From Mollicutes bacterium (GTDB taxonomy: Bacteria; Bacillota_I; Bacilli_A; Izemoplasmatales; Izemoplasmataceae): a stretch of 43,462 nt of DNA. Position 1 is the first letter of the stretch. The number at the start of each line of letters is the position of its first letter. Of the stretch, positions 1 to 43,462 are shown in pieces. Made by a program: the position numbers and the translations under genes. The stretch is taken from assembly GCA_003557505.1 (NCBI GenBank), contig PWOH01000125.1, positions 1 to 43,462 of the forward strand, written 5' to 3'. The notes beneath the pieces are model-generated. The model had not been told where the DNA came from. It made no database searches and was given only the letters and a program-made list of their open reading frames with translations.

Positions 1-33
1 AAAAATGGAGCGATTGCTAAAACTTTACACTAA
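1..33 (+). CDS. C-terminal tail of a gene entering from the left (partial)
   Basis: Frame 1 is open from the first base and reads KNGAIAKTLH before a TAA at 31-33. A hairpin with a T-run follows immediately, as expected for the end of a plus-strand gene. Ten residues are too few to identify a family. It could also be chance, because any short frame may be open at a window edge. Confidence 0.35.
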   Translation, partial: KNGAIAKTLH

Positions 34-71
34 AAAACATTCACTACAGCATTTGTAGTGAATGTTTTTTT
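33..71. terminator. Bidirectional hairpin terminator
   Basis: The arms at 33-48 and 54-69 are complementary (core ACATTCACTACA / TGTAGTGAATGT). An A-run lies on one side and a T-run on the other, so the hairpin can end transcription from both directions. It sits between the putative plus-strand tail and the end of the minus-strand aminotransferase gene. Confidence 0.8.
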
Positions 72-91
72 ATAAGGAGAAATCTATCCGT

Positions 92-1405
92 TTACGCATT
101 TGCGTTATCGTTTTCATTGGATGATTCAGCACTTTTATCTGTGATTGTCTCATTCTCGGTTTCAACAATCGTATCAAGGACTTCTTTGACTCGCTTAGCA
201 AGTCCTTTAATTTTAGTAATTGGAATCGAACAAATCGCAACACGAAGGCCACCATAGACGTTGACAAAGAAAATATTGTGTTCTTTTAATTTTAGGTGCA
301 GCTCGTTTTTGACGACGTGATCATCAATGCGAATAGTCAGGAAAAAGCCTTCATGAAATGGATATAAGGGTAAGCCGACTTCTTCAGCCTCTTTTATCAT
401 TATTTTTGCACGTTTGGCAAGCAGTGCAACGTATTCATCTTTTTCGTTTAAATACGCTTGTTTGTTTTCTGGGTTAAGTGCGATATCACTAAAAGCGACC
501 ATACCACCGTTGTTGACAGTTGACCAAACACCACGTGCCGTATTCCCACAAGCATGTTTGAATTTTTTACGTCCTTTTTCGTTATTAGAGATTAACACTT
601 GTGCGCCAACGCGCATTCCATAAGCAGTTAAAGTTTTAGAAACAGAAAAAGCAATAACGGTTAGCACATTCTCATTCATCGCAGTGAATTTTTTAAAAAG
701 TTTCTTGTATTCATCTCCTTTTAGATTGAAATCAATATAAGCAACATCATGTAACAAGATAAAAGGGCCTTGTTCACTGAGTTTATTGATGAATTCCAAA
801 ACGTCATCCCATTCAGCTTCACTCATCGTGTAGCCTGTAGGATTTTGGCAAGGATCATTGATGAAGGCAAGCACTTTGCCTTGAGCTTTCATAACATTTG
901 TGCATGTTTCTTTGAATGATTCAAGGTTAAAGTGATCTCCTTCAAAGAGTTTGTAGTATTCCACAGGGGTGTTGTTTTCTTTAGCGATGGTTTTATAGGG
1001 TCCCCAGCCAATATCAGGGTGTATCACGGTTTCCCCGGGTGCCAAGGCATTTTTGGTAGTGGAAGAGAGGGCGCCGGTTCCTCCGGGTGTCGCAATCACA
1101 TCAGCGTCAATCTCTAAACCGACACTATCAAAGAGCCAGTGTTTTACCGCTAGCTGGTATTCAGGTGGACCAGCGATAGAAGAGGCGTATTTTGCCTTTT
1201 GGAAATCTGGCACTTTATCAAAAACACGATACACCGAATCAAACGTTAAAAACGCCTTGTCTTCTTTAAAATAGGTTCCGAATGCACCGTTGACAACATT
1301 CTCTTCACCATGCTTTTTTATTGCGGCGACTGCACCTTGTGCAGCTTCGAAAACGACATCAACAATTTCTTTTCCGTGAGATTGTTCGGAAATGAATTCT
1401 TTCAT
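92..1405 (-). CDS. Class I/II PLP-dependent aminotransferase
   Basis: This is a 437-residue fold-type I aminotransferase that moves an amino group between an amino acid and a 2-oxo acid. Visible PLP-site residues are Asn188 in NDPCQNPTGY, Asp220 and Tyr223 in LLHDVAYIDF, Lys257 (Schiff base) in SVSKTLTAYGMR, and Arg265. The length and motif order fit aspartate/aromatic aminotransferases. The acidic, Asn-rich C-terminal 25 residues look like a disordered tail. It is the last gene of the five-gene minus-strand operon, and its ATG shares one base with the stop of the PEP carboxykinase gene (TAATG), so translation is probably coupled. That pairing makes aspartate/oxaloacetate an attractive substrate pair, but specificity cannot be read from the sequence. 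Confidence 0.9.
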   Translation of the reverse strand: MKEFISEQSHGKEIVDVVFEAAQGAVAAIKKHGEENVVNGAFGTYFKEDKAFLTFDSVYRVFDKVPDFQKAKYASSIAGPPEYQLAVKHWLFDSVGLEIDADVIATPGGTGALSSTTKNALAPGETVIHPDIGWGPYKTIAKENNTPVEYYKLFEGDHFNLESFKETCTNVMKAQGKVLAFINDPCQNPTGYTMSEAEWDDVLEFINKLSEQGPFILLHDVAYIDFNLKGDEYKKLFKKFTAMNENVLTVIAFSVSKTLTAYGMRVGAQVLISNNEKGRKKFKHACGNTARGVWSTVNNGGMVAFSDIALNPENKQAYLNEKDEYVALLAKRAKIMIKEAEEVGLPLYPFHEGFFLTIRIDDHVVKNELHLKLKEHNIFFVNVYGGLRVAICSIPITKIKGLAKRVKEVLDTIVETENETITDKSAESSNENDNANA

Positions 1406-3042
1406 TACTGATCACCACTAAGGGTTGCGATGATTTTTTGAAGCGTTTTAGGGGCTTCTTCAGGTAATATATCTTCGCCTTTGAGTGACGCGATGAAATC
1501 GAGTCTTCCTTGCAGGCGAGTGGTTAAATTATTTAGGTATTTTTTATCGTCTGAGTCAACATCGAATCCTTTAAAAGGCATGTATTCAATACTTGATAAA
1601 CCGTTAAATGGTTCAAACGCTGTTTTTCCTTCGATAATCGCTTCAATCGCTTCTAGGGTTGTTGCTGGTTGGATTTTCTTGTTGTTGAAAAAGCCAGTAT
1701 TTATAATAAAACAAGCGACATTTTGATCACGGAATAACTTCTTAAAGTTTTCGTAATCATCCTTTAAGGGATATAATCGGAAAGGATTGGCATAGGGTAC
1801 AAAAGCTAATTTATTAGGGTCTGCACCTTCCTCGGCACTTGTTCTTTTCGTGGCGAGTGTGGCCCCAAGCGTAGAAGCTAAGGTAGGGTCATTAATTTTA
1901 AGTAGTGGGGGCAGTGTATCATCTTTCATAATCCAAAAAATTGAATTAAGTGGTTCACTGAATTTATAGGCGCGAGAAGGGGTCCAATATTTAGATTTGA
2001 TGGCGCGTCCATTTCCGTTACGAATATCTTCAGTAACCGGGACGACTAAGCCATCTTCATCCAGTGTCGCACCTACATTTTGCACGGTCAGTAGGAAGCG
2101 GTTATCCGGTGAATCGGTCGGATAATCTTGAACTTTATCAAAGTAAGAGGGTTCAAGACTGACAGAGTAGAGTTGTTCATTTTCGATGACAAATGCGTCA
2201 TCGTGTAAGACCTCAATGTCGTATTTTCCATCATGTTTTGCGTGAGTGATTGTACTTTTGCCACTGCCTGAAAGGCCAAAGACACTCATGATATAGGGGG
2301 GTTTGGAACCGCGCATGATTTTTTTGATGCCACCGTGTGCGGCAGTGAAATTTTGTCGTTTAGCGAGTGACCATGCCATCGTCAAGGTGGCTTTCTTGTG
2401 TTCACCAAAGTAGCGCAATCCAAATAGGGAAGCACAATTGTGATCACGATCAAAAAGCGCTAAACCCGTTTCAAAATTTTCCACATAATAATCAGGATCG
2501 CTGTAAAGGAGAATATCCCCTTCATTGAACTCGCGAGAATTATTGTAAGTATCAATCCATGTTTCATCCATGACTTGGAAATTTAACATCCATGAATAAA
2601 GGGTGTTCTCATACCCTTCCGGTATTAATAGATGGGCCCGAACGGAAAAGTCTTCATGGAGCCCAATCATTACCGTAGCATGATACATGGTAACGTCTCG
2701 TGAAGAGAAGAGGGCTTCACGTAAAATTTTAGCGAAGTCTTCTTTGTTTTTTTCATCGATGATTCGTCGTGCTTGTGCTTGACGGCCAGTGATAGCGCCA
2801 TCATTAAACAACAGGACTTTGGCATCAGCTGGTAAACCAAGGTCTTCACTTCGGTAAACCGGGAGGTCACTTTTGATGACCCCCGGTGAGTTTTGTGCTA
2901 AATAATAAGCCTCTTCAAGTGTATTTATTTTAATGACATTATTGCGGTGATAAGCAGTTTCTATCGTGCTACGAATACGGTTAAACATGTGCGGTGTTTT
3001 TCCGCCAATGTCGCTTCTTTTTAATTGATTTCTTGTCGCCAC
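1405..3042 (-). CDS. pckA: Phosphoenolpyruvate carboxykinase, ATP type (divergent)
   Basis: The enzyme interconverts oxaloacetate plus ATP and PEP plus CO2 plus ADP. It keeps the family landmarks in order: an oxaloacetate-site segment AITGRQAQ (cf. FTGRSPKD), Lys and His metal-ligand candidates in FGEHKKATLT and TAAHGG, a P-loop GLSGSGKS, an Asp-rich HDDAF, ATKRTSAEEG (cf. TAKLAGTERG) and INTGFF (cf. VNTGW). Overall it is diverged from the E. coli enzyme. The open frame extends to a TTG at 3051, but that codon abuts the AAAGGA Shine-Dalgarno. The GTG at 3042 lies 9 nt from it and gives VATRNQLKRS, so I prefer it (545 residues). It lies between leucine-type dehydrogenase and aminotransferase genes. 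In that context it may run toward PEP or make ATP from oxaloacetate. Confidence 0.88.
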   Translation of the reverse strand: MATRNQLKRSDIGGKTPHMFNRIRSTIETAYHRNNVIKINTLEEAYYLAQNSPGVIKSDLPVYRSEDLGLPADAKVLLFNDGAITGRQAQARRIIDEKNKEDFAKILREALFSSRDVTMYHATVMIGLHEDFSVRAHLLIPEGYENTLYSWMLNFQVMDETWIDTYNNSREFNEGDILLYSDPDYYVENFETGLALFDRDHNCASLFGLRYFGEHKKATLTMAWSLAKRQNFTAAHGGIKKIMRGSKPPYIMSVFGLSGSGKSTITHAKHDGKYDIEVLHDDAFVIENEQLYSVSLEPSYFDKVQDYPTDSPDNRFLLTVQNVGATLDEDGLVVPVTEDIRNGNGRAIKSKYWTPSRAYKFSEPLNSIFWIMKDDTLPPLLKINDPTLASTLGATLATKRTSAEEGADPNKLAFVPYANPFRLYPLKDDYENFKKLFRDQNVACFIINTGFFNNKKIQPATTLEAIEAIIEGKTAFEPFNGLSSIEYMPFKGFDVDSDDKKYLNNLTTRLQGRLDFIASLKGEDILPEEAPKTLQKIIATLSGDQ

Positions 3043-3062
3043 GTCAATCAATCCTTTCTAGT

Positions 3063-4184
3063 TTATTCGATATTCCACTTGAACTTTGGACGTGATTTGA
3101 CATAATCGCCACGCATCTTCAAGTTTTTCTCAATGCGTCTTTCCGCCATAATATTTGCGGCTTTATAGGTAGGAATATTTTCTTTCTCACTGATTTCAAA
3201 AATTTCAATTAACCGATCATAAATGCCTTCAGTGGTTTGAATAGCGGAAGGCTCATGATAACCAATCATTTCGTGATAAACATTGATGACACCACCGGCA
3301 TTAATCACAAAATCAGGTGCATATAAAATGCCTTTTTCTTCAAGCATCGGACCGTGTTTATCTTCATTTTTCAATACATTATTAGCGGCACCAGCTATGA
3401 CTTTAGCAGTTAGTTTAGGAATCGTTTCATCATTAAGTACCGCCCCGATTGCGTTTGGAGAGAAGATATCGATGTTCTTTTCAAAAATTTCATCTGGTTC
3501 CACAAAGTTCGCAAGTGGCATTAATTCTTTGAAAGTACGGATTTTCTCTTCATCGATATCGGTAAAGTAGATACGTTTGATATCATGTGATTTAAAATAT
3601 TGCACCATTTCTTGAACAACCGCACCAACACCTTGAAAACCGATGGTCAGTCCATCAAGATTATCTTGCTTGAATTTATGCTTAACCGCCGCTAACATCC
3701 CAACGTAAGTTCCCTTAGCAGTCAAAATCGTCGTTCTGCCTGCGCCTTTGCGTAAAACACCACTGACATAATCAGTTTCACGGTCCATAAATTCACAGTC
3801 AGTTAAGGTCATGTTCATGTCTTGCCCTGTATACACACGACCGTTTAAACTTTGAATATAGCGTCCGTATGAACGGAAGAACGCTTCGTTTTTCAATTTT
3901 TTAGGGTCCCCGATAATAACATTCTTACATCCACCGATGTCTAATCCGGCCGCAGCGTTTTTATACGTCATGCCACGCGCTAAGCGGGTTACATCATACA
4001 AAGCTTCTTCCTCAGAAGCATAATTGTAAAAACGTGTCCCTCCGCATGAAGGGCCTAAACGGGTATCGTGAATACAGGTAATGCCTTTAAGTCCGGTTTC
4101 TTTGTTATGAAAATAAATGATTTGTTCGAAACCATCATTTGTGTAACTGAAAACCTCGTTCGTAAACTCACTCTTTTTTTTCAT
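3063..4184 (-). CDS. Leucine/branched-chain-type amino-acid dehydrogenase
   Basis: This member of the Glu/Leu/Phe/Val dehydrogenase family catalyses NAD-dependent oxidative deamination of an amino acid to a 2-oxo acid plus ammonium. From the chosen ATG it has 373 residues. Substrate-site lysines are Lys75 in GMTYKNAAAG and Lys87 in LDIGGCKNVIIGDP. The family usually has GGGK there, so Cys86 is unusual. The Rossmann motif is IGFQGVGAVVQ near residue 190. The frame reaches back to 4226, but the ATG at 4184 has AAGGAG seven bases upstream and clears the upstream ptb stop, whereas 4226 would overlap ptb. Its neighbours ptb and buk match the Bacillus branched-chain amino-acid degradation locus, favouring leucine, valine or isoleucine as substrate. 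Confidence 0.88.
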   Translation of the reverse strand: MKKKSEFTNEVFSYTNDGFEQIIYFHNKETGLKGITCIHDTRLGPSCGGTRFYNYASEEEALYDVTRLARGMTYKNAAAGLDIGGCKNVIIGDPKKLKNEAFFRSYGRYIQSLNGRVYTGQDMNMTLTDCEFMDRETDYVSGVLRKGAGRTTILTAKGTYVGMLAAVKHKFKQDNLDGLTIGFQGVGAVVQEMVQYFKSHDIKRIYFTDIDEEKIRTFKELMPLANFVEPDEIFEKNIDIFSPNAIGAVLNDETIPKLTAKVIAGAANNVLKNEDKHGPMLEEKGILYAPDFVINAGGVINVYHEMIGYHEPSAIQTTEGIYDRLIEIFEISEKENIPTYKAANIMAERRIEKNLKMRGDYVKSRPKFKWNIE

Positions 4185-4209
4185 GTCTTTCTCCTTTGAA
4201 AGTTTTTTA

Positions 4210-5112
4210 TTATTGTAAATCCGCAACTAAAGCGGACAGTGCAATCGAATAAAATTTTGATTCCTTGGAGTCAGCTCTTGAGGTCAAGACAATTGGACAT
4301 TTAGCTCCAGCGATAACAGAAGCACTTTTCGCATTGGCTAAAAACATCATGGTTTTATAAAATACATTTCCGGCTTCAATGGCTGGCATTAACAATATAT
4401 CCAAATCACCAGCAATTGGTGATTGAATGCCTTTGTGGGCTGCTGCCTCTTTATTAATCGCATTATCAAGTCCAAAGGGACCATCAACAATGATATTCTT
4501 AATTATCCCTTTTTCACTACGTTTTTTTAGTTCATCCGCATCAAGGGTCGCTTGCATTTTGGGATTGACTTTTTCAACCGCTGCCACACAACCGACTTTG
4601 GGAGTTTTAATGCCAATTGCATTCGCAATAATCCCTGCGTTTTCAATGATTTCTTGTTTTTCATCGACATTAGGCGCAATATTCATCGCTCCATCACTCA
4701 TGAATAACAGTTTATGATAATTACTAGTTTCTATCACACTCACATGTGATAAGCGTCTTGAAGTTCGCAATCCTATGTCTTTATCTAACGCGGCTTTTAA
4801 AATAACAGAAGTATCCACATGCCCTTTCATTAAGAAATGTCCGGTGTTTTTACTGACGTGTTCAACCGCTTGCATACAAGCAGTTTTCGCATCGCTTACA
4901 TGATGAATTTCATAATCATCAGAATTAAGCCCTAAATTGTTAAACACGTCTAAAATCTTACGTTCATCTCCATAAAGGACAGCATTGACAAACCCTTCGG
5001 TTTTAGCCATTTCAACGGCTTCCATTACCGCGCTGTCCTCAGCGACAGCCACAACAATCGTCTTTTTTGTTTTTGTTTTTGCTAAATCAATTAAATCTTG
5101 CATGGTTTTCAT
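4210..5112 (-). CDS. ptb: Phosphate butyryltransferase
   Basis: Ptb exchanges CoA for phosphate on butyryl-CoA or branched acyl-CoA, giving the acyl phosphate used by butyrate kinase. The 300-residue protein has the length of the phosphate acetyl/butyryltransferase family. It shows the expected segments GHVDTSVILKA, LSHVSVIE, LFMSDGAMNIAP near residue 145, and VDGPFGLDNAI near 215. It starts 8 bases after the buk stop, with an AGGTGA ribosome site overlapping the end of buk. An in-frame ATG three codons on is an alternative start. Butyryl versus isobutyryl or isovaleryl preference cannot be judged, but the adjacent amino-acid dehydrogenase points to branched acyl groups. Confidence 0.95.
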   Translation of the reverse strand: MKTMQDLIDLAKTKTKKTIVVAVAEDSAVMEAVEMAKTEGFVNAVLYGDERKILDVFNNLGLNSDDYEIHHVSDAKTACMQAVEHVSKNTGHFLMKGHVDTSVILKAALDKDIGLRTSRRLSHVSVIETSNYHKLLFMSDGAMNIAPNVDEKQEIIENAGIIANAIGIKTPKVGCVAAVEKVNPKMQATLDADELKKRSEKGIIKNIIVDGPFGLDNAINKEAAAHKGIQSPIAGDLDILLMPAIEAGNVFYKTMMFLANAKSASVIAGAKCPIVLTSRADSKESKFYSIALSALVADLQ

Positions 5113-5120
5113 ATTGTCAC

Positions 5121-6191
5121 CTACTCATAAATTTTTGCGGTTTCTTCTTCACGTAATACACGCAAGGCACCAAGTGCCAATGATTCCATTTCATCTTCAC
5201 CGGGATAAACCAGTAATTTTGCAATAAAGTCCGTCCGTCTAGTAATCTCATCAACAAGCATTGGATCGTAAGCCAAACCACCAGTTAAGACAATCGCATC
5301 AACGTCACCTGCTAAGACCGTTGCGCCACTCCCGATTTCTTTGGCGATTTGATAACACATGACTTTATAAATGAACTCAGCGTCTTTGTCGCCGTTTTCA
5401 ATGCGCTTTTGAATCTCGTAACCATCATTGGTGCCAAGATAAGCGACTAATCCACCATTACCATAGTTTTTACGCTTGATTTCCTCTAAGGTATATTTTC
5501 CACTAAAAACCATTTTATACAACGGACCAATAGGCACTTGCCCGCTTCGCTCAGGAGACATCGGACCATCTCCATCAAGTGCGTTATTGACATCAACAAC
5601 CCGCCCTTTTTTGTGGATGCCTACACTAATTCCACCACCTAAATGCGCGATAATCATATTGAGAGATTTATAGGGTTTGTCTAAGTCCTTTGCTGCTTTA
5701 AGCGCAACTGCTTTTTGGTTTAAGGCATGAAACAAGGAATCTCTTTTAATCTCTGGCATACCAGTAAACCGTGCAATGTCATCCATCTCATCCACCGCAA
5801 CAGGGTCAACTATAAACGAAGGGATATTTTGTTTATCGGCAATTTCCTTAGCGATGACACACCCAAGATTTGAAGCGTGTTCGCCTCGTGGTGCCTTTTT
5901 AATATATTGAATCATTGCGTCATTGACCGCATACGTTCCTGATTCAATCGGTTTTAACATGCCACCGCGTCCAACGACAGCCGCAAGTTCATCAACAGTG
6001 ATATTTTCTTCTTGTAAAGTATTCAAGATCGCCTCTTTGCGAAAATCGTATTGATCGATAATTGATTTAAATGAGGAAATAGTTTCACTATCGTGACGAA
6101 TGGTCGTTTTAAAGACACATTCTTCCTCATTAAAAACAGCAATCTTCGTACTGGTAGAGCCGGGATTGATTGCTAGTATTTTTTTACGCAT
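5121..6191 (-). CDS. buk: Butyrate kinase
   Basis: Buk makes ATP plus butyrate (or a branched fatty acid) from the acyl phosphate. The 356-residue protein belongs to the acetokinase/ASKHA fold. It has the N-terminal phosphate loop AINPGSTSTK at 8-17, AVVGRGGMLKP, the AHLGGGISVG adenosine/phosphate segment and VLTGGLAYD near the C-terminus. It is the first gene of the minus-strand operon buk-ptb-dehydrogenase-pckA-aminotransferase. GGAGGA lies in front of its ATG, and about 30 nt of leader follows a cre-containing promoter. Genes for the 2-oxo-acid oxidation step that would feed it are not in the window. Confidence 0.96.
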   Translation of the reverse strand: MRKKILAINPGSTSTKIAVFNEEECVFKTTIRHDSETISSFKSIIDQYDFRKEAILNTLQEENITVDELAAVVGRGGMLKPIESGTYAVNDAMIQYIKKAPRGEHASNLGCVIAKEIADKQNIPSFIVDPVAVDEMDDIARFTGMPEIKRDSLFHALNQKAVALKAAKDLDKPYKSLNMIIAHLGGGISVGIHKKGRVVDVNNALDGDGPMSPERSGQVPIGPLYKMVFSGKYTLEEIKRKNYGNGGLVAYLGTNDGYEIQKRIENGDKDAEFIYKVMCYQIAKEIGSGATVLAGDVDAIVLTGGLAYDPMLVDEITRRTDFIAKLLVYPGEDEMESLALGALRVLREEETAKIYE

Positions 6192-6229
6192 AATGTCCTC
6201 CTATGATGGGTAATTTAACAACAATTTTG

Positions 6230-6258
6230 ATTATAACATGATAGCGTTTTCACAACAA
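6230..6258 (-). promoter_or_regulatory. buk operon promoter with a cre (CcpA) operator in the spacer
   Basis: On the minus strand TTGTTG (6258-6253) and TATAAT (6235-6230) are separated by 17 bases, and a TG at 6238-6237 gives an extended -10. The spacer begins with TGAAAACGCTATCA (6252-6239), which matches the cre consensus TGWAARCGYTWWCA at every position. A protein bound there would block RNA polymerase, so glucose-type catabolite repression of the operon is inferred. The rest of this 170-base gene-free stretch holds the tnaA terminator and A/T-rich sequence. Confidence 0.75.
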
Positions 6259-6341
6259 CACCCTAATCAAAAAAAGTTTACTTTCTTATATATTTTAATA
6301 TATTATGTTGTATTATTGTTTTACTTCGCGTCAAAAAAGAA

Positions 6342-6363
6342 AAAGCGCAAAAAATTGCGCTTT
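6342..6363 (-). terminator. tnaA terminator
   Basis: Stem AAAGCGCAA (6342-6350) pairs with TTGCGCTTT (6355-6363). Read on the minus strand the hairpin is followed by TTTCTTTTTTGA. It overlaps the last bases of the tnaA stop codon and separates tnaA from the downstream buk operon. Confidence 0.75.
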
Positions 6364-7747
6364 ATTTAATCGGTTGCATTTTGGCAGTAAAATGACGTAA
6401 AATTTGCGGTTCGTATGTAAATGTTAACCCTTTTAACTTTTTGCGGTCATTAAAAACTTTAATAACACCATCCGCAACGACTTTAAGGTGATTGTACGTA
6501 TACGTACGACGTGGAATGGTTAAACGCATAAACTGTAAAGGGGTATCAATGTTTTCATTGGTATCAGGATCGCGGCCCAGAAGTAGTGACCCAATTTCAA
6601 CGGCTCGAACGCCACTTTCAATATAAAGTGCATTGACAACGCTTTGAGCTGGAAATTGATCATAGGGAATATGAGGGGCAATGGCTTTGGCATCCACAAA
6701 AACAGCGTGTCCACCCGTTGGGTACTGAATAGGAACTCCAGCCTCACGTAATTGGTCACCTAAATATCGCACTTGATCAATACGATGTCTCAGATAATCT
6801 TCTTCGAGCCCTTCTTGTAATCCCACAGCGAGCGCCTCCATGTCACGCCCACTCATGCCTCCATAAGTTGGGAAGCCTTCCATTGGCACAATGGCACCTT
6901 GTACTTTTTTGAATAATTGCTCGTTGTCTTTAATGGCAATGATGCCGCCCATATTGACAAGCCCGTCTTTTTTGGCACTCATCAAGAAAACATCCGCCAT
7001 CGCAAAGACTTCTTGTGCGATTTCTAAAATCGAGTGATCTTGGTAGCCTTCCTCACGCATTTTCACGAAATAGGCGTTTTCAGAGAATCTAGCCCCATCG
7101 ATAATCACTGGAATACCATACGATCGCGCAATCTTTGCAGTTGCCTCTAAGTTTTCCATTGAAACTGGTTGTCCGCCTGCGGAATTGTTGGTGATTGTCA
7201 GGATAATACCCGCAATATTATCACTGCCTTTATCTTCAATGATACGTTTGAGTTTTTCGAGGTTAAAATTCCCCTTGAACGGATGATGTTTTGCTGTATC
7301 AAAACATTCATCTATAACACAGTCAATCGCTCTGGCTCCTGCGAGTTCCACATGCGCACGTGTCGTATCAAAATGCATGTTAGAGATAAAACTCATGCCT
7401 TTTTTATGGACGAATTGTGGCAACACGACTTGTTCAGCTCCGCGTCCTTGGTGGGCTGGGATAAAGTATTGATAATTGGTGATGTGTTTAACGACACTTT
7501 CTAAGCGATAAAAACTCCGTGAGCCAGCGTAGGCTTCATCGCCTTGCATCAAAGCGCCCCATTGCGCTTGCGACATTGCGCCAGTTCCAGAATCCGTTAA
7601 TAAATCTATGTATACATCCTCACTTTTCAGTGCGAAAGGATTGTATCCAGCGTTTTTAAGCAATTTGATTCTTTTGGTTTTGGGGATTTCTCTGATTGGT
7701 TCAACCATCTTAATTCGGTAAGGTTCAGCCTTGTAATTTTGGTTCAT
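6362..7747 (-). CDS. tnaA: Tryptophanase (tryptophan indole-lyase)
   Basis: The enzyme splits tryptophan into indole, pyruvate and ammonium in the cytosol, using PLP. The 461-residue protein aligns throughout with the beta-eliminating lyase family, which also contains tyrosine phenol-lyase. The two can be told apart here. Asp127 (HFDTTRAH), Ile in RAVEIGS and His452 (LRHFTAKM) are the tryptophanase residues, where tyrosine phenol-lyase has Thr, Arg and Phe. The PLP lysine is Lys260 in MSAKKDG. A GAGAGGA ribosome site precedes the ATG. The gene has its own promoter and terminator, and no TnaC-like leader peptide or tryptophan permease is adjacent. Catabolite control is likely (cre at 7803-7816). 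Confidence 0.93.
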   Translation of the reverse strand: MNQNYKAEPYRIKMVEPIREIPKTKRIKLLKNAGYNPFALKSEDVYIDLLTDSGTGAMSQAQWGALMQGDEAYAGSRSFYRLESVVKHITNYQYFIPAHQGRGAEQVVLPQFVHKKGMSFISNMHFDTTRAHVELAGARAIDCVIDECFDTAKHHPFKGNFNLEKLKRIIEDKGSDNIAGIILTITNNSAGGQPVSMENLEATAKIARSYGIPVIIDGARFSENAYFVKMREEGYQDHSILEIAQEVFAMADVFLMSAKKDGLVNMGGIIAIKDNEQLFKKVQGAIVPMEGFPTYGGMSGRDMEALAVGLQEGLEEDYLRHRIDQVRYLGDQLREAGVPIQYPTGGHAVFVDAKAIAPHIPYDQFPAQSVVNALYIESGVRAVEIGSLLLGRDPDTNENIDTPLQFMRLTIPRRTYTYNHLKVVADGVIKVFNDRKKLKGLTFTYEPQILRHFTAKMQPIK

Positions 7748-7779
7748 TGTATCAGTCCTCTCTTAAGTTATCCATGCCT

Positions 7780-7816
7780 ATTATACATGAAAGCATAAAA
7801 AATGAAAACGCTAACT
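7780..7816. promoter_or_regulatory. tnaA promoter overlapped by a cre operator
   Basis: On the minus strand TTTTCA (7808-7803) and TATAAT (7785-7780) are 17 bases apart, about 33 bases upstream of the tnaA ATG. TGAAAACGCTAACT at 7803-7816 (plus strand) fits cre consensus TGWAARCGYTWWCA except for the last base and covers the -35 element. Repression of tnaA by a CcpA-type regulator is inferred. The same site lies upstream of the divergent oxidoreductase promoter. Confidence 0.65.
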
Positions 7817-7837
7817 TAAAGAGTTTTTCATCAACCA

Positions 7838-7846
7838 TGCTATAAT
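7838..7846 (+). promoter_or_regulatory. Extended -10 promoter of the oxidoreductase gene
   Basis: TGCTATAAT ends 24 bases before the ATG at 7871 and matches the extended -10 consensus. No good -35 is present at the normal distance. Confidence 0.5.
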
Positions 7847-7870
7847 AGGGGCACAAAAAGGAGGGCACGT

Positions 7871-8968
7871 ATGCAATTATTTGATAAAACAATACTAGGC
7901 GCCATTCAACTTAAAAATCGTTTCGCATTGGCACCAATGACTACTTATAGTGGTAATGCGAACTTAACCCCATCGAAAGAAGAGATTGAGTATTTACGCT
8001 TACGCAGTAAAGGCCCGGCCATGGTCATATCACCAGCCATCTGCGTCAATAAAAACGGCCAAGCATTTGTCAATCAAATGAGTCTCATTGATGATGAAAA
8101 AATCGCCCCAATGAAAGTGTTAGTTGATGCCATTAAAGCTTCGGGGGGGGTACCTATCGCACAGCTTCATCACGGCGGAAGAATGAATGATCCCGTGATT
8201 TTTGAAAATAAACAAGATATTGTCGCCCCAAGCGCAGTGCGTGCACCACGTGGCGATAAAGTAACGCCACGAGCGATGACAATTGATGAGATTGAAATGA
8301 CAGTTGAGGATTTCAAACAAGCAGCACTTCGAGCCATAAAAGCAGGTTATCAAGGCATTGAACTCCATGGGGCAAATACGTATTTGCTGCAGCAATTTTT
8401 CTCACCGCATTCCAATAAACGTAACGATGCTTACGGCGGAACGTTTGAAAAGCGTCTACGTTTCATTGAAGCAGTGATTGATGCTACCCAAGAGGTCATC
8501 GCAACCCATGCGGGTGATCAATTTATTTTAGGGTATCGCTTTTCCCCTGAAGAAATTGAAGCGGATGGTATTACGATGGATTTAACCTTACGCTTTATTG
8601 ACTTCTTAAAAACTAAAAACCTTGATTATCTACATGTATCCTTGCGTCGTTATGATCAAGGATCTATGCGGAATGAATCCAATCAAGAACCGTTAGTCAC
8701 TCAACTGAAACAACGCATTGATGGAAGGGCTCCATTAATGGGAGCAGGTGGCGTCAACGACCGTCAAACCGCGGAAGCCGCATTGGCGCAGGGATTGGAT
8801 TATATTGCAGTTGGTTTCTCATTATTAACCGATCCTGATTTTGTCGAAAAAGTGAAAAACGACCAACCAATCAGCAAGCATATCAATTCAGAAACATTAC
8901 CAAGCAATCTTTACCAGCGCTTATATAAAAATCGCGAACACTTTATGAAAAACGGCTTTACTTTTTAA
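7871..8968 (+). CDS. NADH:flavin oxidoreductase, Old Yellow Enzyme family
   Basis: This is a FMN-dependent TIM-barrel ene-reductase of 365 residues that passes hydride from NAD(P)H to an electrophilic C=C bond. Motifs in order are an FMN-side APMTTYSGN near residue 21, QLHHGGR at 98-104, and a substrate-binding His166/Asn169 pair in ELHGANTYLLQQFFSP. The family stretch SNKRNDAYGG follows at 181-190, and the phosphate-binding MGAGGV is near the C-terminus. There is no iron-sulfur or second flavin domain, so it is a short OYE like B. subtilis YqiG/YqjM rather than a 2,4-dienoyl-CoA reductase. It is divergent from tnaA and shares its control region. The physiological substrate is unknown. Confidence 0.9.
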   Translation: MQLFDKTILGAIQLKNRFALAPMTTYSGNANLTPSKEEIEYLRLRSKGPAMVISPAICVNKNGQAFVNQMSLIDDEKIAPMKVLVDAIKASGGVPIAQLHHGGRMNDPVIFENKQDIVAPSAVRAPRGDKVTPRAMTIDEIEMTVEDFKQAALRAIKAGYQGIELHGANTYLLQQFFSPHSNKRNDAYGGTFEKRLRFIEAVIDATQEVIATHAGDQFILGYRFSPEEIEADGITMDLTLRFIDFLKTKNLDYLHVSLRRYDQGSMRNESNQEPLVTQLKQRIDGRAPLMGAGGVNDRQTAEAALAQGLDYIAVGFSLLTDPDFVEKVKNDQPISKHINSETLPSNLYQRLYKNREHFMKNGFTF

Positions 8969-8969
8969 C

Positions 8970-8999
8970 TTGCCAAGTCTATTTTTTACGTTTTATAAT
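8970..8999 (+). promoter_or_regulatory. Promoter of the 9026 gene
   Basis: TTGCCA (8970-8975) and TATAAT (8994-8999) are 18 bases apart, immediately after the oxidoreductase stop. Confidence 0.5.
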
Positions 9000-9025
9000 A
9001 AAAGTATATTAGAAGGAGAGTGAAG

Positions 9026-9397
9026 ATGATGTATGCAATTGAAGAAGTTAAATCCACAGCACTGGCCAAACAACTAGGCGGGCCACCAGTATTTCATGAC
9101 GGAAGTTTAAAAAAACTGTTAATTGAAGATAACTGGGCGGTGTTAAGCATTGAGATTTTATCGGACAAAAACCCGCGATTGAAGAAAAATACCTTAGTTA
9201 ATTTGCATTTAATCGGCATCAGTTCATTTTATTTCACTTCCAAACGTTTGAAACAAGGAATTATTACCATTCACGACCTTGATATCCGTCGTGAAGACAA
9301 TGGTTTGCAAATGCGTTTAGAAAGTATAGACGGTGATATTAGCGCTATTCAGTTTGAACGTATTGAGTTATATGAGCACGGTAAAAAACATAATTAA
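9026..9397 (+). CDS. Uncharacterised 123-residue protein
   Basis: I do not recognise a named family. The protein is soluble, with no signal or membrane segment, and is predicted mainly beta: alternating hydrophobic strands such as WAVLSIEIL, TLVNLHLIGISSFYF, GIITIHDLDIR and LQMRLESIDG. The FHDGSLKKLLIED opening and strand pattern faintly resemble small Imm50-like proteins, but this is only an impression. The frame can be extended to a GTG at 9020, yet AAGGAG at 9013-9018 is placed 7 bases before the ATG at 9026. It has its own promoter and terminator, so it appears to be transcribed alone. Confidence 0.75.
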   Translation: MMYAIEEVKSTALAKQLGGPPVFHDGSLKKLLIEDNWAVLSIEILSDKNPRLKKNTLVNLHLIGISSFYFTSKRLKQGIITIHDLDIRREDNGLQMRLESIDGDISAIQFERIELYEHGKKHN

Positions 9398-9404
9398 ACC
9401 ATAA

Positions 9405-9449
9405 AAAAGCAATCATGGGGATTATTCGCTCCTCATGATTGCTTTTAAA
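9405..9449. terminator. Bidirectional terminator
   Basis: AAAGCAATCATGGGGA pairs with TCCTCATGATTGCTTT (one G-T pair) around an 8-base loop, with A-run and T-run flanks. It serves the plus-strand 9026 gene and the minus-strand rhodanese gene, which face each other here. Confidence 0.85.
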
Positions 9450-9450
9450 A

Positions 9451-9840
9451 TTATGCTGTTATTTCTTTGTTATAGTTTTGTAGTCCGCCATTTAGAACAT
9501 AGATTTCCTGGTATCCTTTGTGATATAATTTTTTAGCGGCACTGGCTGATTTTCTACCATTATCGCAATAAAGATAAACTGGTTTATCTTTGCGAACTTT
9601 GGTTTGAGTTTTGCTTTTTAAGTAACCAACGCGAAAATTTCGGGCACCTTTAATTTTATTTTCATTGAATCTTTCTTGTTTACGGATATCGATAAGTTGC
9701 CCTTTACGCATGTTTTTCTTAAATGTTTCAGGGTCGAGCATGGTAACATTAACCTTTTTATTTTTTTGCCAGCTTAACAATAGAAAACCGATAATCAGTC
9801 CAATCGCAACAGGTAAAGCGTACTGCATGATAAAGTCCAT
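9451..9840 (-). CDS. Membrane-anchored rhodanese-domain protein
   Basis: The protein has 129 residues. Residues 5-24 form one N-terminal transmembrane helix, followed by a basic WQKNKK stop, so the rest faces the cytosol. Residues 35-127 are a rhodanese domain: QLIDIRKQERFNENKIKGARN, then the active-site loop with Cys92 in YLYCDNGRKSA, and YVLNGGLQNY at the end. The Cys is present, so sulfur transfer or sulfide/thiol handling is possible. Single-helix rhodaneses of this build (YibN-like) are common and mostly unassigned. GAGGAG precedes the ATG. It is a single gene convergent with the 9026 gene. Confidence 0.85.
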   Translation of the reverse strand: MDFIMQYALPVAIGLIIGFLLLSWQKNKKVNVTMLDPETFKKNMRKGQLIDIRKQERFNENKIKGARNFRVGYLKSKTQTKVRKDKPVYLYCDNGRKSASAAKKLYHKGYQEIYVLNGGLQNYNKEITA

Positions 9841-9939
9841 GGTATCATCTCCTCAAAAACATTATATAGAGCGTAAAAACTCTTGTCAATTTATTTTCTG
9901 GTAATATCATGAATTAGCGTTTTTTCTTTGCCGGATATA

Positions 9940-9948
9940 TGCTATAAT
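9940..9948 (+). promoter_or_regulatory. Extended -10 promoter
   Basis: TGCTATAAT about 38 bases before the ATG at 9986. The -35 region is T-rich without a clear TTGACA. Confidence 0.45.
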
Positions 9949-9985
9949 AATTGTGTTTTAAAATAAAAAGTAAGCGGGCGATTAC

Positions 9986-10258
9986 ATGACAAAAAAGCAT
10001 TTGTTCTCGATTGGCTTTTTCATTGGGATATTGATGATTGGCCTATTTACGCTGGGATTTAATTTACAAAACGTATTCGGTGATATTCTTTTCGCTTTTT
10101 CTTTAATGATGTGGCCGCTTTATGTCGCAGTAGTTGTGATACTTACATTAACTATCTACAAAACAAATGAGCAATATAAGTCCTATTTGGTTAAGTCCCT
10201 TTTCATGCCACTACCAGGCGCAATTGCTATGGTGGCATTGCTTTATGTGTTATTATAG
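9986..10258 (+). CDS. Small three-helix membrane protein, unknown
   Basis: The 90-residue protein is almost entirely hydrophobic. Helices lie at about 7-27, 33-55 and 70-89, with a basic N-terminus (MTKKH) and a charged loop YKTNEQYKSY between the last two. There is no recognisable family motif. The ribosome site is weak (GCGGGCG). It is followed 18 bases later by the larger membrane protein gene and is probably co-transcribed with it, so the two may act together. Confidence 0.7.
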   Translation: MTKKHLFSIGFFIGILMIGLFTLGFNLQNVFGDILFAFSLMMWPLYVAVVVILTLTIYKTNEQYKSYLVKSLFMPLPGAIAMVALLYVLL

Positions 10259-10276
10259 ATTCAAGGGGGAATCCAT

Positions 10277-11308
10277 GTGAAACAGTTAATGCATAAATAT
10301 TTAAAACTTACTAAACGCCCGCTTGCTGGGTATAAAATATTTGATAAACAAACAAAAATTGCCAAAAGAGCATATCTTGCGATGTTGCTTTTCATGGCAA
10401 TTGTTGTTTATTATGTCTTAGAGTTATTTAGTATTGTAGAGACAACATTTATCACGATTGAATATGTGGGTGTCGTCTTTATATTATTGGTATTGTTTCC
10501 GCTGCTCTATATTCATAAAAGAACCACAGATAAAGTATTGTTGACCCACGATGCCATGGCTAAGCAAAACCTTTTTAAACGCTATAAATTACTGTTTTAC
10601 AATGATGTCACTAAAGTAAAACAAACCCGTAAAAATGCCTTGATTATTCGTGGGAAACGGCGAAAATTCAAAGTAAAAATGGATGAATATACCCATGATT
10701 TTAATGTACTTAAAACTATTTTAACGTATGAAGGGCATTTTAAACAAAAGCGAAAACCGTACAAACTATTCTTCGAAGGCAATGATATTGAAATTCAAGA
10801 GCTCTCACCGTCTGGTGACCCTGTAACTTCACGATTGGTGGAAAGATTCCATGATGATTACAAGCATGTAACGCCGGGGTTCCTTGATGATATCATCATG
10901 TATAATTGTGAAGTAGAACGTGTTCGGTTCATCGATCAAAAACACGTTGTCTTTTTGTTGAATCACGTTGATTTAAAAGGAGATTATCCGGAAAACACGC
11001 ATTTTGAATCAATGCAAACGGATGATGCGATGATGTTGTTTCAAGATGTGACCCATGTTGAAATATTTAAGTTAGGAAAAAATAATGGCGATGATATTGA
11101 ATTGCTTGGTACCAGTGTCGCGACGTTAAAGAAAATTTCCAAAGGCGCCATTGTTACAGAAGCTAACTTCAAAGCGCTTGGGGAGCGTTTTAGTACTGAT
11201 ATGGTATTAATGCAAGGCTCTAGAAAACAAAAAATACGTTTTACTTTCAAAGAAGTGGTAGTTGGCTTCAATGAACTGAAAAAAACCGCATGGTTTGAAA
11301 ATAAATAG
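10277..11308 (+). CDS. Uncharacterised membrane protein with large cytosolic domain
   Basis: The protein has 343 residues. Two transmembrane helices lie at about 32-53 and 58-78, followed by some 260 soluble residues without a motif I recognise. A basic strand-rich stretch at 85-135 resembles a PH-like membrane domain in layout only. The start is GTG at 10277, 6 bases after AAGGGGGA. An ATG two bases earlier reads straight into TGA (ATGTGA) and cannot be used. It is the second gene of a pair with the 9986 gene. Function is unknown. Confidence 0.75.
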
Positions 11309-11334
11309 ACAAAACGACTAAAATCCTATATATT
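11306..11334 (+). promoter_or_regulatory. Promoter of efp
   Basis: TAGACA (11306-11311) and TATATT (11329-11334) are 17 bases apart, 24 bases before the efp ATG. Confidence 0.5.
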
Positions 11335-11358
11335 ATATGCATACCAGGAGTGATAATT

Positions 11359-11916
11359 ATGATTACAAGTAATGATTTTAAAACAGGACTCACCATTCAA
11401 CACGACGGAAATATTTATCAGATTATGGAGTTTCAACATGTAAAACCAGGCAAAGGAAGTGCCTTTGTCCGTAGTAAACTCCGTAACTTGAGAACGGGTG
11501 CCATCTTTGATAAAACATGGCGTGCCGGTGAAAAAGTAGAGACCGCAATGATTGACAAACAGCCGATGCAATACATTTACGCAGATGGTGACAATTATGT
11601 TTTTATGAACACCCAAACCTATGAACAAATTGAAATTCCTCGCCAACAAATTGAGCATGAAGCCAATTTCTTAATTGAAGGCATGGATGTTAATGTAACT
11701 TCTTTTGAAAGTGAAATTCTGGGTGTTGATCTCGCTGAGAAAGTGACGCTCGAAGTTGTTGAAACCGTACCGGGTGTTAAAGGGAACACCGTTAATAACG
11801 CTACAAAAGACGCAGTCGTTCAAACCGGTTATAAATTACAAGTGCCTATGTTTATTAACGAAGGTGATAAAATCGTTATTAACACGGCGACCGGTAAGTA
11901 CAGTACGAAAGCTTAG
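11359..11916 (+). CDS. efp: Elongation factor P
   Basis: EF-P binds ribosomes stalled at proline runs and stimulates peptide-bond formation. From the ATG at 11359 the protein has 185 residues, the normal size, with the KOW-like domain, a central OB domain and a C-terminal OB domain. The modification loop is KPGKGSAF with Lys32 at the tip, the position modified in Bacillus-type EF-P. The frame extends to a GTG at 11350, but that codon overlaps the CAGGAG ribosome site, which lies 8 bases before the ATG. It heads an efp-corC-rluB gene string. Confidence 0.96.
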
Positions 11917-11931
11917 GAGGAGTGACTCTTT

Positions 11932-13284
11932 TTGGACATATACAGTTTGGTAGCCCTTGTGAACATTCCCCCAATTAGTATTGCACTACTCGTGATACTT
12001 CTATTGGTATCAAGTTTTTTCTCTATGAGCGAAACCGTGTATTCTTCTTTAAATCCAATTCGGATTAAAAATTATATTGAAGAAGGAAAAAAAGGCGCGA
12101 AAAAAGCCTTTTGGATACACGAACGCTTTGATCGTGTGCTTACCACTATCCTCGTTGGAAACAACTTGGCAAACGTTGCCCTCGCGACTATTTCAGCGGG
12201 CATTTTTTCACAGGTTTTTGCTGATCAAGAAACTGTGGCTACTATAATGAATACCGTCATCATGACAACTATTATTCTTATATTTGGAGAAATCATTCCT
12301 AAAAGTTTTGCCAAAATGCATTCTGATCAAATTGCTATCCACATCAGTGGGTCCATGTATTTGATTATGAAACTAATGAAACCTGTTGTGGTTATCTTTT
12401 TGAAAATAAAAAGTCTTTTCTTAAAAGCGGACAATCGTGTGACGATTAGTGTCAGTGAAGATGAACTTGAGACCATCATCGATACCATGGAAGAAGAAGG
12501 CTCGATTGATGAAGAAGAGGCCGAAATGCTTCAAAGTGTCCTGGATTTAGGGGAAAAGAAAGTTTACGAGATTATGACTCCACGTGTCGATATGGTGGCA
12601 ATTGAAGTCAATGAAGATAAAGACAGTGTCTTGGATAAATTCTTCAACCATCAATATTCACGGATTCCTGTTTATGAACAGGATCGCGACAAAATTATCG
12701 GTATTTTGAATGAACGTGATTTCTTTACACAAATCATTAAAGAAAAACCAATCAACATTCGCGAAATTATGAATGCGCCCATCTTTGTCTCAAAGTCCAT
12801 GCGCGCCGATACACTCATTGAAACCTTACAACGTGAAAACACCCATCTTGCAATCGTTAGTGATGAATTCGGTGGAACCAGCGGAATTGTGACAATGGAA
12901 GACGCTTTAGAAGAACTCGTTGGAGAGATTTACGACGAGCATGATGATATTGATGATGAATATCTCAAACAAATCAGTGAACATGAATATGGCGTCAATG
13001 CGGATATTGAACTAGGAGACTTATTTAGCGAGTTAAAGCTTGGGAGTCCACCTGCAAAAGAAGAAAAAAGTTTGGGAAGTTTTCTATTTGATCGTTTCGA
13101 AGACTTGCCAGAAGTCGATATGGAGTACACGATTGAACAAAAAATGATTTCTTATGATCATCAAGAAGACACGAAATTGTTTACCTTGACATTCATTATC
13201 AAAGAAATCAAAGAACGTCGTATTAAATATGTCCATCTTGTCGTAACCCCGGCATCGATTGAATCAGAAAACGGAAACGACTAG
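11932..13284 (+). CDS. CorC/HlyC (CNNM-type) transporter
   Basis: This inner-membrane protein of 450 residues belongs to the CNNM/CorC family implicated in Mg2+ or other divalent-cation export. The DUF21 membrane domain covers about 10-165 and contains FSMSETVYSSLN, GNNLANVALAT and FGEIIPKSFA. Paired CBS domains run from MTPRVDMVAIE (215) to about 335, with DEFGGTSGIVTMEDALEELVGEI, and a CorC_HlyC domain covers about 350-435. It starts with TTG at 11932, 8 bases after AGGAGGAG and just past the efp stop; no nearby in-frame ATG exists. The family was named for haemolysins, but transport is the better-supported role. Confidence 0.9.
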   Translation: MDIYSLVALVNIPPISIALLVILLLVSSFFSMSETVYSSLNPIRIKNYIEEGKKGAKKAFWIHERFDRVLTTILVGNNLANVALATISAGIFSQVFADQETVATIMNTVIMTTIILIFGEIIPKSFAKMHSDQIAIHISGSMYLIMKLMKPVVVIFLKIKSLFLKADNRVTISVSEDELETIIDTMEEEGSIDEEEAEMLQSVLDLGEKKVYEIMTPRVDMVAIEVNEDKDSVLDKFFNHQYSRIPVYEQDRDKIIGILNERDFFTQIIKEKPINIREIMNAPIFVSKSMRADTLIETLQRENTHLAIVSDEFGGTSGIVTMEDALEELVGEIYDEHDDIDDEYLKQISEHEYGVNADIELGDLFSELKLGSPPAKEEKSLGSFLFDRFEDLPEVDMEYTIEQKMISYDHQEDTKLFTLTFIIKEIKERRIKYVHLVVTPASIESENGND

Positions 13285-13294
13285 GAGGAAAATA

Positions 13295-14035
13295 ATGGAA
13301 AGACTACAAAAACTCATCGCCAAATCTGGCGTTACTTCAAGACGGAAAGCCGAAGAACTTATTAAAGAAGGTCGTGTAAGTGTAAACGGTGAAATCGTGA
13401 GAGAACTCGGAACCAAAGCTTCAAAAGACGATAAAATCACCGTTGATAGCCGGCCAATAGAAGTCGAAGAAAAAGAATACTATGTGTTTTATAAACCCGA
13501 AGGCACAATTTCAACGGTGGATGATGAAAAAAACCGTAAGACTGTTCTTGATTTTATCGATACGAACGCAAGAATATTTCCTGTAGGACGTCTAGATTAT
13601 GATACCTCGGGTGTTTTAATTTTAACCAACGATGGTGACTTTACTCAAAAAATGATTCACCCCAAAAACGGTATCGAAAAAGAATATGAAGTGACCGTTC
13701 AAGGCTTTCTTCGCAAACATATTTCAAAAAAAGTGGAACGTGGTATCAAATTAGATGGTAAAAAAACGGCACGTTCAAAGATCAATAACGTCCAATACAA
13801 TAAAGTCAAAGAAACCACTAAATTCAATTTTACCATCACCGAAGGAAAATACCGTCATATTCGTCGCGTCTTTGAAGAAGTCGGACATCCTGTGCTCAAA
13901 CTACGGCGAATCCGTTTCGGAATTGTAACATTGGAAGGACTTTCCAAAGGTAATGCGCGTTTATTAAAACCTCATGAACTAAAACAACTTCATGTCATTG
14001 CCCTACGCAACCAACAAAAAGTCACCAAAAAGTAA
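13295..14035 (+). CDS. rluB: 23S rRNA pseudouridine synthase, RsuA/RluB family
   Basis: The enzyme isomerises a uridine in ribosomal RNA. An S4 RNA-binding domain covers residues 1-60 (LQKLIAKSGVTSRRKAEELI). The catalytic domain follows, with Asp101 in GRLDYDTSGVLILTNDG and the family ending GKYRHIRR plus LRRIRFG. At 246 residues it matches RluB of Firmicutes. The ATG at 13295 has AGGAGG 6 bases upstream; a longer frame starts inside the preceding gene and is unlikely. A 10-base gap from the CorC gene indicates co-transcription. RluB versus RsuA/RluE cannot be separated with certainty without an alignment. Confidence 0.9.
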   Translation: MERLQKLIAKSGVTSRRKAEELIKEGRVSVNGEIVRELGTKASKDDKITVDSRPIEVEEKEYYVFYKPEGTISTVDDEKNRKTVLDFIDTNARIFPVGRLDYDTSGVLILTNDGDFTQKMIHPKNGIEKEYEVTVQGFLRKHISKKVERGIKLDGKKTARSKINNVQYNKVKETTKFNFTITEGKYRHIRRVFEEVGHPVLKLRRIRFGIVTLEGLSKGNARLLKPHELKQLHVIALRNQQKVTKK

Positions 14036-14053
14036 ACCCTTACATAACCAAAG

Positions 14054-14074
14054 ACCGCAATATTGCGGTTTTAT
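14054..14074 (+). terminator. Terminator after rluB
   Basis: A perfect 16-base inverted repeat ACCGCAATATTGCGGT (14054-14069) followed by TTTAT. The rest of 14036-14220 is A/T-rich and without a gene; a weak TTTCTG/TACAAT pair (14134-14162) could serve the next gene. Confidence 0.55.
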
Positions 14075-14220
14075 GGTGGCTAACTTATTTTCAATGCCTT
14101 TAAAAATAAAACCGTTTACTTAATAAAAAACCCTTTCTGAATTGCTAAGTAAATGATACAATGCATGTGAAGATGAAAAATACACCACGAAGACTTTTAA
14201 TTTAGAAAGTGGGTTGTTTC

Positions 14221-14742
14221 ATGCCGAAACTTAATTCATTTCATCGTGATGCCTTAGTATTGACAGGGCTTATGTTTTTCCAAATACTCTTCGGTTTTCT
14301 TTTTCCACTCCATTCCATCACAAATGGTAGTACGGTGGAAATTAGTCGTAACATAATTACTTTTACCGTAGAGACACCAGAAAATACAATAACATACATA
14401 CCGTTTCTAACATTGATTTATGCTGGTGTGCTTATTGCTTTATTGTTCAAAAAAGAAAAACCTTTTACACTTATATACGGTATTGGCCTTATGTTACTCA
14501 CTAAAGTAAATTTCCTTAACGAACTTAACCAATTAACAGGTACACAAGAAAACCTCACAACCGATGGATTTTTTAGTACTCGGGTGCTTGTGGATGGTTC
14601 ACTGGTCGCACAAGATATAACCTTTTTTGTTTTACTGGTCTTGATATTAATTAAAGTATCCATCATCATTTATCAGATTTACCGAAAACACGCTCAAAAG
14701 AAAAATATTCAAAATCAAATAAATCCTACGTCTCCAAGTTAA
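14221..14742 (+). CDS. Uncharacterised membrane protein (173 residues)
   Basis: Four hydrophobic segments are visible: about 13-31, 60-78, 83-96 and 130-152. A strand-rich insert between the first two (ITNGSTVEISRNIITFTVETPENTI) probably lies outside the membrane. The C-terminus is polar and basic. I do not recognise the family. The ATG at 14221 is chosen over a GTG at 14209, which has no ribosome site; the ATG itself has only a weak AAAGTGGG. The stop codon lies in the loop of the gene's own terminator. Confidence 0.7.
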   Translation: MPKLNSFHRDALVLTGLMFFQILFGFLFPLHSITNGSTVEISRNIITFTVETPENTITYIPFLTLIYAGVLIALLFKKEKPFTLIYGIGLMLLTKVNFLNELNQLTGTQENLTTDGFFSTRVLVDGSLVAQDITFFVLLVLILIKVSIIIYQIYRKHAQKKNIQNQINPTSPS

Positions 14743-14757
14743 TTGGAGACTTTTTCT
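14730..14757 (+). terminator. Terminator containing the stop codon of the 14221 gene
   Basis: GTCTCCAA (14730-14737) pairs with TTGGAGAC (14743-14750) around GTTAA, followed by TTTTTCTTT. The TAA stop (14740-14742) is in the loop. Confidence 0.85.
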
Positions 14758-14761
14758 TTGC

Positions 14762-14786
14762 AAAAAAAAGGCGCCGAAGCGCCTTT
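14762..14786 (-). terminator. hppA terminator with UUCG tetraloop
   Basis: On the minus strand AAAGGCGC-TTCG-GCGCCTTT forms a GC-rich stem with the stable UUCG loop, continued by a run of eight Ts. It lies just beyond the hppA stop. Confidence 0.9.
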
Positions 14787-14792
14787 AGAAAT

Positions 14793-16826
14793 TTATAAAA
14801 TTCCTGAACCAAATAACGTTGCGAAAACTAGAGAAATAATCGTCATTAATTTAATTAAAATATTGATCGACGGACCAGAAGTATCTTTAAAAGGATCACC
14901 AACTGTATCCCCTGTAACACTGGCTTTATGGGCAAAGCCTCCTTTATTTCCGTGATGGCCTTCCTCAATAAACTTTTTGGCATTATCCCACGCACCACCA
15001 CTGTTAGCCATAAAAATGGCCATCGAAATTCCACTACCAAGTGCACCAGCCAGTAACCCACCTAGTGCTTCAGCACCGAGGATGAAGCCCACAAGAAGTG
15101 GGGCTGAGACGGCCAGTAACCCTGGTAAAATCATTTCACGAAGCGCAGCTTTTGTGGAAATATCTACACAACGCGCATAATCGGGTTTTTGTGTTTTATC
15201 CATTATCCCTGGCATTGTTCGGAACTGTCGTCTAACTTCATCAATCATTTTTCCAGCAGCACGACCGACTGAACTCATTGTCAGTGAACTGAACAGGAAG
15301 GGTAACATTGCCCCAATCAATATACCTACAATGACTTTTGGGGTTGTAATATCAATGGACGTCAAGCCAGTTGCATTAACGAAGGCACTGAATAAAGCCA
15401 GCGATGTTAATGCAGCACTTCCAATGGCAAAGCCCTTACCGATAGCGGCAGTCGTGTTACCAACACTATCAAGCTTATCCGTGATTTCACGAACTTCTGG
15501 GCCCATTCCACTCATCTCTGCAATGCCACCGGCATTATCAGCGATGGGTCCATAGGCATCAATGGCGATGGTCATACCGGTTGTAGCCAGCATGCCTACA
15601 GCACTTAAGCCTATACCGTATAATCCGGCAAGTTGATAAGAAACGATAATGACAATACTGATTAAGATTATCGGGATGGCGGTTGATTCCATACCGATAG
15701 AAAGTCCACCGATAATATTAGTTGCATGACCGGTTTCACTTTGTTTGGCGATATTTTTTACTCTCTTATAATCACTTGAGGTATAAACTTCAGTAATAAT
15801 TCCAATCATGATACCGACAAACAATCCCGAAATGATCGCAAAAAACGGTCCGTAATTTTCAAAATACCCTTCTGAAACATAAAACCACGTTAAAAATAAG
15901 GTGAAAATAATAAATAAGAATCCAGCTACATAGGTTCCTTTTTTAAGGACTTTATGCGGCTCATCAGCCTCTTTAGTACGAATAGTGACTGTCCCTATTA
16001 TCGCTGCGATAATTCCAAAAGCGGCCAAGAATATTGGAAACAATGCGCCTTGAACAGGATATGCTTGACCACCAACACTCAACATTGCCCCCAATGTGAT
16101 GGCTGCGATGATAGACCCAACGTAAGATTCAAATAAGTCAGCGCCCATTCCAGCTACATCTCCAACATTATCCCCAACATTATCAGCGATTACAGCGGGA
16201 TTTCTAGGGTCATCTTCAGGAATGCCCGCTTCAATTTTCCCGACTAGGTCAGCACCGACATCGGCGGCTTTAGTGTAAATTCCACCGCCAACACGACCAA
16301 ACAATGCAATCGAAGAAGCACCGAGTCCGAATCCTGTTAACACTTGGGCAGTTTCTGATGTTGTTAAATTAAACCAGTAGGTTCCAATAAAATAATAACC
16401 AATTAGTCCGGTTAATCCTAGCCCAACTACTGCCATTCCCATGACAGCTCCACCACTAAAGGCAATATCGAGTGCTTTGTTCATCCCGCTTTGTTCAGCT
16501 GATGTAGCGGTTCTAGAATTTGCGGCAACGGCCCCTCTCATGCCTAAATACCCGGCAAGTGCACTTAAAAAGGCACCGAGTAAGAAGGCACCAGAGGTCC
16601 TAAAGTCAATCGCAAAACCGATCACAAAAAATAATACGATAACAAAGATTGATAAAATCTTGTATTGACGCGAAAGAAAAGCCATTGCACCTTCTCGAAT
16701 GTAACCAGATATTTCAATTACGAGTGGGTTTCCTTTTTCAATTTTCTTGATTTTGTAAAACAATACAGTCGCATAAAGCATTGCAAGCACACTGAATAGA
16801 AGTGCTATTAGTAAAAAACCTGTCAT
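14793..16826 (-). CDS. hppA: Membrane-bound ion-pumping pyrophosphatase, K+-dependent
   Basis: HppA couples pyrophosphate hydrolysis to Na+ or H+ export. The 677-residue protein is an integral membrane protein with about 16 helices. It carries the cytosolic PPi/Mg site [20 protein letters not shown], the [21 protein letters not shown] segment, [15 protein letters not shown], and [18 protein letters not shown] near the C-terminus. [10 protein letters not shown] has Ala where K+-independent enzymes have Lys, indicating K+ dependence. Glu in DLFESY is the position typical of Na+-pumping members, so Na+ transport is likely but inferred. GGAGG lies 6 bases before the ATG. It is transcribed alone from a promoter with a cre-like spacer, divergent from cmk. 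It could recycle the energy of biosynthetic PPi. Confidence 0.96.
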
Positions 16827-16881
16827 AAAATACCTCCGTTTTTATAGTATCCAAATAGAATACCATATTAGATTTGTAAAG

Positions 16882-16910
16882 AGTATAACAAAAAGCGCTT
16901 ACATTTACAA
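16882..16910 (-). promoter_or_regulatory. hppA promoter with cre-like operator in the spacer
   Basis: Minus strand: TTGTAA (16910-16905), 17-base spacer, extended -10 TGTTATACT (16890-16882). The spacer contains TGTAAGCGCTTTTT (16903-16890), 12 of 14 matches to cre consensus TGWAARCGYTWWCA. The geometry equals that of the buk promoter. This 209-base divergent region, the longest gap in the window, contains no small gene that I can see. Confidence 0.6.
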
Positions 16911-16981
16911 GATTAAAATTAATTCCCAAATAATAACGTTTTCCTTTGAAAATTAAGTTCAAATCACGTAAAATAGTGTTA

Positions 16982-17008
16982 TTGAAAAAAAGCCATTTAT
17001 GTTATAAT
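16982..17008 (+). promoter_or_regulatory. Probable cmk operon promoter
   Basis: TATAAT at 17003-17008 with a TTGAAA 15 bases upstream (16982-16987); the spacing is short, so the -35 assignment is weak. Confidence 0.4.
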
Positions 17009-17035
17009 AATGTTGATTTTTAATGAGGTGATCAA

Positions 17036-17689
17036 ATGTCGACAATTCAAATCGCCATCGATGGACCGGCGGGTGCTGGCAAAAGCACAATCGCCAAACT
17101 CGTGGCGCAATTATTTGATTTCACTTATATAGATACCGGCGCGATGTATCGTGCTATCACACTTAAAGCGATGCAACTCAATGTTGAACTCAACGATGAA
17201 GACGCCTTTGACTTTCTTGATCAAACCAGTTTTGATTATAAAGACGGCGTCTTATTTATGGACGGCAATGACGTTTCCAAAGCCATTCGTTCCCGTGAGG
17301 TTTCCAATAACGTTTCACTTGTTTCTTCCCATGCGAATGTTAGAAAAATATTAGTAGATCGGCAGCGTTTAATCGCTAATGATAAAAGCGTTGTGATGGA
17401 CGGACGAGATATTGGGTATAATGTGTTGCCAACTGCGGATTTTAAGTTTTACTTGACCGCGAATGTTGAAACGCGTGCCAGACGGCGTTTTCTCGAAAAT
17501 GCTCAAAATGGCATTCACATCCCGCTAGAGGATCTAAAAAGGGAAATTATCGCTCGAGATGATTTTGATTCCAATCGAGCCATTACACCACTGAAACCAG
17601 CTGATGATGCTATAATCATTGATACATCAGACATGCCGATTGAGGATGTCGTCAAAACCATAGAAACAAAAGTTAGAGAGGAAGTATAA
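17036..17689 (+). CDS. cmk: Cytidylate kinase
   Basis: Cmk phosphorylates CMP and dCMP with ATP in the cytosol. The 217-residue protein has the P-loop DGPAGAGKSTIAK at 9-21 and the substrate segment YIDTGAMYRAI. It also has DGRDIGYNVLP, a basic lid RARRRFLENAQ, and the C-terminal DTSDMPIEDVV typical of Cmk. The ATG follows GAGGTGATCAA. It opens the operon cmk-rpsA-der-gpsA, in the order known from Bacillus. Confidence 0.96.
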   Translation: MSTIQIAIDGPAGAGKSTIAKLVAQLFDFTYIDTGAMYRAITLKAMQLNVELNDEDAFDFLDQTSFDYKDGVLFMDGNDVSKAIRSREVSNNVSLVSSHANVRKILVDRQRLIANDKSVVMDGRDIGYNVLPTADFKFYLTANVETRARRRFLENAQNGIHIPLEDLKREIIARDDFDSNRAITPLKPADDAIIIDTSDMPIEDVVKTIETKVREEV

Positions 17690-17691
17690 TC

Positions 17692-19065
17692 ATGAATTAC
17701 AAAAACATCAAAGAAGGAACCATCGTTACCGGAAAAGTGTACCAAGTCAAGGACAACGAAGTCATCGTCGTTGTAGAAGGCGCTCAAACAGAAGGGACTA
17801 TCTATCTAGATAACCTTACCACTAAAGATGTCAAATCAGCGAAAGAAATAGTCAAAGAAGGCGATGAAATCCAAGCTGAAGTTAAAAAGAAAGACGACGA
17901 AGCAGGTGTGTTACTCTTGTCTCGTATTGGCATTGAGCGTAAAGAAATTTTTGAAGATTTACAAAACAAGTTCAGCAATGAAGAAGTGTTTGAAGTTGTC
18001 GTAAAAGACATCAACAAAGGCGGACTCATCGCACGTGCTTATGGCATTGACATGTTCATGCCAGCCCGTGAAGCTTCTTTAGAATATACTGAAGACCTTA
18101 GTACGTTCAAAGGAAAAACCCTTGAAGTTAAGCTTATTGAAATTTCTCGAAAGAAAATTGTTGTTTCCCATAAATCGGTTCAACGTGAAGCACAGCGTGA
18201 GAAAAAACAAGAAGAACTTAAAAATATTCAAACAGGAGATGTCTTAGAGGGAACAGTCTCTAAGTTAATGCCTTATGGAGCGTTTGTACGTTTTGAAAAT
18301 GTTGAAGGATTACTGCATGTCAGTGAAATCTCTCATCATAAAGTCAATAATCCTTCAGATTTACTTAAAGAAGGACAAGCAATTACTGTAAAAGTTATTG
18401 ATGTCCAAGGACAAAAGCGTTCATTATCGCTAAAAGCACTAGAAAAAACGCCATGGGAAAAATTTGCTGAAACGCATAAATCAGGCGATAAAGTAAGCGG
18501 TAAAGTTGTCAAAAAAATGCAATTTGGTATTCTTGTTGAAGTAGAAAAAGATGTCGCAGGCATTATTAACAAACAAGATTATTCATGGGACCCTCGCTTC
18601 AATTTGGCAGGAAATGTTAATGTCGGTGATGAAATCGAAGTTCAAATCCTGTCAATCGATCCTGAAAACCGTAAAATGCAATTATCCAAAAAGCATTTGG
18701 AATACAACCCATGGGAAGATGTCAATGTTAAAGTTGGCGAAGAAGTCAGCGGGGAAATCGCTTCTATACAATCCAATGGTGCTTTAGTCGAAGTCAAAGG
18801 TGTTTATGCCTTCTTGCCAATCGGTGAAATCAAAGACGAACGTATTGAAAATGTCAGTGATGTCTTGAACGAAGGCGAAGTCATTAATGCAGTTGTCTTA
18901 AAATTCGACCGTAAGAAATGGCAAATGGTCATCTCAAAGAAAACTTTTGATGAAAAGAAAATTCGTGATGAGTACAAAAAACACTTAAAGAGTGAAAATC
19001 AAGAAGATCAATCACAAACACTCGGTGAACTATTCGCCGATAAATTCAAAAATTTTAACAAATAA
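17692..19065 (+). CDS. rpsA: Ribosomal protein S1 homologue with five S1 domains
   Basis: This RNA-binding protein of 457 residues is made of tandem S1 (OB-fold) repeats at about 8-78, 95-165, 183-253, 268-342 and 355-427. The third is the most canonical ([20 protein letters not shown] then [10 protein letters not shown]). Low-GC Gram-positive S1 homologues usually have four repeats, and E. coli S1 has six. The function is in ribosome mRNA binding or a related translation role. The start is two bases after the cmk stop, with GAGAGGAAG overlapping the cmk end, which indicates tight coupling. The last 30 residues are charged and probably flexible. Confidence 0.9.
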
Positions 19066-19076
19066 TAGGTGAAATT

Positions 19077-20384
19077 ATGATCCCATCCGTAGCTATTGTG
19101 GGACGCCCCAATGTTGGTAAAAGTACGCTTTTCAACCGAATCATTGGTCAGCGTTTGTCCATTACAGACGAAACACCGGGGCTTACCCGCGATCGCATTT
19201 ATGCAAAAGCGGAATGGTTAACTCGGAGTTTCAATCTTATTGACACTGGCGGCATCGATTTTGACGATGCCCCTTTTGTCCATGAAATAAAAAGTCAAAC
19301 AGAGATTGCCATCGAAGAAGCTGATGTCATAATTTTTGTAGTGGATATTCATTCTGGAATCACCGAAGAAGATTCAATGGTGGCCAGGATGTTATATAAA
19401 GCTAAAAAAGAAGTGATTTTAGCCGTGAATAAAGTTGATGACGTCATGATGACTGATAAGCTTTATGAATTTTATGCGCTTGGATTAGGCGATCCAATCC
19501 CTGTCAGCGCAGGTCATAGTGTCGGTGTGGGGGATTTACTCGATAAAGTTATTGAGTCCTTGCCAGAATCAACTCCGGAGCCTTATGATGAAGACACCAT
19601 CAAAATGTGTTTGATTGGACGTCCCAATGTAGGGAAAAGTTCACTTACCAACGCTTTGCTTGGTGTGAACCGTGTCATCGTCAGTGAAATTGAAGGAACA
19701 ACCCGTGATGCGATTGACTCTATATTTGAAAAAGATGATCAAGAATATGTTGTGATTGATACTGCCGGCCTTCGTAAACGCGGAAAAGTCTACGAAGCCG
19801 CTGAAAAATACAGTGTCTTGCGCGCTATGAGCGCCATTGAGCGCAGCGATGTTGCCCTAATTCTCATCGATGCCGAACAAGGCATCATCGAACAAGATAA
19901 GAAAATTGCGGGCTTTGCTCATGAAGCTGGCAAAGGAGTTATTATCGTTGTTAACAAGTGGGATGCGATTGAAAAAGGCAACCGTACGATGAATCTTTGG
20001 GAAGATAAAATCCGTTCGCATTTTCAGTTTATTTCCTACGCCCCAATCATCTATCTTTCCGCAACCACTAAACAACGATTAAACACATTATTTCCTGTAA
20101 TCAATAATGTCTACAAGAACTATACACGTAAAGTTCAAACCAGCGTATTAAACGATGTCATCAGCGATGCTTTCCACGCTAATCCGCCTAAAAGTCACGG
20201 TGGTGGTGTCATCAAAGCATATTATGCAACCCAAGTCAGCGTTAAACCTCCAACGTTCGTTTTATTTGTAAACAATAACGAATGGATGCATTTTACTTAT
20301 GAGCGATATCTTAAAAACCAACTCAGAAAAGCCTTTGACTTTGAAGGATGTCCCATAAAAATAATATTAAGAAAGCGTGATTAA
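19077..20384 (+). CDS. der: Ribosome biogenesis GTPase Der (EngA)
   Basis: Der has two GTPase domains in tandem and is needed for 50S subunit assembly. In this 435-residue protein the first domain has [13 protein letters not shown] (8-20), DTGGI and NKVD. The second has [14 protein letters not shown] near 182, [10 protein letters not shown] and NKWD. The C-terminal KH-like domain follows, with the family sequence [13 protein letters not shown]-like [12 protein letters not shown] and the ending [14 protein letters not shown] site precedes the ATG, 11 bases after rpsA. Confidence 0.97.
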
Positions 20385-20385
20385 T

Positions 20386-21384
20386 ATGAATATCACCGTT
20401 ATCGGTGGCGGGTCATGGGGATTAGGGCTTTCAAAAGTACTTTCCGACAATGGCCATCAAGTCTTAGTATATGATATCGACAAAAAACTTGTTGATAAGA
20501 TTAACACCCTTCATATTTCACCTCAACTCGATGAATTTATTCCCGAAGATATCCAAGCAACAAACGATATGGCATTGGCAATGAAGCACGCTGATGTAGC
20601 GTTGTTTGTTGTGCCTACTAAAGTATTAAGAATTGCCATTGAATCGGCACTCCCTTATATTGAAAGCCCGAAGACATTCATTAATGCAGCAAAAGGAATT
20701 GAGCCCAAAACCTTCAAACGAATTAGTGAAATTTTTTACGAAATGATTCCTCAAAAATACTTTAAAGCTTTTGTTACGCTCTCAGGTCCTTCTCATGCGG
20801 AAGAAGTGATTAAAGGTCTTACTACCGCTGTGACTAGTGCATCAGAAGATGAAGAAGCCGCAAAGTTTGTGCAATCCCTCTTTCACAATCAACAATATTT
20901 CCGTGTTTACTCAAGTACCGACTTAAAAGGCGTTGAACTCGGCGGCTCACTAAAAAACATCTTTGCACTCGCCGCCGGTATTATCCGCGGTCAAGGATTA
21001 GGGGATAATGCCTTAGCAGCCTTTATGACCCGAGCATTGGTAGAAATGGAAAAAATTTATAACTATCGTGGCGCAAATTCAGAAACCTTATATGGTTTAT
21101 CTGGAATTGGCGACTTAATTGTAACCTGTACATCTCAACATTCCAGAAACTTTCAAGCCGGTTATAAGATAGGAAGTGGCAAGGATCTCGATGAAACGCT
21201 TGACTCTATGACAATGGTTGTCGAAGGGATTCGGACTACTGAGGCGGCCTATTATTTATCAAAAACGGCAAAATTAGATACCCCTATTATTGATGCTATT
21301 TATGATGTAATTTTTAATCGAAACGACCCAAAGAAGGCGTTAATGAACTTATTAGCACGCGAACAAAAAGCGGAAAACTGCTAA
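20386..21384 (+). CDS. gpsA: Glycerol-3-phosphate dehydrogenase (NAD(P)+)
   Basis: GpsA reduces dihydroxyacetone phosphate to sn-glycerol 3-phosphate for phospholipid synthesis. From ATG 20386 the protein has 332 residues. It has the Rossmann motif VIGGGSWGLGLSKVL at 5-19, VVPTKVLR, NAAKGIEPKT, LSGPSHAEEV, the catalytic Lys region LKGVELGGSLKN, and SGIGDLIVTC. The frame reaches a GTG at 20377 inside der, but MNITVIGGG is the usual family beginning and the ATG is one base after the der stop. It is the last gene of the cmk operon. No convincing terminator follows before the hup promoter. Confidence 0.96.
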   Translation: MNITVIGGGSWGLGLSKVLSDNGHQVLVYDIDKKLVDKINTLHISPQLDEFIPEDIQATNDMALAMKHADVALFVVPTKVLRIAIESALPYIESPKTFINAAKGIEPKTFKRISEIFYEMIPQKYFKAFVTLSGPSHAEEVIKGLTTAVTSASEDEEAAKFVQSLFHNQQYFRVYSSTDLKGVELGGSLKNIFALAAGIIRGQGLGDNALAAFMTRALVEMEKIYNYRGANSETLYGLSGIGDLIVTCTSQHSRNFQAGYKIGSGKDLDETLDSMTMVVEGIRTTEAAYYLSKTAKLDTPIIDAIYDVIFNRNDPKKALMNLLAREQKAENC

Positions 21385-21430
21385 AATTTATAGTTTTTAT
21401 GCTTTTTTTCGCTAAAATAGGCGTATTTTC

Positions 21431-21459
21431 TTGCAAATGGCTTAATGACTTGCTATAAT
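21431..21459 (+). promoter_or_regulatory. Promoter of hup
   Basis: TTGCAA (21431-21436), 17 bases, TATAAT (21454-21459): a near-consensus sigma-A promoter for an abundantly made protein. Confidence 0.75.
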
Positions 21460-21500
21460 GAGCATAAGTTATAAAATTAGAAGGAGGGAATTCACAAAAT

Positions 21501-21773
21501 ATGAACAAAACAGAATTAGTAGCAAAGATAGCAGAGAATTCAGGACTTACTAAAAAGGATGCCGAAGCATCATTGAATGCAACATTAGATTCAATTCAAG
21601 ATGCATTAGTAAGCGGCGATAAAGTTGTGTTAACAGGCTTTGGAACTTTCGAGGTTAGAGAGCGCAAACCACGTGTTGGACACAACCCAAGAACAGGTGC
21701 ACCAATTAACATTGATGCACAAAGATCACCAGCCTTCAAAGCTGGAAAAGTTTTAAAAGATGCAGTAAGATAA
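21501..21773 (+). CDS. hup: HU-family DNA-binding protein
   Basis: HU bends and compacts DNA as a dimer. The 90-residue protein has the family length and begins MNKTELVAKIAENSGLTKKDAE. The DNA-binding beta arm has GFGTFEVRERKPRVGHNPRTG, with the conserved Pro-bearing tip, and the C-terminus is PAFKAGKVLKDAV. AAGGAGGG precedes the ATG at about 12 bases, slightly long. It is transcribed alone between its own promoter and terminator, downstream of gpsA as in Bacillus hbs. Confidence 0.97.
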   Translation: MNKTELVAKIAENSGLTKKDAEASLNATLDSIQDALVSGDKVVLTGFGTFEVRERKPRVGHNPRTGAPINIDAQRSPAFKAGKVLKDAVR

Positions 21774-21783
21774 CAATCGCTTC

Positions 21784-21823
21784 AAAAAACTTCGACTCCT
21801 TTAATGGAATCGAAGTTTTTTTT
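21784..21823 (+). terminator. hup terminator
   Basis: AAAAACTTCGA pairs with TCGAAGTTTTT, with a partly paired inner stem, followed by more Ts. Confidence 0.85.
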
Positions 21824-21897
21824 GATAGAAATAATCTACAAAATATGGCTTTTTTAAACTACCTATGGTAGGCTTTAATTAAGGGGTTGATGTGTAT

Positions 21898-23016
21898 ATG
21901 GAGAGTTTAACAAAGAAAGCCTTCAAAGCACTACGTAATGAAGATTTAGATACTTTGAATACGCTGGATATCAACGCAGTGGACGACCAAAACCAGAACG
22001 GTCTTTTTTATGCGATTAAAGCCAAGGCATATGATTCGTTTCATTATTTATTGGAAAAAGGCTGTCCTGTCAATCATAAAAATATTCACGGCGAAACGCC
22101 TTTACATCTCGCTAGCTATATAGGGGATAAAATTCTTGTTCAAAAACTGCTTGAATATGATGGTGATATTCATCTAACGAATAATAAAGGCTCTACTCCA
22201 TTGATGTATGCATCGCTAAAAGGCGCAAAAGATGTCGTTGAGTTGCTCAGGGAATCAGGGGCTTCGTTAGAAGTAAAAGATTCCACTGGTCACAATCCTT
22301 TGTTTTATGCTGTAAGGAGTAAGAAACTTAAAGTCTTGCGTTATCTCGTAGAACACGGTGCGAATTATCATGCCTTTAATGATAAAGGCGAAAATTTACA
22401 GCATGAAGTTTCAAGAAGTGGCCTTGCATCAATGCAAGATTTTCTTTATGAGTTAAAAATCACACCATATATAGAAAATATTTATCGTCAAACGCCTTTG
22501 CATCTTGCTGCTAGACGCGGTGAAGAAATTCTTGTAGAGTCATTGCTTGGCAATGGTCTGCGTCCTGATGTTGAAGATGCCTTTTCATACACAGCGTATC
22601 AATATGCAAAAGGCTATGGAGAAGTCCAAACCATGATGGAGCGCTTCCATAATAATTTAGAGATAGAAACCTTTTATAAAAACCATCTTCTTCATCGGGC
22701 ATTAAGAAATAAAAGCCTCGATGAAGCCGAAGCGTTTATTCGCATGGAAAAAGACTTGAATACCAAAGATTATTTCGGCAACAAGCCTTTGTTTTATATT
22801 CTTTTATTAAATGATCCCTTGTGTCTGAGACTTTTGTTAAAACGTGTTAAATCATATGATAGCGTTGATTATTACAATCGTGATGCGGCCTACTACGCTG
22901 CGCTTCTTGAAAACAAAGCTTTTTTCGAACTTACTGAAATCAAAAAAGACGCACTCAATCAAGAAACATTGTCTCTAATCGAAGCGTCTGAAATTTTGCG
23001 TCCTTTATATTTCTAA
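21898..23016 (+). CDS. Ankyrin-repeat protein
   Basis: The 372-residue protein is built almost wholly of ankyrin repeats, about ten in number, some degenerate. The clearest are HGETPLHLASYIGDKILVQKLL (near 62), KGSTPLMYASLKGAKDVVELL (near 96) and TPLHLAARRGEEILVESLL (near 196). There is no signal peptide or membrane helix, so it should be a cytosolic protein-binding scaffold. AAGGGG at 21881-21886 can serve the ATG at 21898 or a GTG at 21892; an ATG at 21890 is out of frame and stops after six codons. Its stop overlaps by 4 bases the stop of the convergent CPBP protease gene. The partner is unknown. Confidence 0.88.
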   Translation: MESLTKKAFKALRNEDLDTLNTLDINAVDDQNQNGLFYAIKAKAYDSFHYLLEKGCPVNHKNIHGETPLHLASYIGDKILVQKLLEYDGDIHLTNNKGSTPLMYASLKGAKDVVELLRESGASLEVKDSTGHNPLFYAVRSKKLKVLRYLVEHGANYHAFNDKGENLQHEVSRSGLASMQDFLYELKITPYIENIYRQTPLHLAARRGEEILVESLLGNGLRPDVEDAFSYTAYQYAKGYGEVQTMMERFHNNLEIETFYKNHLLHRALRNKSLDEAEAFIRMEKDLNTKDYFGNKPLFYILLLNDPLCLRLLLKRVKSYDSVDYYNRDAAYYAALLENKAFFELTEIKKDALNQETLSLIEASEILRPLYF

Positions 23017-23747
23017 CTAATCACAAACATGGCAATCAATGCGAACATATTATAAGCCATATGGACAAAAATTGGTACAAAAATGATTTTTCCTGAATAG
23101 TAATAAATCAGAGATATCACAAGTCCCATCCCAAAATAAGGCACGATATTTAACAGCTGCATGCTATCTAAACTGATATCGGCAATAATATGAATAAATC
23201 CAAAAAAGAAACTATTGAGAATAATTGCTCCTATAAAGCCTAATGGTTTTTCAAAGACATCCCATAATCCTTTTCTAAAAACGATTTCTTCGACGATTGG
23301 TGCGAGAAACCCTGCAAAAAGGATTAATGATATAATCGCTATAGGCCCACCTTCTAAGAGACTTTCAAGTGCGGCTTGATTTTCAGGATTTACTTCATAT
23401 CCTAATTGCTCCATGGTAAGACCGATGACGCCATTCACGAGTAATATCGCAAAAAAACCAACTGCAATAAAGCCTAGTGAGCGGGCTTTGTCTGATTTGA
23501 AGTAACCCCACTGATTATCGAACAGATAGATTCTTGCAATGGAAAATAGTGCGATTGTTAGTCCTAAATACCAAAGTAGATTAAGCACGCTTAATACGAT
23601 AGCGAAAAGCTGATCATCTTCTAGCAACTCTGGGAAAATCCCAATCGCAAATACCGCAACTAACTGTAAAACAATGAAGCTAATAATATAAACGATAAGG
23701 ATTCGGATGTTCAATGGTCGTTTTCTTTTTCGATTATCTTCTTGCAT
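23013..23747 (-). CDS. CPBP-family intramembrane metalloprotease
   Basis: This 244-residue membrane protein of the CAAX protease/bacteriocin-processing (Abi) family has about seven helices. Catalytic motifs are Glu153-Glu154 and Arg158 (VEEIVFRKGLW), His186 (FFGFIHI) and His229 with Asn233 (VHMAYN). The basic, polar N-terminus MQEDNRKRKR is cytosolic. Members process prenylated or other membrane proteins, act in bacteriocin self-immunity, or serve as membrane adaptors. No bacteriocin gene is adjacent. It is divergent from the KtrA-like gene, and a 15-base palindrome lies between them. Confidence 0.9.
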   Translation of the reverse strand: MQEDNRKRKRPLNIRILIVYIISFIVLQLVAVFAIGIFPELLEDDQLFAIVLSVLNLLWYLGLTIALFSIARIYLFDNQWGYFKSDKARSLGFIAVGFFAILLVNGVIGLTMEQLGYEVNPENQAALESLLEGGPIAIISLILFAGFLAPIVEEIVFRKGLWDVFEKPLGFIGAIILNSFFFGFIHIIADISLDSMQLLNIVPYFGMGLVISLIYYYSGKIIFVPIFVHMAYNMFALIAMFVIS

Positions 23748-23770
23748 AATAGCCTCCGTAGTCTTGATGA

Positions 23771-23785
23771 ATTGTCATTGACAAT
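23771..23785. promoter_or_regulatory. Candidate operator palindrome
   Basis: ATTGTCA-T-TGACAAT is a perfect 7-base inverted repeat with a one-base centre. It overlaps the TTGACA -35 of the downstream promoter and lies 24 bases upstream of the divergent protease ATG. A dimeric repressor site is plausible; the regulator is unknown. Confidence 0.45.
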
Positions 23786-23805
23786 GCAAAGTGTTATGAT
23801 AATAT
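23778..23805 (+). promoter_or_regulatory. Promoter of the KtrA-like gene
   Basis: Consensus TTGACA (23778-23783), 16 bases, TAATAT (23800-23805). TATAAT at 23803-23808 would give 19-base spacing. Confidence 0.6.
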
Positions 23806-23857
23806 AATACCATATCAAAGTGACAGACAAAATATTAATGATAAAAAAGGTGATAGA

Positions 23858-24520
23858 ATGGCACATAAAAAGTCGTTTGCAGTAATCGGACTGGGACGTT
23901 TTGGAACCGCTGTAGTAGAAGAATTAATCAAAAGTAATCATGAAGTATTGGTCATTGACCGTAATCAAGATAGGATTGCCAAAGTCGCCAAAATCGCTAC
24001 GCATGCTGTTGTACTAGACACTTCAGATGAAAGTGCACTCCGTGAAGTTGGCATTACGAGTATTGACCATGTAATTGTAGCAATTGGTAAAGATATCGAA
24101 GACAGTATTTTAACGACACTTATTTTAAAAGAAATCGGTGTAAAAAAAGTTACCGTCAAAGTGCAAAACCAGTATCATGAGAAAGTTGTTGTTAAACTGG
24201 GCGCTGATGAAACCATCCAACCTGAACGTATTACTGGTACGCGTCTTGCCCACCGTATTGTTAGTGACCATATGCTTGAATTTTATGATTTAAGTGAAAA
24301 TCATAGTTTTGTTGTGATTGCAGCCGCGCCAAAAATCATGAATACCACTGTCGCCAATCTTGATTTGCGCGATCGCTTCCACATCAATCTTGTTGCCATT
24401 AAACGTGATGGAGATGTAATCATTCCAAAACCTGAAGAAACCTTTGAAGAAACCGACCAGCTGTTGCTTGTTGGTGCAAACACTGATTTGAACAAGTTTT
24501 CAGCTTGGTGCGAAAAATAA
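23858..24520 (+). CDS. KtrA/TrkA-type K+ channel regulatory subunit
   Basis: This cytosolic ring-forming subunit gates a Ktr/Trk potassium channel. The protein has 220 residues. The RCK_N Rossmann domain begins VIGLGRFGTAVVEEL (10-24), with VIDRN at the end of strand 2 and HAVVLDTSDESALREVGI following. RCK_C covers about 135-218 and is the domain that binds c-di-AMP in KtrA proteins. The length fits single-RCK KtrA/KtrC rather than duplicated TrkA. The membrane partner KtrB is not in the window, so the gene is solitary here, as B. subtilis ktrC is. Confidence 0.9.
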   Translation: MAHKKSFAVIGLGRFGTAVVEELIKSNHEVLVIDRNQDRIAKVAKIATHAVVLDTSDESALREVGITSIDHVIVAIGKDIEDSILTTLILKEIGVKKVTVKVQNQYHEKVVVKLGADETIQPERITGTRLAHRIVSDHMLEFYDLSENHSFVVIAAAPKIMNTTVANLDLRDRFHINLVAIKRDGDVIIPKPEETFEETDQLLLVGANTDLNKFSAWCEK

Positions 24521-24549
24521 GCCTTTTTGTCATAAAAGGCTTTTTTTCA
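24519..24549 (+). terminator. Terminator overlapping the KtrA-like stop
   Basis: AAGCCTTTT pairs with AAAAGGCTT, followed by a T-run; the stop TAA (24518-24520) contributes to the stem. Confidence 0.85.
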
Positions 24550-24564
24550 TAAGGAGGTGCCGCT

Positions 24565-25146
24565 GTGAAAAAAATAGTTATTGCAAGTCATAATCAAGGA
24601 AAAATAGATGAAATTAAGCCTCATTTGTTAATGCTAGGCTATGAAGTTTATGGCCTTGATGATTTTGGCATTGACCCAGTAGAAGAGACCGGAAGAACCC
24701 TCAAAGAAAATGCTATACTCAAAGCACGTCATACCGCTAGACTATCCAACTTCATGATACTTGCGGATGATTCAGGCTTAGAAGTTGATGCACTTGGTGG
24801 AAAACCCGGTGTATTTTCAAGTCGGTATTCTTTAGAAGGCACTGATGAAGCCAATAATCTTTATTTACTAGATAAAATGAGTGATAAACTTAACCGTACT
24901 GCACGTTTTAGAACCGTCATGGTTCTGAAAGACGAACAAGGCTATGAATATGTCTTTGAAGGGGTTTTACATGGTTACATTCATACGGCATTGGAAGGCG
25001 ATAAAGGGTTTGGCTATGATCCGTTATTTATCCCGGTAGGCCATCATGAAACCTTGGGGGTTTTAGGTCCACGAATCAAAGATGAAATCTCCCATCGTAA
25101 AAAATGCCTAGACAAAGTCATCCATCACTTAAAAAACACATTATAA
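24565..25146 (+). CDS. rdgB: XTP/dITP diphosphatase (HAM1/RdgB)
   Basis: The enzyme removes deaminated purine nucleotides by hydrolysing XTP, ITP and dITP to monophosphates plus PPi. The 193-residue protein starts IVIASHNQGKIDEIK (3-17). It has ETGRTLKENAILKA, the catalytic ADDSGLEVDALGGKPGVFSSRY segment, GDKGFGYDPLFIP and a C-terminal SHRKKCL (usually SHR.KA). The GTG at 24565 is preceded by a strong AAGGAGGTG at 7 bases. It lies after a terminator but may be reached by readthrough; no clear promoter is seen. Confidence 0.95.
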   Translation: MKKIVIASHNQGKIDEIKPHLLMLGYEVYGLDDFGIDPVEETGRTLKENAILKARHTARLSNFMILADDSGLEVDALGGKPGVFSSRYSLEGTDEANNLYLLDKMSDKLNRTARFRTVMVLKDEQGYEYVFEGVLHGYIHTALEGDKGFGYDPLFIPVGHHETLGVLGPRIKDEISHRKKCLDKVIHHLKNTL

Positions 25147-25156
25147 TGTCACAGAT

Positions 25157-25185
25157 TTGGCATAATGTAACGTTTGATTTATAAT
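25157..25185 (+). promoter_or_regulatory. Promoter of the phosphodiesterase gene
   Basis: TTGGCA (25157-25162), 17 bases, TATAAT (25180-25185). Confidence 0.65.
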
Positions 25186-25221
25186 CAGTAATAAGAAACA
25201 CATGCATGGAGGAGGGATCGT

Positions 25222-25725
25222 TTGAAAATACTTATATTTAGTGATGTTCACGGCAAAAAAGAACGTCTTGAAGCAATTCTAAAAGCACATGAAGATGCCA
25301 AATATAAAATATCGCTTGGTGATTCAGAACTGAGAACGAAGTTCTTGCAAAAGCACGATATCATTGCAATTAAAGGGAATTATCCCTTTGATGCCGGGTT
25401 CACTTATGAACATGTCCTTGATATTGAAGGCCGCACTTTATTGCTTACGCATGGCCATAAATATCGGGTCAAATCCGGCTATGAACAATTTTATTTTAAA
25501 ATATTGGAGACTGAAGCGGATCTTGCCTTTCACGGACACACCCATATGGTAACTTGTGAAGAGGTATCAGGGAAATACATCCTTAATCCTGGCGCTGTAA
25601 ATCATGCTCGTGGAAAATTTGCAGAATCATATATCACACTTTATTTAAATAAAGCTTCCGTAGAAGTGATATGGCGAGATGCTTATAATCACAATGCTAT
25701 TAAAAAAGAGAATTTAGCCATTTAG
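25222..25725 (+). CDS. YfcE/MJ0936-family metallophosphoesterase
   Basis: The protein is a small calcineurin-like phosphodiesterase of 167 residues. Metal ligands are visible as Asp8 and His10 (FSDVHG), Asp in SLGDSE, Asn in IKGNYPFD, His in LLTHGHKY, and the final FHGHTH. It lacks extra domains, like the YfcE/MJ0936 group, whose natural substrate is uncertain. It starts with TTG at 25222 behind GGAGGAGGG; KILIFSDVHG right after it is the usual N-terminus. In Bacillus the corresponding gene also sits next to the HAM1-type pyrophosphatase gene. Confidence 0.9.
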   Translation: MKILIFSDVHGKKERLEAILKAHEDAKYKISLGDSELRTKFLQKHDIIAIKGNYPFDAGFTYEHVLDIEGRTLLLTHGHKYRVKSGYEQFYFKILETEADLAFHGHTHMVTCEEVSGKYILNPGAVNHARGKFAESYITLYLNKASVEVIWRDAYNHNAIKKENLAI

Positions 25726-25753
25726 ACGTGTTGAAAATACACGTCTTTTTTTC
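25724..25753 (+). terminator. Terminator overlapping the phosphodiesterase stop
   Basis: AGACGTGT (25724-25731) pairs with ACACGTCT (25739-25746), then seven Ts. The TAG stop begins one base before the stem. Confidence 0.9.
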
Positions 25754-25834
25754 AAGTTTCTTTGGTCGCTTTTCCTTTTTATTTTCCCTTTTTTATGGTA
25801 AACTTTTAAATGATATGAAGAGGAGCGTTCAAGT

Positions 25835-26239
25835 ATGGAAAATGTAAAAACCCCTAAAAAAACCCGTTCACAATTACGTGAACATATCATTGTAAAATTA
25901 TACCAAATGGATATCAGTGATAACTTTAATTTTAAACAGACGCCTCATACGTTTGTTAACGAAGCACTATCAACAATCGTTGAAAACCTAGAAGCCTTTG
26001 ATAATTTAATAGAGGACAATCTTTTTAACTGGAGACTCAAGCGACTTTCATATGTTGATCGTGCAATTTTACGCTTAGCAGTCTTTGAATTAAAACATTC
26101 CGAGACACCAACGGAAATCATCATTGACGAATCGTTAAATCTTACCCATAAATTCAGCGATGAAGGCGATAAGAAACACGTCTCCTTCAATAACCGTGTC
26201 CTAGAAAATCTCGCGACATCATTACGACGAAAAGAGTGA
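25835..26239 (+). CDS. nusB: Transcription antitermination protein NusB
   Basis: NusB, with NusE (S10), binds boxA in rRNA leaders to prevent termination. The all-helical 134-residue protein has the family core LIEDNLFNWRLKRLSYVDRAILRLAVFEL and TPTEIIIDESLNLTHKFSDE. The N-terminal 15 residues (basic, Lys/Thr-rich) are somewhat longer than usual. GAGGAG precedes the ATG. It is the first gene of the operon nusB-xseA-xseB-dxs-tlyA-recN. Confidence 0.94.
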   Translation: MENVKTPKKTRSQLREHIIVKLYQMDISDNFNFKQTPHTFVNEALSTIVENLEAFDNLIEDNLFNWRLKRLSYVDRAILRLAVFELKHSETPTEIIIDESLNLTHKFSDEGDKKHVSFNNRVLENLATSLRRKE

Positions 26240-26243
26240 TTGC

Positions 26244-27518
26244 ATGGCTGAGAAGGCACTGAGTGTTACAGCACTGACGAAATACATTAAATACAAGTTT
26301 GACCAGGACAAGCATCTTAAAAACATTTTGCTTGAGGGAGAAATTTCAAACTTCAAACATAATGTCCGCGGACATTTTTATTTCACGTTGAAAGATCAAA
26401 AAGCGTCAATTAGTGCGGTCATGTTCAAAGGCAATGCCTGGAAAGTGAAATTTGAACCAAAAGATGGTATGAATGTCCTTGTACGCGGTTATGTAAGTGT
26501 CTTTGAAGTTGCCGGATCTTATCAGGTATATGTTGAAAGCATGGAAGAAGTTGGCATGGGGAATTTATATCAAGCGTATTTACAACTTAAAGATAAATTA
26601 CAAAAAGCAGGGTATTTTGAAGCGCAACACAAACAACCACTGCCCCAATTCCCTTCACAAATCGCGGTGCTAACGTCTGCGACTGGGGCTGCAGTTCGTG
26701 ACATTATCAATATTATTTCCAGACGCTATCCGTTAGTGAAAATCTTGGTCTATCCAACAACTGTGCAAGGCGAAAACGCCAAACATGAAATCGTCGAAAA
26801 TATTAAACGCGCCCAGGAGAATTCTGATAATGATTTAATTATTGTTGGTAGAGGTGGCGGGTCTATAGAAGACCTTTGGGCGTTTAATGAAGAAATCGTT
26901 GCCGAAGCCATTTTCCAATGTCGACTACCGATTATTTCTGCGGTCGGGCATGAGACTGATTTTACGATTGCGGATTTTGTGGCAGATAAACGCGCGCCAA
27001 CACCATCAGGTGCAGCTGAGATTGCAGTCCCTGATCAGATGAGCTTACTTAGAGACATCCAAAACTATCAATCACGTATTGTCGATGCACTGCGCAGAAG
27101 TATTCGCCTTCGAAAAGAAAAACTTGAAGATATTACCAACCGCTATGTGCTAAAAGATCCTAACCGCCTTTTTGAAAGACATGCCAACACTCTTGAGACA
27201 TTGCAACACCGTTTGCTACAAACTAATCCTGAGAAAAAAATAAAAGAATCACTGGAAAATCTCTCAAGACAATCACAATACTTGCATCGTAATTTAGCGG
27301 TCATCATTAACCACAAAAGTAAACAACTAGAACGACTAACGGATAAACTAAAAGTCCAAAATCCACGCTTAATCATCGAACAAGGATACAGTTTGACGAA
27401 AAAAGATGGCAAAGTTATCCGCAGTGTTAAAGATTTGTCAATTGGTGATACTGTGGAAATGGAAATGATGGATGGCTCTTTCAAAGCCACCATCAAAGAG
27501 AAAAAGGAGGATTCATAA
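26244..27518 (+). CDS. xseA: Exodeoxyribonuclease VII large subunit
   Basis: XseA is the catalytic subunit of a single-strand-specific exonuclease used in DNA repair. In the 424-residue protein an N-terminal OB fold (about 1-100) contains LEGEISNFKHNVRGHFYFTLKD. The nuclease domain includes LTSATGAAVRDI, IIVGRGGGSIEDLWAFN and SAVGHETDFTIADFVADKRAPTPSGAAE. A long coiled-coil region (about 265-360) binds XseB, and the C-terminal strand segment has GYSLTKKDGKVI. It starts 4 bases after nusB, and its stop overlaps the xseB start (TAATG). Confidence 0.97.
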   Translation: MAEKALSVTALTKYIKYKFDQDKHLKNILLEGEISNFKHNVRGHFYFTLKDQKASISAVMFKGNAWKVKFEPKDGMNVLVRGYVSVFEVAGSYQVYVESMEEVGMGNLYQAYLQLKDKLQKAGYFEAQHKQPLPQFPSQIAVLTSATGAAVRDIINIISRRYPLVKILVYPTTVQGENAKHEIVENIKRAQENSDNDLIIVGRGGGSIEDLWAFNEEIVAEAIFQCRLPIISAVGHETDFTIADFVADKRAPTPSGAAEIAVPDQMSLLRDIQNYQSRIVDALRRSIRLRKEKLEDITNRYVLKDPNRLFERHANTLETLQHRLLQTNPEKKIKESLENLSRQSQYLHRNLAVIINHKSKQLERLTDKLKVQNPRLIIEQGYSLTKKDGKVIRSVKDLSIGDTVEMEMMDGSFKATIKEKKEDS

Positions 27519-27739
27519 TGGCTAAAGAAAACTTTGAGGGTAAGTTGGAAAAACTTGAAAGTATCGTCAAAGCTTTAGAAAGTGGAGATTTGCCACTTGA
27601 TGAAGCGGTCAAAAAGTATGAAGAAGGCATCAAACTTTCCCAAGATGCCCAGGGGATACTTAAAGACGCAGAAAATACACTCAGCAAAATGATGAAAAAT
27701 GGAGAAGAAGAACCATTTGAAATTGATACTGAGGAATAA
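27518..27739 (+). CDS. xseB: Exodeoxyribonuclease VII small subunit
   Basis: XseB forms helical hairpins around the XseA coiled coil. The 73-residue protein has the family sequence NFEGKLEKLESIVKALESG and LPLDEAVKKYEEGIKL, and an acidic tail. It overlaps xseA by one base at the start and dxs by one base at the end (both TAATG), so all three are translationally coupled. GGAGG within xseA serves the ATG. Confidence 0.96.
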   Translation: MAKENFEGKLEKLESIVKALESGDLPLDEAVKKYEEGIKLSQDAQGILKDAENTLSKMMKNGEEEPFEIDTEE

Positions 27740-29604
27740 TGACAATGATGAATGTCTTAGATATTGAAAGCCCGGCGTTTTTAAAGGCTTTGAAAAATGA
27801 AGATTTAGAGGCGCTTGCTAAAGAGATTAGAAGTTTTTTAATCCACCAGTTATCCGTTACCGGTGGCCATTTTTCATCCAATATGGGCGTGGTTGAACTT
27901 ACTATTGCGCTTCATAAAGTGTTTGATTCCCCTAAAGATCAAATTATTTTTGATGTGGGCCATCAAGGCTATGTCCATAAAATCCTAACCGGTCGAGGAC
28001 AACAATTTGACACATTGCGTCAAATCGATGGATTGAGCGGTTTTTTAAAAAGAGCAGAGAGTGTTCACGATTGTTATGAAGCCGGGCACTCATCAACTTC
28101 CATCGCTGCAGCAGCAGGGATGCTTTTTGCAAAACCCCACAATACCGACCTCGGCAATATCATTGCATTAATTGGTGATGGCGCCCTCAATAGTGGCGCT
28201 GCTTTAGAAGCTTTAAACTTTTTGGGGCAATATCCCAATAAAAACCCTATCATCATTCTCAACGATAATGAAATGAGTATCACAGAAAATGTCGGACATT
28301 TATCGAAAATGCTGACGCAAATTCGTATGAAACGATCGTATCGAAATTTACGCAAACAAACCTCTAAAATTATTCCCAAAAAACTTAGACCGTTCACTTC
28401 GAAAGTTGAAAAACGTCTTAAGGGCTTTTTAGCAGGAAGTACGTATTTTGAAGCATTAGGCTATGATTATTATGGGCCGATTGACGGCCATAACTTCAAA
28501 CATTTAATCAAAGCGTTCGAAGTTGCCAAACGTAGTACTAAACCAACGGTCATTCATGTAAAAACACAAAAAGGTCGTGGCTACGGTCCCTCGGAAAATG
28601 ATACCCTTGGTCAATGGCATGGCGCTAAACCATTTGACAAGACAAATGGTGATTTCAAATCCGAATGTCAAAAAACACTAAGTTATTCAGGCATTGTTGC
28701 GAAATATATGGAACGTTTTGCAGAAGAAAAACCTGATTTTTATGTAATTACGCCGGCTATGGTCGGGGGCAGTGAACTCCTTGATTTTAAAGAAAAATAT
28801 CCAGAACGTCTGATAGACACAGGCATTGCCGAAGGCACCAGTGTTACAATGGGCGGGTCCCTTGCAATGAAAAACATCAAGGTATTTTTGAGCATTTACT
28901 CCACGTTTTTACAACGTGCCTACGACCAAGTTATTCATGATGTTGCCCGTCAAAAAGCTAATTTAATCATAGGAATTGATCGTGCTGGGTTAGTTGGCGG
29001 TGATGGGGAAACCCATCAAGGCATCTATGATATTCCCATGCTGGCGCATATCCCACATATGACCATCGCTCATCCTCGTAATGCCCAACAATTACATCGT
29101 TTATTACACTATGCGTTTCGTATTCATCAAGGTCCAATCGCGATTCGCTATCCGAGAACAAAAGAAGGTTATCATTCAGAGGATTATAATTTAAGCGCTA
29201 TTGATACACCAAGTTGGGAACTGCTTAATCAAGGAAATAAAGGAACAATCATTGCGTTTGGTGATATCGTTGAACAACTGAAAAAACTGATTAATGAACA
29301 AAACTTAGATTATACTTTAATTAATGCATTATTCATCAAACCGCTTGATACTGACATGTTAGCAACCATAGATACCAATAAGCCAATTCTTACTTACGAA
29401 GAATCAACATTAAACGGTGGTCTTGGTTCAATGATTTTAAGTCATCTAGCCATGCAAAATACAATGCCAGCATTTTTCAAAATGATGGGCTTTGATGATG
29501 CATTTGTTCCTCAAGGCGATCGTCAAACGATGTTAAAACGATACAAGCTCGATTGCCAAAGTGTGATTGAGTGTATGGAAGGACTTGTTAAGGATGCGTC
29601 TTGA
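27739..29604 (+). CDS. dxs: 1-deoxy-D-xylulose-5-phosphate synthase
   Basis: Dxs joins pyruvate and glyceraldehyde 3-phosphate, using thiamine diphosphate, as the first step of the MEP isoprenoid pathway. The 621-residue protein has normal length. It has GGHFSSNMGVVELT (catalytic-region His), VGHQGYVHKILTGR, the ThDP/Mg motif GDGALNSGAALEALN ending in NDNEMSI, and the pyrimidine-domain motif DTGIAEGTSVTMGG. DRAGLVGGDGETHQG and IRYPRTK follow. The catalytic Glu is present, but the usual AEQHAVT reads AEGTSVT and GDGALTGG reads GDGALNSG, so the enzyme is diverged. In many Firmicutes ispA lies between xseB and dxs; here it is absent. Confidence 0.93.
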   Translation: MTMMNVLDIESPAFLKALKNEDLEALAKEIRSFLIHQLSVTGGHFSSNMGVVELTIALHKVFDSPKDQIIFDVGHQGYVHKILTGRGQQFDTLRQIDGLSGFLKRAESVHDCYEAGHSSTSIAAAAGMLFAKPHNTDLGNIIALIGDGALNSGAALEALNFLGQYPNKNPIIILNDNEMSITENVGHLSKMLTQIRMKRSYRNLRKQTSKIIPKKLRPFTSKVEKRLKGFLAGSTYFEALGYDYYGPIDGHNFKHLIKAFEVAKRSTKPTVIHVKTQKGRGYGPSENDTLGQWHGAKPFDKTNGDFKSECQKTLSYSGIVAKYMERFAEEKPDFYVITPAMVGGSELLDFKEKYPERLIDTGIAEGTSVTMGGSLAMKNIKVFLSIYSTFLQRAYDQVIHDVARQKANLIIGIDRAGLVGGDGETHQGIYDIPMLAHIPHMTIAHPRNAQQLHRLLHYAFRIHQGPIAIRYPRTKEGYHSEDYNLSAIDTPSWELLNQGNKGTIIAFGDIVEQLKKLINEQNLDYTLINALFIKPLDTDMLATIDTNKPILTYEESTLNGGLGSMILSHLAMQNTMPAFFKMMGFDDAFVPQGDRQTMLKRYKLDCQSVIECMEGLVKDAS

Positions 29605-30358
29605 TCTCTTTTTATATCAGCGTGGTGATTTCTCTTCCCGCCACCAAGCCACTATTGCCATAAAAAATGGTGCAGTCTCTATCAATAAAAAAGTGGTGAT
29701 GAAACCAGCCTTTAAAGTTTCACCGACGGATCAAATTGATTATGTCAAACCGCTAAATCCTTTTGTATCTCAAGGTGGTTTGAAGCTACAGCACGCGATT
29801 GAACACTTTGATTTGTGTCTTGAAAACAACGTCGTTTTAGATATCGGTGCTTCCACTGGCGGCTTCAGTGACTGTGCGTTAAGTTATGGTGCGCAACATG
29901 TTTATGCCGTGGATGTTGGCAGCAATCAACTGCACCCTACACTTAAAGCTCATGAAAAAGTCACGGTCATGGAACAAACAAACTTTCTTGATCTAAGCAA
30001 TAAAGACTTTCCGACTATCGACTTCATCAGTTGTGATGTAAGTTTTGTTTCTAGTCTGAAAATTTTATCACACATTAAAGAACACTTTGATAACATCGAA
30101 GTGTTGATGTTGATAAAACCGCAGTTTGAAACAAAAAAAACGCCCAAAAGCGGTGTGATTAAAGATCCTTTATTACATGAAGAAGTACTAAAAGATTATC
30201 TTGAAGATGTCACCATGTTAGGATTTACAATCAGTGGACTTGAACCCTCACCTATCAAAGGCCAATCAGGTAACATTGAATTTTTGTTACATCTCGGTGA
30301 AACACCTTGTGATATTCATATTAAAAAAGTGGTTAAAAAAGCTCAAGCGATCCGCTAG
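29594..30358 (+). CDS. tlyA: TlyA-family rRNA 2'-O-methyltransferase / haemolysin-like protein
   Basis: TlyA proteins methylate ribosomal RNA cytidines. The 254-residue protein from ATG 29594 has an N-terminal S4 domain (MRLDLFLYQRGDFSSRHQA, 1-60). An FtsJ-like methyltransferase follows, with the SAM loop VLDIGASTGGFSDCALSYGA, the conserved Asp in DVSFVSSLKIL, and IKPQFE. The ORF extends back to 29567, but MRLDLFL is the usual beginning, with GGAAGGA about 8 bases upstream. The gene overlaps dxs by 11 bases. The haemolysin label of the family is historical. Confidence 0.93.
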   Translation: MRLDLFLYQRGDFSSRHQATIAIKNGAVSINKKVVMKPAFKVSPTDQIDYVKPLNPFVSQGGLKLQHAIEHFDLCLENNVVLDIGASTGGFSDCALSYGAQHVYAVDVGSNQLHPTLKAHEKVTVMEQTNFLDLSNKDFPTIDFISCDVSFVSSLKILSHIKEHFDNIEVLMLIKPQFETKKTPKSGVIKDPLLHEEVLKDYLEDVTMLGFTISGLEPSPIKGQSGNIEFLLHLGETPCDIHIKKVVKKAQAIR

Positions 30359-30367
30359 GAGGTCATC

Positions 30368-32041
30368 ATGTTAAAATATTTAAATGTCTCTCAGTTTGCG
30401 ATTATCGAAAATGTCGAGGTCACATTCGAAAACGGCATGAACGTCTTAACCGGTGAAACCGGCGCAGGAAAAAGTCTCTTGATTGATGCGATTGGATTAC
30501 TACTTGGTGAACGCGCTTCTCATGAAGTGATACGAAGTGGTGAAGATTATGCAGAAATCACCGCAGTCTTTGAACCCCTCAATGATAGTGTCAAAGCAAC
30601 ATTAGAATCACTTGACATTCCTTTTGAAGATGATGAACTGTTAATTAAACGCCGCATTCAAAGGAACAGTGGGAACTTAATCAAAGTAAATCGTGAAACT
30701 ATTACACTTGCCGATTTAAAAGTGATTACTAAAAACCTTGCGGATATTCATACGCAACATGACACCAAACGATTAATTAATCCCGATACGTATTTATCAC
30801 TCATAGATTCTTTCGATGATTCAATACAATCATATTTAACTGATTACCAAGCTAAGCGAAAAGTGTATAGTGACCACTACAAAGCCTATCAGTCGTTAAA
30901 AGACGATAAAGATGCAATGCTTGAAAAACTTGACTTACTTAAATTTCAAAGTGAAGAACTCCACAATCATAATTTGGAAGCAAATGAACTTCAAACGATT
31001 GAAGAACGTTTACAAACCCTCCAAAACTTTGATGAAATCTACCAAGCTGTCAAACAGTCTTACGATTTATTGGAAACCTCAAACGCAACCGCCAATATAT
31101 ATGAAGCAGCGGATGAACTTTCTCGTGTAGAAACTTATGATGAAACCTACGAAAGTCTTAAACAACGCATCGAAAGTGCCTATTATGAGTTAGATGATGC
31201 CAAAAGTACGCTTTCTAACTTACTGGAGAGTTTAGATTTTGATCCCAATGAATTAGAAACACTTGAAAGTCGCAAACACACGCTAGATACTTTACGACGT
31301 AAATATAACCGTGAAATCGATGAATTAATAGAATACCATGAACAAATCAACGCCGAAATAGTATCTTATGACAACTATGACGAAAGCTTAGATAAAGCGG
31401 AGAAAAATCTTAAAACTGCTTACGATGATGTCTTAAAATCCGCTTTAACACTTAGAAATCATCGAAAGAAGATAGCAAAAACTATTGAGAACACCCTACA
31501 AGGGGAACTAAAAGACCTTGAACTTAAGAGCGCTGAGTTTGAAGTTTCATTTTCCGACGAACGCCCATCGCATTACAGTGATATCAAATTTTTTGGAAAA
31601 GAGGGCATCGATACCATCGACTTTCTCCTTACAACCAATGCTGGTGAAGCGAAAAAACCACTAAAAAAAATCGCCTCAGGAGGCGAATTATCAAGAATTA
31701 TGTTGGCACTTAAAACATTGCTTGTATTTAAAGATTCACTCAATCTCATGATTTTTGATGAAATCGATACCGGAGTAAGTGGTTACGTCGCTTCACAAGT
31801 CGCCAAAAAGATGCATGCGATTGCCGCTGAAGTCCAAGTGTTAGCCATTACGCATCTCCCACAAGTAGCAGCCAAAGCTGACCATCATTATTATATATTT
31901 AAAGAAGAACATACAGGACGCGTTAAAACTAGCGTTAAGAAGCTCGATCATGATCACCGTGTTAAATCGCTAGCAGAAATGATTTCTTCAGATACTGTTT
32001 CTCAGAGTGCACTTAAAAGTGCCAAAGAATTACTCAAATAA
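30368..32041 (+). CDS. recN: DNA repair protein RecN
   Basis: RecN is an SMC-like ATPase recruited early to double-strand breaks. The 557-residue protein has Walker A GETGAGKSLLIDAIGLLLGE (33-52) and a central coiled coil at about 150-370. The ABC signature is IASGGELSRIMLALKTLL, and Walker B is LMIFDEIDTGVSG with a downstream ITHLPQVAA. GGAGGTCATC precedes the ATG. It ends the nusB operon as in Bacillus, but the ahrC/argR gene usually found between tlyA and recN is missing. Confidence 0.96.
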   Translation: MLKYLNVSQFAIIENVEVTFENGMNVLTGETGAGKSLLIDAIGLLLGERASHEVIRSGEDYAEITAVFEPLNDSVKATLESLDIPFEDDELLIKRRIQRNSGNLIKVNRETITLADLKVITKNLADIHTQHDTKRLINPDTYLSLIDSFDDSIQSYLTDYQAKRKVYSDHYKAYQSLKDDKDAMLEKLDLLKFQSEELHNHNLEANELQTIEERLQTLQNFDEIYQAVKQSYDLLETSNATANIYEAADELSRVETYDETYESLKQRIESAYYELDDAKSTLSNLLESLDFDPNELETLESRKHTLDTLRRKYNREIDELIEYHEQINAEIVSYDNYDESLDKAEKNLKTAYDDVLKSALTLRNHRKKIAKTIENTLQGELKDLELKSAEFEVSFSDERPSHYSDIKFFGKEGIDTIDFLLTTNAGEAKKPLKKIASGGELSRIMLALKTLLVFKDSLNLMIFDEIDTGVSGYVASQVAKKMHAIAAEVQVLAITHLPQVAAKADHHYYIFKEEHTGRVKTSVKKLDHDHRVKSLAEMISSDTVSQSALKSAKELLK

Positions 32042-32064
32042 AAAAGCGCATTTTCTGCGCTTTT
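32042..32064. terminator. Bidirectional terminator after recN
   Basis: AAAAGCGCA pairs with TGCGCTTTT around TTTTC. It also lies just past the stop of the small minus-strand gene at 32071. Confidence 0.75.
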
Positions 32065-32070
32065 AATACT

Positions 32071-32244
32071 TTATCCAAACATGACGCTCCACATAACAAA
32101 AATTGTAGTAGCAGCCAGACCAAGGACAAAACCAACAGCTAAAATAACCACAACAACTTTCCCCCAAGTTTTCTTTAAGGGGTTTGTGTAAACGGGTTTT
32201 TCCTCGACTTGATTTTTCTTGGTTCTTTTACGACTTTCAGGCAT
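32071..32244 (-). CDS. Small single-helix membrane protein (57 residues)
   Basis: Reading the minus strand gives a complete 57-codon frame with ATG at 32244 and TAA at 32071. AGAGGTG lies about 9 bases before the ATG, and a terminator follows immediately. Residues 1-28 are polar and basic (MPESRKRTKKNQ, then NPLKKTWGK), and 29-53 form one hydrophobic helix (VVVVILAVGFVLGLAATTIF). This predicts a cytosolic N-terminus. It fills the otherwise empty gap between recN and dinB. It resembles small DUF4044-type proteins in size and plan only; function is unknown. Confidence 0.72.
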   Translation of the reverse strand: MPESRKRTKKNQVEEKPVYTNPLKKTWGKVVVVILAVGFVLGLAATTIFVMWSVMFG

Positions 32245-32329
32245 CTCGAATTCACCTCTATAATAGTATCAATTTTGACTTCGCGTCTCTCATTATACTG
32301 TAAATCTCATAAAAAGGAAAGTTTAAAGT

Positions 32330-33514
32330 ATGAAAAAATACAAAGTCATCTTTCACATTGATCTTAACGCCTTTTTTGCGAGTTGTGAATCGGCGGAAGA
32401 TAAAAGTCTCAAAAATATACCCTTAGGCATTGGCCCTAAAAATGATAGGGGTATTTTAACAACCGCAAATTATGAGGCACGGAAATATGGTGTTAGAAGT
32501 GCCATGCCTTTAAACGAAGCGAGAAGACTTTGTCCACAGTTGAAAGTCTTACCAACAAATTTTCCTTTATACGAAAAATATTCAGGGTATTTCTTTGATT
32601 ATTTAAAAACTTTTACGGAGAAACTTGAACCAGCCTCTATTGATGAGGGATATCTTGATATGACAGACGATTTAGATGGCAAACACCCGCTGGATGTAGC
32701 GAAAGCAATGCAAAACTATCTGCTTAAAACGTATGACTTGCCTGTCAGTATCGGCATTGCACCGAACAAATTTCTTGCCAAAATGGCATCTGATATGAAA
32801 AAACCACTGGGAATTACGATTCTGCGAAAACGTGATGTCGAAAAGAAACTATGGCCTCTGCCTATCGAAGATTTACATGGAATCGGAAAAAAGACCGTCC
32901 CGAATTTGAAGCTTCTAGGTATTGAGACGATTGGCGATTTTGCGAAGTTTGATAATGTTCGCAAACTTGAAGCTTTTTTAGGCAATACGACCCAATCTTT
33001 TTTGGACAAGGTTCATGGCAATGATCAAAGTGAAGTCGATCCTTCCAGACAAAACAGCCATCAAAGTATTGGCAATTCTAAAACATTTGAAGGCTTTTTA
33101 CACGAATACAATGAACAAGTCGAAGCACTAAAACAGTTGACAAACCGCGTTGTCGATCGGTTGAAAGATGCTTCGCTTGCAGCGAAAACTATTGCGGTTC
33201 AAGTACGCCATTCTGACTATGAAAATCACTCTAAACATTTCTCTTTTCAGTATCATAGTGATAATTTCTATGAGATATTTGAAGTCGTTGAAAATCTTTA
33301 TGATCAACTTTATGATGATAAAGCGGTTCACTTACTTGGTGTAAGTGCATCGAATCTTGAAGAAAAATCACAATTATTCAAACAACTCAATATTTTTGAA
33401 CCTAAAGATGATGTTGATAAAGAGGAACATTTAAATAATGTATTAAAAAGTATCAACAATAACTATGAGAAACCATTGTTAGCGAGAGGTATCACAAAAA
33501 AGAAATCAAAGTAA
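32330..33514 (+). CDS. dinB: DNA polymerase IV (Y family)
   Basis: DinB is an error-prone translesion polymerase. The 394-residue protein has HIDLNAFFASCE at 9-20 (catalytic Asp) and TTANYEARKYGVRSAMP. It also has SIDEGYLD (second catalytic Asp-Glu), GIAPNKFLAKMASDMKKP, a helix-hairpin-helix IEDLHGIGKKTVPNLKLLGI and a C-terminal little-finger domain. No obvious beta-clamp QxxLF-type end is seen, although QLFKQLNIF near 365 could serve. AAAGGAAAG precedes the ATG. No LexA box is recognised upstream. Confidence 0.93.
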   Translation: MKKYKVIFHIDLNAFFASCESAEDKSLKNIPLGIGPKNDRGILTTANYEARKYGVRSAMPLNEARRLCPQLKVLPTNFPLYEKYSGYFFDYLKTFTEKLEPASIDEGYLDMTDDLDGKHPLDVAKAMQNYLLKTYDLPVSIGIAPNKFLAKMASDMKKPLGITILRKRDVEKKLWPLPIEDLHGIGKKTVPNLKLLGIETIGDFAKFDNVRKLEAFLGNTTQSFLDKVHGNDQSEVDPSRQNSHQSIGNSKTFEGFLHEYNEQVEALKQLTNRVVDRLKDASLAAKTIAVQVRHSDYENHSKHFSFQYHSDNFYEIFEVVENLYDQLYDDKAVHLLGVSASNLEEKSQLFKQLNIFEPKDDVDKEEHLNNVLKSINNNYEKPLLARGITKKKSK

Positions 33515-33551
33515 TTGCCAAAAACTTATAAAATCCCCATAACAAAGCCAT

Positions 33552-33580
33552 TTGCATTATACGTCCATCTGCGTTATAAT
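33552..33580 (+). promoter_or_regulatory. Promoter of the antiporter gene
   Basis: TTGCAT (33552-33557), 17 bases, TATAAT (33575-33580). Confidence 0.65.
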
Positions 33581-33611
33581 AATAAAGGATTATTAAAGGA
33601 GATGTATCGAA

Positions 33612-34820
33612 TTGGACGTTTATGGCTTTTTGTTGAACATCTCGATCGTATTATTGATCGGGTTTTTATTTGGGAAAATATTGGAACATTTTAAAATACC
33701 TGCTATTACCGGGTATATACTAGCAGGAGTCTTGATCGGTCCGCACGGATTAAATCTGATTGATCAGACCACGGTTTCACAGTTTAATGTTATTACCAAT
33801 GTTGTGTTGGCAATTATTGCCTACCAAATCGGAACAGAGTTGTTCATTCCAATTCTTAAACGCAATGCAGGACGTATTATTATGATTACGCTAGTGCATG
33901 CCTTTATTACCCTTGTTATAGTGTTTGGAGGGGTTTGGCTTGTTAGTGGTGAGTTATGGTTAGCCTTTGCTTTATCAGGGTTAGCGATTGCTTCGGCACC
34001 AGCTCCTGTTATGGCTATCATTAAGAAACTGCGTGCCAAGGGCCCTGTTAAAAGTACCGTTGTACCCGTTGTAGGGGTACTTGATGTTGTTGCTGTTATT
34101 GTTTTCGGGCTAACTTCAAGCATTGCTTTATCCTTAGTCGGCGGTGAAACTATCGGCATCCAAAATGCCTTATTAAACCCATTGTATGAAGTTGTTCTTT
34201 CCATATTTGTTGGGGCGATTTTCGGTGTTTTGTTAGGATTGTTTTCGCATTTTTTTGTGGAAAAATTCCGAAAACAAGATCGTTATCTTGCGTATTTGGC
34301 AGTATCATTGTCTTTTATTCTTATCGGTCTTTGGATTGCTCAAACCTTCCATCTTTCGACGATTCTCATTCCACTGACTATTGGTGTTGTGTTCACAAAC
34401 TTTGTGAATGAAGAGACCTTTGATATACAAGATGCGGCACTTAATAATTTTGGTGGACCCTTTATCATTATCTTTTTCACAATTGCCGGACTAGGGTTGA
34501 ATCCTGCGATTATGTTACAAGCAGGGTTTATTGCGCTTGTATTTATTGTTTTAAGAAGTATCGGTAAAATTTCAGGGTCTTATTTTGCGTCTACTTTATC
34601 AAAATGTCCGATGACAGTCCGTAAATATACAGGGCTTTGTCTCTTGCCTCAGGCAGGGGTTACTATCGGGATGTTAGTGGCACTCTCAGCATCATTACCA
34701 CCAGAAGAAACGCAAATTGTTCAAACCATCACACTTACAAGTATTTTGATTTTCCAAGTGGCAGGTCCGATTCTTATGAAATGGGGGCTTGAAAAAGCCG
34801 GAGAATCACGTGAGTTATAA
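33612..34820 (+). CDS. CPA2-type cation/proton antiporter, membrane domain only
   Basis: This integral membrane protein of 402 residues has about 12-13 helices and belongs to the Na+/H+ exchanger (KefB/NapA-like) superfamily. ILEHFKIPAITGYILAGVLIGPHGLNLI (24-51) is the family N-terminal signature, and paired short motifs follow through helices 4-5 and 10-11. It ends after the membrane domain, so the C-terminal TrkA-N/RCK domain of Kef channels is absent. Exchange of Na+ or K+ for H+ is inferred. It starts with TTG at 33612, 10 bases after AAAGGAG. An ATG at 33602 lies in another frame and stops after 30 codons. Confidence 0.87.
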   Translation: MDVYGFLLNISIVLLIGFLFGKILEHFKIPAITGYILAGVLIGPHGLNLIDQTTVSQFNVITNVVLAIIAYQIGTELFIPILKRNAGRIIMITLVHAFITLVIVFGGVWLVSGELWLAFALSGLAIASAPAPVMAIIKKLRAKGPVKSTVVPVVGVLDVVAVIVFGLTSSIALSLVGGETIGIQNALLNPLYEVVLSIFVGAIFGVLLGLFSHFFVEKFRKQDRYLAYLAVSLSFILIGLWIAQTFHLSTILIPLTIGVVFTNFVNEETFDIQDAALNNFGGPFIIIFFTIAGLGLNPAIMLQAGFIALVFIVLRSIGKISGSYFASTLSKCPMTVRKYTGLCLLPQAGVTIGMLVALSASLPPEETQIVQTITLTSILIFQVAGPILMKWGLEKAGESREL

Positions 34821-34828
34821 ATAGCATC

Positions 34829-34853
34829 AAATCCCTTCATCGGGATTTTTTTA
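34829..34853 (+). terminator. Antiporter gene terminator
   Basis: AAATCCC (34829-34835) pairs with GGGATTT (34842-34848), then a T-run. Confidence 0.8.
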
Positions 34854-34900
34854 TTGGCAAGCATCTAACATGATAGAAATGGACTCATCGGTAGTTTTTA

Positions 34901-34929
34901 TTGTTGTTTATTGGCAACTATGATAAAAT
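34901..34929 (+). promoter_or_regulatory. Probable promoter of the lipoprotein gene
   Basis: TTGTTG (34901-34906), 17 bases, TAAAAT (34924-34929), 40 bases before the ATG. Confidence 0.45.
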
Positions 34930-34968
34930 TAATCGTAGTTTAACGTATTGAGAATGGGGAGAGGAAGA

Positions 34969-37900
34969 ATGAAAAAAATATTTGCTTTACTAGTTGTGCT
35001 ATTCGCTTCAATAGGTCTTTATGGTTGTGGAGAAGACCCAGAAGATGATGTGACAATACCCTCTTTTGATTATTTTACCATTAATGAAGATGAACCAAGT
35101 GATGAAACAATTTATGCGGAAAAAAATGAATTGTTGCGCTTGGATATTTTTATTGATAATCCATCGGATTTGGAAATCAACTCAATTCGAATTAATGGAA
35201 CAACCTATCGCCAAAGCCGCTTTGAAGCGGAATCTACGAATGAACACGTTATTTTTAATTTTGATGTATTAAGGGTACCTGGTCACAATGACTATGAACT
35301 TGAAGCCATTGAATATACACACGAAGGCGTTCAAACCTTGTTAATTAACGACAATAATACTTGGAATGCTTATGTACTCGAAAATATTCCAACGGCTTCC
35401 TTAGATAATATAATCACCGATCAAGAAAGCCTCAATGTATCAGTGAATCTCTCTGATAATGATGGTACGATTGATGAAGCGGTTTTAGAATTGTTTAAAG
35501 ATGGCAGTATTGTTGATAGTGTTGATATTACCGCCGGTATAGCGGCACAGACTTTCACAGACTTGTATAGTGACAATGATTACACTTTGCGATTGGTTGT
35601 GTCTTACGAACGTGGCGATGGCCATGAATATGTTGAAGATGAAGTTTTGGCTGAAGTAAGTGAAATTCGTACAAGTGCAAAAGCCCTTCCACAATTATCC
35701 ATCGATAATATTGTTGCTGATAAGACATCGGTAAGTTTTTCATATGATGTTGTTGATGGTGATAATGTAGGAAGCATTTCATCTATTATGCTTTATCATG
35801 ACGATGAATTTATTGAAGAAATCGATATGCTTGATTCGCTTGTATTTAGTGATTTATTATCCAATGTTGAGTATTCAATCGTAATTGAGTATACGTATGA
35901 TTTAAATGATCAAGCGGGTAGTCAAACCTTAACTACCACTGAAAACTTTACCACTGAAGCACTTGAGTCTCCAAGTGTCTCCATTGAAAATATCAGAGAA
36001 GATCATGAATCCGTGTTATTTGATATTAGTTTACAAGATGATGATGAAGTCATTTCTGCAGATTATCTCAGTGTATTGATTAAAGACGATAATGGCTTTA
36101 GTGAAGAAAAACTGGTTGATATTGATGCGTTAAGTGATATTCATTTTGATAACTTACTCAGTAACACCACCTATACAATTGAAGTTAGAGGCAGTTATGA
36201 CCTTAATGATTCTCAAGGGTCAAGAGATGATGTTTTATTACATAGTGAAACATTTACAACCGCGCAAACCGAAATTCCAGAAATGGAATCCACGCTCGTT
36301 TCATCTTCAGAAACAGAGTTAGTCATTGATATTGATGCCTCTTCATTTGATGATATCCGTGAAGGCGAACAAATTAAAATTTCAATCTATAATGAAACGA
36401 CTGATGAATTTATAAAAACATATAGTATCATTGACAGTACTGAGCGTATTAACATTAAAGATTTATTGAGTAATCAAACCATTCGTATCGAAGTAGAGGC
36501 CACTTTCAATTTACGAGATGGTGAAGGCCAACAAACAGCAATTGTTCATACCAATACCTTTACGACCACAACCACAAACGCGCCAAGTGGTAGTGTATCA
36601 AACGTTGAGACATCTCAAGAAGGCGTTTCTTTTAACTATTCATTCAGTGATTCATCGAACACTAAAGTTGAAGGTTCACTGATCGCAATCCTTTATGAGG
36701 ATCAAGGCGATGGTTCAGGCTACACTATAGTGGATACTCAAGCCATTGATCCAGCATCAAGTAGTTTCATGTTTGATTACGCGTCATATTATGACAGAGC
36801 CTACTCTGTTGAACTATTTGTGGATTACGATTTACGCGATGGTGAGGGCATTCATAGTGATCATCGCTTGGATAATGCCTTTAAATCCATACGCTTAGCA
36901 CCGAAGGCACCTGTGGGTAGTATTGAAACAGAAGCGGTAACCCACGATAGCTTCACGCTTGAATATTTAATTTTAGATATTGATGGTACCATCAACGAAG
37001 ATGGTATTACACTCACTATAGATGGTGAAACGTATACCTCCAACACACTTGATGGTGCATTCACTGTTACAGATTTACTTAGCGATACTACGTATGAGTA
37101 TGTCTTAAGTATTGAATATATTCGCGGCTCTCAAAGCTATACCTTAGAGTTTGATGGTTCATTCACAACAGATGCATTAGAAGATGCCAGTGGTGAGATT
37201 GTTGAAAGTGATCGTGCCCTTGGTGAAATTACTGTCGATGTATCGTTTGAAGACCCAGACAGCACCTTCACAGAAGATGACTTATCACTAGTCCTTTATG
37301 ACAGTGATGATGAAGTAGTGGGCGATCCTTTACTGATTTCTGAATTAGGAAGTTATACATTCGATGAACTGAAAAACAATACGGATTATACGCTGCGCCT
37401 ATATGCTACTGTTGATAAGAACGATGGTGCGGGTCCCCAAGAAGTATTACTAGATAGTTATAGTTTCACTTCAATTAACGGCGATATAGATGTAAGCATC
37501 GAAGATTCAGAAATCAATCAAGAAACCATGCATCTACGGATTGATTATACTGATGAATATGGGATTTCTGAGTTGCCACTAAAAATTGTTGTATATGATC
37601 AAGAGGATAATCCAATAAATACCTACAGAATCTATGATGGTCCGACAAGTGTTCAAATAAGTGAACTTTACTCGAATTACACGTACACAATCAATGTTTA
37701 TGGTGATGTCGATTATCAAGATGGTAGTGGTGTTGTAGAGGATGTATTATTACATTCTGAGAGTTACACAACCGAAGCCAAAGCGCAACCAATACCGGAG
37801 ATGACCATTGAAAACATTGAAGTAAATACGAGTATTTCCGTTTCTCTTGGTGAGTTTGAAGATATTGATGAAGTGTATTCTTCAATGACGTTGTATTTAT

Positions 37901-38109
37901 ATGAGCTAAACGAAGATGGAACCTATGCACCTATTGATGACATTGCCATTGACTTAAATGATGTAGAAAGCACTTATACATTTGATCACACACACGATGA
38001 AACAAGTACCTATCGCATTCAGTTACGTGCTGATTATGATCTTAATGATTCGAATACGTACGAAGATGAGATTCTAATATCTGAAAGCGTAGTCACCATT
38101 AGACCATAA
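34969..38109 (+). CDS. Large repeat-containing surface lipoprotein
   Basis: The 1,046-residue protein starts at ATG 34969 (AGGAAG upstream). The signal peptide MKKIFALLVVLFASIGLYGC ends in a lipobox-type LYGC with Cys20, so it should be lipid-anchored outside the cell. After an N-terminal domain (21 to about 145) come about nine diverged repeats of about 100 residues to the C-terminus. Each has alternating beta strands, an LLSN-T-Y-T-I-V element, and in most an acidic turn of type YDLNDGxG, visible at residues 310, 410, 513, 620, 815, 914 and 1023. Many end in FTT. The plan resembles fibronectin type III or other Ig-like beta-sandwich chains; the acidic turn could bind Ca2+. The protein is very acidic and nearly Cys-free. 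It has no catalytic domain, LPXTG or S-layer motif that I can see. Adhesion or a cell-surface stalk is inferred. Confidence 0.85.
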   Translation: MKKIFALLVVLFASIGLYGCGEDPEDDVTIPSFDYFTINEDEPSDETIYAEKNELLRLDIFIDNPSDLEINSIRINGTTYRQSRFEAESTNEHVIFNFDVLRVPGHNDYELEAIEYTHEGVQTLLINDNNTWNAYVLENIPTASLDNIITDQESLNVSVNLSDNDGTIDEAVLELFKDGSIVDSVDITAGIAAQTFTDLYSDNDYTLRLVVSYERGDGHEYVEDEVLAEVSEIRTSAKALPQLSIDNIVADKTSVSFSYDVVDGDNVGSISSIMLYHDDEFIEEIDMLDSLVFSDLLSNVEYSIVIEYTYDLNDQAGSQTLTTTENFTTEALESPSVSIENIREDHESVLFDISLQDDDEVISADYLSVLIKDDNGFSEEKLVDIDALSDIHFDNLLSNTTYTIEVRGSYDLNDSQGSRDDVLLHSETFTTAQTEIPEMESTLVSSSETELVIDIDASSFDDIREGEQIKISIYNETTDEFIKTYSIIDSTERINIKDLLSNQTIRIEVEATFNLRDGEGQQTAIVHTNTFTTTTTNAPSGSVSNVETSQEGVSFNYSFSDSSNTKVEGSLIAILYEDQGDGSGYTIVDTQAIDPASSSFMFDYASYYDRAYSVELFVDYDLRDGEGIHSDHRLDNAFKSIRLAPKAPVGSIETEAVTHDSFTLEYLILDIDGTINEDGITLTIDGETYTSNTLDGAFTVTDLLSDTTYEYVLSIEYIRGSQSYTLEFDGSFTTDALEDASGEIVESDRALGEITVDVSFEDPDSTFTEDDLSLVLYDSDDEVVGDPLLISELGSYTFDELKNNTDYTLRLYATVDKNDGAGPQEVLLDSYSFTSINGDIDVSIEDSEINQETMHLRIDYTDEYGISELPLKIVVYDQEDNPINTYRIYDGPTSVQISELYSNYTYTINVYGDVDYQDGSGVVEDVLLHSESYTTEAKAQPIPEMTIENIEVNTSISVSLGEFEDIDEVYSSMTLYLYELNEDGTYAPIDDIAIDLNDVESTYTFDHTHDETSTYRIQLRADYDLNDSNTYEDEILISESVVTIRP

Positions 38110-38126
38110 TTGATAAAAAAAGTTTA

Positions 38127-38165
38127 GCGGACGATTTCACTTTGAAATCGTCTGCTTTTTATTTT
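38127..38165 (+). terminator. Lipoprotein gene terminator
   Basis: A 13-base stem GCGGACGATTTCA / TGAAATCGTCTGC with loop CTT, then TTTTTATTTT. Confidence 0.92.
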
Positions 38166-38207
38166 AAGGTTTATATGATTATGGTAAGATAATATTGGGA
38201 GGGTATT

Positions 38208-39560
38208 ATGGATAAAATAATTGTCAAGCAAAGAACTTTTTTTAAAGAAGGTCATACGAAAAGTTATGCATTTAGAAAACAACAACTCTTAAAACTGTAC
38301 ACAGCCATTGAGAACCGTGAAAAAGAAATAAAAGAAGCACTCAAACTTGATCTAAATAAATCATCATTTGAAGCGTATTCTACCGAGATAGGTTTCACAC
38401 TGCATTCGATCAGTCATGCGCTTAAATATTTGAAAAAATGGATGAAAACGCAAAAAGTTAAAACGCCATATTATCATGGCTTTACTAAGAGTTACAAACG
38501 TTTTGAGCCCAAAGGAAACATTTTGATTATCGGACCATATAACTATCCATTTCAACTCGTTATTGAACCGTTGATTGGTGCGATTGCGGCAGGGAATACA
38601 GTAATCCTCAAACCGAGTGAATTTTCTTCGCATACCGAGAAAGTTATTGAACAGTTAATCAGTGATACGTTTGACCCTCAATATGTTCATGTGATTTGCG
38701 GAGGTGTTGAGACTACACAATCATTATTAAACCATCGCTTTGATCATATTTTCTTCACAGGTTCTCCGCGTGTTGGTAAATTCGTTCATCAAGCTGCGGC
38801 GAAACACCTTACTCCAGTGACATTAGAACTCGGTGGCAAATCTCCGGCAATTATCGATGAGACCGCGAAACTGAAAACCGCTGCTAAACGTATTGCCTTC
38901 GGAAAGTTTCTCAATGCGGGTCAGACCTGCATTGCGCCTGATTATTTGTTTGTTCACGAATCCATCAAAGTAGAGTTTTTAGAAATTTTAAAAGCGACAT
39001 TGGACGACTTTTATACATTTGAGGCAGACCATTATCCTAAAATAATTAATGACAAACATTTTGATAGAATCACTGCTTTAATTGATCCCGACAAAGTGAT
39101 ATACGGCAATAAAACGGATAAGTCCAAACGATTAATAACTCCAACAATACTACATAATATCACGGTCGATGACCCCATCATGCAAGAAGAAATATTCGGA
39201 CCATTATTGCCGGTGATTTCTTTTACTGATTTAGCGTTTGTTGAGGATTACTTAAAAAATCAAGAGAGTCCATTAGCCCTTTATATGTTTTCTGAATCCA
39301 AAGACAACACCCAAAAGATATTTGATAATGTTCAGTTTGGTGGTGGGGCAATTAATGATACGATTACACATGTTGCCAACCCTTATTTACCGTTTGGTGG
39401 CGTTGGCAACTCTGGATTTGGTAATTACCACGGTCATGCTAGTTTTATAACATTTTCCTACCAAAAATCTTTCGTGAAAAAAAGCACATTCATCGATCCA
39501 AATGTAACTTATCCACCGTATGACAAAAAAGAAAAACTTGTACGTAAAATATTTAAATAA
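38208..39560 (+). CDS. NAD(P)-dependent aldehyde dehydrogenase, class 3 type
   Basis: The enzyme oxidises an aldehyde to the acid. At 450 residues it has the short form of the ALDH3 group (B. subtilis YwdH-like), with a C-terminal tail. Catalytic residues are Asn112 (GPYNYPF), Glu207 (TLELGGKSP) and Cys241 (NAGQTCIAPDY). The cofactor segment is FFTGSPRVGK (182-191), followed by EEIFGPLLPV and PFGGVGNSGFG. Long-chain or aromatic aldehydes are usual for the class; the substrate here is unknown. GGGAGGG precedes the ATG, and the CPBP protease gene follows 11 bases later, so they are probably co-transcribed. Confidence 0.94.
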   Translation: MDKIIVKQRTFFKEGHTKSYAFRKQQLLKLYTAIENREKEIKEALKLDLNKSSFEAYSTEIGFTLHSISHALKYLKKWMKTQKVKTPYYHGFTKSYKRFEPKGNILIIGPYNYPFQLVIEPLIGAIAAGNTVILKPSEFSSHTEKVIEQLISDTFDPQYVHVICGGVETTQSLLNHRFDHIFFTGSPRVGKFVHQAAAKHLTPVTLELGGKSPAIIDETAKLKTAAKRIAFGKFLNAGQTCIAPDYLFVHESIKVEFLEILKATLDDFYTFEADHYPKIINDKHFDRITALIDPDKVIYGNKTDKSKRLITPTILHNITVDDPIMQEEIFGPLLPVISFTDLAFVEDYLKNQESPLALYMFSESKDNTQKIFDNVQFGGGAINDTITHVANPYLPFGGVGNSGFGNYHGHASFITFSYQKSFVKKSTFIDPNVTYPPYDKKEKLVRKIFK

Positions 39561-39571
39561 GTGGTGATGAA

Positions 39572-40357
39572 ATGAAAACAGCCATAAAGTTCTTAATCGG
39601 AACGTTTGTAATAACTTATATAGCGCACGGTACACTTATCATAGTTCTTAATCAGGGAATGATTGCGTTTGAAAGTTTTATGGGAATGACCTTGTTTATT
39701 GTCGGTGGCAGTGCACCGACAATCGTCGCGTTATACATTGTCTTTAGAGTCTATTCTCATCGTGAAAAAAAGGTATTTTTCACGAAATTATTCAATTTTA
39801 AACATCCACCATTCTTTTGGATGTTTGTGTTTTTAGTCCCCTTAGGAATCGGCTTATTTGTGAATTTAATCGTTTATGGCAATTTGGAACATATTTCCAT
39901 TGAACGCGGTGATGCGATGATGCTACCGATATTTCTCTTGAATGGCATAATATTTGGCGGCCTTGAGGAAGTAGGATGGCGCGGCGTTTTACTTGATAAA
40001 CTAAAACGTAAGTCAAGTGTGATTGTCATTACTATTATAATTGGTTTGTTATGGGGAGTATGGCATCTACCGATGTTCTTTATTGATGATTTGTCCCATG
40101 CCGATTTTGCTTTACTTCCTTATTTAATTGGCGCAATCATGTATTCAGGATTCATCACCTATATCGTCCTTTCCACAAGAAGTATCGCTCTGGCAATTAT
40201 TATGCATGCGATGATTAATGTTGCCGCAATACTGGGAATGGGCATTCCTTTCGAACATAACTTTTTTGTTTATCTGTCATTGATGTTTCTTATCATGATT
40301 GCCTTTTATTTGATTTACCCGATTCGAAGAATCGCCCATGAAAAAAGCCATCACTGA
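39572..40357 (+). CDS. CPBP-family intramembrane metalloprotease
   Basis: This is the second CPBP/Abi protein of the window, with 261 residues and about eight helices. Motifs are Glu132-Glu133 and Arg137 (GGLEEVGWRGVLLD), His165 (GVWHLPMFF), and His212 with Asn216 (MHAMINV). The WRG variant places it in a different subgroup from the 23013 protein, which has VFRKG. It follows the aldehyde dehydrogenase gene closely, with GGTGATGA as its ribosome site. The TGA stop lies inside the terminator stem. The substrate is unknown. Confidence 0.9.
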   Translation: MKTAIKFLIGTFVITYIAHGTLIIVLNQGMIAFESFMGMTLFIVGGSAPTIVALYIVFRVYSHREKKVFFTKLFNFKHPPFFWMFVFLVPLGIGLFVNLIVYGNLEHISIERGDAMMLPIFLLNGIIFGGLEEVGWRGVLLDKLKRKSSVIVITIIIGLLWGVWHLPMFFIDDLSHADFALLPYLIGAIMYSGFITYIVLSTRSIALAIIMHAMINVAAILGMGIPFEHNFFVYLSLMFLIMIAFYLIYPIRRIAHEKSHH

Positions 40358-40370
40358 TGGCTTTTTTTTT
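40341..40370. terminator. Bidirectional terminator overlapping the CPBP stop
   Basis: AAAAAAGCCATCA pairs with TGATGGCTTTTTT around a single formal C (in practice a 3-5 base loop), followed by Ts. It includes the stop at 40355-40357 and faces the end of the minus-strand MFS gene. Confidence 0.85.
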
Positions 40371-40381
40371 ACGATTTGTGT

Positions 40382-41647
40382 TTACATTTCAGTCTTGATT
40401 GGTTTTTTGATGGAAATTGCCATAAACATCGCAAAGACCACCAGTCCCATCATCGCGTAGATTGCGACATTGAATGAACCAGTAATATCATAACTCAATC
40501 CAAGAGGTAAGGGTCCCACGGCAGTAGAAACAACCATAAACACTTGGGCGGCCCCACGGATTGAGCCAATATATTTTCTCCCAAAGTAAGTAGGCCAGAT
40601 AATATTTAACGTCACGACTTGAATGGCAACCGCTGTACCATAAAATAAGATAAATCCTATCGCTGTAATAAATCCACTGACAAAGAAAGCTAACCAAATC
40701 ATTGATAACATAATCATGATTTGTGTGATTAAAAAGATGTATTTCGGTTGATATTTATCGATGAGCATACGCGCTACAAAGGGCATGAAAAACGCTGGGA
40801 AAGCAAGCATCCCGATAATAAAGGCCGCATGGTCGCGAGACACATCGCGCAAAGCCATCATCTCAAAAAAGTGAAACGTGACCCCGGTTGAAAACATAGG
40901 AACAATAATACTCATTAAGCCAATAAACCAAAACTCTTTGGTTCGAATCGCTTCACTTAACATAAAACTTTCTCGATTCATTTTTTCAAGGGCTTCTAAG
41001 GCATCTTTTTCAGAACCGTTTTCCTCTCCATCCATTTGGAGGTTGATGTCTTCCGGCCGATTGATAACAGTGAAAAAAGCAACAGGGACAAACACTACCA
41101 ATAAGGCGACTCCCCAGAAACGAAATGCATTTTGCCACCCAAAATTCGTGATCATCCAGTAATTTAGCGCCGGGACACTTAACGTAGCTAACAGTCCCCC
41201 AAGATTTTCGATACTCATCGCAAACGCACGTTTCTTTTCAAACCATTGTGGCACCAATGAATGTGGGACGAGCGTCATTGACCCTTGCCCAAAATACCGT
41301 AGTAAGAAAAATCCAAAAAATATCATCCCAATATTCATTACATAACTATTATAAAAGGCACTTAATGCCAACATGATACCGACTGTAATCATCATCACTC
41401 GTTGGCCGAATTTATCGACAAGTTTTCCCATGATAACCAAAAGTGAACCACTCGCAACCGTTGCGACCATGTATCCCGCACTCATCAAAGAGGAAGAATA
41501 TCCAAATTCAGTGCGCCATGCGTCGATGAAAACACTGATTGAAAAGGTTTGACCAGGTGCAGAAAAAAAGAGCGATAAGGCGCTGACTGCGACTATTATC
41601 CATCCGTAATATAGTTTTTTATTAAGTTTTAAAGCGATTGATTGCAT
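40382..41647 (-). CDS. MFS transporter, OFA / monocarboxylate type
   Basis: This major facilitator carrier has 421 residues and 12 helices. The start YYGWIIVAVSALSLFFSAPGQTFSISVF is typical of the oxalate/formate antiporter-like group. The loop 2-3 motif is GKLVDKFGQRVMM (74-86), and the central cytosolic loop (about 205-235) is acidic. Family members carry small carboxylates, often by exchange, so export of a fermentation acid or import of a carboxylate is conceivable. AAGGAG precedes the ATG. It stands alone with an extended -10 TGCTATAAT on the minus strand near 41674-41682. Confidence 0.85.
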   Translation of the reverse strand: MQSIALKLNKKLYYGWIIVAVSALSLFFSAPGQTFSISVFIDAWRTEFGYSSSLMSAGYMVATVASGSLLVIMGKLVDKFGQRVMMITVGIMLALSAFYNSYVMNIGMIFFGFFLLRYFGQGSMTLVPHSLVPQWFEKKRAFAMSIENLGGLLATLSVPALNYWMITNFGWQNAFRFWGVALLVVFVPVAFFTVINRPEDINLQMDGEENGSEKDALEALEKMNRESFMLSEAIRTKEFWFIGLMSIIVPMFSTGVTFHFFEMMALRDVSRDHAAFIIGMLAFPAFFMPFVARMLIDKYQPKYIFLITQIMIMLSMIWLAFFVSGFITAIGFILFYGTAVAIQVVTLNIIWPTYFGRKYIGSIRGAAQVFMVVSTAVGPLPLGLSYDITGSFNVAIYAMMGLVVFAMFMAISIKKPIKTEM

Positions 41648-41746
41648 ATTGTCATCTCCTTAAAGTCTTTACAATTATAGCAAACTCATATAAAAATTTA
41701 AAGAGAACCTTACTAATTTATTTGGATATCAAAAACAACACACACA

Positions 41747-41755
41747 TGGTATAAT
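41747..41755 (+). promoter_or_regulatory. Extended -10 promoter
   Basis: TGGTATAAT ends 36 bases before the chosen ATG at 41792; no clear -35. Confidence 0.45.
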
Positions 41756-41791
41756 GTAATCGAGATAATGAACTTTGAAAGGAGCCTACAC

Positions 41792-42751
41792 ATGAACGTA
41801 AAAAGTAAAGACTACAAAGCCATTCAAGATATTGATACTCATCTAAACACGATTAATGAATACAACAGTGATATTAAAGCATTAACTGAAAAAATAACTG
41901 AGTTACGACGTGTATCCCTTTCCCCATCAGACACGAATTATCCTTATGGAAAATTGTTAGATGAACGTGATGAATTTGTGGCATACCGTAATTGGTTTTC
42001 CACATTAGGCACAGCGATTATGTTTGTCTTGATCTATGCATTATTATTCGCGAGTGTAACCTTTTTAAGCCTTTTCTTTCATCGTATGGGCTATTATGCC
42101 TCACTTGCAAATTATATTGATTTCTTAACTACACGACAAACCGGTATTATTATTTCAATTGTGACGATGATTGTGGCGCTTGTTGTATTCGCTTTAACGT
42201 TTCGCCTAGCGATTGAGGGGATATTAAAATTCCAACATGCCTTCAAAAACTGGCGCTTCACAAAAAAATATAAAGCTGCACTAGAAGACGCTTACGAAAA
42301 AACACAGTCACTCATTGAAGATAAACGCCTTTCCATAAAACGCGAAATCTCTGAATTGACCACAACCAAAGAAGCGAAAGAAAGCGAAATTCGGGGCATA
42401 GAAAAGAAAATTATGGAATCTGCCAATATCCCACCACGTTTCATTGATAAAGTGCATAAAATCAAACAATATTTTGAAGAGTTCCGTGTTGATACAATTT
42501 CCGATGCGATTAATTTATTGGTGAAAGAAGAACGAGAACAATACTTCTTCGATGAACTCAAATCAAGTATCGATTCCCAACAAAACGATATTCAAGATCT
42601 TTCACAAAAATTGTCTGTGCTGCGGAAAACATTAAGTGACCCTCCGAAAAAAGAAAAAACAGAATTCGAACAAAAAGTAGAAGACAGTAAAGCCAAACGT
42701 AAAGATGCTAAAAAACAAAAAAAGAAATCCCAAAAAGTAAAAGAGGATTAG
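41792..42751 (+). CDS. Coiled-coil protein with two membrane helices, unknown
   Basis: The 319-residue protein starts at ATG 41792, where AAAGGAG is properly spaced; an ATG at 41768 lies upstream of that site. Residues 1-55 are helical and charged. Two hydrophobic segments follow at about 65-90 and 110-137. A long Lys/Glu-rich coiled coil covers about 165-290, and a strongly basic tail (KAKRKDAKKQKKKSQK) is at the end. Both termini should be cytosolic. No enzyme motif is visible. A structural or envelope-linked role is possible, but I do not recognise the family. Confidence 0.78.
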   Translation: MNVKSKDYKAIQDIDTHLNTINEYNSDIKALTEKITELRRVSLSPSDTNYPYGKLLDERDEFVAYRNWFSTLGTAIMFVLIYALLFASVTFLSLFFHRMGYYASLANYIDFLTTRQTGIIISIVTMIVALVVFALTFRLAIEGILKFQHAFKNWRFTKKYKAALEDAYEKTQSLIEDKRLSIKREISELTTTKEAKESEIRGIEKKIMESANIPPRFIDKVHKIKQYFEEFRVDTISDAINLLVKEEREQYFFDELKSSIDSQQNDIQDLSQKLSVLRKTLSDPPKKEKTEFEQKVEDSKAKRKDAKKQKKKSQKVKED

Positions 42752-42758
42752 TATAAAA

Positions 42759-42787
42759 AAAAGAGGATCAATTTGATCCTCTTTTCT
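42759..42787. terminator. Bidirectional terminator
   Basis: AAAAGAGGATCA (42759-42770) pairs perfectly with TGATCCTCTTTT (42774-42785), with A- and T-runs outside. It is shared by the plus-strand coiled-coil gene and the minus-strand gene ending at 42792. Confidence 0.92.
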
Positions 42788-42791
42788 ATCG

Positions 42792-43028
42792 TTATGCCAA
42801 GAACGTAGGACGACCATTCAAAATTGTCGTAATTAAATCAATCACCCAAAAAAGGAAGAACCCTAAAAACAACCAAACAATCCCGGCAATTAACATCGCG
42901 GTATCTTTTTTGTCAACCCCTTTGGCAATTCGATAAATTCCCCAAGCAATCCCATCAATAAAGGGTAGTGATAAAATAATCTTTACGATCCATGGTAAGC
43001 CATCAAAAAACTTTACAACATCTTTCAT
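42792..43028 (-). CDS. Small two-helix membrane protein
   Basis: The protein has 78 residues, with hydrophobic segments at about 13-33 and 43-69 separated by RIAKGVDKKDT. GGAGGG lies just before the ATG at 43028. Small proteins of this plan are common in Firmicutes and Mollicutes, but I cannot name the family. It is convergent with the coiled-coil gene and 58 bases downstream of the next minus-strand gene. Confidence 0.75.
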   Translation of the reverse strand: MKDVVKFFDGLPWIVKIILSLPFIDGIAWGIYRIAKGVDKKDTAMLIAGIVWLFLGFFLFWVIDLITTILNGRPTFLA

Positions 43029-43086
43029 TAAAACCCTCCTAAAGATTTATAGTTAAATTATAATACATAAAGATTCCTATTTACAC

Positions 43087-43462
43087 CTATTTATCATGCT
43101 TGATAAAATAATGCGGGCTTTCCTTAGAAATATAAAGCTGCATATGCTTTCTATAAGGAAAAAATATGACATGATAAAAACTATGAATTCCTTTATCTGT
43201 AATGATGAAGTTAAGACCAATCAAACCAATTAACCCTGCAAATAATATTAAACGATAGCCTATATTTAAATAGCCTAGTGTGACTATGCTACCTCCTAAA
43301 AGATAAAGGAAAACAATCAATAAATAACCCAGTAAAATAATAAAGCGTGGAACTTTGGTCAGTACAGGCAATTTTTTCTTGTTATCTATAATCCTTGCCC
43401 GTTTAATAAAATGCACGACCCGTAATATACCAATCAAAATAACAATTGCGCCAACAAGACTG
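43087..43462 (-). CDS. Membrane protein, 5' end outside the window (partial)
   Basis: The frame is open to the last base. An internal TTG at 43437 could be taken as a start, but the codons beyond it (SLVGAIVIL) continue the same hydrophobic helix, so the real start lies past 43462. The visible part has helices at the edge, then two more (IILLGYLLIVFLYLLGG and ILFAGLIGLIGLNFII), and a basic tail. There is no known motif. It may be co-transcribed with the 42792 gene. Confidence 0.65.
   Translation of the reverse strand, partial: SLVGAIVILIGILRVVHFIKRARIIDNKKKLPVLTKVPRFIILLGYLLIVFLYLLGGSIVTLGYLNIGYRLILFAGLIGLIGLNFIITDKGIHSFYHVIFFPYRKHMQLYISKESPHYFIKHDK

Follow-up and report, generated by a model that had tools for sequence, protein, structure and literature searches.

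Lipid-anchored surface proteins with FN3 arrays are already known. TasL of Vibrio fischeri is a large putative lipoprotein that carries five FN3-like repeats near its C-terminus and mediates cell-cell contact (PMC9040878). Two further kinds of surface protein also raise a stalk of repeated domains from the cell: the fibrillar adhesins, in which a long tandem beta-sandwich stalk comes with a known adhesive domain and, in Firmicutes, this domain mostly stands at the N-terminus with a sortase anchor at the C-terminus (PMC8286594), and the periscope proteins, whose highly identical DNA repeats vary in number between strains (PMC8201768). The 1,046-residue lipoprotein described here, encoded in a 43,462-nucleotide stretch of Izemoplasmatales DNA that was analysed as a whole and is referred to as the window, joins the lipid-anchored kind. 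It is likened by description to TasL, both being large surface proteins with an N-terminal lipid anchor and FN3-type repeats distal to it, and on this analogy TasL appears to be its nearest functional precedent; unlike the window protein, TasL is set in a Gram-negative outer membrane, exceeds 380 kDa and belongs to a type VI secretion island, and no secretion genes lie beside the window gene. Like the fibrillar adhesins, the window protein has a long series of tandem beta-sandwich domains that would form a surface stalk. However, its polarity is reversed, and whereas fibrillar adhesin-like proteins are defined by having stalk domains and one or more known adhesive domains (PMC8286594), no adhesive domain is recognised in the window protein by Pfam at E <= 1. 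As in the periscope proteins there is a surface stalk of variable repeat number, but periscope proteins are defined by highly identical DNA tandem repeats (PMC8201768), whereas the window repeats are diverged at the DNA level, as the original prediction had it, with a best ungapped 150-nt self-match of 51%, and the length differs between species.

The closest equivalents of the window protein are its syntenic orthologs in the Izemoplasmatales (G002, G020, G027, G033 and others), which share with it the N-terminal domain, the FN3-like array, the lipobox and the location after dinB; they differ in carrying 5 to 26 repeats, and among the loci read the window genome alone has a Na+/H+ antiporter gene after dinB. 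No named family was found for these syntenic FN3-array lipoproteins. The original Izimaplasma genome paper aside, the searchable literature describes no lipid-anchored FN3-array protein in this lineage, and lipoproteins and fibronectin-like domains go unmentioned in the two descriptions of cultured Izemoplasmatales isolates. The features of the gene and its product follow, the FN3-like repeats having been placed by repeat profiles and the AlphaFold model.

34829..34848, + strand: intrinsic terminator of the upstream gene, a 7-bp stem followed by TTTTATTGGC
34956..34964, + strand: probable ribosome-binding site GGGGAGAGG, 5' of the ATG start (from the sequence)
34969..38109, + strand: lipoprotein gene (open reading frame), N-terminal Ig-like domain and nine FN3-like repeats, 1,046 aa
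34969..35028, + strand: signal peptide and lipobox LYGC with predicted acylated Cys20; Cys20 and Leu17 invariant in 20 orthologs
35029..35382, + strand: N-terminal Ig-like domain, residues 21-138, no Pfam family; from a separate structure prediction, with weak Foldseek matches to titin Ig
35389..35673, + strand: FN3-like repeat 1, residues 141-235
35689..35958, + strand: FN3-like repeat 2, residues 241-330, turn at residue 310
35971..36264, + strand: FN3-like repeat 3, residues 335-432, turn at residue 410
36277..36570, + strand: FN3-like repeat 4, residues 437-535, turn at residue 513
36583..36885, + strand: FN3-like repeat 5, residues 539-640, turn at residue 620
36910..37173, + strand: FN3-like repeat 6, residues 648-729, turn altered, the shortest repeat
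37189..37476, + strand: FN3-like repeat 7, residues 741-836, turn at residue 815; holds the best Pfam fn3 stretch
37489..37776, + strand: FN3-like repeat 8, residues 841-936, turn at residue 914
37795..38100, + strand: FN3-like repeat 9, the distal tip, residues 943-1044, turn at residue 1023
38126..38156, + strand: intrinsic terminator of the lipoprotein gene, 14-bp stem

Because intrinsic terminators stand on both sides, the lipoprotein gene is probably transcribed alone; the opposite strand of 34969-38109 has no long open frame. The gene that separates it from dinB in the window, at 33612-34820, is of the Na+/H+ exchanger family, and in the relatives' loci that were read the lipoprotein gene is directly 3' of dinB. 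On the other side, a 327-aa ORF at 41768-42751 with no Pfam or NCBIfam match is conserved nearby in many relatives as well.

The lipid anchor that had been predicted at Cys20 is supported by the invariance of this residue, which is the sole cysteine of the product, and by the two lipoprotein enzymes encoded in the genome by lgt and lsp (LGT 1.1e-67, Lsp 9.9e-39). Next in the domain order come residues 21-138, which were modelled alone at pLDDT 88 and pTM 0.80. Foldseek gives this domain weak Ig matches only (best E 1.4e-3, query TM-score about 0.45), its profile finds nothing in the PDB, and comparison with the repeats by hhalign returns a probability of 0.7%. By these comparisons it is a separate domain of ~115 residues, not a repeat, and Ig-like at best. 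In the class it occurs in 28 of 247 genomes, including twelve from outside the order, and it looks like a widespread domain without a Pfam entry. It is also found in tandem without FN3-like repeats at L135, L138 and L139.

Beyond this domain the protein had been described as about nine diverged repeats with a period of about 100 residues, and the array proves to contain exactly nine. Diagonal self-comparison of the protein peaks at lag 100 and its multiples, the best 40-residue diagonal scoring 102, where shuffles average 41 and reach 56 at most, and a profile seeded with the window protein's own repeats covers the array with nine domains. An independent profile, drawn from five genomes none of which is of the window's genus, recovers these nine at 343.9 bits, and no score among 200 shuffles exceeds 3.4; eight repeats have domain E-values of 2.1e-9 or lower, and repeat 6 is the weakest at 0.016. 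The predicted turn positions, residues 310, 410, 513, 620, 815, 914 and 1023, are all exact. The turn element does recur there, but the motif YDLNDGxG by which it had been described occurs literally nowhere in the window protein; it is the family consensus, found in that form in 17 of 209 family repeats.

The repeated beta-sandwich fold that had been proposed is also what structure prediction returns. The AlphaFold2 model, made from ten sequences, has a mean pLDDT of 84.5 and places seven strands in repeat 1 (142-234) with the same pattern in most other repeats, giving a sandwich A-B-C-C'-E-F-G with connectivity read from strand order; the pTM of the whole model is 0.33, and the inter-domain arrangement and the bend angles between beads are uncertain. 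The whole window protein scores 37.9 bits with Pfam fn3 (PF00041) against a curated cut-off of 25, as do four orthologs at 31.9-52.1 bits (the two best 52.1 and 50.5), and single repeats rarely match (2/60, best E 0.0016). Against solved structures in the PDB the repeat profile finds fibronectin first, weakly (E 1.2e-4), and phmmer with the whole protein finds nothing among PDB sequences at E <= 1. The best Foldseek matches for the array are tandem Ig/FN3 proteins, and those in the viral library are likewise FN3/Ig arrays only. The FN3 tyrosine corner, L-x5-Y before strand F, has an aromatic residue in the Tyr column of 8/9 window repeats and a hydrophobic one in the Leu column of 7/9. A core Trp in strand B is usual, not absolute, in FN3 domains; it is absent from the window repeats, the one Trp of the mature protein lying in the N-terminal domain, and the wording "FN3-like", for a divergent FN3 subgroup, is used for this reason. 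With the Pfam cut-off passed, a confident model and the tyrosine corner, the repeats are judged to be FN3-like.

Taken with the cell type of its host, this architecture makes it probable that the protein is a lipid-anchored surface stalk of a wall-less, free-living Izemoplasmatales cell that projects a distal binding tip. The prolipoprotein would be exported and lipidated at Cys20, so holding its N-terminus in the outer leaflet of the sole membrane with the Ig-like domain beside the membrane, and the nine FN3-like beads in series would carry the C-terminal bead outwards as a contact surface. An FN3 bead measures about 3.5 nm, and the array would span roughly 30 nm if extended as a rod, as it presumably is. 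Adhesion or ligand binding would then be the task of the distal C-terminal end. Points against this explanation are that no adhesive domain is recognised in the protein, that the gene is missing from G004 of its own genus, that G003 and G005 do without repeat 9, and that in the family as a whole the last repeat does not stand out by its conservation.

How such a rod might be kept straight bears on the acidic turn. In the model the Tyr-Asp of the motif closes strand F and strand G follows the turn, which identifies the acidic turn as the F-G hairpin loop of the FN3 fold. Possible Ca2+ sites had been suggested, but a Ca2+ loop of the standard type is not supported for the turn: the spacing D-x-[DN]-x-[DN]-G of DxDxDG-type loops is found in 1/209 family repeats, and the consensus D-x-N-D-G is without it. 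Position 1 of the F-G turn is D or N and position 4 is D in 80%, and strand B is followed at once by another acidic signature, a D-x-D with D at 91% and 63% in the family; the turn and this signature presumably share one pole of the fold. A stalk resembling RTX adhesins or cadherins, in which acidic B-C and F-G loops at this pole hold Ca2+ and rigidify the joints, is a doubtful possibility, one that could hold jointly with the surface-stalk explanation. Tandem beta-sandwich stalks stiffened by Ca2+ are known among RTX adhesins (PMC7493085). Both acidic signatures are conserved alike in the soda-lake group and in complete genomes, which speaks for such a role, but the DxDxDG spacing is nearly absent and the predicted models do not make a metal visible. 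Free Ca2+ should be very low in soda lakes, from which the nearest named relatives come, and yet the motif persists there.

The locus is fixed within the family. A match to the gene is present in 25/37 family genomes, and wherever the flanks could be read the order is xseA-dxs-(tlyA)-recN-dinB and then the lipoprotein gene, followed on the 3' side, in the window's nearer relatives where covered, by ALDH, MFS or related genes. Seven genomes (G004, G008, G009, G014, G023, G024 and G030) have no such gene at this place, ALDH lying within about 0.8 kb downstream of dinB, which makes this a clean presence/absence site; G004, which lacks the gene, is of the same genus as the window. Carriage as mobile cargo was set aside, since the lipoprotein has no match in the phage and plasmid collections searched.

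The ortholog of the sister species G002 is intact and 51% identical, and it carries the nine repeats too. Identity to it is 67% in the N-terminal domain and 68% in repeat 9, against 38-54% in repeats 1-8 and 65-82% in the flanking enzymes; being highest at the N-terminal domain and repeat 9, it suggests that both ends are constrained. Family-wide, conservation is no higher in the last repeat (0.27) than in the first ones (0.33). Complete family members stop just after the last repeat and have no second anchor, the exception being a short acidic tail in G005. Within the genus, the G003 array stops at repeat 6 and the G005 array at repeat 5, so that repeats 7-9 are missing from both, and since they do without the conserved repeat 9 the tip is not essential. 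These truncated arrays and the absence from G004 are what would be expected of a drifting, dispensable lipoprotein that is heading for loss with no current function, a reading that is very improbable given 1,046 codons held open, the intact G002 ortholog with its nine repeats, an N-terminal domain whose conservation (0.67) equals that of some flanking enzymes, and one locus kept across the family.

Repeat number varies between species, complete orthologs having 5 (G005), 6 (G003), 7, 9, 10, 11, 12, 16 (G033), 18 (G016) or 26 (G027). For 7/9 window repeats the nearest neighbour is the same-numbered G002 repeat, and for 0/9 does it lie within the window's own array; this pairing by position indicates that the array predates the split from G002 and is old. 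The original prediction of an array that is old and not slipping thus holds for the window array and fails for the family as a whole, in which G021 and G032 have exact repeats of 104-121 nt and G027 looks block-duplicated. G027 shows a six-repeat register, with lags 18 and 6 the highest among repeats 7-25 and nearest neighbours falling likewise, and G021 has an exact 121-nt repeat at a distance of 1503 bp. Judged from these sequences, array growth in G027 and G021 appears more recent than the window array.

Contig ends fall inside the gene in about ten MAGs (L040, L041, L042, L048, L049, L050, L057, L059, L060 and L061). Seven broken pairs could be compared, and long exact sharing is found only in G021 (111 nt) and G032 (104 nt), the others sharing 14 nt or less, so identical repeats were rejected as the general cause. 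Exact repeats explain the contig ends only in G021 and perhaps G032; elsewhere strain variation may be responsible.

The orthologs that carry record names come from MAGs called "Mollicutes bacterium" or Candidatus Izimaplasma, of a soda-lake sediment sample series, and from these relatives we infer that the window also comes from a soda lake. Soda-lake Mollicutes MAGs are described as free-living organisms that ferment anaerobically and resemble Candidatus Izimaplasma (PMC6146748), and the order Izemoplasmatales as being without peptidoglycan (PMC10868615). Neither a penicillin-binding transpeptidase nor a sortase was found in the window genome, which is 91% complete, so that such gene absences are not final; there is one Mur-ligase-domain protein. 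The presence of lgt and lsp and the absence of transpeptidase and sortase fit a wall-less cell with exposed lipoproteins. A second lipoprotein at L118 (G000:C85, 1075-2232), which we take by eye to be a GH16-like glucanase, has a C-terminal FN3 domain that is the sole fn3 match in this genome from the family scan; it adjoins a LacI-type regulator and an ABC permease.

The window protein is acidic (D+E 22%, K+R 4%), unlike the cytosolic neighbours that were checked, which speaks for the surface stalk. Many copies of such a protein might form a passive coat, an acidic brush protecting the naked membrane against salt, alkali, phages or predators, in which length and charge matter and no specific ligand is bound. 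This reading, which is unlikely, draws on the wall-less host, on the strong acidity of every ortholog (D+E 16-27%, K+R 3-8%), on inner repeats that diverge faster than the flanking genes and on the tolerance of 5-26 repeats. However, positional orthology and a repeat 9 constrained with respect to G002 exceed the needs of a brush, it is odd that a general shield should be cleanly missing from seven genomes, and distant proteins of the same design bear lectin or GLUG tips.

These distant proteins bring the argument back to a stalk with a binding tip. Lipoproteins with the N-terminal domain followed by FN3-like repeats occur at L129, L131, L132, L134 and L140. The one at L131 (4699-8661) ends in a C-type lectin domain above the Pfam cut-off, and lipoproteins with FN3-like arrays at L133 (3159-7319) and L136 (130-3600) end in GLUG motifs. 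Such sequences suggest that distal heads may be exchangeable among distant FN3-like-array lipoproteins, and binding-type modules at their far C-terminal ends support the C-terminus of the window protein as its working end.

The architecture itself is unsurprising, a fairly ordinary kind of surface stalk; what is notable is the fixed family locus with a drifting bead count. Sortase-anchored wall proteins are lacking in free-living wall-less bacteria, whose surface organisation is little studied, and a conserved, syntenic FN3-array lipoprotein with an unnamed N-terminal domain is a concrete candidate surface structure, for which one locus offers a natural series of 5- to 26-bead stalks. A more far-reaching proposal, advanced tentatively, makes this a core surface stalk that free-living wall-less Bacilli inherit vertically. 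A fixed post-dinB locus would encode an FN3 array, lipid-anchored at its N-terminus, whose length would evolve by block duplication, from 5 to 26 beads, and would set the stand-off from the naked membrane of a distal recognition bead or, in distant relatives, of a lectin or GLUG head. If true, the protein would be a reverse-polarity counterpart of the periscope proteins, with an undescribed membrane-proximal Ig-like domain.
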